Of a stretch of 64,000 nucleotides of DNA, positions 1 through 64,000 are shown piece after piece. How positions within the stretch are numbered: position 1 is the stretch's first letter; every line of letters starts with the position of its first letter. The stretch lies in the NCBI GenBank assembly GCA_020859985.1, contig JAJBVD010000030.1, positions 1 through 64,000 on the forward strand, given 5' to 3'. The notes beneath the pieces are model-generated. The model had not been told where the DNA came from. It made no database searches and saw only the letters and a list, made by a program, of their open reading frames with translations. Source of the DNA: Clostridiales bacterium (GTDB lineage Bacteria; Bacillota; Clostridia; Lachnospirales; Lachnospiraceae). A program made the position numbers and the translations under genes.

Positions 1-27
1 TTAAATTCAACGTATTCCGGTCAGGTG

Positions 28-111
28 CTCCCTAATTATCTTACTTAGGGAGTACATTCCCGGAGTCTGACTACGGTTTTATTAACCGGATCAGTACTCC
101 GGGATTTTTTT
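28..111 (+). terminator. Two hairpins beyond the 3' end of sigE
   Basis: Hairpin 1 pairs CTCCCTAA (28-35) with TTAGGGAG (45-52). Hairpin 2 pairs CCCGGAGT (59-66) with ACTCCGGG (96-103), with inner pairing CTGA/TCAG and CGGTT/AACCG, and is followed on the plus strand by ATTTTTTT (104-111). The T-run makes hairpin 2 a good intrinsic terminator for plus-strand transcripts entering from the left. On the minus strand it can only act as a 3' stem for the sigE mRNA, since no T-run follows on that side. Confidence 0.6.
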
Positions 112-851
112 CATTGCAGCCGCACGATCTCACAGCGCAGCCGCCGTATGATCCGTTTTTCCAGACGGGAAATATAGGACTGGGAGATGCCGAGCAGATC
201 GGCGACCTCTTTCTGCGTCTTCTCCTCTCCGTCCTTGGTATTGATGCCGAAGCGAAGCTGCACGATGGTGCGCTCGCGTCCGGAAAGCTTGCTGATGGCG
301 TTCTGCAGCACCTTGTACTCTGCCTCGGTCTCCATGCCGCGGGAGATTTCGTCCTCATCTGTGCCGAGAATGTCCGAGAGCAGGAGTTCATTCCCGTCCC
401 AGTCCATGTTCAATGGCTCTTCGATGGAGACCTCCATCTTGTTTTTATTATTCCGGCGCAGGTACATCAGAATCTCGTTCTCGATGCAGCGGGAAGCATA
501 GGTGGCCAGCTTGATTTTTTTATCCGGATTGAAGGTGTTGATGCCTTTGATCAGGCCGATGGTTCCGATGGAGACCAGGTCTTCCGTGCCAACTCCCGTA
601 TTATCAAATTTTTTCGCTATGTATACAACCAGCCGCAGGTTATGCTCGATCAGTTTTTTCCTGGCCTTTGCGTCGCCCTGCTCACCAAACATGGATAAAA
701 GTTCTCTCTCTTCCTCTGCTCCGAGGGGCGGCGGCAGGACTTCTGAACCTCCAATGTAGTGGCAGTCGCCCGGACGGGAAAAGAATAGTTCTCTGGGACC
801 TGCTGTCATTTTGAATTGAAAACGCTGTGGAACCGCTACTTTTACGATCAT
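111..851 (-). CDS. sigE: RNA polymerase sporulation sigma factor SigE (pro-sigma-E)
   Basis: A 246-residue sigma-70 family factor that directs early mother-cell transcription during sporulation. Region 2 is visible as [18 protein letters not shown] followed by the [11 protein letters not shown] block near residues 90-115. Region 4 ends the protein with an HTH ([21 protein letters not shown]). About 30 residues precede the conserved [11 protein letters not shown] motif; this matches the pro-sequence that is removed by SpoIIGA in Bacillus subtilis. The start at 851 is preceded by a purine-rich AAAGGAAG. spoIIGA lies directly upstream on the same strand, the standard spoIIG pairing, with a 119-nt gap. 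Length and motifs are typical, so the call is firm; activation by cleavage is inferred from the family. Confidence 0.96.
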
Positions 852-906
852 GGAATTTCTGACTTCCTTTCCTGGTGATTAGATATAAAATTGATAAGTA
901 AGAATT

Positions 907-944
907 CCGCTCAGTGTTTCTCGCTCACTGTGATGGAACGGAAC
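907..944 (-). other. Stem-loop between spoIIGA and sigE
   Basis: Outer arms TTCCG/CGGAA enclose inner arms CAGTG/CACTG. There is no T-run on the minus strand, so it is more likely an mRNA structure between the two spoIIG genes (stability or differential expression) than a terminator. Confidence 0.35.
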
Positions 945-970
945 AGCTGTATTACCATTTTTTGTCACTG

Positions 971-1753
971 CTATGAAGGTGCGTGCTCCGGGTGCAGAAT
1001 CATCTGGCAGTCTTCTTTGTAGCTCAGCTTCCGGTCACAAAGTGCGATAAGCGGCCTTTGTACGATCCGTTTCCCGCGCCGCATGGCGACATGCATTTCG
1101 TCGAATACGACACCGCGCATCCATCCGTCTGACTCTCCAACCGTGTGATAGGGAATCAGGCAAAAGCCCTGCTGTTCCTCCCATCCTTTCCCCAGTAATT
1201 CATCCAGCACCGATGCCTCGGCTATGCTGACCGGATGGCCGGTCACCGGCTCTGTGAGCTGATTGCCTGTGTCGAGAATGCCATGAAGTACGAGGGTGCG
1301 GCCATCCTTTTGGATTGTAATCACTGCCGCATTTTCGCTCTTTCGGATCTGCCGTCCAAGGGAACGCATCACCCCATATACCAACAGCGCCGCCAGCGCG
1401 CATGCGGCTGTCGCAGACAAGGGCAGCAGAGAAAGCAGGGCTTCCGCAGCGCCTCCGAAGCAGACGGTCACGGCCAGCAGACAAAGGAGCGCATTCCGGT
1501 TGTGCCTCCACTCATTTTTGATGGGACACCTCCAGAATGCTGCTGCGGCGGCAACAGGCAGACTTACCGGGTAAAGTCCCGGCCGTCTCAGGCACACGAG
1601 AGCTGTCATGCAGACTGCACTCAGAAGAGCACCGGCTGCCAGACGTTTCCATGAGACGACCGCCTGACAGAGCATTCCCGTGACCGCCAGCAGTATGATT
1701 CCGATGAGGAACTGCTCTGTAAAAAACTGATCAATGTAGATTTCGTAGTACAT
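971..1753 (-). CDS. spoIIGA: Sigma-E processing peptidase SpoIIGA
   Basis: A 260-residue membrane aspartic protease that cleaves pro-SigE in the mother cell after a forespore signal. The N-terminal half holds several hydrophobic segments (roughly residues 12-30, 38-52, 60-72, 88-108, 112-128), as expected for the membrane domain. The C-terminal half carries the aspartic protease motif LHGILDTGNQL near residues 155-165; the Asp of DTGN is the predicted catalytic residue. It sits immediately upstream of sigE, its substrate gene. The family dimerises to complete the active site; this is family knowledge and is not visible here. Start at 1753, ATG. Confidence 0.93.
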   Translation of the reverse strand: MYYEIYIDQFFTEQFLIGIILLAVTGMLCQAVVSWKRLAAGALLSAVCMTALVCLRRPGLYPVSLPVAAAAAFWRCPIKNEWRHNRNALLCLLAVTVCFGGAAEALLSLLPLSATAACALAALLVYGVMRSLGRQIRKSENAAVITIQKDGRTLVLHGILDTGNQLTEPVTGHPVSIAEASVLDELLGKGWEEQQGFCLIPYHTVGESDGWMRGVVFDEMHVAMRRGKRIVQRPLIALCDRKLSYKEDCQMILHPEHAPS

Positions 1754-1818
1754 ATGTGATATTCAAATGTGCTTCTGACAGGGAATTTCAGAAATTCATG
1801 ATCGTAAGATATGAATGT

Positions 1819-1878
1819 GAAAAAGCCCTGTGGCGTAACTGCGATGAGTATACTCCACAGGGCTTTTCCTTTTTTGTC
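1819..1878 (-). terminator. Intrinsic terminator between aroD and spoIIGA
   Basis: A perfect stem AAAAGCCCTGTGG / CCACAGGGCTTTT flanked by A-runs on the left and T-runs on the right, so it can work in both directions. On the minus strand it lies after aroD and before spoIIGA and should separate their transcripts. Confidence 0.75.
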
Positions 1879-1918
1879 AAAACATGGGACAGGTTTTCAA
1901 TTTTTTATCGACAGATTT

Positions 1919-1950
1919 CGCCCATCGCGAAGCGATTTTGCATGGGCGAA
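1919..1950. repeat. Palindromic repeat with CGCGAAGCG core
   Basis: CGCCCAT/ATGGGCG arms surround an inner TCGC-GAA-GCGA hairpin. A very similar block (CCCATCGCGTAGCGATTTT) is found on the minus strand inside the repeat element at 45787-45920, and a related GCGAAGCG core lies in the priA insertion near 32440. It lies in the 3' region of aroD. Confidence 0.5.
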
Positions 1951-1974
1951 TCCGTTCTGCTTTCACTCCTGATA

Positions 1975-2727
1975 TCAATCCGCAGCCAGAAGAGAACGTG
2001 CTCTGGCGACGAACGCGGCGTCCATCTGCCCGGGGGCAGAGACGGATCCAGCCGATGCAAATGTCACAGCGGAGCCGGTCAGTGTACCGGCCAGGCGGCT
2101 GATCCCGCCCAACGCTCCCATGGACATTACGATGTAAGGACGATCCGCGATCTGTTCTTTCATTTCCACAGCGGCAGACATAAGGGTCAGCACATCGCGC
2201 TCGCTTTGCGGCATTACAGCCGCCTTGGTGACATCCGCTCCCAATGCCTGCATCCTGCAAAGCAGCTCTGTCAGCTTTTCTGCGGATGGCGTCCCGGAAA
2301 AGTCATGGAAAGATGCGACGACTTTTACGCCTGCATCCTGCAGCTTTTGGCAGAGTCCCCGCACGAAATCTTCTCCGCGGTTGTATTCGAGGTCGATGAG
2401 GTCGGCCGAAAGGCCGGCTGCCTGCCGGTTCAGCGCGGCATAATCATTGAGTGTAACGCTCCGCTCGCCGCCCTCTTCTTTTGTCCGGAAGGTAAACAGG
2501 ATTGGTGTTTCCGGCAACGCTGCACGCAATGCGGTCAGCTCTTCGATCGGATCTCCTTCATAAAAGTCCGCGCGCAGTTCCACCAGATCATGCGGGGTGA
2601 TCCGGATTTTTTTTAGCTGCTCCTCCATCTGAGAAAGGCTATGTGCCGTCACCGGGACACAGATTTTGGGGATACCGTCGCCCAGGGTCAGACCGCGGAC
2701 GGTAATGACCTTTTTGTTTTCTGTCAT
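1975..2727 (-). CDS. aroD: 3-dehydroquinate dehydratase, type I
   Basis: A 250-residue TIM-barrel enzyme that dehydrates 3-dehydroquinate to 3-dehydroshikimate in the shikimate pathway through a Schiff base. The catalytic His lies in KVVASFHDFSGTP (about residue 140) and the Schiff-base Lys in GADVTKAAVMPQS (about residue 165). The C-terminus has the loop SVSAPGQ that closes over substrate. It is divergent from aroE, which uses its product, so the 222-nt gap between them probably carries both promoters. The length is normal for the class. Confidence 0.95.
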   Translation of the reverse strand: MTENKKVITVRGLTLGDGIPKICVPVTAHSLSQMEEQLKKIRITPHDLVELRADFYEGDPIEELTALRAALPETPILFTFRTKEEGGERSVTLNDYAALNRQAAGLSADLIDLEYNRGEDFVRGLCQKLQDAGVKVVASFHDFSGTPSAEKLTELLCRMQALGADVTKAAVMPQSERDVLTLMSAAVEMKEQIADRPYIVMSMGALGGISRLAGTLTGSAVTFASAGSVSAPGQMDAAFVARARSLLAAD

Positions 2728-2767
2728 TTTCCTTCTCCTAGCCCTGCTTTTTGCAGGAAACTGCTTC

Positions 2768-2796
2768 TTTCCAAATAGTTCCTCTCATGCTATACT
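2768..2796 (+). promoter_or_regulatory. Probable aroE promoter
   Basis: The -10 TATACT at 2791-2796 is good. The -35 TTTCCA at 2768-2773, 17 nt upstream, is weak. A transcript from here would start inside or just before the repeat element at 2808-2896, putting that element in the aroE leader. Confidence 0.4.
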
Positions 2797-2807
2797 ATAG
2801 AAAACTT

Positions 2808-2896
2808 GTAACTGTTCAGGACAGTACCTCGCACTCGCTGCGAGGTACATATGAAAACGTACATTACCTGTACCTGTGAAGGCAGCGAACAGTTGC
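2808..2896 (+). repeat. MITE-like palindromic element, copy 1 (aroE leader)
   Basis: It starts GTAACTGTTCAG and ends with GCGAACAGTTGC, an imperfect inverted repeat (9 of 12). Inside is a perfect hairpin GTACCTCGCA/TGCGAGGTAC (2824-2833, 2839-2848). The left half is closely matched on the minus strand at 45787-45920 (left block GTAACT.TTCAGGACAG, then the CCTCGCA hairpin, then TATGA.AACGTA). It carries no gene; an in-frame ATG at 2851 would extend AroE but is not the likely start. Confidence 0.6.
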
Positions 2897-2949
2897 AGAA
2901 TCATAATCACAATCATAATTATAATTATAATTCAGGGAGGTTCCCCGCT

Positions 2950-3813
2950 ATGCAGATTACCGGTCATACGCGCCTCGGCTGCCTGATTGGCTCGCCTGTG
3001 GCTCACAGCATTTCCCCTATGATGCACAACGAAGCATTCCGCCTGCTCGGTCTGGATGCCGTCTACCTGTGCTTTGACACAAAGGACAGGGATCTCGGTA
3101 CGATGGTCCGGGCGCTGCGCGATATGAATGTCTTCGGCTTCAATATCACCATGCCGGACAAGGAACGCGTTATGGAGTATCTGGATGAAATATCTCCCGC
3201 CGCCCGGATGATCGGTGCAGTCAATACGGTCAGCAATGAAAACGGACGGCTCGTCGGCTACAATACGGACGGCGAGGGCTATGTCCGCTCCCTCAGCGAC
3301 GTCGGGTACGAGATCACCGCCGGTGAGATGTGCCTTCTGGGCGCGGGCGGTGCGGCTTCCTCTATTGCAGTCCAGGCTGCCTTAAGCGGCGCTCCGGCGC
3401 TCCATATTCTGAACCGGAAAAACGGCCGTTCTTTCCCGAATGCCATCCGGCTGGCCGAACAGATCAATGCCGGGACCTCCTGCCGTGCCGATGTCGTTGA
3501 CCTGAATGACGCGGCCGCAGTGCGATGCTGTGTGGAAAAAAGCTCGCTTCTGACTAACGCGACCTCCGTCGGCATGGCACCGAACACAGACGCCGTACCG
3601 CTTTCGGATCTGTCCTGCCTGCATCCCGGGCTCACCGTATCGGACATCATCTACAATCCGCGTCAGACCCGTCTACTCGAAGCGGCCGAAAAATGCGGCT
3701 GCCGCACACTGAACGGACTTTATATGCTACTCTATCAGGGCGCGGCTGCATTCCGCATCTGGACCGGACAGGATATGCCCATTGAGCCGATCCGCGCAAA
3801 GTTTTTCTCCTGA
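2950..3813 (+). CDS. aroE: Shikimate dehydrogenase
   Basis: A 287-residue NADP-dependent enzyme that reduces 3-dehydroshikimate to shikimate. The N-terminal substrate-binding motif GSPVAHSISPMMHN lies at the start, the catalytic Lys sits in NITMPDKE, and AVNTV follows. The nucleotide-binding loop is LLGAGGAASSI. The ATG at 2950 was chosen over the in-frame ATG at 2851: it has AGGGAGG 9 nt upstream, while the 33 residues from the earlier start are an Asn/His/Tyr run encoded by AATCAT/AATTAT hexamers and repeat DNA unlike any family member. It is the only plus-strand gene recognised in the window and is followed by a strong terminator. Confidence 0.95.
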   Translation: MQITGHTRLGCLIGSPVAHSISPMMHNEAFRLLGLDAVYLCFDTKDRDLGTMVRALRDMNVFGFNITMPDKERVMEYLDEISPAARMIGAVNTVSNENGRLVGYNTDGEGYVRSLSDVGYEITAGEMCLLGAGGAASSIAVQAALSGAPALHILNRKNGRSFPNAIRLAEQINAGTSCRADVVDLNDAAAVRCCVEKSSLLTNATSVGMAPNTDAVPLSDLSCLHPGLTVSDIIYNPRQTRLLEAAEKCGCRTLNGLYMLLYQGAAAFRIWTGQDMPIEPIRAKFFS

Positions 3814-3923
3814 CGCATCTGTTTCGGAAACTTTTTCCTGTTGGAGAACAAAGTGGCAACGGAAAGCACAGCTACGAAGCAGCTTTCCTATGTGCATCGT
3901 GCGCATCCCCCCGGAGGGTTTTA

Positions 3924-3982
3924 TGAAATAGGAAACGAAGTTCCTTATTTCGTAAAAAGGGGGCTGTCACACAGCCCCTTTT
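3924..3982 (+). terminator. aroE terminator and preceding hairpin
   Basis: The first stem pairs GAAATA-GGAA with TTCC-TATTTC (3924-3950, one bulge). The second is a strong intrinsic terminator, GGGGCTGT-CAC-ACAGCCCC with flanking A and T runs (3953-3982), well placed to end aroE. The 324-nt gap to ftsZ holds this, the next element, and otherwise only AT-rich sequence. Confidence 0.8.
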
Positions 3983-3984
3983 CT

Positions 3985-4027
3985 GAAGCATCGTAACTGT
4001 TCAGTACCTTCACAGTTACGATGCTTC
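3985..4027 (-). terminator. Convergent terminator built on the GTAACTGT repeat
   Basis: A perfect 16-bp stem: GAAGCATCGTAACTGT (3985-4000) pairs with ACAGTTACGATGCTTC (4012-4027), with an 11-nt loop. The inner 27 bp (3993-4019) are a copy of the dispersed repeat. It lies between convergent aroE and ftsZ and probably terminates ftsZ, possibly both. Confidence 0.6.
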
Positions 4028-4137
4028 TTCTATTTCTTTTCGGAATCCAGACTTTTCGTTTCCTTAATATGTTCCTCTGGCTTTATTTTTATTCCTTAAG
4101 CTTTTTCCTTAATCTTTTTTCCTGAATTTCGATTCCC

Positions 4138-5298
4138 TTAGCTTCTCTTCAGGAAATCCGGAATCTGGATGTCTTTCTCCTGCACTCTTCCGCTCGGTGT
4201 ACGTGTCGAGCCGCTTGTGCTCTGAGAGCCGGTGCGGATCGGTGATACGGACGGCATCTTCGGAAGCGTCGACGGAGCCGGTGAAGAGGAAACCTCTCTA
4301 TGGGAACCGTAGGTGCGTCTTACTGTACGCTCCGGCTTTGCATTGTTCGCATCTTCCAGACCTGTCGCGATCACGGTGATGCTGCACTCATCCGCGTAGG
4401 TATCGTCATACATCGCACCAAAGATGATGTTAGTATCGTCTCCGGTTAGCTCCTGTACATAGCTTGCCGCGTCGTTCGCGTCGATCAGGGAGATGTCTCC
4501 GGAAATATTGATGATCACGTGGCTTGCGCCCTCAATGGTCGTCTCAAGCAGCGGGCTCGATACTGCCTGCTTCACTGCTTCCAGAGCCTTATCGTCGCCC
4601 TTGGACTGGCCGATGCCGATATGAGCAATGCCTTTATCTTTCATGACGGTCTGCACATCGGCAAAGTCAAGATTGATCAGAGCCGGCAGGTTGATCAGGT
4701 CTGTAATGCCCTGTACCGCCTGCTGCAACACTTCATCCGCCTTCTTCAATGCCTCCGGCATCGTCGTGCGGCGGTCTACGATCTCAAGCAGCTTGTCATT
4801 CGGGATGACAATCAGCGTGTCCACATTTTCCTTCAGCTTTTCAATCCCCATCAGGGCATTGTTCATACGGGTCTTCGCCTCGAAGCGGAACGGCTTCGTC
4901 ACGACGCCGACCGTCAGGATCCCCATCTCTTTCGCAATACTGGCTACTACCGGCGCCGCGCCGGTACCTGTGCCGCCGCCCATACCGCAGGTGACAAACA
5001 CCATGTCCGCACCCTGTATCGCCTGACGGATCTCTTCTGTGCTCTCTTCCGCCGCCTGCTGGCCGATCTCCGGTCTTGCGCCTGCGCCGAGTCCTTTCGT
5101 CACTTTCTCGCCGATCTGGATCGTCGAGGGTGCCTTGCTCATAAGAAGAGCCTGCTTATCTGTATTGATGCCGATGAACTCCACCCCGGCAATTGTATCC
5201 TCAACCATTCGGTTCACTGCGTTGTTCCCGGCGCCGCCGACTCCGATCACGATAATCTTCGCGGCAGATTCCATTTCGTTTGACATAATCTCTAACAC
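4138..5298 (-). CDS. ftsZ: Cell division protein FtsZ
   Basis: A 386-residue tubulin-like GTPase that forms the Z-ring at midcell. [13 protein letters not shown] starts the nucleotide fold, the tubulin signature GGGTGTG is at about residues 107-113, and the T7 loop is [12 protein letters not shown] variable Ser/Pro/Arg-rich linker of about 45 residues leads to the C-terminal tail QIPDFLKRS, which in the family binds FtsA/SepF. Translation is placed at GTG 5298 (reads MLEIMSNE), because AAGGAGG lies 7 nt upstream (5306-5312) and family members begin MLEI; an upstream ATG at 5382 lacks this support. A separate promoter precedes it although it follows ftsQ in the dcw order. Confidence 0.97.
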
Positions 5299-5328
5299 CG
5301 TGTTTCCTCCTTCTTGCAGTCCGGCATC

Positions 5329-5355
5329 GTAAAATATACTGTACTGAATAGTTAG
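5329..5355. repeat. Degenerate copy of the GTAACTGT repeat before ftsZ
   Basis: The plus strand reads GTAA...CTGTACTGAATAGTTAG, matching about 17 of 27 positions of the dispersed repeat in reverse orientation. It lies in the ftsZ leader between promoter and ribosome-binding site. The arms no longer pair perfectly. Confidence 0.4.
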
Positions 5356-5390
5356 TGAGCCCCTATGTATATCTGCACACACTACCTCAT

Positions 5391-5419
5391 ATAATATAAT
5401 TTCTTTCCGGATTAATCAA
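5391..5419 (-). promoter_or_regulatory. ftsZ promoter
   Basis: On the minus strand, -35 TTGATT (5414-5419), a 17-nt spacer and -10 TATTAT (5391-5396), in an AT-rich stretch. It would give ftsZ its own transcript with a leader of about 90 nt, in addition to read-through from ftsQ. The 255-nt ftsQ-ftsZ gap also has a GGGCTGT/ACAGCCC stem-loop near 5510-5540 without a T-run. Confidence 0.55.
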
Positions 5420-5553
5420 GTCTTTTTCTTTAATTTTTTGCCTTATTTCTTATATTTTATCTGGAAAATATACCTGTTTCTCCTTATCCGGGCCGCCGCG
5501 GTGATCCCTGCGGGCTGTTTTCACCGCACAGCCCGGTGCTCACGTAAAAACGG

Positions 5554-6786
5554 TCAGTCAATATTTAACACATCTCCCGTATCCGGGTCGATGATATTCA
5601 TGTAAGCGTCCACCACGTTCCCATCCTCGTTGACGTAGCAGCCCGGTACTTCATTTCCTGAAGAGTCTATGACCACTCCGTCTTTTACGTGCACATGATA
5701 AACCAGCTGGCCGCTGGAATTGAATACCATCAGGTCTACATCTGATTCCCCGTCGTCTGCAGTGTCGTCGTCAGCCGTACTGTCATCACCCGTGCTGTCG
5801 TCGTCCGTACCGGCGGCGTCCGCTGTCCCGGTATCCGACGCATCCGCGCTGCCGGAATCTGCACTGTCCGTGCCGTCTTCAGAAGCAGTATCGCCGCTGT
5901 CAGAAGCTGAATCGCCAGTGCTGTCTGTGGTCCCGCTCGCTGCCCCGCCGTCTGTAGTGGCACCGCTCAGGGTAGAAGTATCCGCCGCTGTCTGCGTCGT
6001 TCCTGAAGCTTCCGCATCGGAATCCCCATTCTCCTCCGTCTCATTCTCTGTTTCAACGATCACCTCATCCGAAGGTGTAAACGTAATATCCTCATTTTTC
6101 CCGGTCACATTTTCCAGATGCAGTGTGCCCGCCGAGGACGCGCTCATTGTATTCAGGATAGCTTTTAAATTGGCAATTTTCTCCTCCAGATATTCGTCCT
6201 GTCCAAGAACCGCCTCAATGTACCCAATGTAAACCGTGATCTCGGAATCCTCCGCAAAGCGGATCTCGGACGCGGTCAGCTCCTGATAGTCCAGAAGCTC
6301 CAGAAGGCTCAAAATTGTGCGAAGCTGGGAGCTGCTCTCAGTCGGAGCTTTCTGGTACAGCGTCATCTCTCCGAGCGTCGCGCCGGTGATAATTGGAATC
6401 CCGTCATAAAGCTCATCCGTAATCTCCAGTATCACACCGTCCTCGTCAAAATACGCATAGCTGCCTGTGTCAAAATAGCCGACAAGATCTTTTTCCGTAA
6501 CTGTCACACGGACGGCAAACGGTGAGGTCATTGTGACTTTCAAGGTGTCCAGATATGGCATTGTGTCCGGTATCTCTCCATTCCGATAAGTCCACCAGAG
6601 ATACAGTGTGCTGCCGGAAAGAAAGTCCGTGATCAGTCCTTCCTCAATCTCCTCCGCGGAATAGCGGCTGTTGCCGGATACGGTTACCTTACGCACCCGA
6701 AACAAAAACAGCCCGGACAGGATTACCAGTATCACCACGAACAATATAATAAAATTGGTCAGGCGTCTTTTTCTCTTTGTCCTCAT
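5554..6786 (-). CDS. ftsQ: Cell division protein FtsQ/DivIB with long acidic linker and extra C-terminal module
   Basis: A 410-residue divisome membrane protein. A basic N-terminus (RTKRKRR) is followed by one transmembrane helix (about residues 11-29), a POTRA domain (about 31-98, VRKVTVSGNSRYSAEEI) and the FtsQ/DivIB domain to about residue 235. Residues 245-350 are an acidic Asp/Ser/Thr/Gly/Ala linker that would lie outside the membrane. Residues 351-400 form a compact end module (VFNSSGQL, VIDSSGNEV, NEDGNVVDAYMN) that is also found at the C-terminus of the PBP at 14253-16553. Usual DivIB proteins are about 250-300 residues, so the linker and module are additions. The start at 6786 was chosen because the longer frame (6864) begins inside murA and the membrane topology fits this start. 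Confidence 0.88.
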   Translation of the reverse strand: MRTKRKRRLTNFIILFVVILVILSGLFLFRVRKVTVSGNSRYSAEEIEEGLITDFLSGSTLYLWWTYRNGEIPDTMPYLDTLKVTMTSPFAVRVTVTEKDLVGYFDTGSYAYFDEDGVILEITDELYDGIPIITGATLGEMTLYQKAPTESSSQLRTILSLLELLDYQELTASEIRFAEDSEITVYIGYIEAVLGQDEYLEEKIANLKAILNTMSASSAGTLHLENVTGKNEDITFTPSDEVIVETENETEENGDSDAEASGTTQTAADTSTLSGATTDGGAASGTTDSTGDSASDSGDTASEDGTDSADSGSADASDTGTADAAGTDDDSTGDDSTADDDTADDGESDVDLMVFNSSGQLVYHVHVKDGVVIDSSGNEVPGCYVNEDGNVVDAYMNIIDPDTGDVLNID

Positions 6787-6802
6787 ACGTTCACCATACC
6801 TT

Positions 6803-8110
6803 TTATCCTTCAGACGAATTGTTTTCCATGAGATGGATCTCCGCCCCCAGAGCTCTATAGTCACGGCAGATATCTTCGTAACCGCGCGCTATATATTCAT
6901 ATCCGTAAATCGTTGTGCGGCCGGCCGCTGCCAGAGCCGCCTGCACAAGTGCAGCGCCTCCCCGCAGATCCGGGGCATTCACAGCAGCGCCATGCAGTCT
7001 TGCCACTCCCTCAATCCGGGCCGTCTCGCCCTTTATCTCAATCCGCGCTCCCATGTTTCGCAGCTGCACTGCTGTCAGAAACCGGTTCTCAAAAACGGTC
7101 TCCCGAATCCGGCTTTCCCCTCCCGCTGTGCACAGCGCCGCCATCAAAGGCGACTGCAGATCGGTCGGAAACCCTGGATACGGAGCCGTCACTACTTCCT
7201 CTGCTGCTTTAAGAGGCAGATCGGCCCGCACGGTACCGTCCGCATCTATCACCACTCCCATGCCGCGCAAAACCGCATATAGAGCGTCAAGCTGTCCGGA
7301 AGGAAGATTGCGGATGCATACACAGCCTCCGCAGGAAGCCGCAGCCAGCAGATAGCTGCCTGCCACGATCCGATCCGCGCGCAGCCGGTGCCGCACCGGC
7401 GATAATGTTTTCACTCCATGTATGCGGATACTCCGATCTTCTTCCCGTGAAATCCTGGCGCCGCGCGCCCGCAGGAAATCACAGAGCTCCTCTACTTCCG
7501 GTTCCATGGCTGCGCGATGGATGACCGTCACTCCGTCGGCACATACTGCAGCCAGAATTGCGTTCTCTGTCGCTCCCACGCTCGGCATGGCAAGTGTGAC
7601 GCTGCCGCCGTGGAGATGGTCCGCCCTGGCACAGATTTTTCCATGAAAAACGCCGGCCGTTAAGTTATGGGCATCGGAATGTGCGTTTTCCTGCATATCA
7701 AACCGTACCCCCAGCTTTTGAAGCGCTTTTAAATGCAGATCGATTGGCCGGCTTCCGATGGCACATCCGCCAGGATGCGGAAGCGTGGCCTTACCCATTC
7801 TACCAAGAAGTGCACCTAAAAACAAGACGGAGGAACGAATTCTTATCGCTTCCGGCCCGTCAATGCTGTCTTTTTCCATCCGCGATGCGTCAACCGACAC
7901 TGTCTGACCGGTTCTTTCCACCCGGCATCCCAGCATTTTCAGAATGGAAACCGTGTCCTCGACGTCCTGAATCCGCGGGCAGTTTTCAATCCGGCAGGGA
8001 CCATCCCCCAAAATACACGCTGCCAGAATCGGCAGCGCCGCGTTTTTGGAACCCTGCACTGTAAGTTCTCCGTAAAGTGGTCTTCCACCAGCAATTTCCA
8101 GACAAGCCAC
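6803..8110 (-). CDS. murA: UDP-N-acetylglucosamine 1-carboxyvinyltransferase MurA
   Basis: A 435-residue EPT-fold enzyme that adds enolpyruvate to UDP-GlcNAc, the first committed step of peptidoglycan synthesis in the cytoplasm. The substrate loop QGSKNAALPILAA is at residues 19-31, and the catalytic, fosfomycin-target Cys is Cys116 in PHPGGCAIGSRP. The start is GTG at 8110, with GGGGGA 7 nt upstream. It lies between ftsW and ftsQ within the dcw cluster, 16 nt before ftsQ. The length is usual. Confidence 0.95.
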   Translation of the reverse strand: MACLEIAGGRPLYGELTVQGSKNAALPILAACILGDGPCRIENCPRIQDVEDTVSILKMLGCRVERTGQTVSVDASRMEKDSIDGPEAIRIRSSVLFLGALLGRMGKATLPHPGGCAIGSRPIDLHLKALQKLGVRFDMQENAHSDAHNLTAGVFHGKICARADHLHGGSVTLAMPSVGATENAILAAVCADGVTVIHRAAMEPEVEELCDFLRARGARISREEDRSIRIHGVKTLSPVRHRLRADRIVAGSYLLAAASCGGCVCIRNLPSGQLDALYAVLRGMGVVIDADGTVRADLPLKAAEEVVTAPYPGFPTDLQSPLMAALCTAGGESRIRETVFENRFLTAVQLRNMGARIEIKGETARIEGVARLHGAAVNAPDLRGGAALVQAALAAAGRTTIYGYEYIARGYEDICRDYRALGAEIHLMENNSSEG

Positions 8111-8129
8111 GCGGTTTTCCCCCGTTCAC

Positions 8130-8267
8130 ATATACTGATAGTACCCCAGTATATGCATCCGGAACCAAAACGGTGCATGCCGCGCTGCATCCTCGCGACC
8201 GCCCTGCTGTGAACGTCCTGTCCTGCACACTCGCAGGGCGGCATCCTCACCCTTCAGGTGAGATGCC
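8130..8267 (-). other. Three hairpins in the ftsW-murA gap
   Basis: Perfect arms ATATACTG/CAGTATAT (8130-8137, 8147-8154), CCGCCCTGC/GCAGGGCGG (8199-8207, 8233-8241), and GGCAT-CTCACC/GGTGAG-ATGCC (8240-8267). None has a T-run, so they are read as palindromic intergenic DNA or mRNA-processing structures, not as terminators. Confidence 0.5.
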
Positions 8268-8271
8268 TGTT

Positions 8272-9393
8272 TTACAAGGGAATATTTCGGTTCCCTCTGC
8301 TCACAGAAAGCGCCAGCCCCATCTCGGCAAGCAAAAACAACATGGACGTACCGCCATAGCTGACGAAGGGTAGGGTAATGCCGGTGTTGGGTATCGTGTT
8401 TGTCACTACCGCAATATTCAATATCACCTGAATCGCGATATGTCCCATAATCCCCGCGGCAATCAACGAGCCGAACAGATCCGGCGCATGCGTCGCGATC
8501 ACCATAAAGCGCCACAGCAGCAAAAGAAAAAGCAGGACCAGAAATGCCGCGCCAAACAACCCCAGTTCCTCGCAGATCACCGAGAAAATCATATCGTTCT
8601 GCGCTTCCGGCACAAAGCCCAGCTTCTGCAGACCATTACCCAGCCCCAGCCCGAACAGGCCTCCGGAACCAATCGCATACAGTCCCTGCATCGTCTGATA
8701 GCCCTTTTCATATAATTCCGGATTTCGCCAGATTGCCAGACGCTCCAGACGGTAAGCTTCCAGACTTAAAAATGCAGCCAGAAACCCGACTCCCGCCAGG
8801 ATCATCCAGAGAAAAGGCAGATATTTGGGATTTGATACAAAGATCATGAGCATCGCGATACCAAGAATAATCACCGCCGTGCTAAGATTGTTTTTTCCCA
8901 CCAGCGCAACAATGGGAAGCACTGCCAGAAAGACGGATGCAATCCGGCCGCGCGCTCCGCCGCGTCTCAGGCGAGGATCTGCTGCAGTCGTTTTTCGGTG
9001 ACGGGTTCCAGACACGCCGCGCGGATCCCGCGATCCGGAGGCTCCCGCTACCACGCTGGCCAGCAAAAGTATCACGGCTGGTTTCGCATATTCGGCCGGC
9101 TGAAACGAAAGCGGTCCGATCGACAGCCAGCGCCGGGAACCGTTGTAAGCGTCCCCAAACAGCAGCACCGCTCCTGAAAGCACAAGCGAGAGCAGATAAG
9201 CCGGCCCTGCCAGCTTATTCAGCACATGATAATCGATGGAAGAAATTCCGGCCATCGCTGCCAGGCCGAGCACCATCGCAAAAAACTGTTTTTTCAGATA
9301 CCAGGCGGAATCGCCAAAGCGCACCTGCCCGTTGTACGAGCTGGCACTGTACAGGATGAGCAACCCAAACCCACAAAGGATAAGGACCGCCAA
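8272..9393 (-). CDS. ftsW: Peptidoglycan glycosyltransferase FtsW (SEDS family)
   Basis: A SEDS polymerase that links lipid II into septal glycan strands with a class B PBP. Multiple hydrophobic helices are present, with RRWLSIGPLSFQPAE near residues 87-101. The catalytic Asp motif is VPEAQNDMIFSVICEELG (it corresponds to Asp297 of Escherichia coli FtsW), and a late PNTGITLPFVSYGG is present. Residues about 117-150 are an Arg/Gly-rich cytoplasmic loop longer than usual. The start is uncertain: the frame is open back to the murD stop, but has only TTG at 9393 and no ATG or GTG. TTG 9393 begins in the first helix, leaving no cytoplasmic N-terminus. A GTG in another frame upstream joins this frame after a -1 shift on a run of seven A. 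The true N-terminus is probably longer. Confidence 0.9.
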   Translation of the reverse strand: MAVLILCGFGLLILYSASSYNGQVRFGDSAWYLKKQFFAMVLGLAAMAGISSIDYHVLNKLAGPAYLLSLVLSGAVLLFGDAYNGSRRWLSIGPLSFQPAEYAKPAVILLLASVVAGASGSRDPRGVSGTRHRKTTAADPRLRRGGARGRIASVFLAVLPIVALVGKNNLSTAVIILGIAMLMIFVSNPKYLPFLWMILAGVGFLAAFLSLEAYRLERLAIWRNPELYEKGYQTMQGLYAIGSGGLFGLGLGNGLQKLGFVPEAQNDMIFSVICEELGLFGAAFLVLLFLLLLWRFMVIATHAPDLFGSLIAAGIMGHIAIQVILNIAVVTNTIPNTGITLPFVSYGGTSMLFLLAEMGLALSVSRGNRNIPL

Positions 9394-9459
9394 CAGCAGG
9401 AGACCGTCCGCTTCGCCCCTCGCGCCTCTTTTTTTACCAGTACCCAGAAAATCACCCCA

Positions 9460-11061
9460 TCAGTCGAGCTGATTTACCAGTTCTTTGAATCGCCTGCCGC
9501 GCACCTCATAGTTGGGGAACATCCCCCAGCTGGCGCACGCCGGTGAGAGCAGCACCGCATCTCCGCTTTTTGCGTGCTCCGCGCAGAATGCCACAGCATC
9601 CTCCAGCGAATCCTTCAGCACACAATCGGAAAATCCGCAGTTTTTGGCCGCCTCGGCGATCTTCTCTCTCGTCTGTCCGATCAATACCAGATATTTCACC
9701 TTGCCGTCAAACGCCTGAATCCACTCTTCATACGAGGAATTTTTGTCGTAGCCGCCGCCGATCAGCAGAGTCGGGCGGTCCATCGCCTGAATGCCCTTGA
9801 TTGCCGCGTCCGGATTGGTTCCCTTCGAATCGTTATAGTACACGACGCCGTGCTTTTCGGTCACATACTCAATCCGGTGCTCCACCGCCTGGAACGAGCA
9901 GACTGTTTTGCGAATAACCTCAAACGGTACGCCGTACGCATGGGCCATCGCAGCCGCAGCCATGACATTTTCATGATTGTGGCGGCCAAGAATATTCAGT
10001 TCCTTTGTGGAACAGATCACCGTCTCCGTCGTTCCGTCTGAGTAACAAATATTTTCCCCAGCATCGGCCAAATGCGCAGCTTTTTCTGCATGGCCGATGC
10101 AATCTGCCGCCGAAGCAAAGCGAGGGGGCGCTTCCCGCTCGAGGTACATCCCCTCTTTCAGTTTATGCAGACTGCTGAAGTAAATGACTTTTGTCTTTAA
10201 AGTCTTTCCAAACTCCCGCAGGATGGGATCTTCATAATTGAGCACGCAGGCATCGTCCGGTCCCTGATTTTCCGTGATCAGCTCCTTGACACGTATGTAT
10301 TCCTCCATCGTGTGATGGCGGTTCAGATGATCCGGCGTGATATTAAGGATCGCGCTCACTCGTGGCGCAAAGCCCTCGATCGTTTCCAGCTGGAAGCTGG
10401 AAATCTCCGCGACCACGATGGAATCCTCTGTCAGCTTTGCTGCTGCATCCGTGTACGGATTGCCGATGTTGCCGACGACGCAGACACGCTCATCCGGAAG
10501 CGTATCCTCATCCGCACAGCTTTCTTTCCCTGCGCTGCACGCTTCCCCTGTTTTACCATGACAATTGCCTGTCGTCCGAAGCCATACAGCATAATCCCGC
10601 ATGATCTCACCCAGCAGGCTCGTCGTCGTAGTCTTTCCATTTGTACCCGTCACCGCAAGCACATCGCCTTTGCCGCACTCCCAGGCAAGCTCCACCTCGC
10701 CCCAGATACGCACACCACGCTCCCGCATCGCATTCACAAGCGGCAGGTCGGTCGGCACGCCGGGACTTAGCACCGCCAGATCAATCCGCGCAAGCACCTC
10801 GTCCGGAAGTTCACCGAGGATGATCTGCAGGCGGCCGCCGCAGTCTGCTCCGGCATTCTCCACATCTACAATGCTTTTTGAGGCATCATTATCATTTGTC
10901 GGGGCAACAACAACCTTCTCCTCAAGTTCCTTTGCATTCAATTTCTCATTCCCGTCATACAGAATTACTTCCTTTGCCGGTACACCAAGCAAAAGCCTGG
11001 CCGCTCCGATTCCGCTGATGCCCGCGCCAAAGACAAGGACGCGGCTAGTCGTTAGTTCCAT
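9460..11061 (-). CDS. murD: UDP-N-acetylmuramoylalanine--D-glutamate ligase MurD (with insertions)
   Basis: An ATP-dependent ligase that adds D-Glu to UDP-MurNAc-L-Ala. The N-terminal UDP-binding domain begins LVFGAGISGIGAARLL; the P-loop is VTGTNGKTTTTSLL (137-150); the central motif is ILNITPDHLNRH; the C-terminal domain contains YNDSKGTNPDAA. It has 533 residues against about 450 for the family. The excess is three insertions at about residues 52-78, 162-191 and 308-338. The third is encoded by palindrome-rich DNA (10061-10135) related to an insertion in priA. All motifs are intact, so it should be active. It starts at 11061 with AAAGGA upstream. Confidence 0.94.
   Translation of the reverse strand: MELTTSRVLVFGAGISGIGAARLLLGVPAKEVILYDGNEKLNAKELEEKVVVAPTNDNDASKSIVDVENAGADCGGRLQIILGELPDEVLARIDLAVLSPGVPTDLPLVNAMRERGVRIWGEVELAWECGKGDVLAVTGTNGKTTTTSLLGEIMRDYAVWLRTTGNCHGKTGEACSAGKESCADEDTLPDERVCVVGNIGNPYTDAAAKLTEDSIVVAEISSFQLETIEGFAPRVSAILNITPDHLNRHHTMEEYIRVKELITENQGPDDACVLNYEDPILREFGKTLKTKVIYFSSLHKLKEGMYLEREAPPRFASAADCIGHAEKAAHLADAGENICYSDGTTETVICSTKELNILGRHNHENVMAAAAMAHAYGVPFEVIRKTVCSFQAVEHRIEYVTEKHGVVYYNDSKGTNPDAAIKGIQAMDRPTLLIGGGYDKNSSYEEWIQAFDGKVKYLVLIGQTREKIAEAAKNCGFSDCVLKDSLEDAVAFCAEHAKSGDAVLLSPACASWGMFPNYEVRGRRFKELVNQLD
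10061..10135 (-). repeat. Palindromic element inside murD, related to one in priA
   Basis: A perfect inverted repeat GCATCGGCCA (10061-10070) / TGGCCGATGC (10091-10100) adjoins a block at 10079-10135. By hand alignment that block matches 32446-32501 in priA at about 44 of 57 positions; shared cores are TTTTCTGCAT, ATCT and GCGAGGGGGC.CTTCC. It encodes about residues 308-338 of MurD, which are extra compared with the family. Confidence 0.5.
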
Positions 11062-11188
11062 AATATTACATCCTTTCCTATTCGGTTATTAATTCTCGTT
11101 TTTTAAATCAATCATCAGAAAATCGGAACTCCGTTTCCGCACGCAGACGGCAGGCAGATTTTCGTCAATATTTGATATTTGATCAAGC

Positions 11189-12175
11189 TCACCCGATCGC
11201 ATACAGCGCCAGCAAACACAGAAACGCCGTCACGATCGCAAATACAGTCACGATGCGGGTCTCAGACCATCCGCACAGCTCAAAATGGTGATGGATCGGC
11301 GCCATCTTGAAAAAGCGTTTGCCGCCGGTCGCCTTAAAGTATGTGACCTGAATGATAACAGACAGCACTTCGATCAGGTACACCAGGCCAATGATCAGAA
11401 TGAAAATCGGCAGCTTCAGCAGATAAGCGCTTCCGGCCACAAACCCGCCGAGGGCAAGGGAACCGGTGTCGCCCATGAATACTTTCGCGGGATAAACGTT
11501 AAACAGCAGAAATCCCAGCAAAGCACCTGCTACAGCCGCTGTGATGGGCTCGATCTGTCCGCCAAGCGCCATGGATGCGGCGGTAAAGAAAATGGCCACC
11601 ATCAGAGTCACGCTGCTGGCCAGTCCATCCAGTCCGTCAGTGAAGTTTACGCCGTTGACAGTCCCGATGATCACAAAATAAGCAAGCGGGATCGAGAGAT
11701 ATTTGAACAGCCCTCCGAACGAATCCGCCGTGAGCATCTTCCCGCCGCTAAATGGGATGATCAGCTCCAGACAGGACTTGTCCATCACCCAGATATAGAC
11801 AATAAAAATCGTGGTCACAATAATCTGCCCCAGCATTTTCTGCTTCGGATACAGCCCGTCAGAGCGGCGCAGGACAACCTTCAGATAGTCATCAAGAAAT
11901 CCGATCAGACCAAAGCCCAGTACCAGAAACAATACCGGAATGATTCTGGGATATTTTCCAACATAAAAAAGCGAGGTAATAACGACACTGATCAGCATGA
12001 TCAGACCGCCCATCGTGGGAGTGCCTGCTTTTTGCAGATGCGACTGCACGCCCTCCTCCCGCTCAGTCTGGCCGACTTTCAGCCTGCGTAAAAATGGAAT
12101 AACTACAGGGCCTAAGATCACACAGATTACAAAGGCCACACACAAGGGAATAAAAATATCCGGGTTCATTTTCAT
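11189..12175 (-). CDS. mraY: Phospho-N-acetylmuramoyl-pentapeptide transferase MraY
   Basis: A 328-residue polytopic membrane enzyme that transfers phospho-MurNAc-pentapeptide to undecaprenyl phosphate, giving lipid I. Family motifs are present: KAGTPTMGGL, the Asp-rich GFLDDYLKV, NFTDGLDGLA, FMGDTGSLALGG and the His-rich PIHHHFELCGW loop. About ten hydrophobic segments are seen. It lies between the downstream PBP gene and murD, in the standard dcw position. The length is slightly shorter than the E. coli enzyme but normal for Bacillota. An ATG start at 12175 is preceded by AAGGAGGAG. Confidence 0.96.
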   Translation of the reverse strand: MKMNPDIFIPLCVAFVICVILGPVVIPFLRRLKVGQTEREEGVQSHLQKAGTPTMGGLIMLISVVITSLFYVGKYPRIIPVLFLVLGFGLIGFLDDYLKVVLRRSDGLYPKQKMLGQIIVTTIFIVYIWVMDKSCLELIIPFSGGKMLTADSFGGLFKYLSIPLAYFVIIGTVNGVNFTDGLDGLASSVTLMVAIFFTAASMALGGQIEPITAAVAGALLGFLLFNVYPAKVFMGDTGSLALGGFVAGSAYLLKLPIFILIIGLVYLIEVLSVIIQVTYFKATGGKRFFKMAPIHHHFELCGWSETRIVTVFAIVTAFLCLLALYAIG

Positions 12176-12294
12176 ACGGTTCTCCTCCTTAATTATATCG
12201 CAATTCCAGGTATATCCGGATTCCAGACATATCTATAACGATACCACGGATTGCTCCGTGCTGCGGTCTCCGCATCCTGTATCATTTCATTATC

Positions 12295-14037
12295 CTACTC
12301 CACCGTCTCCGTTTCGGCAAGGGTTTTTTCAATTCCCAGATACGGCAGAATATTTTCAAAAATATCTTTTACGACCGGCGCGGCAATCGTGCCGCCGTAG
12401 TAAGTACCCTGCGGGTTATTGATGACGCACAGGCAGATCACCTGCGGATCGTCCGCCGGAGCAAAACCGACGAAGGAGGAGATATATTTCCCCTGCCCGC
12501 GGGGAAGCGTCTCGGATGTCGCTGTTTTGCCGCCGATCCGATAGCCCTCAATATAGGCGTTTTTGCCGGAACCGCTGTCCACGACCTGCTCCAGAAGGTA
12601 ACGCATGGTCGCGGATGTTTCCTCCGAGAGGATCCGTTCGCCCTCCTCATACTGATATACTTCCAGCAAGGTGCCGTCCGCATCCTGCGCGCTTACAGCA
12701 AAGTGCGGCGTGATGCGGATACCTCCGTTGATAATGGACGCCGCGGTCGTAATCAGCTGGATCGGTGTGATCTGGAAGGACTGCCCGAATGAGATCGTAG
12801 CAAGCTCCACCTGACCTACGTTTTCCTTCTTATGCATGATCGTCGCCGCTTCGCCCGGCAGATCAACGCCGGTCTTGTCGTTTAAACCAAACTGATTGAA
12901 ATATTTAAAATAATTATCCACTCCAAGGCGCAGGCCGACCTCGATAAAGACCGGATTGCAGGAGTTCTGCGCCGCCTCCAGAAAGGTCTCTGATCCGTGT
13001 CCGGCCGTCTTATGACAGCGGATGCGCCGATCGTCTACCAGCTTATACCCCGGGCAATAAAAGGTATCGGTAAGCGTTACCACTCCCTCCTCCAGTCCGG
13101 TTGCAGCGGTGATGATCTTGAAAGTCGAACCGGGTTCGTAGGTGTCGTTGATGCAGCCGTTGCGCCACATCTGATTTAGGGCATCCTCTTCAGAAAGCTG
13201 CGTTTCTATATATAATTCCGTCAATGTATACGGATCATTCAGGTCAAATTCCGGCACGTTCGTCATCGCATAGATTTCGCCGTTCTGCGGGTTCATCACA
13301 AGGATAGATACACTGTCTGCCTGCTTTTCCTCGAGCACATTGTAGGCTGCCTGCTCGACGTACTGCTGAATGTTGTAGTCCAGGCTGATGATAAGGTCAT
13401 TCCCTGCGACCGGCTCTATGCGTGTCTCCGCGGTATCTTCAATCTCTATCCCCCGCGCGTCAGTCAGGGTCAGGATCGTGCCAGGCGTCCCGGAAAGCAG
13501 CTCATCGTACCGGACCTCCAGGCCAATGATGCCCTGATTGTCAGCGCCGGTAAATCCCAACACCTTGGAGGCCATGCTTGCATACGGATAATACCGCTTG
13601 TAATCCTCATCCACCTTTACCCCGTCCAGTCCATAGCTGCGTATTGCGTCGCCAATGTCTTTATCCACATTGCTTTTGATCCGCTCGATCGAGCTGTTCT
13701 TTTCCACCCGCGCCCGCACCGTCTCCTCATCCATGCCGAGCTCCGTGCAAAGCACTTCGATGACCTGCTCCGGATCTGTGATCTGGCTGTGGATGACCGA
13801 GACCGTACAGACTGTCCGGTTATCCGCCAGAACCGTGCCGTTGCGGTCCAGAATCCGCCCGCGGGCCGCCTTGATGGAACGCTCCCGTTCATGCAGTTCC
13901 TCCGCCAGAGTCGTATAATACCCGGACTTCGCGATCATCAGATATGCCAGCCGTCCGATCAGAAACAGCAGTGCCGCTATACAGCAGACAAAAACCAGCA
14001 GGATTTTCCGGCGATGAAACGATTTGGTTTTCTGCAT
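12295..14037 (-). CDS. Class B penicillin-binding protein (SpoVD/FtsI-like) with KTA box
   Basis: A 580-residue transpeptidase with an N-terminal membrane anchor (about residues 11-34), a dimerisation domain and a transpeptidase domain. Active-site motifs are S304TFK, S359CN and, in place of the usual KTG, K504TATSET. It lacks PASTA domains. It is the second of two tandem class B PBPs between ftsL and mraY; in endospore formers such a pair usually combines a division PBP and the spore-cortex PBP SpoVD, but which is which is not decided by sequence alone. Lacking PASTA, it could also be an FtsI-type protein. The KTA box may alter beta-lactam affinity (inference). Confidence 0.85.
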   Translation of the reverse strand: MQKTKSFHRRKILLVFVCCIAALLFLIGRLAYLMIAKSGYYTTLAEELHERERSIKAARGRILDRNGTVLADNRTVCTVSVIHSQITDPEQVIEVLCTELGMDEETVRARVEKNSSIERIKSNVDKDIGDAIRSYGLDGVKVDEDYKRYYPYASMASKVLGFTGADNQGIIGLEVRYDELLSGTPGTILTLTDARGIEIEDTAETRIEPVAGNDLIISLDYNIQQYVEQAAYNVLEEKQADSVSILVMNPQNGEIYAMTNVPEFDLNDPYTLTELYIETQLSEEDALNQMWRNGCINDTYEPGSTFKIITAATGLEEGVVTLTDTFYCPGYKLVDDRRIRCHKTAGHGSETFLEAAQNSCNPVFIEVGLRLGVDNYFKYFNQFGLNDKTGVDLPGEAATIMHKKENVGQVELATISFGQSFQITPIQLITTAASIINGGIRITPHFAVSAQDADGTLLEVYQYEEGERILSEETSATMRYLLEQVVDSGSGKNAYIEGYRIGGKTATSETLPRGQGKYISSFVGFAPADDPQVICLCVINNPQGTYYGGTIAAPVVKDIFENILPYLGIEKTLAETETVE

Positions 14038-14064
14038 GAGTCCCCCGAATGATGTTTTGAAGTG

Positions 14065-14111
14065 CAGGATCCGTCCATGCGCGCTGTCACAGCGTTATGA
14101 TCCTGTCTTTT
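14065..14111 (+). other. Stem-loop upstream of the second PBP gene
   Basis: CAGGATC (14065-14071) pairs with GATCCTG (14099-14105), with an inner CGCTGT/ACAGCG hairpin, then TCTTTTTT on the plus strand. It would terminate plus-strand transcripts; for the minus-strand operon it is a leader structure between the two PBP genes. The rest of this 215-nt gap holds no recognisable gene. Confidence 0.45.
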
Positions 14112-14225
14112 TTAATCTATTCGATGAGGGAAAGCTTCATGCCATGACCCGTATCACATTTTTATACAGGACAATTTTTACTCCTCAAAACATAATGTCC
14201 CGGACGCGGGCTTTCTTCTATTCCT

Positions 14226-14252
14226 GTAACTGTTCAGTACCTTCACAGTTAC
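14226..14252. repeat. 27-bp GTAACTGT palindromic repeat abutting a stop codon
   Basis: Perfect arms GTAACTGT (14226-14233) and ACAGTTAC (14245-14252), loop TCAGTACCTTC, identical to the core at 3993-4019. It begins directly after the stop codon of the PBP gene at 14253. Confidence 0.7.
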
Positions 14253-16553
14253 CTACTCCTCTTCTTCTTCCGCAATATCGGTCGGATCGACAATCGTCGA
14301 ATCTGAATCATCTACAGAGCTTTCATCCAGCGGTGCGGCCATATCCGGATTTGTCGCGATCGTATCCTCTTCGTCCTCCGCTTCCACAGAAGAGACCGCA
14401 TTCATATATCCGTCATAGACGGTTCCATCATCATCAATGTACGCGCCGGCGATCACATTGCCATCCCCATCGACCACCTGTCCATCCTCGACGCGCGCGT
14501 CATTGTAGAGATTTCCATAAGAATCAAATGCCTGGAACGTCGTCACTGTTTCGACCTGCACAACGTCGTCCTGCGTCAGTCCGAGCTCTGCCAGCAGCGA
14601 ATCCGTAATCTCCTCAGTCGCGGCAATGCCCATATAGGGCAGCACATCCAGAGCGATCGTCTGAAACAGCTTCTGTGCATAGCTGCTGCTTGCCTGATTA
14701 TCTACATTCGGTTCATCAACGACCACATAGATCACAACCTCCGGATCATTGATCGGCGCGGCTCCGATAAAGGAAACCAGATACAGGCCGTCCGCGCGCT
14801 CGCCGGTCGTAGCGTCAATCTTCTCGGCTGTTCCCGTCTTTCCGCCGACACGGTAACCGGGAACCCGCGAAGCTTTACCGGTACCATCCTCCACGACGCT
14901 CTCCAGATATTCCTTCAGCGTATCGGAGGTTGAAGAAGAAATGATCTGTTTTAACAGCAGCTGTGAGTTGTCTTTTACGATCGCGCCATCCTCGTCAAGG
15001 ATTTTGTCTACCACATGAGGCTGATAATAATAGCCGCCGTTGACGACCGCAGAAAACGCGGCAATCTCCTGTATCATCGTACAGGTAAAGCCCTGCCCGA
15101 AGGAGCAGGTCGCCAGCTCAACCTCATTCATGGTGTCCGTCGTGTAAACAACACCGGTCGATTCATTCGGCAGATCGATGCCTGTTTTCTTACCGAAATT
15201 AAACAGGGACTGATACTCGATAAAATTCGATACCCGCATTTTCGCGGCGATCTGCATCAGAGCATCGTTGCAGGAATTTACAAGCGCATCCTCCAGTGTC
15301 TCCGCCCCGTGCGCGCCCGGATAAACATCACAGTGAATCTCCGTATCTGTGATGAATTCACCGCCGTCACAGTAAAAGCTGTCGCTTGTTGAGATTGCGC
15401 CGATTTCCAGCGCGGCTGCGATCGTGATTGGTTTGAAGGTCGAACCGGGCTCATAGCTGTCGGACACGCAGAAGTTGCCCCACAGATCATAAAGCGCTGT
15501 ATTGTACGCACTGCCATCGTCATCTTCTTCTAAAAGATCCTGAATCTCTGCCTCCGTATACCAGTCGTAGATCACGCTGTCCGGATCGTTCAGGTCATAG
15601 CTCTGGTTGGTCGCCATCGCCAGAATACCGCCGGTGTTTGGATCCATCACTACGACTCCGACGTTTGCGGCGCCGTGCTTCGCGGTACCGTCGTCATTGT
15701 CGTCCCCATACTCTTCGTCAAATTCCGCAATCGCATTCTCCACGATCTCCTGAATGTTGACGTCCAGCGTTGTCACCAGCGTGTAGCCGTTCTCCGGAGC
15801 GATCGTCTTGGTCTGATATTCTGTATCCTCATTCAGATAGCCGAAAATGCGGCCATTTGTCCCCTGCAGCTGTTCGTCATAATAGGCCTCCAACCCAACA
15901 ATGCCGTCGCCTAAGCTGTTTGCGAAGCCAATCGTGTTGCTGGCGAGCGAGTCCAGCGGATAGTGCCGGACATATTTTTCTTCAAACCAGACCCCTGTCA
16001 CCGCGGCCCGCTTTTTCTTTTCCTCTTTTTCCGAATCGCTTAAGGTGCTGGAAGAGACATCCGCATACTCGTCTATGTACTCCTCATACGCTTCCATTTC
16101 ATCCTGCGTCAGATACTGGTCCTCATCTTCTCCCTTCACCTGCAGCACCTGATACTGACTGTCCTTTGTCTCATCCGAAAGGATCAGAGAGCGAAGCTCG
16201 GTCTCATCAAGTCCAAAATAAGAGCACAATACCTCTATGGTAGGCTCCAGAGCGTTTTCCTGATCCTGATTGATGGCATAGCAGTCAATCACAAGATTGT
16301 AGACCTTTTCGCTGTAGGCCAGGACCCGCCCGTTCGTATCCTGAATTTCTCCCCTTCGGGCATAGAGGGTCTCACTGTCATAATTATTCTGGGAAAGCAC
16401 CTGCTTTGCGTAGCTGCTCCCTTCCGTGATATTGATCTGCGCGATACGCAGCAGCAAAACAATCAGTCCCAATAAAACGAATGCAAATACAGCCAGAAGC
16501 TTTATTTGCATTCGTTTCGTAAATTTGCGTTCTTTTTTTGTTCGATTTGCCAA
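14253..16553 (-). CDS. Class B penicillin-binding protein with extra C-terminal module
   Basis: A 766-residue transpeptidase. A basic N-terminus and one membrane helix (about residues 18-37) are followed by the dimerisation region (about 60-250, with an acidic insertion at 130-180) and the transpeptidase domain with S371TFK, S427CN and K572TG. Residues after about 645 are an extension: a short module at 673-720 (FDSYGNLY, VVDGDGNVIAGAY, DDDGTVYDGYMN) shared with FtsQ, then an acidic tail ending in EEEEE. It starts at TTG 16553 with AGGTGA 6 nt upstream, 10 nt after the ftsL stop. Position directly after ftsL suggests the division PBP (FtsI/Pbp2B role). Confidence 0.88.
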   Translation of the reverse strand: MANRTKKERKFTKRMQIKLLAVFAFVLLGLIVLLLRIAQINITEGSSYAKQVLSQNNYDSETLYARRGEIQDTNGRVLAYSEKVYNLVIDCYAINQDQENALEPTIEVLCSYFGLDETELRSLILSDETKDSQYQVLQVKGEDEDQYLTQDEMEAYEEYIDEYADVSSSTLSDSEKEEKKKRAAVTGVWFEEKYVRHYPLDSLASNTIGFANSLGDGIVGLEAYYDEQLQGTNGRIFGYLNEDTEYQTKTIAPENGYTLVTTLDVNIQEIVENAIAEFDEEYGDDNDDGTAKHGAANVGVVVMDPNTGGILAMATNQSYDLNDPDSVIYDWYTEAEIQDLLEEDDDGSAYNTALYDLWGNFCVSDSYEPGSTFKPITIAAALEIGAISTSDSFYCDGGEFITDTEIHCDVYPGAHGAETLEDALVNSCNDALMQIAAKMRVSNFIEYQSLFNFGKKTGIDLPNESTGVVYTTDTMNEVELATCSFGQGFTCTMIQEIAAFSAVVNGGYYYQPHVVDKILDEDGAIVKDNSQLLLKQIISSSTSDTLKEYLESVVEDGTGKASRVPGYRVGGKTGTAEKIDATTGERADGLYLVSFIGAAPINDPEVVIYVVVDEPNVDNQASSSYAQKLFQTIALDVLPYMGIAATEEITDSLLAELGLTQDDVVQVETVTTFQAFDSYGNLYNDARVEDGQVVDGDGNVIAGAYIDDDGTVYDGYMNAVSSVEAEDEEDTIATNPDMAAPLDESSVDDSDSTIVDPTDIAEEEEE

Positions 16554-16563
16554 AATGATTCAC

Positions 16564-17073
16564 CTACTCTGTCGGTATCTCGGAATACTGTCTTACATAA
16601 TCGCCATCCTCTATCTCATAGGTAACGATCTGATCCGACGTTGCCTGCTGCATGCCGAGCTCATCCGTTGCGACCTCTTTGACATGCTCCAGATCCACAC
16701 TGTTCATTACCCGATTGTATTCCGAATCGTTTTCCAGTATCGCGGAATCCAGCTCGGCGGAAAGAGTCGCCACCTCCTCTGAGAGAAGCGTGTTCACCGC
16801 TCTCAGCTGCAGGAAATTCACACAGACAAATACCGCAATCACTGCCGCTGCCGTAAGGAAAAGGACATACGCGAAATTCATCTGCAGCGCGCGCTCCCGA
16901 TTTCTGCGTATACTCGGGCTTACCTCAGCCGGCTGTTTCGGCTGATTAATCGGCTGAGTCTCAACATCCAGCTTCCGGACCGTATTCCCGTCTATATAGG
17001 TATATGTGTGTTTGCCGCGGCTTCCCGATCTATTTTTTGCGGAAGCCGTCCTGTTGTACCCTGATCTTGCCAT
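16564..17073 (-). CDS. ftsL: Cell division protein FtsL-like
   Basis: A 169-residue bitopic protein. A basic cytoplasmic part ([19 protein letters not shown]) of about 80 residues precedes a single membrane helix ([19 protein letters not shown]) and a coiled-coil-like segment with heptad leucines ([21 protein letters not shown]). FtsL sequences are poorly conserved; the call rests on topology, size and position between rsmH and the PBP gene. In the family it forms a complex with FtsQ and FtsB/DivIC at the septum. The ATG at 17073 lies inside the end of rsmH (44-nt overlap) with AGGGA upstream; the frame is open to 17130 but without a better site. Confidence 0.8.
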
Positions 17074-18013
17074 AGCTGTCCCTGCTTTCAAACACCCGGA
17101 GCTTTGCGCTCTTTGCCCTCTTGTTCTCATTCAGTTCTTCCTGCGACGGAAGAATTGGTTTACGAGTGATAACGATTCCTTTTGGTTTCTTCCCACATAC
17201 GCACACGGGAAATTCCTTCGGGCAGGTACATGGGTTCTCCATATAACGAAATTTATTTTTTACAATCCGATCTTCCAGCGAATGGAAAGTGATCACACAG
17301 ATCCTTCCGCCATCGCTTAAGAGATCCACCATATCCTCCAGAGAATCCTCGAGAACGGTAAGTTCCTGATTCACCTCAATCCGGATGGCCTGAAATGTCT
17401 TTTTGGCCGGGTGTCCTCCCACTGCCCGCACTTTCATTGGAATCGCCGCTTTTATAACATGAATTAACTCCCCAGTTGTTTCCAGTTTTTTTTCTTTGCG
17501 TGCGATCACAATATGTCTGGCAATATTTTTTGCGAACTTTTCCTCCCCATAGTCACGGATGACGCGATAAAGCTCCATCTCGCTGTATTCGTTCACAACG
17601 TCCATCGCCGTCAGGGTCTGCCTTTGGTCCATGCGCATATCCAGCGGCGCATCTTCCCGGTAGGTAAATCCCCGCTCTGCCGTGTCAAGCTGGTAAGAGG
17701 AAACCCCCAGATCCAAAATGACTCCATCTACAGATGACACACCGAGTCCGGAGAGCACGGCTCTCATATCGCAGTAATTGCTGCGCACGATCGTCACACG
17801 ATCCCGAAACTCGTCCAAACGCCTTGTGGCTGCCCTGATCGCGTCCGCATCCTGATCAATCCCGATCAGGCGCCCGCCTTCCGTCAGCCTTTTACATATC
17901 TCCAGAGAATGTCCGCCGCCGCCGAGCGTACCATCCACATAAATTCCATCCGGTTTTATCTGCAGTTCTTCAATGCTCTCGGTCAGAAGTACCGATTTGT
18001 GTTTAAAATCCAT
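17030..18013 (-). CDS. rsmH: 16S rRNA (cytosine(1402)-N4)-methyltransferase RsmH
   Basis: A 327-residue SAM-dependent enzyme that methylates C1402 in the ribosomal P site; also known as MraW. The SAM motif [17 protein letters not shown] is near residues 28-44, followed by [11 protein letters not shown]; the catalytic region [16 protein letters not shown] is at about 100-118. A late [12 protein letters not shown] cluster is typical. Its ATG overlaps the mraZ TGA stop by one base (TGATG), indicating translational coupling. Length and position are standard. Confidence 0.96.
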
Positions 18014-18447
18014 CAGATATCCAGCCCCAAATCAGACATCTGCTCCGCGATGTCGTCCATGTCATCGTAAGCATTGTTTTCCGTCCAGTCTGCCTTATTC
18101 CAGATCTCTATACGGTTCAGGTTGCCCGACAGCACCACATCCTTATCCAGCTTCGCAAATTCTCTTAAATTCTGTGGTAAGAGAATTCTCCCCTGCTTGT
18201 CCAGTTCGCATGTGGTCGCGCCTCCCATAAAGAAACGTGTGAATTTTCTGGCGTTTTTCTGTGTAAGCGGCAGTTTACGCAGCTTTTCCTCGAAGATCTG
18301 CCATTCGTTTTTGGGGAATGCAAACAGGCAACCGTCCAATCCCTTTGTCACAATAAATTCATCGTCCAACAGTTCTCTGAATTTTGCAGGGATGATCAGT
18401 CTGCCTTTGGAATCAATCGTATGATTGTATTCTCCCATAAACATCAT
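18013..18447 (-). CDS. mraZ: Transcriptional regulator MraZ
   Basis: A 144-residue AbrB-like DNA-binding protein, first gene of the dcw operon and known in other bacteria to repress it. Two SpoVT/AbrB-like repeats are visible: [20 protein letters not shown] near the start and [21 protein letters not shown] in the second half. The start MMFMGEYNH at 18447 has AAGAAGG upstream. Six spaced GTGG boxes lie between the promoter and the gene (see 18659-18713), fitting autoregulation. It overlaps rsmH by one base. Confidence 0.95.
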
Positions 18448-18523
18448 GATGCACCTTCTTAGAAACCTTACCCGTCCTGTATGCCGCGGTCAATCCGGGC
18501 TGAGCTGTCAATGCTCTTCGCAT
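18413..18523 (-). CDS. Possible 36-residue leader ORF overlapping the mraZ start
   Basis: An ATG at 18523 with a strong AGAGGGAGG ribosome-binding site opens a frame that runs through the mraZ start in another frame and stops at 18413 inside mraZ. The peptide starts [15 protein letters not shown] and resembles nothing known. Its site is as good as that of mraZ, so translational coupling or competition is possible. It may be a chance ORF. Confidence 0.2.
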
Positions 18524-18658
18524 AAACCCTCCCTCTTATGACCTCCTGCTGTCAGGCTCCCCAGCAGACAGCCTAAGCGGATACGCGACGGTTTGCCTGT
18601 GGCGCTTTTCTCAACGCGGTTCTGAAAAAGATTGTTTTCCCCAAGGCTGCTTTCGTTT

Positions 18659-18713
18659 CCCACAGCCACCACAATCTTCCACTTTTGTCCCACGATGCAC
18701 CACTTTCTACCAC
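18659..18713 (-). promoter_or_regulatory. MraZ operator: six GTGG boxes
   Basis: On the minus strand, GTGGT, GTGGT, GTGGG, GTGGA, GTGGT and GTGGG occur with start-to-start steps of 10, 10, 11, 10 and 9 bp (plus-strand box starts 18709, 18699, 18689, 18678, 18668, 18659). MraZ of other bacteria binds short direct repeats of this type spaced one helical turn apart. The array starts right behind the -10 box, where bound protein would block transcription. Confidence 0.75.
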
Positions 18714-18718
18714 TTGCG

Positions 18719-18750
18719 ATTATAATACAGTTTTTTTTCACAAAAAACAA
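18719..18750 (-). promoter_or_regulatory. dcw operon promoter
   Basis: Minus strand: -35 TTGTTT (18745-18750), 17-nt spacer, -10 TATTAT (18722-18727), overlapping an exact TATAAT at 18719-18724. This gives a leader of about 260 nt before mraZ. The 490-nt gap from mraZ to the Spo0E-like gene holds this promoter, the MraZ boxes, the leader ORF and the terminator at 18817. Confidence 0.65.
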
Positions 18751-18816
18751 GCCCAAATTCCGTGAATTTTTCATATATTTGGGAATTTTCGGGTTAATTA
18801 CAACATCTTGTTTTAC

Positions 18817-18851
18817 AAAAAAAGACCGCCGCTAAATCTAGCGACGGTCTT
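18817..18851 (-). terminator. Intrinsic terminator after the Spo0E-like gene
   Basis: On the minus strand AAGACCG-CGCTA pairs with TAGCG-CGGTCTT (one mismatch, 4-nt loop), followed by TTTTTTT. It should separate upstream transcription (lgt, Spo0E-like gene) from the dcw operon. Confidence 0.8.
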
Positions 18852-18938
18852 GATAACCAAATCATTCCGTTTTCCTGTCCTGCCCGCGTCCTTCACAAAG
18901 CGCATCTAAAAAATGCTCTTTCACAGCCATCCTGAACG

Positions 18939-19184
18939 TTACGCGCATTCCATATAAAGTTCAATCAGCCGGTCCAGATAGCGGCTCTGGTAGTAAACCG
19001 CATCCGATTTGCAAAAAGACGTTTCCTCACTGCGGCCGGAAAAACAAACCCGGGAATGGGATTCCCCACCACCGGTGCCTTCACAGGCAAAGCTTTTGGG
19101 AGGAAGCAATTCCTCCTCGATGAGTCGGTTCAGCTTCCCCCGTTCTACTTCAATCAGTTCAGAAAGCAGTTCCTTTTTATTCAT
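18939..19184 (-). CDS. Spo0E-like aspartyl-phosphate phosphatase with mid-protein insertion
   Basis: An 81-residue protein. The N-terminal helix LLSELIEVERGKLNRLIEE and the C-terminal helix YYQSRYLDRLIELY match the two-helix Spo0E pattern, including S..LD.LI. Spo0E-type proteins dephosphorylate Spo0A~P and so delay sporulation (family knowledge). Usual members are about 50-60 residues; here a Gly/Ser-rich stretch of about 30 residues separates the helices. It lies between lgt and the dcw terminator, in the same direction. AGGAG precedes the ATG closely (AAAGGAGA-ATG), a tight spacing. The assignment rests on a short motif. Confidence 0.55.
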   Translation of the reverse strand: MNKKELLSELIEVERGKLNRLIEEELLPPKSFACEGTGGGESHSRVCFSGRSEETSFCKSDAVYYQSRYLDRLIELYMECA

Positions 19185-19226
19185 TCTCCTTTGTTCCTCT
19201 CAATTATGACCCCGTAGTGTCCTTTC

Positions 19227-19253
19227 GTAACTGTTCCGTACCTTCACAGTTAT
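19227..19253. repeat. 27-bp GTAACTGT repeat between lgt and the Spo0E-like gene
   Basis: GTAACTGT (19227-19234) and ACAGTTAT, with loop TCCGTACCTTC; two differences from the consensus copy. Confidence 0.6.
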
Positions 19254-19324
19254 GTTTTCTTTTTTCACGCAGAAAAACGCCGCTCCATTGCACTGCCGTT
19301 TCAGGCACTGCACAATTCCCTGCT

Positions 19325-20182
19325 TCACTGCATAAACCGGGGTCTTTTGATCAGAAGTATCAGCGAGGCAATCACAAAAAGCCCGGAGAGTACCTGCGAA
19401 ACAGGCAGTCCCGTCCCAAACAGGATCAGCTGATCTGTGCGGAGGCTTTCAATCCAGAAGCGTCCGGCTCCATAAAGAAGCAGATACAGCAGAAAGACGG
19501 TGAGTTTCTTTTTTTTTGTAAAACGAAACGTCACCAGAAGTAATATCGCCAGCACCCCAAGATTCCAGAGGGACTCATATAAAAAAGTGGGGTGCACCTG
19601 AATATACTCTACCCCATCAATCGTCTGAATATGCGCGCGCATCACGTCGGTGATCTCTGAGGCTCTCACGTCACTGACCGGAAGCTGCATTGCAAAAAGG
19701 TTGTCCGTGTAGTCCCCGAACGCCTCGCGATTAAAGAAATTGCCCCATCTTCCCACAGCCTGTCCCCACACCAGACCAATGCAGGCTGTATCCAGCGCAT
19801 CGCGCCAGTCAATCTTTCTGACATGGCAGAACACCAGCGCGGTCAGCACGCCGCCGATCACGCCACCATATATGGCCAGACCGCCTTTGCGCAGATTGAA
19901 GATCTCCGCAAGATGGCTGCTGTAATAATCCCAGGAAAATATTACATAATAAATCCGGGCGCAGATTACCGCTACAATAATCGCGATGATACCGAAATCA
20001 AAATAATCGTCTTCTTTCTGACCGGTCGCTTTTGCCACCTTCATCACCAGAAGAAGCCCCGTCATCATGGCCACCGCCAGGACCACGCCGTACATGGCGA
20101 TGGAAATCCCCCCGATCCGGAAGCTCTTGATCACATTCGTCAGTGTGATGCCCAGATGCGGGAAACGAATGGTGCCTTCCAT
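19325..20182 (-). CDS. lgt: Prolipoprotein diacylglyceryl transferase Lgt
   Basis: A 285-residue membrane enzyme that moves diacylglyceryl from phosphatidylglycerol to the lipobox Cys of prolipoproteins. It has seven or so membrane helices, the motif GGLAIYGGVIGG near the middle and the signature GRWGNFFNREAFG; the Arg and Asn there are essential in the family. A C-terminal GAGRFWIESLRTDQL is also conserved. The ATG at 20182 has AGGAGG 4 nt upstream and gives the usual N-terminus, so the longer frame to 20236 was rejected. Confidence 0.95.
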   Translation of the reverse strand: MEGTIRFPHLGITLTNVIKSFRIGGISIAMYGVVLAVAMMTGLLLVMKVAKATGQKEDDYFDFGIIAIIVAVICARIYYVIFSWDYYSSHLAEIFNLRKGGLAIYGGVIGGVLTALVFCHVRKIDWRDALDTACIGLVWGQAVGRWGNFFNREAFGDYTDNLFAMQLPVSDVRASEITDVMRAHIQTIDGVEYIQVHPTFLYESLWNLGVLAILLLVTFRFTKKKKLTVFLLYLLLYGAGRFWIESLRTDQLILFGTGLPVSQVLSGLFVIASLILLIKRPRFMQ

Positions 20183-20202
20183 GTATCCTCCTAAGCCAAA
20201 AA

Positions 20203-20340
20203 TGTGTGAACGAACCGCTTCGCGGTTCCGCCTCATTCGCTACGGACTTCGTCCTGCGCTCATGATGCTCGCTCGCCAAATCTACGCTTTCTCCTGCAAG
20301 CAGGAGAAGCTTGACTTGGCTCACTTCGCTCACACGTTGA
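20203..20340. repeat. Palindrome cluster between ychF and lgt
   Basis: It contains GAACCGC-TTC-GCGGTTC (20212-20228) and TTCTCCTGC-AA-GCAGGAGAA (20289-20308). Near-inverted ends GTGTGA/TCACAC lie at 20204 and 20329. The right end covers the ychF stop region. The whole gap appears to be repeat-type DNA. Confidence 0.5.
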
Positions 20341-21427
20341 ACCGGAACAATATCACATCGCCGTCCCGCACAACATAATCCTTGCCTTCAAGACCCACGA
20401 GTCCTTTCTCTCTTGCAGCGGAAAGAGAACCGCAGTCCAGAAGGTCGCGGTAATTCACAACCTCCGCACGGATAAAGCCGCGCTCAAAGTCGGAGTGGAT
20501 CTTGCCCGCGGCCTGCGGCGCCTTTGTGCCCTTTTTGATAGTCCACGCGCGGGTCTCCGTCTCACCGGCTGTCAGAAAGCTCTGAAGTCCCAGCAGGCTA
20601 TAACTCGCCTTAATCAGTTTCTCCAGTCCGGACTCTTTTAATCCCAGATCCTCCAGAAACATCTGTTTTTCATCGTCTTCAAGTTCAGAAATTTCTTCCT
20701 CGATCTCCGCACATATCACAAAGACCTCGCTTCCGGACTGTGCCGCGTATTCGCGTACCGACTTCACATAAGCATTGGATGCGCCGTCATCCGCCAGCTC
20801 GTCCTCCGCCACATTGGCAGCGAAGATCACAGGCTTTGCCGTGAGCAGATTGTACTCGGCAAGCCACGCCTGCTCATCCTCATCCTCGGTCTCATAGGTG
20901 ATGGCCAGCTTTCCATCCTCCAGATGCTCTTTCAGCGCTTTCATCAGCGCCAGCTCCTTCGCAGCGGCCTTGTTGTTGTTTGCCGCGCGGCCGGTCTTCG
21001 CGATTCGCCGCTCCAGAATCTCCAGGTCGGAAAAGATCAGTTCCAGATTGATCGTCTCAATGTCGCGCACCGGATCCACTGAGCCGTCCACATGCACCAC
21101 ATTCGGATCGTCAAAGCAGCGCACTACATGCACGATGGCGTCCACCTCACGGATGTTCGCCAAAAACTGGTTTCCCAGACCCTCGCCTTTAGACGCGCCC
21201 TTTACAAGTCCCGCGATATCGACAAACTCAATCACCGCCGGAGTCACCTTTGCGGAATGATAGAGATTCGCCAGCAGGTCCAGCCGCTCGTCCGGCACCG
21301 CTACGACACCTACATTCGGGTCAATCGTGCAGAACGGATAATTTGCTGATTCTGCACCTGCTTTCGTAAGAGAGTTGAACAATGTGCTCTTACCCACATT
21401 CGGAAGTCCTACGATTCCAAGCTTCAT
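20330..21427 (-). CDS. ychF: Ribosome-binding ATPase YchF
   Basis: A 365-residue Obg-family P-loop protein that prefers ATP and binds ribosomes. The P-loop is [14 protein letters not shown] at residues 7-20, the switch-II region is [20 protein letters not shown], and the NKxD motif is replaced by ANVAE, as in the family, which explains ATP use. A TGS-like C-terminal domain ends with [15 protein letters not shown] and [16 protein letters not shown]. The length is standard. It starts only 3 nt after the PBECR4 gene stop, so the two may share a transcript. Confidence 0.96.
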
Positions 21428-21429
21428 TT

Positions 21430-22065
21430 TTATATTTCCTCCCTCAAAAGTTGGCAGTCCAATAACCGCTTAATATTATCAGGGATTTCTTTCCCTGTAT
21501 CTTTAACCAATATTGTATCATACAAAGACTTGCTGGCATCTTTCGCAAAAATAAAATCAATAATCTCTCCGGCTCCGCTTTTCTCTATCGATGAGTCTTC
21601 AACTCTTAATGACCTTGGCAGAAAAAAATCATTGACTTTCTTTCCCTCATTATTCAGGTTTTCAGTTAACCCAAGTGTAAATTCAAGGTTTGTCAAACTC
21701 AATTTATAAACTATAGTTACTGTCTGCATATCTTTTAAAATACACACCATCTCATTTGTCAGTTCCGGCAGACGCTTTAAGCAGGGCAATTTTTTCCTTG
21801 CATTTGCATATGGATGCTGCATATCAAAATAAAACTGGTTATTTGTCAGTTTTCCTTTTTTCGCATTTTTATAAAAATCTTTTGCAGAAATATTTGTTTT
21901 AACTCCCGTTAGATGTAGGAAATGATCGGTTGGAAAGGATACCTCAAAATATTCTTTTCCATATACGTACAAAAATGTCTTGCCTGCAAGCTGTTTACTG
22001 TATATGAAAGCCGCATCTATAATTTCCTGTCTGATTGCATTCTTCTTATCCGCTTTTGTTGCCAT
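21430..22065 (-). CDS. PBECR4-domain protein, candidate toxin of an RNA-antitoxin locus
   Basis: A 211-residue soluble protein. The core YVYGKEYFEVSF, FLHLTGVKTNISAKDFYKNA and KKLPCLKRLPEL resembles the PBECR4 family (phage-type Barnase/EndoU/Colicin/RelE-like nuclease fold), predicted RNases often carried on phages and integrative elements; recognition is from memory of the motif. Base composition is clearly AT-richer than flanking ychF and rpe, suggesting acquisition. The ATG at 22065 has GGGGTG 5 nt upstream; the frame extends to 22104 but would start inside the terminator hairpin. Directly upstream are a terminator, two tandem structured RNA units and a strong promoter, as in type III toxin-antitoxin loci. 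Toxicity and RNase activity are inferred. Confidence 0.65.
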   Translation of the reverse strand: MATKADKKNAIRQEIIDAAFIYSKQLAGKTFLYVYGKEYFEVSFPTDHFLHLTGVKTNISAKDFYKNAKKGKLTNNQFYFDMQHPYANARKKLPCLKRLPELTNEMVCILKDMQTVTIVYKLSLTNLEFTLGLTENLNNEGKKVNDFFLPRSLRVEDSSIEKSGAGEIIDFIFAKDASKSLYDTILVKDTGKEIPDNIKRLLDCQLLREEI

Positions 22066-22080
22066 TTTCACCCCGTATGT

Positions 22081-22111
22081 AAAAAGGAGTGTGATAAGCC
22101 TCACACTCCTT
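22081..22111 (-). terminator. Intrinsic terminator between the RNA units and the PBECR4 gene
   Basis: On the minus strand, a perfect 11-bp stem AAGGAGTGTGA / TCACACTCCTT with a 6-nt loop, then TTTTT. It lies 16 nt before the PBECR4 start, so most transcripts would end here and only read-through would express the protein. Confidence 0.85.
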
Positions 22112-22140
22112 TCAAAATCAGAAAAAAGAGTTTTATGCTG

Positions 22141-22336
22141 GTTGTCAGCCTCAGTATCCAGTTAAGATACCAAAAACGACGTGGAAATCATTAAGTCCTC
22201 CACGTGGACTACAACTTTCTCCAAGTTGCCAAGCTCGATATTCAGTTAAAATATCTTATGAGATGGAAGTTTTATCCTGCTCCATCTGCAGCACAACTTT
22301 TTACGATGCTCTTACATCGGGAACATTTCTGCTCCT
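22141..22336 (-). ncRNA. Tandem structured RNA, two 82-nt units with H-type pseudoknots
   Basis: Two tandem units, period 82 nt (plus-strand ACAACTTT at 22293-22300 and 22211-22218). Each unit has a closing stem (AAGTTG/CAACTT in unit 1, GTTGT/ACAAC in unit 2). Each has a hairpin with conserved loop sequence TTAACTG (GATAT/ATATC; GTATC/GATAC). Each also has an H-type pseudoknot. Unit 1: stem 1 CTGC (22288-22291) with GCAG (22277-22280), stem 2 AGATGGA (22281-22287) with TCCATCT (22261-22267). Unit 2: stem 1 AGTCC (22206-22210) with GGACT (22194-22198), stem 2 ACGTGGA (22199-22205) with TCCACGT (22179-22185). Paired bases differ between units while pairing is kept, which is covariation. No ORF is seen. 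Confidence 0.7.
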
Positions 22337-22342
22337 AACTAT

Positions 22343-22370
22343 ATTATACGCAAAACAAATTGAAAGTCAA
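22343..22370 (-). promoter_or_regulatory. Strong promoter for the tandem RNA
   Basis: Minus strand: -35 TTGACT (22365-22370), 16-nt spacer, consensus -10 TATAAT (22343-22348). Transcription would start near 22336 and read the RNA units, the terminator and then the PBECR4 gene. Confidence 0.8.
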
Positions 22371-22443
22371 TGAGTTTTGACGATTCGCAAATATTTCTGA
22401 AGGCCCCAAAATAAAGATGTCTATAGGTTTTCAAGTGCGAGAT

Positions 22444-23124
22444 TTATATATTGTATTTCGTATATCTTTCCATCACACCCAACATCTTCCCCACATTCGC
22501 GGCGCAGTCTCCTCCGAACACAGCGGAACCGGCAACGCAGACATTGGCTCCGGCCTCCAGCACCAGCGGCAGCGTGCGGTCGTTAATACCGCCGTCCACC
22601 TCGATATCAAGATCAATCCCGAGCTCCAGAGCCTTGCGGCGCAGTGTGCGGATTTTCTCCGTCATCTCCGGGATATAGGGCTGTCCGCCATAGCCTGGAT
22701 TCACTGTCATGATCAGCACCATATCGAGATACGGCAGCACATAGTCCAGCGTGTTTAGGGAAGTAGCCGGATTCAGCGCTACTCCGGCACGAAGGCCGCG
22801 TTCTTTGATGTCGCAGAGCACACGCTGCAGATGGCGGGCCGCCTCCGCGTGCACGGTAATGCTGTCCGCTCCGCAGGCGGCAAACTCTGCTATGTATTTT
22901 TCCGGTTCGACGATCATCAGATGCACATCAAACAGAGCGTCTGTCGCACTGCGGATGGAGGAAATGACCGGCATACCAAAGGATATGCTCGGCACAAACA
23001 CACCATCCATCACATCAATGTGAAGATATTCGGCTCCCGCCTTTTTCACGATACTCACCTCATCGCCAAGTGCCTTAAAATCGGCAGCCAGAATGGACGG
23101 CGCCAGAATGTTTTTCCGGTTCAT
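22444..23124 (-). CDS. rpe: Ribulose-phosphate 3-epimerase
   Basis: A 226-residue TIM-barrel enzyme interconverting ribulose 5-phosphate and xylulose 5-phosphate. Motifs: APSILAADF at the start, HIDVMDGVFVPSISFG with metal His and catalytic Asp, VHLMIVEPEKYI, MTVNPGYGGQ phosphate loop, and IEVDGGIN with the second catalytic Asp. It follows rsgA in the usual Bacillota order rsgA-rpe. The AT-rich RNA/PBECR4 island lies immediately after it. Confidence 0.96.
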   Translation of the reverse strand: MNRKNILAPSILAADFKALGDEVSIVKKAGAEYLHIDVMDGVFVPSISFGMPVISSIRSATDALFDVHLMIVEPEKYIAEFAACGADSITVHAEAARHLQRVLCDIKERGLRAGVALNPATSLNTLDYVLPYLDMVLIMTVNPGYGGQPYIPEMTEKIRTLRRKALELGIDLDIEVDGGINDRTLPLVLEAGANVCVAGSAVFGGDCAANVGKMLGVMERYTKYNI

Positions 23125-23191
23125 AAGTGTTCTCCTGTGCTGTTATTTTCTGTAACAGTTGCATTTTATTTTTGCTTCATGTCTCTGCAGA

Positions 23192-24190
23192 TCAATACTT
23201 CTTGCGATTCCTTAGTTCTTCCGCGAGCAGCGCATAGCTCTCATACCTCGCGGCCGGTATTTCCCCGGTCTCCACCGCGGCTTTTACCGCGCAGTCCGGC
23301 TCTTTCAGGTGCATACAGCCCTGAAATCTGCACTGACCCTCATAGGGCGTGAACTCATGGAAATACTCTTTTAATTCCTCATATTCAATATCTGGCAGAT
23401 ACAAAGAAGTAAATCCCGGTGTATCCAGTATATAACTGTTCCTCCGGGTCTCTGCATCCGGCCGGTTCAAAGCAAATTCCAGCTGCAGTTCCGGTGAATC
23501 ATTTAAAACTTCCGGCTGATCGTCTGAAAATCCCGTCTGCAGATTTGATGTATCATCGCACGGCTTCATCACCAGCAGTTCCGTGTGCCGGGTCGTGTGT
23601 TTCCCGCGGTCCGCCTTCCTGCTGATCTCTCCGACTTCCATGTGCTGCTCAGGGAGAAACGAATTCGTCAATGAAGATTTCCCGACGCCGGAAGGACCGG
23701 CCAGAACCGTGGTTTTTCCTTCCAGCATACGGCGCACATGTTCCAGCCCCTCCTGCTGCGCTACACTTATAAAACATACCTCACAGCCGCAGCCCCGGTA
23801 GATCTGCTCCAATGTCTGTATCTGTGCTGTATCAGCAAGGTCTCTCTTATTAAAACAGATAATGACCGGAATCTGCTGACGGTTCATCATGATCAGAAAC
23901 CGGTCCAAAAGGTTCAGATTTGGCTGCGGGTGATTAAGCGCAAATACCACCATCGCCTGATCGACGTTGGCGGCAGCGGGCCGGATCAGCATATTCCGCC
24001 GCGGCAGAAGCTGATCGACATTGCCCGTCTTTTCTTTTTCATCCAGCACAGAAATTTCCACATCATCCCCGACCAGCGGTTTTATTTTTTCTTTACGGAA
24101 AATGCCTTTGGCGCGGCACTCATAAACCCCGCTGTCCTCAGCGTGCACATAGTAAAAGCCGCCGACTCCCCTGATTATCTTCCCGCGCAT
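23192..24190 (-). CDS. rsgA: Ribosome small-subunit GTPase RsgA (with insertion)
   Basis: A 332-residue circularly permuted GTPase that checks late 30S maturation. An OB-fold occupies about residues 1-60. G motifs appear in permuted order: NKRDLAD (114-120), GPSGVGKSSLTN (165-176) and DTPGF (256-260). The C-terminal zinc motif is C-X4-C-X-H-X5-C (QCRFQGCMHLKEPDC). Residues about 209-250, between the RHTELL strand and DTPG, are an insertion of about 40 residues rich in Asp, Glu and Asn compared with usual RsgA. Start ATG 24190 with GGAGGATGA. Confidence 0.93.
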   Translation of the reverse strand: MRGKIIRGVGGFYYVHAEDSGVYECRAKGIFRKEKIKPLVGDDVEISVLDEKEKTGNVDQLLPRRNMLIRPAAANVDQAMVVFALNHPQPNLNLLDRFLIMMNRQQIPVIICFNKRDLADTAQIQTLEQIYRGCGCEVCFISVAQQEGLEHVRRMLEGKTTVLAGPSGVGKSSLTNSFLPEQHMEVGEISRKADRGKHTTRHTELLVMKPCDDTSNLQTGFSDDQPEVLNDSPELQLEFALNRPDAETRRNSYILDTPGFTSLYLPDIEYEELKEYFHEFTPYEGQCRFQGCMHLKEPDCAVKAAVETGEIPAARYESYALLAEELRNRKKY

Positions 24191-24290
24191 TCATCCTCCG
24201 TTTCCTGTTTAGACTTACAATCATCGCCGCCGATATATCCGTTACGGGTTACGTACTCGCCGGGCACCTGGCCGTCATGAGCGTTCTCTT

Positions 24291-26609
24291 TCAGCTCACT
24301 TCGCTAAACGTAATACCGGAATACTCAATCTTGCTCGTCACCTCACCGGTACTCTCATCGAGCAGGTACACATAAGCGATCCCGGTGGTAACGCCCGTCT
24401 CTCCCGTTACCTGCAGCAGGTACGGGAATGTCGTCGTTCCCTCAAACACGGTCGTCTCCGTGCCGTTCTGATACAACGTGATCCGTACCGGCTGTCCTGT
24501 GTATCCGGACGGAGCAGTCAGCGATGCGTTACACTGCCAGGTGCTGCCCGTTGTCGACGTTGTAGTCTCCGAAGTCGTTGAAGCAGTACCAGAAGACGTC
24601 GTACCGGACGTGGTCGATGTTCCACTGTCAATCGTGATATTGTCGTCATCGTCCGTCGTATCAGATGATGTCGACGTGCCGGTGCTGATATAGATCGTAA
24701 CAGTGCTTCCCGCCGGCACCTGACCATCTGTATCCTGTGCACTGGTACGCGTTACCATGCCCTCGCTGATCGTATCACTGGACTCATAAGCATAAGCTGC
24801 GGTCAGTCCCAGCATTGAGAGAGCTTCTTCCGCCCGCTCCACAGTATATCCGGTCAGATCCCACAGAGTCTTATACTCTGTTACCGTCTCCTCTGTTTCG
24901 CTCTCCGTCTCCTGTACGCCCAGGCTGACAAAAATGATAATCGTATCTCCTTCGCGCACTGTCTCGCCTGCTTCCGGATCGGTCGAAATCACGTAGCCGC
25001 TCGTCACCGTATCACTGTACTGTGTCCGGTCAACGGAATATTTCAGTCCCCGCGTGATCAGCAGCGCCTCCGCCTGTGAAAGCTCCATATTGCTGATGTC
25101 ATCCAGCGCAAACGATGCAGCCGTTTCGGATTCACTCTCGCTCTCGCTTGCCGTCTCGGATTCACTTTCACTCTCCGTCTGCTCTTCGGTCGCATTCTCA
25201 ATGACGATGCTGTCATCGCCCGAGTCTGATTTTTTTGAAGAAAAATTCACCACACCCAGTGCATTCGCAAGCAATGCAAGAAAAACAAAACCGACCACAA
25301 CCGCTATAACGATGCCGCCCAGAGTCACTGCCTTTTCCAGCTTCGGATTCAGCTCGCCGTCCGTGTCGTCTTCCTTTTTCTTCCTGTTCCGGACCGGTTC
25401 AAAGCTTTCTTCCAGATGGTAGCTCTCCTCCTCGTCCGAATCCCCGTATTCCTCCGATTCGTCATACGAGCCCAGATAAGAGGGATCGCTGATATCGTCC
25501 TCGCCATAGCCCGTATTCCAGCGTGTCCCGTCATAATTGTCGTAAAAGCTCTCCTGATGGCCGGCCGTGACATCCTGATACTGACTTTTCTGATAGTAGC
25601 TGCCCGGCTGGTAGGCGCGGTTCTGCACAGAACCTGTCTCCTGAGGCTGCAGGTTCGCTGCGCCCACATCCAGAGTCTCATCATAAGATGGCATGCGCTG
25701 CTCTGTCTTAATCTGCTCCAGCTCCTCTTTGGACATCACGATGGTCTGCGAAGTACGGTCTGTCACCTGCCAGGTCACAAAATCCCCTTCCGGATTAACC
25801 AGGGACTCTCTTAAATCCCGGATCAGCTCCGTCATATTCGGATAACGCCGATCCGGACTCTTTTGCGTACACTTCAGTACGATCTGATTCGTGGAAAACG
25901 GGATCTCCGGCACTTCCTCTCTGGGACCATGCATCTCATCCTGCAGATGATGGAGCGCTACTGCGACCGCCGTATCGCCGTCAAACGGGACATGACCGGT
26001 CAGCATTTCATACAATGTAATGCCAAGTGAATAAATGTCGCTCTTCTCATCACTGTATCCGCCTCTGGCCTGCTCCGGTGAGCTGTAATGCACCGAGCCC
26101 ATCACGCCGGAGGTCATGGTATTCGAAGAAGCCGCCCGCGCGATACCAAAGTCTGCCACCTTTACCTTTCCGTCAGTGGAGATCATGATATTCTGCGGCT
26201 TAATGTCGCGGTGAATAATGCCATTATTGTGTGCTGCCTCCAAGCCTGCGCAGATCTGCAGCGCAATACTGGTGGCCTCACGGACCGAGAGCCTCCCCTT
26301 ATCCGCGATGTAATCCTTGAGCGTGATCCCTTCTACCAGCTCCATCACGATATAATTGATGCCCGCTTCTTCACCCTCATCATATATATTGACGATATTC
26401 CCGTGGGCAAGCCCGGCAGCCGCCTGTGCCTCCGCCCGGAACTTGGATGTAAAAATCTTATCCTCCCGAAATTCCTTCTTCAGCACTTTGACAGCCACAA
26501 AGCGGTTCAGCTTATGGTCTAAGGCCTTATACACATCAGCCATACCGCCCGAACCGATCCTCGAGACGATCTCGTATCTGTTCTGAATAAACATCCCTGA
26601 ACTTAACAT
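24291..26609 (-). CDS. pknB: PASTA-domain serine/threonine protein kinase PknB/PrkC
   Basis: A 772-residue membrane kinase. The kinase domain spans about residues 10-270 with Gly-rich loop IGSGGMADVY, Lys41, catalytic HRDIKPQN (133-140) and DFG (153-155). A long juxtamembrane linker rich in Gln/Tyr/Asp/Glu (about 290-425) precedes the membrane helix (428-452). Outside are a Ser-Glu repeat stretch (478-498), two PASTA domains (about 500-565 and 580-645), a Ser/Thr/Asp linker and a C-terminal beta-rich domain (690-772). PASTA domains bind muropeptides or lipid II in relatives. stp lies directly upstream, rsgA downstream, the conserved Bacillota trio. It starts at ATG 26609 without clear ambiguity. 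Confidence 0.95.
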   Translation of the reverse strand: MLSSGMFIQNRYEIVSRIGSGGMADVYKALDHKLNRFVAVKVLKKEFREDKIFTSKFRAEAQAAAGLAHGNIVNIYDEGEEAGINYIVMELVEGITLKDYIADKGRLSVREATSIALQICAGLEAAHNNGIIHRDIKPQNIMISTDGKVKVADFGIARAASSNTMTSGVMGSVHYSSPEQARGGYSDEKSDIYSLGITLYEMLTGHVPFDGDTAVAVALHHLQDEMHGPREEVPEIPFSTNQIVLKCTQKSPDRRYPNMTELIRDLRESLVNPEGDFVTWQVTDRTSQTIVMSKEELEQIKTEQRMPSYDETLDVGAANLQPQETGSVQNRAYQPGSYYQKSQYQDVTAGHQESFYDNYDGTRWNTGYGEDDISDPSYLGSYDESEEYGDSDEEESYHLEESFEPVRNRKKKEDDTDGELNPKLEKAVTLGGIVIAVVVGFVFLALLANALGVVNFSSKKSDSGDDSIVIENATEEQTESESESETASESESESETAASFALDDISNMELSQAEALLITRGLKYSVDRTQYSDTVTSGYVISTDPEAGETVREGDTIIIFVSLGVQETESETEETVTEYKTLWDLTGYTVERAEEALSMLGLTAAYAYESSDTISEGMVTRTSAQDTDGQVPAGSTVTIYISTGTSTSSDTTDDDDNITIDSGTSTTSGTTSSGTASTTSETTTSTTGSTWQCNASLTAPSGYTGQPVRITLYQNGTETTVFEGTTTFPYLLQVTGETGVTTGIAYVYLLDESTGEVTSKIEYSGITFSEVS

Positions 26610-26652
26610 ATCTTTTTCCCCATTAAAACTTTTCCTTTTGCGTCACCCGCTT

Positions 26653-27372
26653 TCAGACTGCGGCAAGGACAACAGAAATATTGTCTTTTCCCCCGTTTTT
26701 ATTCGCTTCATTTACCAGGTAGCGCGCCGCCTCCCTGGGTGAAGGGTACTTTCTGATAATCTGCAGGATCTCCGAATCCTCAACCATATTGGTGAGGCCG
26801 TCGGAGCAAAGCAGAATAAAATCTCCCTCCTCCAGCTTCACATCAAAGAAATCGATACGCACCGGAGCCTTGACGCCGACCGCCCGCGTGATCACATTCT
26901 TATCCGGATGACTGCGCGCATCTTTGCGCTGCAGCTCCCCCATCCGGACCATCTCTTCTACCAGAGAATGATCTCTTGTGATCTGTGCGATCTCCTGATC
27001 GATGAGGTAAAGCCTGCTGTCCCCGACATTGGCGACATAGAGGTATCCGTCCACAATCGAGGCAGCAACCACTGTCGTTCCCATGCCTTCCAGGGAACGG
27101 TCTGAAGCCGCCTTTTCGATCACCCGCTCATTCGCAAAATGAATCGCCTCAGACAAAAGCGGGATCGGACGCTTATCCTGCGCCTGCTCCAGATATTCCA
27201 CGATCGACTCCACCGTACACCGGGAAGCCATGTCTCCTCCGTTATGTCCCCCCATCCCGTCGGCGACGATCATCAGATTCGGCAGATTGCCGACCGGCTG
27301 CTCCGACGCATAGATAAAATCCTGATTGGAGGAACGCTTCCTGCCGATGTCTGTGACACTGTAAACCCTCAT
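26653..27372 (-). CDS. stp: PP2C-type protein phosphatase Stp/PrpC
   Basis: A 239-residue metal-dependent phosphatase that reverses PknB phosphorylation. PPM motifs: TDIGRKRSSNQDF with the first metal Asp/Asn region, VADGMGGHNGGDMAS, GMGTTVVAA, VANVGDSRLYL, LLCSDGLTNMV and GGKDNISVVL. The start MRVYSVTDIG (ATG 27372) was preferred over the ATG at 27393, since the family begins at this point and AAGG-type purines precede it. It lies between rlmN and pknB with short spacers, in one transcription unit. Confidence 0.95.
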   Translation of the reverse strand: MRVYSVTDIGRKRSSNQDFIYASEQPVGNLPNLMIVADGMGGHNGGDMASRCTVESIVEYLEQAQDKRPIPLLSEAIHFANERVIEKAASDRSLEGMGTTVVAASIVDGYLYVANVGDSRLYLIDQEIAQITRDHSLVEEMVRMGELQRKDARSHPDKNVITRAVGVKAPVRIDFFDVKLEEGDFILLCSDGLTNMVEDSEILQIIRKYPSPREAARYLVNEANKNGGKDNISVVLAAV

Positions 27373-27413
27373 ATTCCCTTGTCCTTTCTCCATGCCCCTC
27401 TTAAATCACATAT

Positions 27414-28478
27414 TTAACAGACGGCATCAGGGCCCGCCTGCTTATGCTTATCCAGATATCCCTTGCGGAGCTGACCGCACGCGCCCGCGATGTCACGCCC
27501 CATCTCTCTCCTTATAGTAACAGTTTTCCCACAATTTTCAAGAACATTTTTAAATGCAAGGACTCCGCTGCGTCCTGGCTGCGTATAGTTTCGCTCCGAC
27601 ACCGGATTGACCGGAATCAGATTGATATGGCAATTCATGCCGCCAAGGAGCCGTGCCAGCTCCCGGGCATCCTCCACAGAAGCATTTACCCCGTCCACAA
27701 GGCTGTACTCAAAGGTCATCCTCCTGCCAGTCTGTTCAAAATAATACCGGCATGCGTCAAGCACCTCACTGATATCATATTTATACGCGACCGGCATCAG
27801 TTCCATGCGTTTTTTCTGTGACGGAGCGTGCAATGACAGTGCAAGTGTTATCTGAAGCTTTTCATCCGCAAGCTTCCGAATCTGTTCCGTCAGGCCGCAG
27901 GTCGATACCGTAATATTTCTCTGGCTGATGTGCAGCCCGTTTTCGTCCGTCAAAAGCTTCAGAAAGCGGAGCAGATTGTCGTAATTATCGAGCGGTTCCC
28001 CGGTGCCCATAACCACAACGTGAGAGACTCTCTCCCCGGTCAGCTTCTGTATCGCATACACCTGATCAAGCATTTCGGAGGGCAGAAGGTTTCTTGTGAG
28101 TCCGCCGATCGTTGATGCGCAGAAGCGGCAGCCCATGCGGCACCCCGCCTGAGAGGAGATACAGACCGAATTCCCGAACTGATAGCGCATCAGCACGCTC
28201 TCGATCACATTGCCGTCCGCAAGGCCAAACAGATATTTTTCAGTGCCGTCCAGCTTTGATATGCGGCGGTCCACAAGAGTATGCGATGTGTAACCGTATT
28301 GTTCACGCAATGTCTCCCGAAGTGCTTTTGGCAGATTGGTCATTTCATCATAATCACGCGCAAGCTTCTGATGCATCCACTGGTACAGCTGCCCGGCGCG
28401 AAATGGCTTCTCACCAAGCGCCGTGATTTCTGCGGTGAGTTCTTCCCTGGTCAGAGATTTTAAATCTGTCTTCATCAT
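27414..28478 (-). CDS. rlmN: 23S rRNA (adenine(2503)-C2)-methyltransferase RlmN
   Basis: A 354-residue radical-SAM enzyme that methylates A2503 of 23S rRNA and A37 of some tRNAs. The [4Fe-4S] motif is CRMGCRFC (CX3CX2C), preceded by SSQAG. GTGEPLDNYDNLLRFL binds SAM, and the C-terminal Cys of GRDIAGACGQL is the methyl-carrying residue in the family. Its ATG overlaps the rsmB stop by 4 nt, indicating coupling. Confidence 0.96.
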   Translation of the reverse strand: MMKTDLKSLTREELTAEITALGEKPFRAGQLYQWMHQKLARDYDEMTNLPKALRETLREQYGYTSHTLVDRRISKLDGTEKYLFGLADGNVIESVLMRYQFGNSVCISSQAGCRMGCRFCASTIGGLTRNLLPSEMLDQVYAIQKLTGERVSHVVVMGTGEPLDNYDNLLRFLKLLTDENGLHISQRNITVSTCGLTEQIRKLADEKLQITLALSLHAPSQKKRMELMPVAYKYDISEVLDACRYYFEQTGRRMTFEYSLVDGVNASVEDARELARLLGGMNCHINLIPVNPVSERNYTQPGRSGVLAFKNVLENCGKTVTIRREMGRDIAGACGQLRKGYLDKHKQAGPDAVC

Positions 28479-29830
28479 TGTATTCTTCTCAGCCTCGCGA
28501 TAAAGAAGCCATCCGACTGGTGAACCCCCGGCAGCAGCTGAATGTAGCCGCCCGCCGTCGTCCGGCTTTTCAGTTCGTCGCAGATATATGGATCAATGTT
28601 CTCCAGACGGAACGGAAAATTCTCCAGGAACCATTTGATGTTGTACTGATTCTCATCCGCACCGATCGTGCAGGTACTGTAAATCAGGGTGCCGCCTGGA
28701 CGGACATAATCCTGCACATTATAGAGGATCCGGCGCTGCAGCCGGATAATATCCTGCTGCTGCTTTTCAGACATTTTATATTTGATATCCTGTTTTTTCC
28801 GAATGACGCCAAGGCCGGAGCACGGAACATCTGCCAGCACGATATCCGCCTTTCCTCTGGATTCTTCATCCGGCACCGTCGCGTCCATCCTCATCGCGCG
28901 AATGTTGATCGCACCGGTGCGCTCGATATTTTCCTGCATCAGCTGCACCTTGCGCTCGGAAATATCACGCGCTTCAACATAACCGCTGCCCATCAGCTTA
29001 TCCGCGATATGCAGGCTCTTTCCTCCGGGAGCCGCGCAGACATCAATGCAGTAATCTCCCCAGTTCACTGCGGCGATCTCTGCCACCAGCATGGAACTGA
29101 CATCCTGCACCTGTATCCAGCCCTTCCGGAACGCGCTCACTGCTCCGATGTAGTTATAATCCGAAATCTCCAGCGCATAGTCCAGATAAGGATGCTGTTT
29201 TACCGTGATTCCCTGAGAAACCAGATCACGGACAATTTCCTCCTTTGAAGCTTTTGCAAGATTGCAGCGCACAGTCGTACCCCTGGTCATATGAGAATCG
29301 CGGCACATTTTTTCCGTCGCCTCATAGCCAAACTGCGCCACCCATTTGTTCATCATCCAGATTGGAAAAGAATATTTCACAGAAAGGTAATGCAATGGCT
29401 CCTGCTCCTGATCCGGATAGCGAACCTGTGAAAGACGGCGTGCGGTATTGCGCAATACCCCGTTGACGAAGCCTTTGAGATTATAAAAGCCTTTTTTCTG
29501 CGCCAGCTTTACCGCTTCGTTGCAGACCGCGGAATCCGGTACGCTGTCCATGTATTTGAGCTGATAGACCGACATTCTCAGCAGATTGCGTATCAGCGGC
29601 TTCATATTATAGACCGGTACATTTGAAAACTGCTCAATAATATAATCGATCTGTATCATATGTTCCAGCGTACCCTCGACAACCCGTGTCAAAAATGCCC
29701 GGTCCCGCTTTTCCAGATACTGGTATTTTTCCAGCGTCTCGCGCAGGACCACGTGGCTGTACGCTTCTTCCTCGGTAATCTCCATCATCATACCAAGGGC
29801 GATTTCCCGTAAATTCACCGGTTTTGTCAT
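28475..29830 (-). CDS. rsmB: 16S rRNA (cytosine(967)-C5)-methyltransferase RsmB
   Basis: A 451-residue enzyme. The N-terminal NusB-like RNA-binding domain (about residues 1-140, LREIALGMMMEI, FLTRVVEGTL) is followed by the SAM domain with DVCAAPGGKSLHIAD, the catalytic Cys motifs DVPCSGLGVIRKKQD and YSTCTIGADENQ. The two Cys residues are the nucleophile and release residues of m5C methyltransferases. It is coupled to rlmN downstream and lies 96 nt after fmt. Confidence 0.95.
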   Translation of the reverse strand: MTKPVNLREIALGMMMEITEEEAYSHVVLRETLEKYQYLEKRDRAFLTRVVEGTLEHMIQIDYIIEQFSNVPVYNMKPLIRNLLRMSVYQLKYMDSVPDSAVCNEAVKLAQKKGFYNLKGFVNGVLRNTARRLSQVRYPDQEQEPLHYLSVKYSFPIWMMNKWVAQFGYEATEKMCRDSHMTRGTTVRCNLAKASKEEIVRDLVSQGITVKQHPYLDYALEISDYNYIGAVSAFRKGWIQVQDVSSMLVAEIAAVNWGDYCIDVCAAPGGKSLHIADKLMGSGYVEARDISERKVQLMQENIERTGAINIRAMRMDATVPDEESRGKADIVLADVPCSGLGVIRKKQDIKYKMSEKQQQDIIRLQRRILYNVQDYVRPGGTLIYSTCTIGADENQYNIKWFLENFPFRLENIDPYICDELKSRTTAGGYIQLLPGVHQSDGFFIARLRRIQ

Positions 29831-29926
29831 CTGCGTCGTCTCCCCTCCCGTCGCCTATTCTGTTCCAACTCTCATCTATTCTGAGGCAAATGCTTTAGAG
29901 TTTCCGTTGAAAACAGAAGGTTCTTC

Positions 29927-30937
29927 TCAATTATCTTCCCCGAATCTCTCCCCGATCTCAACCGGATATCCCCGCAGAAAAGCTCCGATATCCATCCGCT
30001 TCTTTCCTTCCGGCTGCAGCTCCCGAATGGAAAGCGCGCCATCTCCGGTCTGGACGCAAAGCGACGATTTTGTGACCGCGCATACCGTGCCCGGCGCAGC
30101 GTCCTTCATCTCTGCTGAAATCTCCATCGTTGCTGCAGTTTGGGTCTGCGCTGCAGGCGCTCCGAGACTGTTTTCCACAGTCTCCGCCCTCCAGATCTTC
30201 AGCGTCTTTCCGCGAAACCTTGTCCAGGCTCCCGGCCATGGATCCACGCCGCGAATCCGGCACTCCACCTGACGGGCGCTCTTTCCCCAATCAAGATGGC
30301 CGTCCTCCTTCGTGAGCATGGCAGCGTACGCAGTCGGACTTTCCGCCGGCTGTTTTTCAAACTGCGCCGTGCCATCCTCCAGCTTATCCAAAGTCCTAAG
30401 CAGCAGCTGCGCACCCACAGAGCTTAGCTTTTCAAACAGGCTGCCGCCGGTCTCATCTTTATCCAGTGGTACGGTTTCCTTTAAGATCATATCCCCGGTG
30501 TCCAGACCTGCATCCATGCGCATCGTGGTCACGCCGGATTCCTTTTCCCCGTCGATCACCGCCCACTGGATAGGCGCGGCTCCGCGGTATTTCGGAAGCA
30601 GGGAAGCGTGGACATTGATACAGCCATATTCCGGCAGATCCAGAATCGTCTGCGGGATAATCTGTCCGAACGCTACCACCACGATCACATCCGGATTCAA
30701 TTCCTTTAACACATCCAGCCACTGCGGCTCCCGTATCTTCACAGGCTGATACACCGGAATGCCCGCTGCCACAGCCGCCGCCTTCACCGGCGTCATCTGC
30801 AGTTCCTTCTTACGTCCTTTTGGCTTATCCGGCTGGGAAAACACCGCCTGTACCCGGTATTTATCTGAATCAATCAGAGCATTTAATGTACCCACCGCAA
30901 AGTCCGGCGTTCCCATAAAAACTACATTTCGCAGCAT
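29927..30937 (-). CDS. fmt: Methionyl-tRNA formyltransferase
   Basis: A 336-residue enzyme that formylates initiator Met-tRNA using 10-formyl-THF. The N-terminal fold starts VVFMGTPDFAV; the catalytic Asn-His-Ser motif is NVHASLLPKYRGAAPIQWA, with MDAGLDTGDM following. The C-terminal OB domain contains RGVDPWPGAWT. A stretch of about 25 Ala/Gln/Thr-rich residues (about 252-276) in the C-terminal domain is longer than usual. It precedes rsmB and follows def in the priA-def-fmt order. Confidence 0.95.
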   Translation of the reverse strand: MLRNVVFMGTPDFAVGTLNALIDSDKYRVQAVFSQPDKPKGRKKELQMTPVKAAAVAAGIPVYQPVKIREPQWLDVLKELNPDVIVVVAFGQIIPQTILDLPEYGCINVHASLLPKYRGAAPIQWAVIDGEKESGVTTMRMDAGLDTGDMILKETVPLDKDETGGSLFEKLSSVGAQLLLRTLDKLEDGTAQFEKQPAESPTAYAAMLTKEDGHLDWGKSARQVECRIRGVDPWPGAWTRFRGKTLKIWRAETVENSLGAPAAQTQTAATMEISAEMKDAAPGTVCAVTKSSLCVQTGDGALSIRELQPEGKKRMDIGAFLRGYPVEIGERFGEDN

Positions 30938-30968
30938 CTGTACTCACCTCAGTCTTCTACAATGCCCG

Positions 30969-31592
30969 TCATTCTTCTCCATCTGTCACATCGAACAGAT
31001 CTCCCTCAACCTTCTCGACATACATGATGCCTTCCAGATGGTCGCACTCATGACAAATAGCACGCGCAAGCAGGCCTTTGCCCTCGATTATGACTTCCTT
31101 CATATTCTCATCCAGCGCCTTTACCTTCACATACTCCGGGCGCGTTACATTGCCGGCCTGTCCCGGCAGGCTTAAGCAGCCTTCCTGTCCCGTCTGCTCC
31201 CCCGCTGTCTCCAGAATCTCCGGATTGATCAGCACGTACGGACCGCCCTGACTGACCGCGGCACTCGCGTCTGCACTTACGTTCGCACCTTCATCTGTGC
31301 TCTCATTTGTACACCCACCGGCGCTGATATCTGTATTTTCATCCGCGTTTTCCGTCACGACTCCTTCCATATTCTCGCCGTCAGCGTCGTCTTCCGCTCC
31401 GCTGACATCGATCACCACGATCCTCTTCAGGATGCCCACCTGCGGCGCAGCCAGACCGACGCCGTTTGCCTCATACATCGTATCCAGCATATCGCGGATC
31501 AAAAGCTTTGTGCGCGGTGTCATCATCTGCACCGGACGGCATTTCTTTTTCAGGATCTCGTCCCCGTAAATTCTGATATTTCTCAACGCCAT
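30969..31592 (-). CDS. def: Peptide deformylase (with acidic insertion)
   Basis: A 207-residue metalloenzyme that removes N-formyl from nascent proteins. Its three motifs are intact: [10 protein letters not shown] (44-53), EGCLSLPG (137-144, metal Cys) and HECDHLEG (181-188, metal His and catalytic Glu). Relatives have about 150-170 residues; the excess is an Ala/Asp/Glu/Asn/Ser-rich insertion at about residues 66-116 between two beta strands, away from the active site. It lies between priA and fmt. Confidence 0.94.
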
Positions 31593-31601
31593 TTTCGCTT
31601 C

Positions 31602-34049
31602 CTACCTTTCAAAGTTAATATTTATATTGGAAAAGCCGCTGTTCATCCCGATATACTGCTCCATATAATTTTTCATCGATGTCAGTGCTTTTTCATCCTT
31701 ATGCCGAATGTAAAAAACCATACGGTAAATGTCATTCACCTTTGCAATCGCCTCATCCGCCGGTCCCATCATGACAGCGTGACATTTCTCCGCCAATCCC
31801 TTAGCGAACCGCGCCAGATATGAAACCGCCTGCGTCAGGCGTTCCTTATCTCCAGAAGCACAGTGAACACTCATCAGCGAACCGACCGGCGGATAACCGG
31901 ATAATGAGCGATATTCGATCTCCTGCTCATAAAACGGCTCATAAGTCTGCGCCGCCGCACAGCTGATCGCATAATGCTCAGGCCGATACGTCTGGATCAC
32001 CACTTCCCCCGGTACCTCCCCGCGCCCGGCCCGGCCGGCTGCCTGCGCGAGCAGCTGATAGGTCCGCTCCGCTGCGCGAAAATCACTGCTGTTCAGAGAA
32101 AGGTCAGCGGCCAGCGCTCCGACCAGCGCCACCTGCGGAAAGTCATGCCCCTTCACGATCATCTGTGTACCGATCAGGATATCCGCTTCGTGTCTGCCAA
32201 ATGCGCGAAGGATTTCTGCGTGCCCATCCTTTCCGCGGGTTGTATCCGCATCCATTCGCAGGATCCGTGCCCCCGGAAATGCCGCAGCCACCACCGTTTC
32301 AATCTGCTGCGTGCCTGCCTTGAAGCCGCCAATAAACGGAGATCCGCACTTCGGACACTTACTCATGACCGGCTCCTCATAGCCGCAGTAGTGGCAGATC
32401 AGGCGTCCTCCCTGGGTACTTCCACGAGCGCCGGTGAAACGCGAAGCGTTTTCTGCATCAACGGCGCGATCTACCCCCGAGCGATGCGAGGGGGCACTTC
32501 CACGATGCAGGGAAAGCGAAACGTCGCAATGCGGGCATTTTACCACATGACCGCAGGAACGGCAAGAGTAAAACCCGGCATAGCCTCTGCGGTTCAAAAA
32601 CAGCATGCTCTGCTGCCCCTGTTCCAGAACCGCATGCATTTTTTCCACCAGAGGGCGGCTCAAAATCGAGCTGTTGCCATCCCGAAGTTCCTTTCGCATA
32701 TCCACGACAGAAACCGCTGCCAGCTGTGACCCGGTCGCCCGATGCTCCATCTTAAGCAGACGGCTCACCCCCTGCGTCGCAGCATAATAGGATTCGAGCG
32801 ACGGGGTTGCCGAACCCAGCACCAGAGTTGCTCCTTCCAGCGCCGCCCGTTTGCGCGCGACCTCCCGTGCGTCGTAACGCGGCATCGTCTCACTTTTATA
32901 AGAAGGCTCATGCTCCTCGTCGATAATAATCAGTCCCAGATGTTCAAACGGCGTAAACAGCGCGGAACGCGGGCCGATCATCACATCAATGTCCCCCGCT
33001 TTTGCCCGCTCAAACTGATCGTACCGTTCCGCCTGTGACAATCTGGAATGCAGAATGGAAATCCGGTCTCCAAACGCGTGGTAGAAGCGAACGACGTTCT
33101 GATAAGTCAGTGAAATCTCCGGAATCAGCAGAATAGCCTGCTGCCCGCGCGCAATCGTCTTCGCGATCAGCTCCATATAAACGGCAGTCTTGCCGCTGCC
33201 CGTCACACCGTGGATGAGGAACTCATTCCGAAAACTTCCGCAAATCGCATCTACTACATTCTGCTGCTCCGCTGTCAGGGTAAAGCCTGTCACGGAATCA
33301 TGCATGCCATTTTCTGCCGTTAAAGATGTTGATACTTTCTCTTTCCAGACAAAATCTCTTTCATCTGCAGGCTTTTCTGCATTTATCGCTAAATCCGATT
33401 GTGTAAGCAGCTGTGAATTCGCTTTGTCTGTGCTCTGCATCTCTTCACGCAGCTGCTCCAGCACGGCCGGAGTCCGGTAGACCTGCTCCGACTCACAGCG
33501 GATGATTCCCATCTCCTCCATCGAGCGCAGCACCGGCTGCGTGATCCGTAAAGTACCTGTCACCGCCTCCTGCGGAAGAACCGGATCCTCTATCAGGGCC
33601 TCCAGAAGTCTCGCGCGTGCGGTCTGATGCTTTTTTCGAAGCTCTTCAAGCCTTATCTTTGCTTCATCAGGATCCAGAAGAAGCGCCACCCTTTTTTTCT
33701 TTTTCCGCGGAGCGCTGCTTCGAAATGGAAGCACAGTACGAAGTGCCTGTACTGTAGTTGACCCATAATAATCGCGCATCCAGAGCGCGAGAGCCGTTAA
33801 TTTGGACTCTGCGCCGCCAATACTGGTCACCCGCTGTCGGATGGTCTTCATCTTCTCCGGCGGACAGGCAGGGATGAGCGAAATCCGCAGCACATAGCCC
33901 TTCGTTATCCGGTCGCCGCGCCCGAACGGTATCTCCACCACATCGCCCGGCTCCAATGTGTCCGCCAATTCGTCCGGTATCCGGTATTGAAACGTCTGAT
34001 CCAGTTTGCCCAGTGAGATATCGATGATGATATCCGCATATAAAGTCAT
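31602..34049 (-). CDS. priA: Primosomal replication-restart helicase PriA (with two insertions)
   Basis: An 815-residue superfamily 2 helicase that reloads the replisome at collapsed forks. An N-terminal 3'-DNA-binding domain is followed by Walker A GVTGSGKT (281-288), DEEH (377-380), LGSATPSLES and two zinc-binding Cys pairs (CRSCG, CPHCD, CHYCG, CPKCG). Two regions exceed the family: about 201-252 (before the helicase core) and 517-548, which interrupts the zinc region between CPHCDVSL and ICHYCG. The second is encoded by DNA with a 14-bp imperfect direct repeat at its ends. It overlaps murE by 4 nt. Confidence 0.94.
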   Translation of the reverse strand: MTLYADIIIDISLGKLDQTFQYRIPDELADTLEPGDVVEIPFGRGDRITKGYVLRISLIPACPPEKMKTIRQRVTSIGGAESKLTALALWMRDYYGSTTVQALRTVLPFRSSAPRKKKKRVALLLDPDEAKIRLEELRKKHQTARARLLEALIEDPVLPQEAVTGTLRITQPVLRSMEEMGIIRCESEQVYRTPAVLEQLREEMQSTDKANSQLLTQSDLAINAEKPADERDFVWKEKVSTSLTAENGMHDSVTGFTLTAEQQNVVDAICGSFRNEFLIHGVTGSGKTAVYMELIAKTIARGQQAILLIPEISLTYQNVVRFYHAFGDRISILHSRLSQAERYDQFERAKAGDIDVMIGPRSALFTPFEHLGLIIIDEEHEPSYKSETMPRYDAREVARKRAALEGATLVLGSATPSLESYYAATQGVSRLLKMEHRATGSQLAAVSVVDMRKELRDGNSSILSRPLVEKMHAVLEQGQQSMLFLNRRGYAGFYSCRSCGHVVKCPHCDVSLSLHRGSAPSHRSGVDRAVDAENASRFTGARGSTQGGRLICHYCGYEEPVMSKCPKCGSPFIGGFKAGTQQIETVVAAAFPGARILRMDADTTRGKDGHAEILRAFGRHEADILIGTQMIVKGHDFPQVALVGALAADLSLNSSDFRAAERTYQLLAQAAGRAGRGEVPGEVVIQTYRPEHYAISCAAAQTYEPFYEQEIEYRSLSGYPPVGSLMSVHCASGDKERLTQAVSYLARFAKGLAEKCHAVMMGPADEAIAKVNDIYRMVFYIRHKDEKALTSMKNYMEQYIGMNSGFSNININFER
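32414..32505 (-). repeat. Insertion element inside priA with flanking direct repeats
   Basis: GGG.ACTTCCACGA occurs at 32414-32427 and 32492-32505 (13 of 14 identical), flanking about 64 bp. Inside are the hairpin AAACGC-GAA-GCGTTT (32437-32451) and the CCCCC...GGGGG arms (32474-32494). The segment 32446-32501 aligns with murD 10079-10135. It encodes extra PriA residues within 517-548. Confidence 0.55.
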
Positions 34050-35638
34050 GCGTCACCTTCTTGTTCTTTTTTATCTTCCTCCAGAATCTCCCGGATCAGC
34101 ACGCGCTCATCCATCGGGTACTGCACCCCGCGGATCTCCTGATAATCCTCATGCCCTTTTCCGGCAAGAACGATGATATCTCCCGGCTCGCCGTGATGAA
34201 TGGCCCAGGCGATAGCCTCTTTGCGGTCTGTAATTTTGATATACTTCCCATCCGTCTTTTTCATGCCGGTCACGATGTCGTCAATAATCGCCTCCGGCTC
34301 CTCAAAGCGCGGATTGTCCGATGTGATCACCGTCAGGTCGGCCAGCTTTCCGGACACCTCACCCATCTCATAGCGGCGCAGCTTCGAGCGGTTGCCCCCG
34401 CAGCCGAACACACAGACCAGACGATGCGGATGATATTCGCGCAGCGTTTCCAGAAGACTCTCCAGTGCCATCGCATTGTGCGCGTAGTCAATCATCAATG
34501 TAAACTCATCGGATACTTTGACGAGCTCCACGCGCCCCTTTACCTTCGCACCTTTCAGCGCCCTGCAGATATCCTCGATATCCACTTTAAAATGCCGGCA
34601 GATCGCAATCGCTGTCAAAGAATTATATACACTGAACTTGCCCGGAATGTCAATCTCCACGTCGAAACGCGTCTCATCACCTGCGCCTACGCTCTTCTTA
34701 CCCCCGGAATTCTCTCTCTGCGCGGTATATTTTGCATCTTCAAGATTCCTGTCTTCTTCCGGCAGCCCTCCGGAAGCTTTGTTCTTCCAGGATACCGTGT
34801 ACGCGATCCCCAGATATCCCGGCCGCGACACCAACTTCATATTTTCCGCGCGCACCCCGGCCTTTTCCGAAAGGCCAAAGGTCTCCACCTCGCAGGTGTG
34901 CCCCTTGAGGATTGCCTCAAGATGCGCGTCGTCCGCATTCAGGATTCCATATTTACATTGTTTAAACAGGCGGCTTTTGCACTCCAGATAGTCTTCAAAA
35001 CTTGCGTGCTCCGCCGGTCCGATATGATCCGGCTCAATATTTGTAAAAATGCCGATCTCAAATGGAATCCCCGCCGTACGATCCAGCATCAGTCCCTGTG
35101 AAGAGACTTCCATCACCACCACCTGGCAGCCCGCATCCGCCATGCGCCGGAAATACTCCTGAATCGTGTAGGACTCCGGAGTCGTATTGTGCGCCGGAAT
35201 CCGCTCATCACCAATGATCGCCTCGATCGTGCCAATCAGGCCGACCTTATACCCTGCCGACTCCAGGATCGACTTCACCATGTAAGTCGTCGTCGTCTTC
35301 CCTTTCGTCCCGGTCACACCGATCACGCGCATCTCATTCGCCGGGTAGCCAAACCAGGCCGCTGACATCAGCGCCATCGCGTATCGGGTATTCTCCACAC
35401 GGATCACCGTCACATCGTCCGGCACATCCACCTCATCCTGCACCACCAGCACCTTTGCGCCCTTTGCCACCACGTCCGGCACGTACTGATGACCGTCCGC
35501 CACGGCTCCTTTGATACAGAAAAACAGAGAGCCCTCCTCCACTTTCCGCGAATCATTCACCAGATTCTTTACTTCCGTGTCTGTCGTTCCCTGCAAACAC
35601 TCATATTCCAACCGCTCCAACAACTGTTTCAGTTTCAT
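34046..35638 (-). CDS. murE: UDP-N-acetylmuramoyl-tripeptide synthetase MurE, meso-DAP type
   Basis: A 530-residue ligase that adds the third residue of the stem peptide. The P-loop is GVTGTKGKTTTTY (107-119); FTNIEPDHI and DYAHN follow. The substrate-selecting motif is DNPR (441-444), the diaminopimelate signature; Lys-type enzymes differ here. Residues about 284-322 (Lys/Gly/Glu-rich) are an insertion, encoded by DNA with a CTTCCGG/CCGGAAG hairpin. The ATG at 35638 has AAGGAG 8 nt upstream and gives the usual N-terminus, so the longer frame to 35698 was rejected. It heads the murE-priA-def-fmt unit. Confidence 0.94.
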   Translation of the reverse strand: MKLKQLLERLEYECLQGTTDTEVKNLVNDSRKVEEGSLFFCIKGAVADGHQYVPDVVAKGAKVLVVQDEVDVPDDVTVIRVENTRYAMALMSAAWFGYPANEMRVIGVTGTKGKTTTTYMVKSILESAGYKVGLIGTIEAIIGDERIPAHNTTPESYTIQEYFRRMADAGCQVVVMEVSSQGLMLDRTAGIPFEIGIFTNIEPDHIGPAEHASFEDYLECKSRLFKQCKYGILNADDAHLEAILKGHTCEVETFGLSEKAGVRAENMKLVSRPGYLGIAYTVSWKNKASGGLPEEDRNLEDAKYTAQRENSGGKKSVGAGDETRFDVEIDIPGKFSVYNSLTAIAICRHFKVDIEDICRALKGAKVKGRVELVKVSDEFTLMIDYAHNAMALESLLETLREYHPHRLVCVFGCGGNRSKLRRYEMGEVSGKLADLTVITSDNPRFEEPEAIIDDIVTGMKKTDGKYIKITDRKEAIAWAIHHGEPGDIIVLAGKGHEDYQEIRGVQYPMDERVLIREILEEDKKEQEGDA

Positions 35639-35845
35639 TTTCGGTTCTCCTTCTATAAATCTATCGCAAAAACGCGTCATACCATTTCTGCAAATCAACC
35701 ATGTCCTACCACCCCTCGCTTCAATAGATTACCACGTTCAGCACCTCTTAGCAAGCCACGTTTTTTATGGACTCCAAAATCCACTGTATATTACGCCGGC
35801 TCCGTAAACCAGGATCCAGCGTATCAGATATTTATCTGCCAATAA

Positions 35846-35880
35846 AGGAAAAAGGAAAGATCCCAATCCGAAACCTTTCC
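35846..35880 (-). terminator. Terminator after the DUF4317-like gene
   Basis: On the minus strand GGAAAG (35875-35880) pairs with CTTTCC (35854-35859), then TTTTTCCTTT. The 294-nt gap to murE otherwise contains a possible 13-codon ORF (MVDLQKWYDAFLR) shortly before murE and no confident promoter. Confidence 0.5.
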
Positions 35881-35932
35881 CCCACTATCCTGCTCATCTT
35901 TTCTCAACTTGCAAGCTTCAACTTCATAAATT

Positions 35933-36541
35933 TTATCCGTTTTTCTGAAAAATCTCAATCCGGTGACTATCCGCGCACCGGTCCCGAAAGGCCGGAAAAA
36001 GGAATCCGCCTGAAGGCGGCGCCGGATTATAGTCCTGATCCACCGCGCAGAAGGCGCCGATCAGAAATGAGTAGACCTCCTCGGATTCCCACTGACTTTC
36101 ATGATCCGTGCCTTTTCGCGGAACATCGTAGGTTCCATAGAATAAGTAAAACGCAAACGCCCCCTGCGGCCGCCATTTTTGGCACAGGACTTCTCCCAGA
36201 ATCTCATAAAACGTCTCCAGCAGAGCGTCATTTTTCAGTTCACACTCTTTTAAGGCCATCAGCATCTGTCGGATGCCGCCCGGCCGTTCTTCCCCGGAAT
36301 CGAAAGCATATTCCTTCAACTCCACATTCGTCTCTGAAAAAGGGATCGTCTTCGCAAGCTCCAGATTCGCCTGCCGCTCAGCCGGGGTCAGCTTCTGAAA
36401 ATGCCGGTTGAACGTGCCGTCCACATAGCCTTCTTCGTCAAAATAGGCTCCGGCAATGCGGCTGAAGCAGGTCCTGCTGAGCGTCATCCGCCGCGTCAGT
36501 TCCAGCATATCTTCCCTGTTTATTTTCCCCAGTTGATGCAT
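35933..36541 (-). CDS. Short DUF4317-like protein
   Basis: A 202-residue protein of unknown function. REDMLELTRRMT, CFSRIAGAYFDEEG and the later YGTYDVPRKGTD and GFLFPAFRDRCADSH resemble the DUF4317 family, common in Clostridia. Full-length members, as remembered, have about 370-430 residues, so this one lacks the C-terminal part and ends soon after the FPAF.DR motif. It may be a natural short form or a truncation. GGAG lies 6 nt before the ATG. It sits between the polysaccharide cluster and the murE operon with its own terminator. Confidence 0.55.
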   Translation of the reverse strand: MHQLGKINREDMLELTRRMTLSRTCFSRIAGAYFDEEGYVDGTFNRHFQKLTPAERQANLELAKTIPFSETNVELKEYAFDSGEERPGGIRQMLMALKECELKNDALLETFYEILGEVLCQKWRPQGAFAFYLFYGTYDVPRKGTDHESQWESEEVYSFLIGAFCAVDQDYNPAPPSGGFLFPAFRDRCADSHRIEIFQKNG

Positions 36542-36631
36542 CCTGCTCTCCTTCCCGTTCTCTTTTCAGCTCCCGTATCGCATAACTTTTTGCTCAAAAT
36601 CGGATATCGTCTTCTGCTCCTGCCCGGGCAC

Positions 36632-38104
36632 TCATTCGCCCCGACCTTCCAGAACTACCCGGATGGTTTTCAGCAGGATCTCGATATCAAGACTCAGGCT
36701 CCAGTTCTCAATATATCTGGTGTCCAGCTTTACGACCTCCTCAAAATCCGTGATCTCATTTCTGCCGCTCACCTGCCAGAGGCCGGTCAGGCCCGGCTTG
36801 ATCGACATACGAACCATATGGTGCATATCATAGTTCTGGTATTCCTCGATTGTCGGCGGTCTCGTGCCAACAAGGCTCATATCACCTTTCAGCACATTCC
36901 AGAACTGCGGAAATTCATCCAGAGAGCTCTTCCGGATAAAGACTCCCACACCGGGAACGACCCGTGGGTCTTCCTTCATTTTAAACATCAGACCCTGCAT
37001 TTCATTCTGGCGCAGCAGCTCCTCTTTCTTTTCCTCCGCATTCACATACATGGAGCGGAATTTGTAAATTTTGATGATGCGCCCATTCTTCCCGACCCGT
37101 TCCTGACAGAAGAAGACCGGACCCGGACTTTTTCTCTTGATAGCCACTGCTATGAACGGGCACATGATTGCGGTAAGTAAAAGCCCGACCAGAGCGCCCG
37201 CGATATCCATGCAGCGCTTAAACAGAAGATCGCGATAAGCCGCCACCTTGATACTGCTCGTCAGCACCGTATAACCGGCAAATTCATCAACGACCTGATT
37301 GCCGCCTTTCGATATACCCGTCAGGTTCTGATGCACAGTAATTCCCATGCTCACACAGGATTCCATGATGGCTTCTGTGGTCTCAAAATCCTCGTCTACG
37401 CTCACAAAAATCTCGTCCACTACATGATCCTTGATATACGAGGCAAAGTCGTCGCCGGTCGCTACGACAGGAATGCCGCAGATTCGCTGTCCCTGCTGCT
37501 CCTGTGCTTGTTTATACAGTTCTGATTCCTGTGTTTCTTCCGGCTCTTTCGTTTCTTTCTGTCTCTTTCCTACAAGGATCACACCCACAATATCAAAATC
37601 GCGGTATTTCCGATTCAGCAGCTCCCTTAAAATAGGTTCTGCCGTGCCGGGTGAGACGACCGCAAGAACCGAGACAAGCTTCTCCTTTTGCATCATTCTT
37701 CTGCGCAGCCAGGTCTTGAGGGCGATCCGCGAGAAATACATCAGCACAAAACCCAGCACCCAAGTCCAGAAGATGGTCAGACGGGAGAAAAACTCTGACT
37801 GCTGTACAATAAACAGGTACAGCAGCAGGCCGCACATCACCAGCGACAGATGAATAAATGCCGCGCGGAATTCTTTCAGATACCCGCGCCGGATCACATC
37901 TTTATAACTGTCGCTGAAAAAAACAATGACCAGATCCGCAAAGATCATGACCATTCCGATTCGAAAATATTCCTCACTCCCGTAATGGCTGCGCAGCCCG
38001 TGCCGGATCGCATACGCCAGAAACAGCGCGATGCAAATGCTTAAAATATCCAGCAGGATAAAATCCAGATGCTTCAGCCAGCGGTTTTTCTTTCTACTAT
38101 ACAT
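36632..38104 (-). CDS. Undecaprenyl-phosphate sugar phosphotransferase (WbaP-type)
   Basis: A 490-residue polyprenyl glycosylphosphotransferase that starts polysaccharide assembly by moving a sugar-1-phosphate onto undecaprenyl phosphate. Four to five N-terminal membrane helices (about residues 14-130) are followed by a Rossmann-like CoA-binding-type domain, a further membrane segment near 305, and the catalytic domain with IYKFRSMY, SSLDEFPQFWNVLKGDMSLVGTRP and PGLTGLWQVSGRN. Residues about 180-205 hold a Glu/Gln-rich insertion. It is the last gene of the polysaccharide cluster, which it probably initiates. The sugar is unknown. Confidence 0.9.
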   Translation of the reverse strand: MYSRKKNRWLKHLDFILLDILSICIALFLAYAIRHGLRSHYGSEEYFRIGMVMIFADLVIVFFSDSYKDVIRRGYLKEFRAAFIHLSLVMCGLLLYLFIVQQSEFFSRLTIFWTWVLGFVLMYFSRIALKTWLRRRMMQKEKLVSVLAVVSPGTAEPILRELLNRKYRDFDIVGVILVGKRQKETKEPEETQESELYKQAQEQQGQRICGIPVVATGDDFASYIKDHVVDEIFVSVDEDFETTEAIMESCVSMGITVHQNLTGISKGGNQVVDEFAGYTVLTSSIKVAAYRDLLFKRCMDIAGALVGLLLTAIMCPFIAVAIKRKSPGPVFFCQERVGKNGRIIKIYKFRSMYVNAEEKKEELLRQNEMQGLMFKMKEDPRVVPGVGVFIRKSSLDEFPQFWNVLKGDMSLVGTRPPTIEEYQNYDMHHMVRMSIKPGLTGLWQVSGRNEITDFEEVVKLDTRYIENWSLSLDIEILLKTIRVVLEGRGE

Positions 38105-38119
38105 GCTATCGTTTCCTTA

Positions 38120-40444
38120 TCACAGATGAGTCAGGATAAAGCTGCATTTCCCGCGGATATCCACCCGCTTCTCCCCCGCGTGTACAAAAAAGGTGTCTGC
38201 AGGATGAAATTCCATCTGTTCCTCACCTGTCTGTATCGTGCCTTCTCCCTCCAGAAACACCAGCGCTGCAAACGAGGTGTCATGGACAGCCACCGACACG
38301 GACGATTCCACATCGTAACGACTGCTCGTAAAATATTTGCATTCGCAAAGCTTCTGTACAGAAAAGCCATCCATCTGTTCCACCGGACAGGCCTGCTCGT
38401 CTTTTTCTTTTTCCGTCGTATCCGCCACTGCCATGGCCTGCTCCAGATGAAGCTCCCGCAGGTTTCCAAATTTGTCCTTGCGGGCGTAATCATACAGACG
38501 ATAGGTGCAGTTCGAATTCTGCTGGATCTCGCAGATCAGGATGCCGCCGCCTATCGCGTGAATTGTGCCGGAGCGTACAAAAAACGTGTCGCCCTTTTTC
38601 ACCGGAACCCGGTTCAGCACCTCCGTGATGGTATTATCCACAGCGCGGGCGCGCAGTTCTTCCGGGGAGATGGTTTTTTTCAGGCCAAAGTAAATAGACG
38701 CCCCCGGCTCGCAGTCCATCACATACCACATCTCATTTTTGCCGTATTCGTTTTCATTCGGAAGTGCATAGCTGTCGTCCGGGTGCACCTGTACGGACAG
38801 CTGTTCCTTCGCGTCGATGAATTTAATCAGCAGCGGGAACCGCTCAAATGCCTGACATTTCCAGCCAAGCGCATCCTCACCGCCCCGCTCCAGATATTCG
38901 CCAAAAAGCATCCCCTTGTATTTTCCGGATGCCACACGGCACTGGCCGTCCTCGTGTGCGGACAGCTCCCAGCTCTCCGCAATCTTATCGTAATCACAGT
39001 CTTTTCCATAAATCTCGCGAAGCTTCGTGCCGCCCCAGAGATAGTCCTTAAACACCGGTTCACATTTGATCAGCGACTCCGCAATCTCTACGCCTCCCGG
39101 CGTCTCCACCAGATATTCGGTATCCTCCTCGATCACCTGCGGTCCAAAAGAGACTTCCATGATCACAAGCAACTCATCCGAGCGATTCGCAAGCGAATGC
39201 TCCACGCCGACCGGCACCTCAATCGTGCTGTACAGCGGCAGCTCATGAATCCTGGAATCAAGGATCACGGTCGCCGTACCCTGCACTACTGACCACTGCT
39301 CAGAGCGCATGGAGTGCCGGTGCGTAGTCATGGCCCGCCCCGGATAGACCGTCACTTTTTTGACTTTATAATTAGAAGTATAGTTCAGGATCTCATACAT
39401 ACCCCAGGGCCGGTATACCATCCGGGACTTCTCAAAATAGCTGCTGTAGGCCGGATGCTCCTGTATGATCTTTTTGACAGCAGACTCTCCGCCTTTTTTC
39501 GTAATATAGCAGGCATCCTCCGTGTTCACGACGGTCAGATCAGCTACGCCGTCTGTCACCACAAGCTGGCGTTCGGTCTGATTGATCACCGTCACATTAT
39601 CACAGTCCTCCGAGATCACATGATGCTTTTCTTCATTTTTCATATAGCCGGAGAGAATGTCCAGATTGCCGATGTCCCACCAGTGAAAGGACGCCTTTAC
39701 CACACTGACATGATCCGAGCGTTCAAAAACGCCCTTCTCGATCGACACCGCCGGGATCCGCCGCATCTGCTCTGCGGGAATCGTCACTGCACTGGAGTCC
39801 ATGCGGATCGTGCGATGTACCGCTTCGCATGCATCAAAAACATCCCGCGCGTTTTTCTTCAGTTCATTCAGGAAATCACCCACGCCGAACAGGAAATTGC
39901 CGCTGTTCCACAAATATTTTCCGCTCTCATAATACTGCTGCGCCTGCTCCGCATCCGGTTTCTCCCGAAATTCCAGTACCTTTTCTCCGTCATTTCGAAT
40001 ATATCCATAGCCGGTATGCGCGCCCAGCACCTCCATCCCGAACGTCACCAGCTGCCCTTCTTTCGCCAGCGCACGGCCGCGCATGACCGTTTCCTTATAT
40101 TCCGAACCCTCAATGATCTGATCCGCAGAAACCACATAAACCAGCTCGGACGGGTTCAGATACATGCAGGCAATCGCGGTCGAGGGCGCCGTCTTTCTGC
40201 CTTCTTCCTCCAGAATGCAGCGGTATTTCAGCCCCTGAAATGCTTTCATCTGGCCTTCCACGATAAAATAATACGACGCGTTTGTGGCAATCAGAAACTC
40301 ATCACAAAATGGAATATTGCGGGCAACCGTCTCCTGAAGAAGGGAACGGTTCCTGCGGATGCTCATAAACTGCTTCGGATATTCTCCTCTTGAAAGCGGC
40401 CAGAGGCTGTTCCCTTTTCCGCCCGCCAGAATCAGACATTTCAT
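38120..40444 (-). CDS. Fused GDP-mannose pyrophosphorylase-like/PMI type II + mannose-6-phosphate isomerase type I
   Basis: A 774-residue fusion. Residues 1-340 are a nucleotidyltransferase of the ManC type (LWPLSRGEYPKQF, VVSADQIIEGS, FREKPDAE, YLWNSGNFLF). Residues 345-445 form a cupin (YRPWGMYEILN, THRHSMRSEQW) as in bifunctional ManC. Residues 455-774 are a type I isomerase (KDYLWGGTKLREIYG, LSVQVHPDDSYA, GTIHAIGGG). It would supply mannose 6-phosphate and perhaps GDP-mannose. The signature loop is GGKGNSLWP where Arg is expected, and WWDIGN replaces the usual W.D.G.W, so the transferase domain may be weak or inactive. A canonical ManC is encoded at 44677-45747. Confidence 0.85.
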   Translation of the reverse strand: MKCLILAGGKGNSLWPLSRGEYPKQFMSIRRNRSLLQETVARNIPFCDEFLIATNASYYFIVEGQMKAFQGLKYRCILEEEGRKTAPSTAIACMYLNPSELVYVVSADQIIEGSEYKETVMRGRALAKEGQLVTFGMEVLGAHTGYGYIRNDGEKVLEFREKPDAEQAQQYYESGKYLWNSGNFLFGVGDFLNELKKNARDVFDACEAVHRTIRMDSSAVTIPAEQMRRIPAVSIEKGVFERSDHVSVVKASFHWWDIGNLDILSGYMKNEEKHHVISEDCDNVTVINQTERQLVVTDGVADLTVVNTEDACYITKKGGESAVKKIIQEHPAYSSYFEKSRMVYRPWGMYEILNYTSNYKVKKVTVYPGRAMTTHRHSMRSEQWSVVQGTATVILDSRIHELPLYSTIEVPVGVEHSLANRSDELLVIMEVSFGPQVIEEDTEYLVETPGGVEIAESLIKCEPVFKDYLWGGTKLREIYGKDCDYDKIAESWELSAHEDGQCRVASGKYKGMLFGEYLERGGEDALGWKCQAFERFPLLIKFIDAKEQLSVQVHPDDSYALPNENEYGKNEMWYVMDCEPGASIYFGLKKTISPEELRARAVDNTITEVLNRVPVKKGDTFFVRSGTIHAIGGGILICEIQQNSNCTYRLYDYARKDKFGNLRELHLEQAMAVADTTEKEKDEQACPVEQMDGFSVQKLCECKYFTSSRYDVESSVSVAVHDTSFAALVFLEGEGTIQTGEEQMEFHPADTFFVHAGEKRVDIRGKCSFILTHL

Positions 40445-40562
40445 GAATACGACCGCTCCTTATTTCTTGTGTGAATCATCGGATCATAACAGACACAAAC
40501 CTGCCATGATCTGATGTTTTGATTCCATCAGCATAATAGCTGCAAATCAGCTTTATATAATA

Positions 40563-42305
40563 TCAGGCCTCGACACCGGCAAAATCCAGCAGCGCCTTAC
40601 GCAGCTCTTTCAGCTTCTCTGCTGAATCCTCCAGGCTGCTGCCCTTCACGCCCATATAGAACTTGATCTTCGGCTCTGTGCCGGACGGGCGCGCGCAGCA
40701 CCAGGAATTGTTCTCCAGCTTATAATACAGCACATTGGACTTCGGAAGTCCGGTCGGCCTGATCTCGCCAGTTTCCATGTCCTTCACAACATCCGCGTCG
40801 TAGTCGCGCGCTTCCAGAACCTTCAACCCCGCAATTTCAGCCGGCGGCGTCTGCCGCATGGCCTGCATCATCTCCTGAATCTTCTGGCTGCCGTCGATTC
40901 CCTTAAGTGTAACAGACTCCAGGCCCTCGCGGAAATAGCCGTACTCCTCGTACATCTGCAGCATCTGATCCCAGAGCGTCTTTCCCTGGCTCTTGCAGTA
41001 AGCTGCCGCCTCGCAGAGTGCCATCACCGCCACGCAGGCGTCCTTGTCGCGGGCATGCGTGCCCACCAGACAGCCATAGCTCTCCTCCATGCCAAACACA
41101 TACTGGTACGTGTGCTGCTGTTCAAAAAATTTGATCTGCTCTCCGATATATTTAAATCCGGTCAGCACCTCGATCAGCTTCACCTGATATTTTTCCGCGA
41201 TCACGTCAGCCATATCGGTCGTGACGATTGTCTTCACGAGCGCACCGTTCTCCGGCAGCGTCCCGTTCTCTTTTCTGCGCGCAAGAATGTACTCCGCAAT
41301 CACCATACCGGACATATTGCCGGTAAAGGACATATACTCTCCTGTGCGGCTGTCTTTCGCGTAAACGCCGAGCCGGTCCGCGTCCGGATCCGTCGCCAGC
41401 ACAATATCCGCGTCCACCTTTTTCGCCAGCGCGAGCGCGAGCGCAAATGCTTTCGGATCCTCCGGATTTGGATAAGGCACAGTCGGAAAATCGCCATCCG
41501 GCTTCTCCTGCTCCGGCACCACATAGACCTTGCGGAAGCCCAACTCAGAGAGCACACGGCGCACCGGAAGATTGCCGGTGCCGTGCAGCGGCGTGTAGAC
41601 AATTGTAATGTCGTCCGCCATCGCCTGAATGATTTCCGGATGGATAATCTGCTTTTTCAGCTCGGCAATATAGCGGTCATCGATCTCTTTTCCGATCACC
41701 TGGTAAAGCCCCGCCTTAACAGCCTCCTCGCGGGACATGGTTTTTACTTTTGCAAAATCTGTCACACGGTTCACTTCCGCAATGATCTGTTTGTCCTTTG
41801 GAGCGGTAATCTGCGCCCCGTCCTCCCAGTACACCTTATAGCCGTTGTACTCAGCCGGATTATGACTCGCCGTAATCACGATCCCGGCGATGCAGCCCAG
41901 CTCGCGCACCGCAAACGAAAGCTCCGGCGTCGGGCGCAGCGACTCGAAAATATAAGCCTTGATCCCATTCGCCGCCATACAGCGCGCCGCCTCATCCGCA
42001 AACTCCGGCGACATATGCCGGGAATCAAAAGCGATTGCGCAGCTCGCCATTCCTGTCCGTGATTTGCTTTCCATATTGATAAAATTCGCCAGTCCCTGTG
42101 TCGCCTTGCGAACTGTATAGATATTCATACGATTCGTCCCCGCGCCGATCACACCGCGCAGGCCGCCTGTACCAAATGAAAGATTCTTGTAAAACCGGTC
42201 TTCAATCTCCGTCTCATTCCCCTGCAAGGATAAGAGCTCCTGCTTCGTCTCCTCATCAAAATATGAATCTGTGCACCAAAAGCGGTAGCTTTCCATGTAG
42301 TCCAT
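40563..42305 (-). CDS. Phosphohexomutase (phosphoglucomutase/phosphomannomutase family)
   Basis: A 580-residue alpha-D-phosphohexomutase of the large PGM2-like type. The catalytic phosphoserine loop is IVITASHNPAEYNGYK, the metal loop DPDADRLGVYAK, the sugar loop GMEESYGCLVG and the phosphate loop RPSGTEPKIKFY. It probably converts mannose 6-phosphate to mannose 1-phosphate (and/or the glucose pair) for GDP- and CDP-sugar synthesis; specificity cannot be read directly. The ATG at 42305, with AGGGGG 8 nt upstream, was chosen; the longer frame (42482) overlaps rmd and has an Arg-rich non-homologous N-terminus. Confidence 0.92.
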   Translation of the reverse strand: MDYMESYRFWCTDSYFDEETKQELLSLQGNETEIEDRFYKNLSFGTGGLRGVIGAGTNRMNIYTVRKATQGLANFINMESKSRTGMASCAIAFDSRHMSPEFADEAARCMAANGIKAYIFESLRPTPELSFAVRELGCIAGIVITASHNPAEYNGYKVYWEDGAQITAPKDKQIIAEVNRVTDFAKVKTMSREEAVKAGLYQVIGKEIDDRYIAELKKQIIHPEIIQAMADDITIVYTPLHGTGNLPVRRVLSELGFRKVYVVPEQEKPDGDFPTVPYPNPEDPKAFALALALAKKVDADIVLATDPDADRLGVYAKDSRTGEYMSFTGNMSGMVIAEYILARRKENGTLPENGALVKTIVTTDMADVIAEKYQVKLIEVLTGFKYIGEQIKFFEQQHTYQYVFGMEESYGCLVGTHARDKDACVAVMALCEAAAYCKSQGKTLWDQMLQMYEEYGYFREGLESVTLKGIDGSQKIQEMMQAMRQTPPAEIAGLKVLEARDYDADVVKDMETGEIRPTGLPKSNVLYYKLENNSWCCARPSGTEPKIKFYMGVKGSSLEDSAEKLKELRKALLDFAGVEA

Positions 42306-42309
42306 CTGA

Positions 42310-43269
42310 TCATTCCCCCTGTTCTTCAGTGACCCGCTTACGCCAGTAATCCAGCGTCTCGGCAAGCGTCTGCTCCAGCGGAATCTGCCGTTCCCAGCCC
42401 GTGCAGGCACAAAGCTTCGTTGTATCCGCCTCAATAATCGGCACGTCGACCGGCCGCAGCTTCGCCGGATCCGTCTCAGCATGGATCGGCACGCGGCTAA
42501 GCTTCAGCACCTTTTCCAGAATCTCCTGTATCGCCACCGCATGGCCGCTTCCGACATTGTACGTCTCTCCAGCCTTTCCGTGGCTCATCAGCAGGCTGTA
42601 CGCCCGCACCACGTCACGCACGTCTGTGAAATCCCGCTTTGCCGAAAGATTGCCTACGCGGATCACCGGCTCCTGCTTCCCAGCCTCAATCTCCGCCACC
42701 TGTTTGCAGAAATCCGCCACCACAAACATCGGCGCCTGATTCGGCCCGATGTGATTGAACGCGCGCACGGACATAATCTCCATCTGGTACGCATCCGTGT
42801 AAATCTTTCCAATCAGATTCTGGCAGACCTTCGTCGCCGCGTAAATATTACCCGGACGAACTGCGTTCTCCTCCGTGATCGGCACCTCGCCCTCGCGGAC
42901 GTGTCCATACTCCTCGCCCGAGCCGATCAGCAACACTCTCGGCTTATAGTCCAGCGTGCGGATGGCATCCATCACATTCACGCTGCCCTTGATATTCACA
43001 TCAATCGTCAGACCCGGATTTTTCCAAGAGACAAAGACCGAACTCTGTGCCGCCAAATGGAAAATGCAGTCCGGCCGCAGGTCGGCCAGAAGATGTTCCA
43101 CCTGCTCCCGCTCCAGAATGTTCAGGTCATACACTTCAAATCCTTCTCCGGGTATCGTTTCATGCGGCATCTTCGTCACTGCCACCTCATATCCATCCAC
43201 ATCCTTCAGCTGGTGGATCAGATAGCTTCCGACAAATCCAGCCGCCCCGATAATCAAAGCTTTCTTCAT
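42310..43269 (-). CDS. rmd: GDP-4-keto-6-deoxy-D-mannose reductase (GDP-D-rhamnose forming)
   Basis: A 319-residue short-chain NAD(P)-dependent reductase. The dinucleotide motif is GAAGFVGSYL, followed by HLAAQSSVFVSW, SGEEYG and the catalytic YAATK. RMD-type features are GNLSAKRDFTDVRDVVRAY and FNHIGPNQ. Paired with gmd, it should make GDP-D-rhamnose; an epimerase/reductase of the GDP-L-fucose type would be larger in different motifs, but GDP-6-deoxy-talose formation cannot be excluded. It ends 5 nt before the mutase start. Confidence 0.85.
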   Translation of the reverse strand: MKKALIIGAAGFVGSYLIHQLKDVDGYEVAVTKMPHETIPGEGFEVYDLNILEREQVEHLLADLRPDCIFHLAAQSSVFVSWKNPGLTIDVNIKGSVNVMDAIRTLDYKPRVLLIGSGEEYGHVREGEVPITEENAVRPGNIYAATKVCQNLIGKIYTDAYQMEIMSVRAFNHIGPNQAPMFVVADFCKQVAEIEAGKQEPVIRVGNLSAKRDFTDVRDVVRAYSLLMSHGKAGETYNVGSGHAVAIQEILEKVLKLSRVPIHAETDPAKLRPVDVPIIEADTTKLCACTGWERQIPLEQTLAETLDYWRKRVTEEQGE

Positions 43270-43293
43270 TGCGTTTCTCCTAAAAGCTAAAAC

Positions 43294-43350
43294 AGGGCTG
43301 TACCATGACAGCCCTTATGACAGGTAACTGTTTGGCGTCCTCACAGTTAC
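43294..43350. repeat. Hairpin plus GTAACTGT repeat between gmd and rmd
   Basis: AGGGCTGT (43294-43301) pairs with ACAGCCCT (43308-43315). The dispersed repeat follows at 43324-43350, with arms GTAACTGT/ACAGTTAC perfect but loop TTGGCGTCCTC divergent. Next to it ACTATGACA.TGTT occurs twice in tandem (near 43349-43376). All lies in the 107-nt gmd-rmd gap. Confidence 0.6.
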
Positions 43351-43376
43351 TATGACAGTGTTACTATGACAATGTT

Positions 43377-44456
<1,080 letters not shown>

Positions 44457-44578
44457 TCATGGCATCACGCGATGCCAGCCGTACGGTGCCAGTGCCCTTT
44501 CTTATCAGGCCGCGCACTCTGCTCTCACAGTGCATTCATGTCCGGACACCCTGCATTCGGCTCGGACACATTTATGAC

Positions 44579-44607
44579 AGTATAACATCATTTCCCATAA
44601 CAGGCAA
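44579..44607 (-). promoter_or_regulatory. gmd promoter
   Basis: Minus strand: -35 TTGCCT (44602-44607), 17-nt spacer, -10 TATACT (44579-44584). The leader to gmd is about 165 nt. A degenerate repeat copy (GTAACCGTTCAGAAC, 44620-44634) lies just upstream of the promoter. Nothing else is seen in this 268-nt gap. Confidence 0.55.
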
Positions 44608-44676
44608 CGCAAAATTTTTGTAACCGTTCAGAACCGGCAACCATTCAGAACAGCAGGCTGCCTGTGGTCTGTTTTC

Positions 44677-45747
44677 TCAGATATACTCGTCCCGGTTGCA
44701 GATCTTCAGATTTTCCAGCACCTTTTTGATATCACCCGCGCTGTCCTTCGCGCAGATCAGCGTCGCATCCTCGGTATCGACAATGATCATATTCTCCAGC
44801 CCGACCGCAGCAATCAGCTTTTTCTGTCCCTGTACAATACAGTCGTGCGTGTTGACCGTGATCACATTGCCGTCCACCACGTTGCCCGCCTCATTCGACT
44901 TTTTGATCCGGCCGACCGCCAGCCAGGAACCAACATCATCCCAGCCAAAAGTGCCCGGAATTGTATAAATATGCTGCGCTTTCTCCATGATGCCGTAGTC
45001 GACTGACTGCGACTCCATCGCATAAAACTCTTTCTCGAGAACCGCATCTTCCTCCGGTGTGCCAACCGCGTCCCGGATCTTCACAAGACCTGCATACGTA
45101 TCCGGCATCAACGTCCGGATCCGATCCAGGATCGAAGAAATCTTCCACGTAAACATCCCGCTGTTCCAGAGATACTGTTCTGTCGCCAGATACTCCTTTG
45201 CCACCTCAAGGCTTGGCTTCTCTACAAAACGCTCCACCTCGTAGCTTCGCCCCTCCATTACGTCCGGACGGAACTTGATGTACCCATACCCGGTCTCCGG
45301 GTAATCCGGCGTAATCCCGATAGTCACCAGATTATCGCCTTTTTCAGCCACCTCCGCCGCATCACGCAGCACCGTCAAAAACATATTGTTGAACTTGATC
45401 AGATGATCCGACGGCAGCACATACATCACCGCGTCCTCATATTTTCTGGAAATATGCACCGCACCAAGTCCGATACAGGGAGCCGTATTCCGCCCCACCG
45501 GCTCACAGAGAATATTCTCCTCCGGCAGCCCCGGAAGCTGTTCCTTTACCAGCCCCTTGTAATCCTTATTGGTGGCAATATAAATATCTTCCAGATCCAC
45601 AATCGGAAGAATCCTCTCCACCGTAAGCTGAATCATCGTCTTGCCGTCATCTGTCAGCGAAAGAAACTGCTTCGGCAGATTTCTCCTGCTGCGCGGCCAG
45701 AAGCGCTCCCCTCTGCCGCCTGCCATGATCAAAGCTGTCTTTTTCAT
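44677..45747 (-). CDS. manC: Mannose-1-phosphate guanylyltransferase
   Basis: A 356-residue nucleotidyltransferase making GDP-mannose from GTP and mannose 1-phosphate. The canonical signature is MAGGRGERFWPRSRRNLPKQFL; VLPSDHLI, RFVEKP, YLWNSGMF and FGWDDVGSW follow. It lacks the cupin isomerase domain, so it is the monofunctional type. It lies upstream of gmd and supplies its substrate. Confidence 0.94.
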   Translation of the reverse strand: MKKTALIMAGGRGERFWPRSRRNLPKQFLSLTDDGKTMIQLTVERILPIVDLEDIYIATNKDYKGLVKEQLPGLPEENILCEPVGRNTAPCIGLGAVHISRKYEDAVMYVLPSDHLIKFNNMFLTVLRDAAEVAEKGDNLVTIGITPDYPETGYGYIKFRPDVMEGRSYEVERFVEKPSLEVAKEYLATEQYLWNSGMFTWKISSILDRIRTLMPDTYAGLVKIRDAVGTPEEDAVLEKEFYAMESQSVDYGIMEKAQHIYTIPGTFGWDDVGSWLAVGRIKKSNEAGNVVDGNVITVNTHDCIVQGQKKLIAAVGLENMIIVDTEDATLICAKDSAGDIKKVLENLKICNRDEYI

Positions 45748-45786
45748 TTAAAATCCTCCTAATGCTTATTTATGTGTCTTTCATTC

Positions 45787-45920
45787 GTAACTGTTCAGTG
45801 CCTTCACAGTTACGATGGAAAATCCATTTAAAATCGCTACGCGATGGGATTTTCCCTTGTAATATCTACGTTGTCATACATACCTCGCAGCAGGTGCGAG
45901 GTGCTGTCCTGAATAGTTAC
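45787..45920 (-). repeat. MITE-like palindromic element, copy 2 (134 bp)
   Basis: The ends GTAACTGTTCAG (45787-45798) and CTGAATAGTTAC (45909-45920) are inverted repeats (11 of 12). Inside, in plus-strand order: the 27-bp palindrome (45787-45813), a GGAAAATC/GATTTTCC hairpin with inner ATCGC/GCGAT arms, and an ACCTCGCA/TGCGAGGT hairpin. Read on the minus strand its first half matches the element at 2808-2896. It fills the manC to GT-C gap. Confidence 0.65.
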
Positions 45921-45922
45921 TT

Positions 45923-47920
45923 TCATTCTACTGCTGTTTCCACATCCGTAGCTGTCTCCGTGTTCACTGCCGTCTCTTCACTCGTCAGCGTCTCCGAATC
46001 CTCCAAAGTTTCATCGGCCGCCAGTGCCTCAATCTCTTCCAGACTTTCTACCGGTATGCACGCATACCCCTGGCTTTCGAGATCCTCCGCAATCTCATCT
46101 CCGACAACCAGGAATTGCACCTCCCAGAACGACTGGACATAATAATAGTTCTTTGCGGAAAAATCTACATTTTCCAGATCCTCCAGATCCGCAATCAGGA
46201 AATAATTCTCCTCATCCGAAGCGCTGTAGGTGAAGTCCCCCTCAACCACTGTAACCCGCAGATATTGCCGTAAAGTATAGTGATTTTTCCCCAGGCCCTT
46301 GCAATAAATCTGATACTGCGTATTCGCATTTAAAAGCTCTACGCCTTCCGAATAATTATTGTAATTCTTTGTCTGAAGATTTTCAATATACAACTGATAG
46401 GCATTATTGGCAGTTTTCCAGAACACACATATCATTCCAAGTCCCACAAGCAGGCATCGAAGTCCTGCTCCGATTTTTTCAAATCGCAAACGGAACAGCT
46501 GAAATCCCAAAAGGATCAACACAAACAAGAACGAAGCAATCGCGGTGATCTGCTTAAAGCTAATCGCATTCGAAGTATAAGCTCCGCGGAAAAAGACCCC
46601 CGGTACGCACGGAACATTCATTGCATAATCGCCAATGCCCGAAAAATAAATCTGAATCACTACCAGACAAACACCGTAAACGATCAGGCCTGGCACTGCT
46701 TCCATAAATACAGACCTGATACTTCTGCGCCGGCAACAGCCCTGATAAAGTCCCATGAGCCCCAGCATGATCAGCATGCCGGTGACCATATCCGAATACC
46801 GCCCGTAAAAAAGTGTATCCAGACGGCTATAGCTGCCCCCGGCCGCAATATTTTTCGGAACCGCTCCCAGCATAGCCACGGCCAGCGTACCAAGAACACT
46901 AAGACCAAGGAAGAGATATGCGGAATCCAGACCTTTTCCCGTTTTCTTACGCACATTTTTTATAAAGCCTTTCAAAAGATATACCATGCCAAGGTATCCC
47001 ACCAAAAAGGTAGAGCTGAACAGATACCAGACTTTCCCCGCAAGCGACCTCAGCAGCCTTTTGATCCCGGCAACAGATGTAAGCAGCTTGAGCTTACCCG
47101 ACTGGGCAGACACACTGTTGCCCTTGAAGGATTTCTCCGAACCCCACATCAGCGCGTTCAGGTATACCTTTACCTCTTTGTTCGCCATATAAACAACAGC
47201 CAGAATCCCCACCATCAAGAGTACATGCTTCCAGGAAATCTGCCGGCGGAACAACATATAAACAACCGTCATCAGAAGCGCAACCCAGACTGCCAGCGTC
47301 CGATTGTGGATGAGATACAAAAAAGCTGTAGCCAGTGTCAGCAGGACCGTATTCCCATACGTCGGTCTCTTACAAAAACGAATCGCCAGCAGAGCCGTTA
47401 TCAGAAACCACGTATACAAAAACGTCTCTGTCCAGGCAATGTTTGACTGAAAAACATACGCTGAATAGGTCGCCGCCACAAACGAAATAAACATCGCCAC
47501 AATTTTATTCAGATCCTGATCCAGCTCCCGAAGAATACGAAATCCCGCCCAGAATCCGATCACGCCAAGCAGAACATTTTCTCCGATCGCGAGACGGTAA
47601 AGGATTTCCATATTGTGAGTGATCCAGAACAGCGGCACCAGTAGCAGGCTGTAGCCATAGGAATACCACGCGGATTCTGTTTCCGTCCAGGATAGTCCGG
47701 CCAGATTCGCCGCATGGCTCCAATAGCCGATCTCATCATTATACACGATCGGGGCGCGCAGCTCACTGATATGCCACAGCCGCATCACGCAGATTGCCGC
47801 AGCCAGCAGCCAGAAAACCAGCAGTTCCCGCTTTCTGTTATCCAAGACTTCCCATGGTGCTGTCTTACCACCCATGGTATATTCTTTTTTTTCTTTCAAT
47901 CGTCCCTGTATCACAGTCAT
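45923..47920 (-). CDS. GT-C-like multi-spanning membrane protein, paralog A
   Basis: A 665-residue protein with about 11-13 membrane helices. The first outer loop holds IVYNDEIGYWSHAANLAG, an acidic NDE motif in the position used by GT-C glycosyltransferases that take polyprenyl-phosphate sugars. A soluble C-terminal domain (about 540-635) follows the last helix, then a Glu/Thr repeat tail. It is clearly paralogous to the next gene upstream (47917-49956) along its whole length, and their ends overlap by 4 nt. A role in adding or transferring a sugar outside the membrane is inferred; the substrate is unknown. Confidence 0.65.
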   Translation of the reverse strand: MTVIQGRLKEKKEYTMGGKTAPWEVLDNRKRELLVFWLLAAAICVMRLWHISELRAPIVYNDEIGYWSHAANLAGLSWTETESAWYSYGYSLLLVPLFWITHNMEILYRLAIGENVLLGVIGFWAGFRILRELDQDLNKIVAMFISFVAATYSAYVFQSNIAWTETFLYTWFLITALLAIRFCKRPTYGNTVLLTLATAFLYLIHNRTLAVWVALLMTVVYMLFRRQISWKHVLLMVGILAVVYMANKEVKVYLNALMWGSEKSFKGNSVSAQSGKLKLLTSVAGIKRLLRSLAGKVWYLFSSTFLVGYLGMVYLLKGFIKNVRKKTGKGLDSAYLFLGLSVLGTLAVAMLGAVPKNIAAGGSYSRLDTLFYGRYSDMVTGMLIMLGLMGLYQGCCRRRSIRSVFMEAVPGLIVYGVCLVVIQIYFSGIGDYAMNVPCVPGVFFRGAYTSNAISFKQITAIASFLFVLILLGFQLFRLRFEKIGAGLRCLLVGLGMICVFWKTANNAYQLYIENLQTKNYNNYSEGVELLNANTQYQIYCKGLGKNHYTLRQYLRVTVVEGDFTYSASDEENYFLIADLEDLENVDFSAKNYYYVQSFWEVQFLVVGDEIAEDLESQGYACIPVESLEEIEALAADETLEDSETLTSEETAVNTETATDVETAVE

Positions 47921-49956
47921 CCGTAAAAGTCCTTTTCCGCGAGTGCTTCCAAATCCGGCAGGCTAGTCACCAATGTGCACGTATAACCCTGACTTTCCAG
48001 CTTCTCCGCAATCTCATCCCCGACAGCCAGCACATATACATCCGCCATTTCTTCTTCTTCCACTATCATGACATAATAACAGTGTTTCGACGTAAAGTCC
48101 AGCGTTTCCAGCGCAGCCGCGTCTCCGATCAGAAAATAATTGTCCGCATCCTCAGCCGGAAGTCCATACGAGATGTCGCCATCCACAACCGAAAGCCTCA
48201 TATATTGCCGATAAGTATAATGTTCACCCAGATTCACGCCGTAAATCGGATAATCCGTATTCGCCTCCAGCAAATCAAGACTTTCCGAAAAGTATGTGTA
48301 ATTATAAGACTGCTGCAGCTTAATATAGGTTCGATAGCCATTCCACGAGGTAATCAAAAAGACTCCAATCATGCCAAATCCAACCAGAACGCATCTTACC
48401 TTTGCACCGATAAATGTCAGACGATGCCGAAGGAAATAAAAACCCAGAAGGATTAAAACAAACAAAATCACAGCAATCGCGCTAATCTTTACAAAGCTGA
48501 TCGTATAATTATCAAACCTGAGAAACCAGACTCCTGGCACACACGGAATATTTATAACATAGCTGCCCAGATTGGTCAAATATCCCTGAACAACAGCAAA
48601 ACAGATCCCATATATCAACAATCCGGGAACTGCCCCAAAAAGTGCAGACCGTATACTCTGCCCTTCCTCAAAGCTCTGATACAGATAAGTCAGTCCCAAA
48701 AGGAGCAGCAGCCCGGTAATCATATCGGAATACCGTCCGTAAAACAGCGAATCCAAACGCTCACAGCTGCCGCCGGCTTCAATCAGCTTCGGTACCGCAG
48801 CCAGCGTAGCCAGTGCCAGTGTTCCAAGCACGGAGAAGAGCATAAAAAGGAACGCAGAATCCATACCTGCTTCTGATCGTGCCGCGGCACTCGGGCGGTT
48901 TGTGATTTCGGAGCGCTGCAGCTGCCTGCGCTCTGGTTTTCTTTTTTTTACAGAAAAATGCTTTCCTGAAGCACTGACTATAAAATTTCTCACAAGAGCT
49001 GCCAGCCCCAGATATCCCACAAGAAACGTCGAGCTAAATAAATACCAGAGTTTTCCCGCGAAAGACATACACAGCCTTTTCACTCCTCTGGCAGAAGAAA
49101 ACAGCTTCATCTTTCCTGACTGAGAAGCCACGCTATTGCCTGTAAATTGCCGCTGTTCTCCCCACATCAGGGCTGTAAGATATTCTCTTATTCCTGCGTT
49201 TGCCGCATAAAAAACAGCCAGAATTCCCGCGGCCAGAGCCACGTGTTTCCACGAAATCTGCCGCCGAAGCCACATATATATAAGTGTCAAAAGAAGCGCA
49301 ATGCAGATCACAACCGTCCGATTGTGGATGGCGCACAGAAAAGCCGCTGCCGCAGTCAACAATATCGTGTTCAGATACGTCGGCTTTTTGCAAAATCGAA
49401 TCGCCAACAGCACCGTCAACAAAAACCAGGTGTAAACAAACGTCTCCGACCACGCGATATTTGCCTGAAAAATATAAGCAGAATAGCTCGCCGCCACAAA
49501 AGAAATGAACATGGCCACCAGCTTATCGAAATCCTTGTCAAGCTCTAAAATAATATGAAATCCAATCCAAAAGCTGGACACGCCAAGCAGAGCATTCTCA
49601 CCGATCGCAAGGCGATACAGAATTCCCATATTATGCGTCAGCAAAAATAACGGCATCAAAAGCAGGCTGTACCCATAGGAATACCAGAGTGTACCCACTC
49701 CAGTCCACGAAAGACCGGCCAGATTCGCCGCGTGACTCCAATATCCAACCTCATCATCATATACAATCGGAGCATAAAGGTCTCTGACATACCACAGCCG
49801 CATCACACAGATGGCCACTGCGAGAAGCAAAAACACCAGCCGCTCCCGTTTTTTTTCAGTTGCGCCATTTTTCACCCAGACTTTTCTCTTTTTACTCGAT
49901 TGCTCTCTTTTCAAGCTGTCATTGTCTGCAGCTGAAGCCGTTGTCAAATTGCTCAT
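47917..49956 (-). CDS. GT-C-like multi-spanning membrane protein, paralog B
   Basis: A 679-residue relative of the 45923-47920 protein. The N-terminal cytoplasmic part is Ser/Lys-rich; LVFLLLAVAICVMRLW starts the first helix and is nearly the same in both. The outer-loop motif is IVYDDEVGYWSHAANLAG. Other shared blocks are WYSYGYSLLL, FISFVAA.YSAY, FCK.PTY.NT.LLT and GKLWYLFSSTFLVGYLG. A basic loop of about 35 residues in the middle (KKRKPERRQLQRSE) is not in paralog A. Recent tandem duplication is likely. Confidence 0.65.
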   Translation of the reverse strand: MSNLTTASAADNDSLKREQSSKKRKVWVKNGATEKKRERLVFLLLAVAICVMRLWYVRDLYAPIVYDDEVGYWSHAANLAGLSWTGVGTLWYSYGYSLLLMPLFLLTHNMGILYRLAIGENALLGVSSFWIGFHIILELDKDFDKLVAMFISFVAASYSAYIFQANIAWSETFVYTWFLLTVLLAIRFCKKPTYLNTILLTAAAAFLCAIHNRTVVICIALLLTLIYMWLRRQISWKHVALAAGILAVFYAANAGIREYLTALMWGEQRQFTGNSVASQSGKMKLFSSARGVKRLCMSFAGKLWYLFSSTFLVGYLGLAALVRNFIVSASGKHFSVKKRKPERRQLQRSEITNRPSAAARSEAGMDSAFLFMLFSVLGTLALATLAAVPKLIEAGGSCERLDSLFYGRYSDMITGLLLLLGLTYLYQSFEEGQSIRSALFGAVPGLLIYGICFAVVQGYLTNLGSYVINIPCVPGVWFLRFDNYTISFVKISAIAVILFVLILLGFYFLRHRLTFIGAKVRCVLVGFGMIGVFLITSWNGYRTYIKLQQSYNYTYFSESLDLLEANTDYPIYGVNLGEHYTYRQYMRLSVVDGDISYGLPAEDADNYFLIGDAAALETLDFTSKHCYYVMIVEEEEMADVYVLAVGDEIAEKLESQGYTCTLVTSLPDLEALAEKDFYG

Positions 49957-50005
49957 ATAGTGTCCTCTATTGCTTAATTAACCTGAAATGCTACATTCCT
50001 ATCGA

Positions 50006-50959
50006 TTATTTTATCGCTTTTACTTCTTTTCTGTTTGACTCCGAAATAATATAATGCGGACGATGTTTTGTCTCCATGTAGGTCTTAGCAATATATTGCC
50101 CCATAATTCCCATACAAAAAAGCTGAATGCCTCCAATAAAAATAATAATGCAGGCCAGCGATGGCCATCCGGCAACCGGATCACCGAAGACAAGCTTCCT
50201 TATCACAATTGCAAGTAAAAACAAAAACGAAATAACAGTCATACTAATCCCACCCCAGGACGCAATGCTCAGCGGCACCTGAGAGAAATTAACAATTCCA
50301 TCTATTGCGTACTTACACAGCTTCCAGAAACTCCACTTTGATCTTCCAAACGTACGTTCCACGTTTTCATAAGGCAACCAGCAGGTACGAAAGCCAATCC
50401 AGCCGAAAATCCCCTTTGAAAAGCGATTGTATTCGGACATCTCAATAATCACGTCCACCATCTCTTTTCGCATCAGGCGAAAATCCCTGGCGCCGTCTAC
50501 AATATCCGCATCCGAAATGCGGTTGATCAGCTGATAAAACCGTCTGGCAAACCAGCTTCTCACCGGAGACTCACCTTTCCGGCTCACCCTTCTGGTCGCT
50601 ACACTGTCATACTCCCCACTCTCCAGCAACTCCACCATCCGCGGCAGCAGCGCTGGCGGATCCTGCATATCTGCATCCATGACCGCTACATAGTCTCCGG
50701 TCACATTACAAAATCCGGCGTACATCGCTGCTTCCTTTCCAAAATTTCTTGAAAAGGACAGATATGTGATATGTTCGTCTTTCTCTGCCAGACGCTTTAA
50801 CTCTATCAAAGTATTATCAGATGAACCATCATTCACAAAGACTAATTCATATTCGCAGTCCATGCTTTTTAATACGCTGCTCGTCTCCGCATAAAACAAC
50901 GGCACCGTTTCCTGCTCATTGTAGCAGGGAATAATCAGCGAAATCTTTTTCATACTCAC
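50006..50959 (-). CDS. DPM1/GtrB-type polyprenyl-phosphate glycosyltransferase
   Basis: A 317-residue GT2 protein. The catalytic fold starts SLIIPCYNEQETVPLFY; FVNDGSSDNT, AVMDADMQDPP (DXD-like metal site) and FSKGIFGWIGF follow. Two membrane helices at about residues 230-255 and 262-288 end it. Such enzymes load a hexose onto undecaprenyl phosphate for GT-C enzymes outside, which fits the two GT-C-like genes directly downstream. The start may be the ATG two codons later (MKKISLIIP). Confidence 0.9.
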   Translation of the reverse strand: MSMKKISLIIPCYNEQETVPLFYAETSSVLKSMDCEYELVFVNDGSSDNTLIELKRLAEKDEHITYLSFSRNFGKEAAMYAGFCNVTGDYVAVMDADMQDPPALLPRMVELLESGEYDSVATRRVSRKGESPVRSWFARRFYQLINRISDADIVDGARDFRLMRKEMVDVIIEMSEYNRFSKGIFGWIGFRTCWLPYENVERTFGRSKWSFWKLCKYAIDGIVNFSQVPLSIASWGGISMTVISFLFLLAIVIRKLVFGDPVAGWPSLACIIIFIGGIQLFCMGIMGQYIAKTYMETKHRPHYIISESNRKEVKAIK

Positions 50960-50975
50960 GTCCCCATATCAGCCT

Positions 50976-52046
50976 TCAACAGTTCATGTTCAGGAATTCC
51001 CCTATCTGTTGTTCCATGCACACAGCTATGTTATCACCCGCAAGCCATACGTTCGTCCACTCCACAATTTTCTCCATCGCTGTCTCTACATTCCATCTGG
51101 GTGTCCAGCCAAAAGTCTTCTTTATTTTCGAGCAATCCAGTTTCAGAAAATTTGCCTCGTGCGGACCGCCGTCATACCGATTCACCCAACGGATCTCAGA
51201 GGCATTTGCCGCATTCCATTTCTCACAGAAAAGGCTGACCAGATCACCGGTCGTCCGGCAGTCCGTCTCATCCGGGCCAACATTGTAGCTGTCCGCAAAT
51301 CGCATATCCTCATACTGTGCCTTCGCAATTATCAAATAAGCGACAACCGGTTCCAGCACATGCTGATACGGTCTGGTGGAAAACGGGTTTCGCACGATGA
51401 TGTCCGCCCCGGCGCTCGCCGCACGGATAGAATCCGGTATAATACGATCTGTCGCAAAATCCCCGCCGCCGATCACATTTCCCGCTCTGGCTGTCGAAAT
51501 AGCAACCTCAGAATCCTGAAAGAACGAATTTCGATAGCTTGCTGTCACCAGCTCCGAACAGGACTTGGAATTAGAATATGGGTCATAGCCGTTCAACTCT
51601 TCGTTCTCGCGATAGCCCCATTCCCACTCCCGGTTCCGATAGACCTTGTCCGTCGTTACATTCAAAAATGAGCGCACCGACGGTGTGTGCCGCACACATT
51701 CCATCACATTCACCGTTCCCATCACATTCACTTCGTAGGTATACACCGGCTCTTTATAGGAGTCGCGCACTAACGGCTGAGCTGCCATATGAATCACAAT
51801 CTCCGGCTGAACCTCCTCAAAAACACGCCGCAAATGTTCCAGATCACGCACATCGCCGATAATCGAATTCATGGATTCTTTAAGATGACACAATTCAAAC
51901 AGACTCGGATTGGTCGGAGGTTCCAATGCATAGCCGGTTACATTCGCTCCTGCATCCACCAAAAGCTTGCACATCCAACTGCCCTTAAAGCCTGTATGAC
52001 CTGTGATCAAAACCTTTTTGTCTTTATAAAAACGGATATCCAGCAT
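50976..52046 (-). CDS. rfbG: CDP-glucose 4,6-dehydratase
   Basis: A 356-residue SDR enzyme making CDP-4-keto-6-deoxyglucose. The dinucleotide motif is ITGHTGFKGSWM, followed by HMAAQPLVRDSY, NVTTDKVY with catalytic Thr-Asp, and YSNSKSCSE in the Tyr-Lys position. ARAGNVIGGGDFATDRIIPD and RPYQHVLEP are typical of RfbG. It uses the product of the rfbF gene at 58664-59443 in the same cluster. No RfbH-type C3 dehydratase gene was found in the window. Confidence 0.94.
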   Translation of the reverse strand: MLDIRFYKDKKVLITGHTGFKGSWMCKLLVDAGANVTGYALEPPTNPSLFELCHLKESMNSIIGDVRDLEHLRRVFEEVQPEIVIHMAAQPLVRDSYKEPVYTYEVNVMGTVNVMECVRHTPSVRSFLNVTTDKVYRNREWEWGYRENEELNGYDPYSNSKSCSELVTASYRNSFFQDSEVAISTARAGNVIGGGDFATDRIIPDSIRAASAGADIIVRNPFSTRPYQHVLEPVVAYLIIAKAQYEDMRFADSYNVGPDETDCRTTGDLVSLFCEKWNAANASEIRWVNRYDGGPHEANFLKLDCSKIKKTFGWTPRWNVETAMEKIVEWTNVWLAGDNIAVCMEQQIGEFLNMNC

Positions 52047-52079
52047 TTTTCCAATCTACCCTTTCATTATATACGCAGT

Positions 52080-53168
52080 TTAATTTTGCAAAGTTTCAAT
52101 TTGTTTTACCTGTTTTGCAGTTAAACGGTCAATCATCTGTTCTAAACGCCCTGTCGGGATCTGTTTCAAAAGCTTTCCTATAGTTGCACGGTACAGCTTG
52201 TCAATAAAAATACAGCCAAAATAAATGATCAATATGGTAATGATAAAATGAAGCCACAGCAGGCCACTCTGTCCATATTCGGAATTATGAAATATCTGGC
52301 TCCAAATAACATTCCTGACATACGGATCATCATGTATAATATACACGGCAAAAGTCGAGCTTGCAAGAGAATTAATCATCTTATTCTGTTTTACACGAGC
52401 ATTCCCAAAAATCTCAAAGAAGCAAACGGAAGCCAGCAAATTCAAAAAGCTGTTCTGTGTACTCATAGAAAAAATATTCGTGTTATATAAAAACGGCAGC
52501 CGAGGCTCAACAAAATAAGTTCCTGTGATCCAGATTAGGATCAGCACCAGAAAAAGGCTCTTCCATGGAAGCTGCGGAGCATATTGGCTCAAATATCTTC
52601 CAACAACAAATATATAGATCATCCAGACCACATAACTGTATGTATTCCCCGAAAATGAAGGGTACACGGATGGAACGATTGAGAAAAAGAACGTGCTGAT
52701 CAGCAGCAAATTTTCATATCTTCTTTTTGAAAGGTTTTCAAGAGCTTCATTGATAAATGGAGCTAAAAAATACAGCATCACGAAAGTCGTGATGTAATTA
52801 TGGCGGCATGACAACAGGGGAAACAACGTCTGAAATATCAGATGAACACTCAAATCACAAAAACCGGTTCCCAGCAAAACAAGCGTAATAAAAACAGAAT
52901 AGAACCATCTGTCCCGTACTATAGCTACCACCCTTTTTGTCTTCAGATTCGCGCCGTAATATCCTGTTACAAGAACAAAGCAGTTAATTGCAAGTCTTGG
53001 CAGACCACCAGCTATTTCCAAAAACCTTCGGTTAAAAACAGAGAGGCCCCCCGACCAGCCGCCATGGCCATAGTAATGGTGGGCAATAATAAGCAAAATG
53101 CACACAATGCGCATCAATTCAATGCTGGATTTTCTTTCCTTCGCAGCCGTTATATTGTTTTCATTCAT
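52080..53168 (-). CDS. Acyltransferase-3 family membrane protein
   Basis: A 362-residue protein with about ten membrane helices. RIVCILLIIAHHYYGHGGW has the His typical of the family active site in the first helix region; a late SSTFAVYIIHDDP is the usual helix-10 motif. Such proteins O-acetylate (or otherwise acylate) cell-surface glycans. It is placed between rfbG and the aldolase-like gene and probably decorates the polymer encoded here; the substrate is unknown. Confidence 0.8.
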   Translation of the reverse strand: MNENNITAAKERKSSIELMRIVCILLIIAHHYYGHGGWSGGLSVFNRRFLEIAGGLPRLAINCFVLVTGYYGANLKTKRVVAIVRDRWFYSVFITLVLLGTGFCDLSVHLIFQTLFPLLSCRHNYITTFVMLYFLAPFINEALENLSKRRYENLLLISTFFFSIVPSVYPSFSGNTYSYVVWMIYIFVVGRYLSQYAPQLPWKSLFLVLILIWITGTYFVEPRLPFLYNTNIFSMSTQNSFLNLLASVCFFEIFGNARVKQNKMINSLASSTFAVYIIHDDPYVRNVIWSQIFHNSEYGQSGLLWLHFIITILIIYFGCIFIDKLYRATIGKLLKQIPTGRLEQMIDRLTAKQVKQIETLQN

Positions 53169-53251
53169 TTTTCATACCTTTTTCTGTGCAGAAGCACACT
53201 CCCTTGAAGCTGAAAATTACCTCCCCAAACTTATTCCATCTAAATCGTCAT

Positions 53252-54307
53252 TCACAAAGATTTTTCGTTAGAAGCCTGATATAGCTCCAGAAGCTTCTTC
53301 GCATTTTCCGGAGTATATCTATGTCTGAATTCTTCCGGAATAGATTCCAGTATTTTGCGAATCTCCACATAAGAAAGTCTATACTGTTTGCGAAAAGAGA
53401 TCGCATACTTATACGCAGTCTTATAAATTGCCGGGAGCAATCTAGTAACCGAATAGCCCCATAAATTAGAACTCTGATAATGATCCAAAACCTCACACGC
53501 AGCCAGAACCGCATCATAATGATACGTTTTCCCCCACTTCTGATTCAAATATGGTACAATCAGCTCTGTCTGCAGGTTTCCCGCACCTTGTCCCATACCT
53601 GTAATACAGGAATCTATGACAATCTTTCTGTCCTTTTTTTCATTAATAAAAGATTTGACGTTTGCATACGCCAGATTCATATTATTATGAGCATGAAAAC
53701 CTATGCGGATATCCTTACCAAGGCCGGCATCATACACAGTAAAAAAATGCCGCACATCCTCCTCGTCCATATAGCCATAGCTGTCCACAAAATACAAAGC
53801 ATATGCTCCCATATCATTGGCCGCGTCAATCAGATAGGAAATTTCTTCTTTGGTATACCGCATGGTAAGCATTGGCTGAACGAAAACCTTATATCCTTTT
53901 TGAGCCAATGCCGCACAAAACTCTATCGATTTCTTTAACTCCGAATATCGAATGATCACACGCAGGCCATCTACCAAATCAGAGTTATGCTCCGGAATAT
54001 CCTCAATCGGTGTATCCGGACCCCTGTACAATCCTACAAACAATGAATTTTTTGAATGCTTTGAGGGGATTTTCCGGGATATGCTTTCCACATCCTGATA
54101 AATCGCAAATCTTGTTTTATCATGATCCGATAATTCTATCGATCCTAATTCAATGATATCAATAGCAGCATCACTCAAGCAATCCGCCATCTCCATCTTG
54201 TCTGTCTCTGAAAAACCGACATCAGATATATTATTTTTAAAAGAATCTTCCAGACCGAGACCGCCATCCCTTAAGGTACAATCCAACAATTGAATCGTCT
54301 TTTCCAT
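53252..54307 (-). CDS. HMGL-like (DRE-TIM) aldolase
   Basis: A 351-residue TIM-barrel protein. It starts with LLDCTLRDGGLGLED, the metal-binding DCTLRDGG motif of the HMG-CoA lyase/4-hydroxy-2-oxovalerate aldolase group. FHAHNN supplies metal His residues, and GMGQGAGNLQTE is the GXGXXXGN-type loop. These enzymes make or break C-C bonds next to a keto group using a divalent metal. In a sugar cluster it may build a branched or higher-carbon sugar acid; this is inference. Genes of this kind occur in other capsule clusters. Confidence 0.75.
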   Translation of the reverse strand: MEKTIQLLDCTLRDGGLGLEDSFKNNISDVGFSETDKMEMADCLSDAAIDIIELGSIELSDHDKTRFAIYQDVESISRKIPSKHSKNSLFVGLYRGPDTPIEDIPEHNSDLVDGLRVIIRYSELKKSIEFCAALAQKGYKVFVQPMLTMRYTKEEISYLIDAANDMGAYALYFVDSYGYMDEEDVRHFFTVYDAGLGKDIRIGFHAHNNMNLAYANVKSFINEKKDRKIVIDSCITGMGQGAGNLQTELIVPYLNQKWGKTYHYDAVLAACEVLDHYQSSNLWGYSVTRLLPAIYKTAYKYAISFRKQYRLSYVEIRKILESIPEEFRHRYTPENAKKLLELYQASNEKSL

Positions 54308-54338
54308 AAATATCCTTTCACAATCAATCCCTATTACC

Positions 54339-55592
54339 TTATTTTCGCATATGAATAATTAATAGAATTCCATAAAAGACACACAGCAGCAACATAAGGA
54401 TCATATAGGCAATTGCAGCCCCCACCGTACCATATAAACTCACGACAGTGTTTAACGACAAAAAAGCCAGAACGGCTACCACCGAATAAGCTGCGAGCAT
54501 TTCCTTCTGGCATCGCATGATCGTTAGTACAACCCCAAAGTAGCTTGAAACAGCCCAAAATCCGCTGGCGACCATCAGAATCATCAACTCCATTTTATAA
54601 TCAGTCAGATCTGTATGATACAGCAATGATAAACCCGGTATTCCCAGAATATAGGCTCCGGTAATACAGACCACAAACAGTCCGAAGATAACCATCATCT
54701 GTTTCTTAATCCTGTTAGTTATCTTATCCTTTCTTCCTTCTTTCCATTCCGTAGCCATATGAATCAATACAGGCTGATAAATAAAATTGCTCAGAAGCCC
54801 CACCACAAAAACAGGCATAGCCACAAACCCATAGCACGCCTGTACTTCATCAGAAAGGCAGGCATCGATCGCATATTTTGGTGCATTGCTGACATAAAAT
54901 GCCAGAAATGTGCTGCCAAAAAGAGGAAACGTTGTATAAAACAAGCTGCGGATTTTATGATCTTTTTCTTTTGAAAATAATAGCTTTTTTATTCCTCTGT
55001 CTTCCTCTGAGCAGATTCTGGGATAAGTATAGCTCAAAAGCAACAGAAATACCACAATTGAAACAATAAAACATATAAGCAACGTAACTACTAAATTGCG
55101 CGTAACAAGGAGCGCAATTAAAAATGTAACTAATATGGCTATCCACCGAAAAGTGAATAGCATGGCTCCGACAGCCAGATGATTCTGGATCTGATAATAT
55201 CCCCAAAACACATCTTCCAACGATTCCAGAGCATAGATTAGACAAATCAGCAAAATAGCATACAGCTTATTCGATTCATAATTCAGACGTGCAGAAGCGT
55301 AAAGCAAATAAGCGGCAGTAGCCGCCAGCATAAGCAATACTGTTATAATTCTCGATTTCAAATATGTCGAAAAAGAGTACTGAGCTCTGGCATCTGTAAC
55401 CTGAAAATTTCGTACGCCAAATTTTCCAATGGTTATCATCAGATTTCCTACAGCAAAAGCAATCGTTAAAATCCCGGCATCTTTTAAATCAGTAATTCTG
55501 GTAACGCACATGGACATAACGACTGCTTCCGCGGCATTAATAATACCCGCAGCCGTATTCCAGAAATAATCCTGCCTCTCACTTGTTTTCAT
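54339..55592 (-). CDS. Polysaccharide flippase-like protein (MATE/Wzx superfamily)
   Basis: A 417-residue protein with about 12 membrane helices. The first helix region YFWNTAAGIINAAEAVVMS is typical of Wzx-like transporters, as is YGFVAMPVFVVGLLSNFIYQPVLI in the middle. It would flip undecaprenyl-linked repeat units to the outer face. The ATG at 55592 (MKTSERQDYF) overlaps the upstream GT2 gene by 14 nt; the longer frame to 55643 reads through that gene and was rejected. It has weak sequence specificity, so the call rests mainly on topology and context. Confidence 0.75.
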   Translation of the reverse strand: MKTSERQDYFWNTAAGIINAAEAVVMSMCVTRITDLKDAGILTIAFAVGNLMITIGKFGVRNFQVTDARAQYSFSTYLKSRIITVLLMLAATAAYLLYASARLNYESNKLYAILLICLIYALESLEDVFWGYYQIQNHLAVGAMLFTFRWIAILVTFLIALLVTRNLVVTLLICFIVSIVVFLLLLSYTYPRICSEEDRGIKKLLFSKEKDHKIRSLFYTTFPLFGSTFLAFYVSNAPKYAIDACLSDEVQACYGFVAMPVFVVGLLSNFIYQPVLIHMATEWKEGRKDKITNRIKKQMMVIFGLFVVCITGAYILGIPGLSLLYHTDLTDYKMELMILMVASGFWAVSSYFGVVLTIMRCQKEMLAAYSVVAVLAFLSLNTVVSLYGTVGAAIAYMILMLLLCVFYGILLIIHMRK

Positions 55593-56550
55593 TTTCGTCC
55601 GTCCCGTCCAGATCTTCGTCAAAATTAATCCGTTCTTCTTCAATTACCAAGGGCCGTTTCAAAACCCTCGTGTTAATCGATAAAATATATTCGCCCAAAA
55701 TCCCGATAAACAAAAGCTGCACCGCTCCAATGAAGAAAACTCCCAGTGCGATCGGAGCCATGCCAACAGAAAAGCTGTCCCAGTAAACCAGCTTATAAAT
55801 CAGATAAAAGATTCCCACCGCAAAACTGATCAGAGCAGTAATCCCCCCCAGAAACGTGGCCATTCTCAAAGGTACCTTCGAATAGGATGTGATTCCCAGC
55901 ATCGCATAATCATATAAGCGATACAGATTAAACTTACTTTTTCCGGATTTTCGCTTAGGCTGATCATAGTACACCGCCTTATATTTATATCCCAATTCTG
56001 CCACAATGCCCCGAATATACGGCATAGGATCATTCAATTCCCGCAGGATCTCGATAAATTTGCGGTCATATAACCCGTAACCAACAAAATTATCGATATG
56101 ATTAATATCCGTAATCTTTCCAATCACCTCATAATACAGCTTCCGAATCGCGTACATCAGCTTATTCTCATCACTTGACCTCTTTATGGCAAGAACCAGC
56201 TTGTAGCCATTCATCCACTCACGTGCAAAGTCTATCAAAAGCTCCGGCGGATCCTGAAAATCCGCACACATCTTCACTACACAGTCACCGGTCGCCTGCA
56301 GCAGACCATACGTTGAAGAACGAATGGAACCAAAGTTCTGTGCATTAAAAATACCTTTCACTTTGGGATTTTGTGAACACAGATTTCTGATAATCTCTCT
56401 CGTCCTGTCTGTCGAGTCATTATCAATTAACACAACCTCATAATCAAACTCTATTAATTCAATATTAAAAATCTCTACGATTCTATTGACCAGAGGTTCT
56501 ATATTTCCCTCTTCATTATAGCAGGCAATAACAACTGATATTTTCTTCAT
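55579..56550 (-). CDS. DPM1/GtrB-type glycosyltransferase, second copy
   Basis: A 323-residue GT2 protein: VVIACYNEEGNIEPLVN, LIDNDSTDRT, VKMCADFQDPPELL (metal site), RGIVAELGYKYKAVYYDQPKRKSGKSKF and two C-terminal membrane helices (about 235-258, 268-290). An acidic tail (DEDLDGTDENENK) ends it. It belongs to the same family as the gene at 50006-50959 but is clearly divergent, so a different sugar or acceptor is likely. It overlaps its neighbours on both sides, indicating one operon. Confidence 0.88.
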   Translation of the reverse strand: MKKISVVIACYNEEGNIEPLVNRIVEIFNIELIEFDYEVVLIDNDSTDRTREIIRNLCSQNPKVKGIFNAQNFGSIRSSTYGLLQATGDCVVKMCADFQDPPELLIDFAREWMNGYKLVLAIKRSSDENKLMYAIRKLYYEVIGKITDINHIDNFVGYGLYDRKFIEILRELNDPMPYIRGIVAELGYKYKAVYYDQPKRKSGKSKFNLYRLYDYAMLGITSYSKVPLRMATFLGGITALISFAVGIFYLIYKLVYWDSFSVGMAPIALGVFFIGAVQLLFIGILGEYILSINTRVLKRPLVIEEERINFDEDLDGTDENENK

Positions 56551-57671
56551 TCAGGCGAACCTCCTTGAATTCTTGTCTTTACAAATTCTTTGAACAGACA
56601 AACCAATGGTATTAGAAAAAAAGCAATCACAAAAAAAGCACACCAGCCATAAAGCACCGGGACATTTTCAAATACTTCATAGCTGTCGCCGGTAATTTTA
56701 TTTAATAGATATACAGATAAATATATGAATAACGATTGCATTCCCATAATATATAAGCTGTTTCTTCCATAAAAAAGAAGGATTCTCTTCAATCTTCCAG
56801 TATTGCACAGAATCTGTGACAGGAACACTACCGCAAACGTGCCTGAAAAGGCAGCCAGATAAAAGAGAACGACATTACCATAAGTACAGCCATGTAAATT
56901 AACCCGTGTGTTCAGTACGACTCCCGTAAGAAAATTACAGAAAAAGAAAATAACACATAGCGAAACCGATCTCTTTGCTGGCAGATTGAGTTCCAGAATA
57001 TTTCTATCGTTTCTTTTTTCAAGAAAGCAGCATCTAATCCAATAGCCTGCAGCAAAAAAGACCAAAGCAGTCATACAAGTATCCAATGTCAGCGGAAGAC
57101 GGCCTCCAGGCAGAGAAAAACCTGCGGTACCTGTCGTCGTTGAAGCCCCGTCTGATGGTACAAAAAATAATTGTCTTATCACGGTAATCAAATAGCCAAA
57201 ACAGCCGCTAAGTGCAACAAAACAATAAGGAAGCCATTTCACGCCATGCTTTCTCGAAAAACATACAACCGCATAAAGCAACACAGAAAGAATAAACAGC
57301 GCTGCAAGATACCATATGGACGTAATATGAGTCAGGGAAGGATACGCGCAATAAATATCAGTCAGGATTCCTTTTACAGAGAATCCCGCCCGCCATTCCG
57401 GGATTAGGATGGAAACCGCAATACCCAGAAAGCAAAAGCCAAAATAAGGTATCAGTAACGATTTAATTTTTGCCCGAACAATGTCTCTCATTCTTTGATA
57501 TTTATCAACATGAAAGCAATATCCGGACAGGATAAAAAACAGCGGCATATGAAAGCTGAAAATCCATTTATGAATCAATGAGGATTTATTAAAGCAATGA
57601 CCCATTATTACAAGAATAATGCCTATTCCCTTTGCCACATCTATCCACTCAATTCGGTTGCTTTTTTTCAT
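56547..57671 (-). CDS. Acyltransferase-3 family membrane protein, second copy
   Basis: A 374-residue protein with about ten membrane helices. IEWIDVAKGIGIILVIMGHCF contains the family His, and HMPLFFILSGYCF follows. It is distinct from the protein at 52080-53168 and may O-acylate another position of the glycan. The ATG at 57671 (MKKSNRIEW) is favoured over 57680. It overlaps the downstream GT2 gene by 4 nt. Confidence 0.82.
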   Translation of the reverse strand: MKKSNRIEWIDVAKGIGIILVIMGHCFNKSSLIHKWIFSFHMPLFFILSGYCFHVDKYQRMRDIVRAKIKSLLIPYFGFCFLGIAVSILIPEWRAGFSVKGILTDIYCAYPSLTHITSIWYLAALFILSVLLYAVVCFSRKHGVKWLPYCFVALSGCFGYLITVIRQLFFVPSDGASTTTGTAGFSLPGGRLPLTLDTCMTALVFFAAGYWIRCCFLEKRNDRNILELNLPAKRSVSLCVIFFFCNFLTGVVLNTRVNLHGCTYGNVVLFYLAAFSGTFAVVFLSQILCNTGRLKRILLFYGRNSLYIMGMQSLFIYLSVYLLNKITGDSYEVFENVPVLYGWCAFFVIAFFLIPLVCLFKEFVKTRIQGGSPE

Positions 57672-57680
57672 ACCCCTCAC

Positions 57681-58649
57681 CTAATATCTTTTTTCCAGAT
57701 CAACCCGGTTCTGCATCGTTTCCCCTTTGGCATACCGGTTAAAATCCGCTATAAAACATTCAACTGCGTATTTTATATATTCTTCAATCCTTCCGGATGA
57801 ATGCGGTGTCAAAACCACATTTTCCAAATCCCAAAGGCTGCTGTCCGGAGAAAGAGGTTCCGTTTCAAACACATCCAGCACAGCTCCTTTAATTCTTTTT
57901 TCCTTCAGAACAGTCTCTAAGTCTTTTTGTTCTACAATATTTCCTCTTGAAATGTTAATAAATACAGCAGTCTCTTTCATTTTTTGAAATCTCTGCATAT
58001 CAAACAGTTTGTATGTCAATGGTGTCAGCGGAATCGTACAAACGATATAATCTGCATCCGGCAGTTCTTCATCCAGTTCGTTCAGAGTAATGATTTTATC
58101 GAATCCAGAAAGCTTCTCCGGCGACTGCTTCACACCAATAATCTGCATATCAAATACTTTTGCTTTCCTCGCTATTTCTTTGCCGATCTTTCCAGCTCCG
58201 ACAATCAGCAAACGCTTATCAGCAAGACTTTCCGTCATGAGATATGGCTTCCAGTAATGAATCCTTTTATATTCAAAGCACTCCCCAAATTTACAGGAAA
58301 ACAACAATAAAGCTCCCATCACATAATCTGACATGGCTCTATCACTGATTCCACCAGAATTAACTACAACAATCTTACGCTTTTTCAAATAATCAAAAGG
58401 AAGCTTTTCCACACCTGCGCTTACAATAAACAAAAACTCCAGTTGCGGAAACATGTCCAAGAAATCAGGCGATAAATCACGGTCTCTGCACAACAGAACT
58501 TCTGCACCTTCAAATTCCTCACGATGAACTTCTATCTCAGCTCTCGGAACATAACTGAATGCAACATTACAGTGAGTCGTAATGTTGTCAACCCATTCGC
58601 TCTTCAATGGTTCGATCGAAATACATTTCCAGATTCTCTGACTGTTCAT
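57681..58649 (-). CDS. D-isomer-specific 2-hydroxyacid dehydrogenase family protein
   Basis: A 322-residue NAD-dependent dehydrogenase. The nucleotide motif LLIVGAGKIGKEIARKAKVF, the PADYIVCTIPLTPLT stretch, NISRGNIVEQ with catalytic Arg region, and LTPHSSGR with the catalytic His are present. Full-length members are about 320 residues, matching a start at ATG 58649; the frame runs back to 58748 through the end of rfbF. In this cluster it could reduce a keto acid attached to, or used with, the aldolase gene product; function is inferred. Confidence 0.82.
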   Translation of the reverse strand: MNSQRIWKCISIEPLKSEWVDNITTHCNVAFSYVPRAEIEVHREEFEGAEVLLCRDRDLSPDFLDMFPQLEFLFIVSAGVEKLPFDYLKKRKIVVVNSGGISDRAMSDYVMGALLLFSCKFGECFEYKRIHYWKPYLMTESLADKRLLIVGAGKIGKEIARKAKVFDMQIIGVKQSPEKLSGFDKIITLNELDEELPDADYIVCTIPLTPLTYKLFDMQRFQKMKETAVFINISRGNIVEQKDLETVLKEKRIKGAVLDVFETEPLSPDSSLWDLENVVLTPHSSGRIEEYIKYAVECFIADFNRYAKGETMQNRVDLEKRY

Positions 58650-58663
58650 GATATGTTCCGTCC

Positions 58664-59443
58664 TCAATCCGTCCATTTTTTCCACGGGGCCTGTCCGCTG
58701 TTCCAAAGCCGTTCCAGAACATTCTTTTCCCGCATGGTGTCCATACACTGCCAGTATCCGGTATGTGAGTAAGACATCAATTCCCCTTCTTCCGCCAACT
58801 GCTGCATCGGCTGCCGTTCGAATATCGTATCGTCTCCTTCAATATAATCAAATATTTCCGAATTCAACACCATATATCCTGCATTAATCGGAGCGCCATC
58901 CGTCACATTTTTCTCCCGGAACGAGCGAACCGCATTGTTTCCACCAATATCCAGAATCCCTTTCTGCTGCTCCAGCAGCACAGAGGTTAACGTAGCCATT
59001 TTACCATGGGACTGGTGAAATGCAAGCAATTTATCCATATTTACATCACACACTCCATCGCCATAGGTCATCATAAACGTCTCATTACCAATATAAGGCT
59101 GAACTCGCTTGATACGTCCTCCGGTCATTGTATGAAGTCCCGTATCGACTACTGTCACCTTCCACGGCTCCGAATGCTGGTTGTGCACGATCATCTTGTT
59201 TCCCTGTGTGAAATCAAAAGTAATATCTGATGTATGCAGAAAATAATCAGCAAACCATTCTTTGATGACATGCTGTTTATAGCCGGCACAAATGATAAAT
59301 TCATGGAAGCCATAATATGAATATTCTTTCATGATATGCCATAAGATCGGCATTCCGCCAATCTCAATCATAGGTTTAGGCTTATATTCTGATTCCTCTG
59401 AAATACGAGTGCCAAATCCACCGGCCAAAATCACAACCTTCAT
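58664..59443 (-). CDS. rfbF: Glucose-1-phosphate cytidylyltransferase
   Basis: A 259-residue nucleotidyltransferase making CDP-glucose from CTP and glucose 1-phosphate. The signature is VVILAGGFGTRISEES, followed by YKPKPMIEIGGMPILWHIMK, FMMTYGDGVCDV with the metal Asp, and SYSHTGYWQCMDTMREK. Lengths match RfbF. The ATG at 59443 has GGGGGG 7 nt upstream; the frame to 59482 overlaps the preceding gene and was not used. It feeds RfbG at 50976-52046. Confidence 0.95.
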   Translation of the reverse strand: MKVVILAGGFGTRISEESEYKPKPMIEIGGMPILWHIMKEYSYYGFHEFIICAGYKQHVIKEWFADYFLHTSDITFDFTQGNKMIVHNQHSEPWKVTVVDTGLHTMTGGRIKRVQPYIGNETFMMTYGDGVCDVNMDKLLAFHQSHGKMATLTSVLLEQQKGILDIGGNNAVRSFREKNVTDGAPINAGYMVLNSEIFDYIEGDDTIFERQPMQQLAEEGELMSYSHTGYWQCMDTMREKNVLERLWNSGQAPWKKWTD

Positions 59444-59478
59444 TCTATCGCCCCCCAAATAATAAATCTCTATATCTC

Positions 59479-61515
59479 TCATTCCTTTCTGTAAATCTCG
59501 ACAGAAAGTATTTTAATTATTGTACCTGCATAATTATAAACGCGATATTCCAATCCCTGACTATCTTCTGAAATAACTACATCTGAAAAAGCAGCAGTTG
59601 TGTTTGATTTATCCAAATTCATGTCGCACACTATATTAGTCCCAGAATCTAAAGATATTTCAAATTTTGCAGTATTCCCGCCAGATTCTATAATCTCATA
59701 GTTAATCACAAAATCATATTTTCCAGCTTCTATTGATGTATTAGGGCCATACAATAGATAGCCCTCAGTTCCATCACTTACTAAATATCCTTCCTCATTC
59801 AATTCGCCATTTGCATAAACCATTCCTGGACTAGTTGGAAAATCCAAATTTTTATCTTCCGTTACTCCAGATTTAAAATCAAATCGATTTTCGTCAGCAT
59901 AATAAATAGTATAATCGCCTACAGTATCATATACCTCATACAAATTTTTAATGTATTCAGGCAAAACTTCAAATCTTTCTTCCTTAGCCACTAGCATATT
60001 TGTGCCCTGTACCTCATATACTTCATCGAAATAAGTATAATCTCCCCAATGATTTATGATACTCGGTTCATCAAAATCAAACGATTTATACACTCGTCCA
60101 GAATCAATCACTCGCATATTTCTACAGTCACAATCATTTACGTTTTGACTGTCATTATCAAAATACACAACAGGCACTTCTAATTCATCTGCTTTCTCAG
60201 CAATTTTATTTAATATATCGTAATTCGTTTTCGTATTAACATAAACCTTATTGTTGTAAACATTAAGTCCAAGAAGGCAAAAGAAAACCATAAGAACACC
60301 AAACTTTTTAAATACTAATCCATCGGAAAGTGAATCAATAAAACGGCCCACAAATAAGGTCATGCAAACAAACAAAGGAATAAGATAACGTGCCTCTATC
60401 TGTGCCGAGCTTGTATAAGAAGTATATAACACACAGTACATTAAGATATTAACAATAACCACAGATAAAATTATTTCATAATCACGTTCTTCATATATAT
60501 TTCTTTTTACTAAAACCATTACATATAAAAAACTAATAAGACAAACAATGCAAATAACAAGAGCCAGCATACAAATAATTCCATTTTTAGATAAAACATA
60601 CACAGTAATATTCGATGCAAGCCCACCAAGTATTTCTATAAATCCAACAAAAACTGATGCAGCATTATCAATTAACTCATTCAAACGAACTAAGTGCATC
60701 CCGCCATCCAGACTGCTAAACCCAATGTAGTTAGTAGCAATCCTTTTTCCAATTGCAACCAGTAGAGCGCCAATTCCTAAAAGTAAAGTGTTTAAATTAA
60801 GAAAATGCTTTATAGAATTATTCAAAAACATGTCGATTGCACAATATAGCAATGCAGGAACAATTATTGTAACAAGAATATACCACCCACTTGATAAACC
60901 GGATATAAATAGCAATGCCTCTGTCATAATGATAAAAAGATAGTTAATTTTATGATTCCAAACATCTATAGACATTTTAATAACCATCAAAATTATAAGT
61001 ATTTTGACACTATAAGCCCCTAACGATGTAAGAAAGCACGAAACATAACCTAAGTCATTCAAATTACTAAATTCAGGACTAAGGTAAGTACATGCGACAA
61101 TATTCAAAACAATTGCCTTTGACATATTTGAAGTTTTCAACGATTGCATAATAGAAAATAAGACCGAAAAGATTAACATATCAATTATCAGATTAGCTAA
61201 TCCATACGAAAAAAAGATATTTCCAGTAATCGAATATATAACGGCAGCTAACGGAACAGGCGAATCCAAAGACAGAACTGTAGTATGAACCCAATTATCG
61301 ATAAAAACTGTACCCTGTCTTGCCATTTCAATTGCTTTTAAATAACTGCTGGAAGCATCATAACCTAAATGGTAACGCATTTGCGTTAAATTAATATAGG
61401 CTAATGTAATTACCTGTACAAAAAATAAAATCCAAAAAGCAATTGTAGCAAACTTACTAAAATTAAATTCTTTGGCTTTTTTATCTATTTTATTTATAAC
61501 ACCGTTTGCCTCCAT
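59479..61515 (-). CDS. Large membrane protein, GT-C-like, AT-rich
   Basis: A 678-residue protein with 11-13 membrane helices (about residues 25-430) and a soluble C-terminal part (about 440-678) that is mostly beta strand. No certain family match. The first outer loop has GYDASSSYLKAIEMARQGTVFI, a layout reminiscent of GT-C proteins, with a single Asp in place of DDE. Codon use is much richer in A and T than in the neighbouring rfbF, gmd or manC, suggesting separate acquisition. Position between gtrA and rfbF suggests glycan transfer or polymerisation (a Wzy role is possible). Confidence 0.5.
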   Translation of the reverse strand: MEANGVINKIDKKAKEFNFSKFATIAFWILFFVQVITLAYINLTQMRYHLGYDASSSYLKAIEMARQGTVFIDNWVHTTVLSLDSPVPLAAVIYSITGNIFFSYGLANLIIDMLIFSVLFSIMQSLKTSNMSKAIVLNIVACTYLSPEFSNLNDLGYVSCFLTSLGAYSVKILIILMVIKMSIDVWNHKINYLFIIMTEALLFISGLSSGWYILVTIIVPALLYCAIDMFLNNSIKHFLNLNTLLLGIGALLVAIGKRIATNYIGFSSLDGGMHLVRLNELIDNAASVFVGFIEILGGLASNITVYVLSKNGIICMLALVICIVCLISFLYVMVLVKRNIYEERDYEIILSVVIVNILMYCVLYTSYTSSAQIEARYLIPLFVCMTLFVGRFIDSLSDGLVFKKFGVLMVFFCLLGLNVYNNKVYVNTKTNYDILNKIAEKADELEVPVVYFDNDSQNVNDCDCRNMRVIDSGRVYKSFDFDEPSIINHWGDYTYFDEVYEVQGTNMLVAKEERFEVLPEYIKNLYEVYDTVGDYTIYYADENRFDFKSGVTEDKNLDFPTSPGMVYANGELNEEGYLVSDGTEGYLLYGPNTSIEAGKYDFVINYEIIESGGNTAKFEISLDSGTNIVCDMNLDKSNTTAAFSDVVISEDSQGLEYRVYNYAGTIIKILSVEIYRKE

Positions 61516-61562
61516 CTAAAAATATCCTCCTGTCAGTTTTGAATAACTTCTTTCTGGTCTTA

Positions 61563-61982
61563 CTAATTCCACTTAAACACAAATAGTTTACTGAAAATAT
61601 AATTTCCAACCGTCACCAACACCTGCACCACAAGCTTGCCAATCTTATCGCTCATTCCCATAAGCGTAACAAGTAAAAACATAAAACCCATGTCCAACAA
61701 AAGGGTAAGCGCACGTGACGCATAGAAAGAAAGCATTTCCCTTCCAATTTGCTCTGATTTGCTTTCAAACACAAATATGCGGTTGATAAAATACGCAAAC
61801 GTCACTGCCACGACCCATGAAATCACATTCGCAGCCTGTAGCTGAAGCGCATTCTGCGGATCAAGCACTGTAAGTACACATGCATAATATACAGACAGGC
61901 TGACCACCGTTGTCAACACACCTGCAATCAAATAATGAATAATTTCTTTATATTTTCTGTATAATTCACGTATATTCTTCAT
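61563..61982 (-). CDS. GtrA family membrane protein
   Basis: A 139-residue protein with four membrane helices. HYLIAGVLTTVVSLSVYYACV, FAYFINRIFVF and NYIFSKLFVFKW are typical GtrA motifs. GtrA proteins are thought to move polyprenyl-phosphate sugars across the membrane and usually work with GtrB/DPM1-type transferases, two of which are encoded in this cluster. It is the first gene after the promoter at 62096-62124. Confidence 0.88.
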   Translation of the reverse strand: MKNIRELYRKYKEIIHYLIAGVLTTVVSLSVYYACVLTVLDPQNALQLQAANVISWVVAVTFAYFINRIFVFESKSEQIGREMLSFYASRALTLLLDMGFMFLLVTLMGMSDKIGKLVVQVLVTVGNYIFSKLFVFKWN

Positions 61983-62095
61983 AGTCTTATCAAGTATGGT
62001 GATTCTGCTCCGAAACCATAATAATATAAGGAGATCACAGGAAGAAACTCTCTCCCGTAATGATCCCGGATTTGATGGTTCTGTTGTTGAGAGAG

Positions 62096-62124
62096 ATTAT
62101 AACATCCCGTCCTGCATATTACAA
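62096..62124 (-). promoter_or_regulatory. Promoter before the gtrA operon
   Basis: Minus strand: -35 TTGTAA (62119-62124), 17-nt spacer, consensus -10 TATAAT (62096-62101). It would drive gtrA and the genes downstream, with a leader of about 110 nt that contains GAGAGA/TCTCTC repeats able to pair. Nothing else is seen in this 225-nt gap. Confidence 0.6.
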
Positions 62125-62207
62125 GGCTACATATTCATAATTAGTCCCCATGCAAAAGTTTCATCCGACAAAATTAACATACATTGCAATCAATCAAACT
62201 GTATTCA

Positions 62208-63506
62208 TCATGTGTCCTGCTGCGCCGCGATTTCTTCAAAAAATGCCAGATATTTTTTTATAATCACATCCCAGGCAAAGTGTTCCAACACATACTCCCG
62301 CCCCTGCTGACCTATGGCACCCGCAGCTTCTTTTTTGTTCACAAGATAGTCTACGCATTTTTCAAATTCGAAATAATTATTAAAATAAAGACCGCCGTTG
62401 GACTCCTGAGCAAAGTTTTTCGTCACCGGACATTCACCGTTGACCAGAACCGGACGTCCACAGAGCCAGCTCTCCATAATGACTAATGAAAAGCTCTCAT
62501 TTTTGGAGGGCTGACAGAGCAGCTCCGCTGCCGCATACGCGTCGTATTTATCCTGTATTTCTACAAATCCAAGGTCATGGACCCTGTCCGCAATCTGCCT
62601 CGGGATGGCGATTTCTCCGCCGCCGATGAGCACCAGATGCAGATCATTCCCATTTCTTTTCACATACTCTTGAAAATATTTCAAAAGGGTATCGACATTT
62701 TTCCCGGCGTCTTTTCTCCCTGCATATAAAAGGAACGGAGCCTTTATGCCATGCCTTTTCCGGAAACGGGCCGCATCTCCGCTTATTCCGGTATCCATGC
62801 CAATACCCATCACGATTTGCTTTACGTTTTCCAGATCATAATATTTTTGCGCGAGCTCCTGTTCCGGGCGAGCATTGTAAATCAAGCCGACTACCTTTGA
62901 AAATGTCTCCCGAAACAGATCCATATGGAAATAGCCCTCGTCATGAAAACAGGGAATCAAAACCGCCTTTTTTAAATTCACTCTTGCCCCATAGTATGTC
63001 GTGCCGAACATGTACGGAATGAAAACAAAAATAGAATATTCCTCGTCATGCTGTTTCATATACTGATACAGAGCTGTGCTGTTAATCATCTCATCTATAA
63101 ATACCTGTTGCTCTTTTCTGGATATGTTTTTATGATTCGTAATTTTTTTATGCACATTCTCAAACGAGTGTTTGTCTCTTTTTTTTACACGAAACCGTTT
63201 AACAGCAATTCCATTCTCCGTATAGTCCCCCTGCTTATAATAATTCACATTCCAATCGCTGTCAAAAGAACGGGCACAAGTTGTCAAAACTTCATATTGT
63301 AATCCACTTTCTTTGAAATGAAGTACTAAATCCCGAAGTTCTGCCTCCGCGCCCCCCTGTATATCCCACCCGAACCAGGGTGTAACGAAGCCGATCTTTT
63401 TCATGGCAGCTTCTGTAGTTTTGTGGGTTTCCAGATTTTCTCTGATTTCCTTGCCTTTACCAACTTCCCTGCCGTATCTCTGATTCACAAATGCAATTCG
63501 TTTCAC
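62208..63506 (-). CDS. GT4 glycosyltransferase with a duplicated N-terminal start
   Basis: A 432-residue GT-B fold glycosyltransferase. The C-terminal donor domain shows LLYAGRKDAGKNVDTLL, LVLIGGGE and LLCQPSKNESFSLVIMESWLCGRPVLV with the E-X7-E-like motif. Unusually, two GT4-type starts occur in series: MKRIAFVNQRYGREV at residues 1-15 and MKKIGFVTPWFGWDIQGGAEAE from residue 35. The first is preceded by AGGAGGG and uses GTG 63506. The second (ATG 63404) lacks a good site. The first 34 residues look like the remnant of another glycosyltransferase gene fused in frame. Confidence 0.88.
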   Translation of the reverse strand: MKRIAFVNQRYGREVGKGKEIRENLETHKTTEAAMKKIGFVTPWFGWDIQGGAEAELRDLVLHFKESGLQYEVLTTCARSFDSDWNVNYYKQGDYTENGIAVKRFRVKKRDKHSFENVHKKITNHKNISRKEQQVFIDEMINSTALYQYMKQHDEEYSIFVFIPYMFGTTYYGARVNLKKAVLIPCFHDEGYFHMDLFRETFSKVVGLIYNARPEQELAQKYYDLENVKQIVMGIGMDTGISGDAARFRKRHGIKAPFLLYAGRKDAGKNVDTLLKYFQEYVKRNGNDLHLVLIGGGEIAIPRQIADRVHDLGFVEIQDKYDAYAAAELLCQPSKNESFSLVIMESWLCGRPVLVNGECPVTKNFAQESNGGLYFNNYFEFEKCVDYLVNKKEAAGAIGQQGREYVLEHFAWDVIIKKYLAFFEEIAAQQDT

Positions 63507-63615
63507 GTAAAGAATCCCTCCTGTTGAAAAAACTGCTATCTTGTCTGCCTAACTCACCTGCAGCTATTTTGCACTTGTCTATGATTGTCGGCATTTATAC
63601 TCGGATATCCGATAA

Positions 63616-64000
63616 TTATCTCTGGTTATGGATAAATTTCTCCAGATATCCCAGAAACTGCTTCTCTATCTTGGCATGCTCGAAGTCACGCAGCCGCTCA
63701 TACTGCCCCATTACAATGCTCTCCCGTTCTTCCGAATGTGTCATCAAATAATGGATCATTCCGGCCGTTTCCAACGGCTTTTTCTCTTTTAGTAGCACAC
63801 CCGAACCGTTCAACGTATCTCCAATAGCTGAGCTGTCATGAGCAATCACCGGGACGCCAAAATACATCGCCTCAACCAGAGGCACACAAAACCCTTCATG
63901 CGCACTCATGCAAAGGAACACATTCGCTATTTTGTAATAAGCGAGAATTTCGCCAAACGAAACATGGCCGGTAAAATAAACACTGTTTTCCAGCTGCAGC
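63616..64000 (-). CDS. GT4 glycosyltransferase, C-terminal part (runs off the window)
   Basis: The frame is open from 64000 to a stop at 63616; the 5' part lies outside the window. The visible 127 residues include FTGHVSFGEILAYYKIAN, then FLCMSAHEGFCVPLVEAMYFGVPVIAHD with the E-X7-E donor-site motif of GT4 enzymes, and a C-terminal helical end. The gap to the next gene (63507-63615) has no recognisable element. The donor is unknown. Confidence 0.85.
   Translation of the reverse strand, partial: LQLENSVYFTGHVSFGEILAYYKIANVFLCMSAHEGFCVPLVEAMYFGVPVIAHDSSAIGDTLNGSGVLLKEKKPLETAGMIHYLMTHSEERESIVMGQYERLRDFEHAKIEKQFLGYLEKFIHNQR

What the first reader, a model, noticed from the sequence alone, without database searches (positions are those of the whole stretch)
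21430..22370. Type III toxin-antitoxin-like locus: PBECR4 protein under tandem pseudoknot RNA
On the minus strand the order is strong promoter, two 82-nt structured RNA units, perfect intrinsic terminator, ribosome-binding site, PBECR4-like protein. Each RNA unit can form an H-type pseudoknot, and both pseudoknot stems keep pairing although bases differ (CTGC/GCAG versus AGTCC/GGACT; AGATGGA/TCCATCT versus ACGTGGA/TCCACGT). Each unit also has a second hairpin with a conserved TTAACTG loop and a closing stem. Known type III systems (ToxIN, CptIN, TenpIN) use exactly this layout: repeated pseudoknot RNA, terminator, RNase toxin. The units here are longer (82 nt, against about 35-50 as I recall for known families), and I do not know of PBECR4 proteins described with such an RNA. 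The AT-rich island between ychF and rpe fits a mobile defence module. A tandem regulatory RNA controlling the gene is the main alternative.
Basis: partly seen in the sequence, partly recalled or inferred. Interest (0 to 1): 0.88.

Follow-up and report, generated by a model that had tools for sequence, protein, structure and literature searches.

The report
RNA-guarded bacterial toxin gene family
A gene for a predicted RNA-cutting toxin sits behind a knotted, duplicated RNA that most likely keeps the toxin in check, and nearly every relative of this toxin that was examined carries such an RNA too, including one RNA family whose job was unknown.

Summary
The minus strand carries promoter, a two-unit pseudoknotted RNA (82-nt period), terminator, ribosome-binding site and a PBECR4 protein (Pfam E 2e-30). 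The RNA stands in 12 of 12 homologous loci returned; 55 pairs, pseudoknots included, show 23 double-sided changes (shuffles 6.3). Of 112 non-redundant PBECR4 genes examined, 108 have an RNA in front by my assignment (101 in seven recurrent classes, 7 by eye); 86 have a strictly called terminator, against 4 of 71 control genes. RNA class follows the protein tree (8 changes; shuffled 50.7). All 86 proteins of 170 aa or more have an RNA; the four without are short, whereas RNAs also stand beside broken or lost toxins. One class is tandem 31-32-nt H-type pseudoknots, the size of ToxI repeats; another is Rfam's drum RNA, for which I found no published function: 31 of 43 places lie 14-142 nt upstream of PBECR4. 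No antiterminator signal was found. The protein has invariant His and Lys/Arg and near-invariant Ser/Thr, but no profile similarity to ToxN. Best reading: a large type III-like toxin-antitoxin group with a different, BECR-type toxin. Toxicity, RNA binding and processing are untested; the structure model failed (pLDDT 45).

The parts
22343..22370 (-). sigma-70-type promoter TTGACT-16-TATAAT
   Evidence: consensus scan, 11 of 12; similar TTGATT...TATAAT boxes before the RNA in most of the 12 homologues by eye, not evident in L011 and L012
22126..22319 (-). whole structured RNA (class A), predicted antitoxin
   Evidence: present in 12 of 12 homologous loci returned; covariation; no Rfam match
22304..22319 (-). 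5' hairpin; loop AAGAG (22309-22313) can pair with CTCTT (22126-22130), closing the RNA into a ring
   Evidence: hairpin 100% of cells paired; loop pairing read by eye: AAGAG/CTCTT, AGCGG/CCGCT in L037, GCAAG/CTTGC in L027; weak (3 bp) in L034 and L102; my script often picked another hairpin and did not show it by itself
22219..22300 (-). RNA unit 1 (82-nt period)
22137..22218 (-). RNA unit 2
22261..22291 (-). H-type pseudoknot of unit 1 (CTGC/GCAG; AGATGGA/TCCATCT)
   Evidence: 94.7% and 91.0% of cells paired; 5 pairs of the second stem with double-sided changes, none in the first
22179..22210 (-). H-type pseudoknot of unit 2 (AGTCC/GGACT; ACGTGGA/TCCACGT)
   Evidence: first stem invariant (no evidence either way), second stem 4 pairs with double-sided changes, 90.9% paired
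22237..22255 (-). hairpin 1 with TTAACTG loop
   Evidence: 100% cells paired, 5 of 6 pairs with double-sided changes
22153..22171 (-). hairpin 2 with TTAACTG loop
   Evidence: 92.1% cells paired, 4 of 6 pairs with double-sided changes
22212..22228 (-). inter-unit hairpin CAACTT/AAGTTG
   Evidence: CAGCTT/AAGCTG, CAACAG/CTGTTG and CATCTG/CAGATG in relatives; 93.0% cells paired, 3 pairs with double-sided changes
22137..22149 (-). 3' hairpin GCTG-ACAAC-CAGC; its loop pairs with GTTGT at 22293-22297
   Evidence: hairpin invariant; loop pairing 88.4% of cells, one pair with double-sided changes, GTTG/CAAC to GCTG/CAGC
22083..22112 (-). intrinsic terminator between RNA and gene
   Evidence: 12-bp perfect inverted repeat followed by TTTTT
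22069..22074 (-). ribosome-binding site GGGGTG
   Evidence: read from sequence
21430..22065 (-). PBECR4-family protein, predicted RNase toxin, 211 aa
   Evidence: PF18813 E 2.2e-30; phrog_18856 E 7e-36; conserved His51, Lys92, Ser152

Best explanation
The locus is a type III-like toxin-antitoxin module. One promoter transcribes a two-unit pseudoknotted RNA; the terminator stops most transcripts after the RNA, and read-through makes a little PBECR4 mRNA. The PBECR4 protein is a BECR-type RNase that the RNA binds and holds inactive. When the RNA is lost or its synthesis stops (phage shut-off, loss of the module) the more stable protein is freed and cuts cellular or phage RNA. Shown here: the parts, the structure by covariation, the near-universal pairing of RNA and gene among the places examined, co-segregation of RNA class with protein clade, RNAs without a toxin but no full-length toxin without an RNA in the 112-gene set, and a module absent from the same site in close relatives. 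Inferred: toxicity, RNase activity, direct binding, processing, phage trigger.
For: RNA in 12 of 12 homologous loci. Covariation of 55 pairs with pseudoknots. RNA assigned in 108 of 112 PBECR4 genes and in 86 of 86 of 170 aa or more (79 in recurrent classes, 7 by eye). Terminator in 86 of 112 against 4 of 71 controls and 2.85 of 112 in shuffles; ToxN positive control 13 of 14. RNA class follows protein tree, 8 changes against 50.7 shuffled. Tandem H-type pseudoknots 31-32 nt apart in 7 loci (the first unit of L030 by eye). Drum RNA lies 14-142 nt upstream of PBECR4 in 31 of 43 places and before PBECR4 on three of the plasmids read (L177-L179). RNAs persist beside deleted toxins. Invariant His51 and Lys/Arg92, Ser/Thr152 in 84 of 86. 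Close relatives have rpe and ychF 59 or 67 nt apart.
Against: No experiment. No profile similarity to ToxN, no solved relative, and the AlphaFold model is unusable (pLDDT 45.3), so the nuclease fold rests on the Pfam family. MFE z-scores of the wider set are only modestly lower than controls (36 of 86 against 11 of 71 below -2). The one Ligilactobacillus plasmid copy read has no RNA and follows an HTH-like ORF directly. Seven of the 108 RNA calls are by eye, and two of these (L053, L093) nest among class A proteins though I could not match their RNAs to class A. 26 of 112 have no strictly called terminator. L009 and L099 have one unit only, and their gene reads are short. Six of 43 drum places have neither gene nor trace of it.
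Confidence: 0.83

Rival explanations
1. The leader is a cis-regulatory RNA (tandem riboswitch or attenuator) that controls PBECR4 expression through the terminator.
For: A structured RNA followed by a terminator just before the gene is also the layout of attenuating riboswitches.
Against: No antiterminator complementarity: longest Watson-Crick match of terminator 5' arm to the 200 nt before it 4.83 observed, 4.75 shuffled, in the 69 of 86 full-length loci with a called terminator (a crude test without gaps or G-U pairs). Seven recurrent RNA classes in front of one protein family, each tied to its protein clade. RNAs persist beside deleted genes. No Rfam match at the leader.
Confidence: 0.09
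2. The RNA is a working partner (guide or cofactor) of the PBECR4 protein, and the ribonucleoprotein is the effector.
For: Co-evolution of RNA class and protein clade would also be expected of an obligate RNP.
Against: Some RNAs outlive the gene, and I saw no variable guide-like stretch in class A by eye.
Confidence: 0.06
3. Chance or hitch-hiking: a conserved intergenic element that has nothing to do with the gene.
For: Some RNA copies stand without a PBECR4 gene.
Against: 86 of 86 full-length genes have an RNA by my assignment; 31 of 43 drum places lie 14-142 nt before the gene.
Confidence: 0.02

Closest known systems
Type III toxin-antitoxin families ToxIN / CptIN / TenpIN (PMC5086642, PMC4627078 and PMC12373285, passages)
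   Same: promoter, tandem pseudoknot RNA, Rho-independent terminator, toxin gene; RNA class tracks toxin group; terminator scan gives 13 of 14 for ToxN loci; both occur in the window's genome
   Different: toxin family PBECR4, no detectable profile relation to ToxN; RNA in the window has 82-nt units with extra hairpins and ring-closing pairings; several unrelated-looking RNA classes
AbiF (Abi_2 protein) with its abiF RNA, RCd22 in C. difficile (PMC12373285, passages)
   Same: a non-coding RNA with two motifs upstream of the gene binds and neutralises the protein
   Different: Abi_2 domain rather than PBECR4; different RNA motif (no Rfam match here)
drum RNA, Rfam RF02958
   Same: found at gathering threshold directly upstream of PBECR4 genes of one clade
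   Different: the window's own RNA is another class and does not match RF02958
PBECR nucleases of polyvalent phage proteins (PMC5512222, passages)
   Same: predicted BECR RNase with a His and a C-terminal Ser/Thr; that PBECR4 of Pfam belongs to this clade is taken from its name
   Different: there described in phage and mobile-element proteins, solo or in large multidomain ones, with no RNA partner in the passages seen; here a solo gene behind an RNA

Membership tests
Type III toxin-antitoxin system (ToxIN/CptIN/TenpIN) | tandem RNA repeats upstream of the toxin, with pseudoknots | tested here: met
   two units, pseudoknots supported by covariation; 2-3 tandem pseudoknots 31-32 nt apart in class E relatives
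Type III toxin-antitoxin system (ToxIN/CptIN/TenpIN) | Rho-independent terminator between RNA and toxin | tested here: met
   window 22083-22112; 86 of 112 family members by strict scan, 4 of 71 controls
Type III toxin-antitoxin system (ToxIN/CptIN/TenpIN) | toxin homologous to ToxN | tested here: not met
   hhalign of PBECR4 profile with ToxN profile, probability 0.5%; no ToxN-family chain among the 3 PDB hits; Pfam hit is PBECR4. Fold comparison was not possible, so a remote fold relation is not excluded
Type III toxin-antitoxin system (ToxIN/CptIN/TenpIN) | antitoxin class co-evolves with toxin group | tested here: met
   8 changes on the protein tree, minimum 7, shuffled 50.7; classes were set by hand
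Type III toxin-antitoxin system (ToxIN/CptIN/TenpIN) | protein is a toxic endoribonuclease | not testable with these tools
   only conserved His/Lys/Ser pattern; model unusable
Type III toxin-antitoxin system (ToxIN/CptIN/TenpIN) | RNA neutralises toxin by direct binding and is cut into repeats by it | not testable with these tools
   needs biochemistry
PBECR4 (PF18813) | profile score above curated cut-off | tested here: met
   106.9 bits, cut-off 27
drum RNA (RF02958) | window RNA reaches gathering score | tested here: not met
   met instead by RNAs before other PBECR4 genes
Attenuating riboswitch | alternative antiterminator pairing | tested here: not met
   4.83 observed against 4.75 shuffled, 69 loci; crude test, no gaps or G-U pairs
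AbiF / Abi_2 | Abi_2 domain | tested here: not met
   Pfam scan lists PBECR4 and one weak hit (E 0.088) to a phage ring protein only

The most novel reading that the evidence does not exclude
The type III principle (a pseudoknotted RNA that caps an RNase) arose a second time on a BECR-type nuclease, PBECR4, and has radiated into at least seven RNA families, drum RNA among them. In classes A and C the RNA is not cut into monomers but is one two-lobed scaffold closed head to tail by a loop-to-3'-end pairing, so a single RNA could hold two toxins.
Probability: 0.45. Interest if true: 0.9.

Novelty: new variant of a known kind. Interest (0 to 1): 0.85.

Why it matters
It would add a large toxin group with RNA antitoxins to a class in which the three named families have ToxN-related toxins (PMC5086642, PMC4627078, PMC12373285, passages), and would give a predicted role to drum RNA (RF02958), for which I found no function in print (searches; passages). 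PBECR4 matches were found in 72 of 397 genomes of the window's family (65 over the cut-off), in 27 plasmid records and 4 phage records. ToxN, for scale, was found in 21 of 150 genomes of that family. One expression test in a laboratory strain would decide the claim.

Tried and rejected
Riboswitch or attenuator: tested for antiterminator complementarity, none. Known RNA family at the window locus: none at gathering; with E up to 5 only LhrC (18.3 bits, gathering 110) and a microRNA precursor (17.3 bits, gathering 60). Homology to ToxN or a solved structure: none; the phmmer hits to HisF barrels (E 0.0005) cover about 35-39 residues, are not repeated by the profile search, and I take them as chance. 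Anticodon-loop mimicry by the 7-nt TTAACTG loop: considered by eye and dropped, since divergent relatives have other loops. MFE z-scores as a proof of structure in the whole set: only modest; the folding used takes no pseudoknots. Automatic RNA clustering by iterated nhmmer merged classes A and C, by my reading partly through shared promoters, so the classes were set by hand from R2 hits, Rfam hits, profile hits and motifs; A and C may be remote relatives. First terminator scan was too strict about A-T pairs (66 of 112, 3 of 71, 5.75 shuffled) and was replaced by that. The covariance model R1 held four wrong pairs by my slip and was replaced by R2. The R2 and drum genome searches score only part of their first-look candidates, so their counts are lower bounds; R2 missed the class A RNA of L027 in G019 there, which it finds when given the locus. 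Viral contigs: one scan with the window protein found no relative. Structure model: pLDDT 45.3 from 7 close sequences, not used and no fold search made. Dropped rows: 121 places became 112 (6 near-duplicates over 90%, 3 with under 250 nt upstream). Not read: some places that were fragments or weak, and 24 of the 31 plasmid and phage records hit. Start codons were set by rule, and several are off (for example L024, L035, L082, L116). Protein lengths under 170 aa include genes cut by contig ends, in-frame stops and wrong starts alike.

Full report
What is there. On the minus strand between rpe and ychF lie a promoter, a structured RNA of about 194 nt, an intrinsic terminator, a ribosome-binding site and a 211-aa ORF whose stop codon is two bases before the ychF start. 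The ORF is PBECR4, PF18813, E 2.2e-30, also phrog_18856; NCBIfam and PADLOC give nothing. The island has GC 0.34-0.38 against about 0.55 beside it. Of 19 relatives whose DNA before ychF I read, 7 showed rpe within 1000 nt, 52-737 nt away; the two whose ychF stretch is 99% identical have 67 and 59 nt (L148, L149), against about 1000 nt here, so the module was most likely inserted at this site. No Rfam family matches the leader.

Conservation and structure. All 12 carry the same RNA, and a hairpin before the gene by eye; L009 has a single unit, as does L099. On 19 sequences the structure I wrote down (55 pairs, ten helices, three crossing sets) has 94.6% of cells paired, 23 pairs with double-sided changes (shuffles 6.3 +/- 2.0; slid versions 3-7) and covariation score 0.217 (shuffles 0.127). 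The alignment is plain MAFFT, so misaligned stretches of L034, L036 and L037 count against it. The structure was derived from the window sequence, which favours percentage paired. The unit-1 3' strand covaries with the unit-2 5' strand, and the first GTTGT pairs with the last ACAAC, so the RNA is one connected fold. By eye, the 5' hairpin loop also pairs with the 3' end.

The family. PF18813 searches gave 19 of 98 relatives, 4 of 398 in the phylum and 72 of 397 in the window's family (65 over the curated cut-off), own genome included each time. I read the upstream DNA of 121 places, reduced to 112. By hand, 108 of 112 have an RNA: class A (window type) 23, B (drum and drum-like) 34, C 28, E 7, F 4, H 3, G 2, singletons by eye 7, none 4. 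A strict scan calls a terminator in 86 of 112, against 4 of 71 other genes of the window and flanks and 2.85 +/- 1.1 of 112 in shuffles; ToxN loci give 13 of 14 (14 of the 15 fetched loci were scanned). Several of the 26 without a call have hairpins with mismatches by eye. MFE z-scores are a weak support (36 of 86 against 11 of 71 below -2; Mann-Whitney p 0.003). In L025 the RNA lies about 328-556 nt before the gene, 97% identical to that of L041, with palindromic DNA between.

RNA classes. Class E has two or three tandem H-type pseudoknots 31-32 nt apart, with compensated first pairs G-C, T-A and A-T (pairing read by eye). In class C my pattern found two pseudoknot units 52-68 nt apart in 5 of 30 loci, one in 16 and none in 9. 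Its 5' loop pairs with the 3' end in covarying forms: GCTGA/TCAGC, GGTTGA/TCAACC, GGCTAA/TTAGCC, GACTGG/CCAGTC (no or poor match in 6 of 30 rows: L023, L025, L068, L082, L091, L094). Class B is Rfam's drum RNA, also on two Enterococcus plasmids with near-identical loci and one Streptococcus suis plasmid (L177-L179). Of the 31 plasmid and phage records hit I read 7: L053 (plasmid, RNA by eye), L177-L179 (drum), L180 (no RNA), L181 and L182 (phages, RNAs by eye); L182 has two near-identical tandem repeats and a terminator before its gene. On the protein tree of 86 full-length rows the RNA classes need 8 changes (minimum 7; shuffled 50.7); near-copies help, 34 of 83 inner branches are weak, and singletons L053 and L093 nest within class A proteins.

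Asymmetry. All 86 proteins of 170 aa or more have an RNA (79 in recurrent classes, 7 by eye); of 26 shorter ones 22 have it and 4 (109-156 aa) do not. Conversely, RNA without a working gene occurs. Of 43 drum places in 397 genomes (41 over gathering), 31 lie 14-142 nt before a PBECR4 match, one is at a contig end, four are followed by PBECR4 remnants (L198, L199, L201, L207), one keeps what looks like the toxin's leader (L205, by eye), and six show no trace (L208 among them is below gathering). Of 11 class A hits in 98 genomes, five precede PBECR4, one is at a contig end, two are intact RNAs without a gene (L140, L141) and three are degenerate. An earlier search of 60 genomes gave 7 drum copies, 6 before PBECR4 by coordinates. 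This is what a trans-acting antitoxin predicts and not what a cis-regulator predicts, though recent decay could leave an RNA by chance.

The protein. In 86 full-length rows His51 and Lys/Arg92 are invariant, Gly54 85 of 86, Ser/Thr152 84 of 86. [quoted passage not shown] ToxN is not a profile relative. The AlphaFold model is poor.

Literature. 'PBECR4' occurs in 0 papers held; 'PBECR' with 'toxin-antitoxin' only in PMC5512222. 'drum RNA' is in one paper held, RF02958 in four (three listed), and a k-turn paper uses the motif; those seen are about structure prediction, k-turns and Rfam itself (passages, PMC11974997 listing only). The discovery paper that I recall (Weinberg and colleagues 2017) is not held, and bioRxiv preprints are not held, so a description elsewhere is possible. 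The criteria for type III loci are taken from PMC5086642 and PMC4627078 (passages); the AbiF precedent from PMC12373285 (passages).

Verdict. What it works like: a type III toxin-antitoxin locus, confidence 0.83. What it is: PBECR4 plus RNA, not a member of ToxIN, CptIN or TenpIN by toxin homology. Untested: toxicity, binding, processing, trigger.

Noticed in passing
own genome G000:C21:95667-96425 (L017, L044): A second PBECR4 gene in the same genome, preceded by a drum RNA; a ToxN match is also present at G000:C70:58795-59286.
   Followed up: partly
window 10057-10139 (+) and 32421-32505 (+): Two GA-cis RNAs (Rfam RF02987) above gathering score in the window.
   Followed up: no
L140 and L141 downstream of the RNA: Two intact class A RNAs without PBECR4 are each followed by an ORF that looks by eye like an AbiEi-type regulator; no profile search was made.
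   Followed up: no
L180 (Ligilactobacillus salivarius plasmid) 948-1980: A PBECR4 gene without RNA, directly behind an ORF with an HTH-like start and coiled coil by eye; perhaps a protein-antitoxin variant.
   Followed up: partly
L182 (Streptococcus phage Javan100) 1171-1941: The annotated ORF appears to be extended wrongly through two tandem RNA repeats and a terminator.
   Followed up: partly
L181 (Erysipelothrix phage phi1605) 1501-2118: PBECR4 frame with an in-frame stop behind a class C-like RNA by eye.
   Followed up: no
L025, between RNA and PBECR4: Several GC-rich palindromes with TAATATAACTTA flanks sit between the RNA (97% identical to that of L041) and the gene, about 330 nt.
   Followed up: partly
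L146 (G026:C233): Drum RNA and what look like the first codons of the toxin are kept, then the frame runs into an SGNH-hydrolase-like ORF by eye, as after a deletion.
   Followed up: partly
L021 33-211 and 1589-1773; L014 939-1118 and 611-679: Cobalamin riboswitches lie on both sides of one PBECR4 module; 6S and skipping-rope RNAs lie near another.
   Followed up: no
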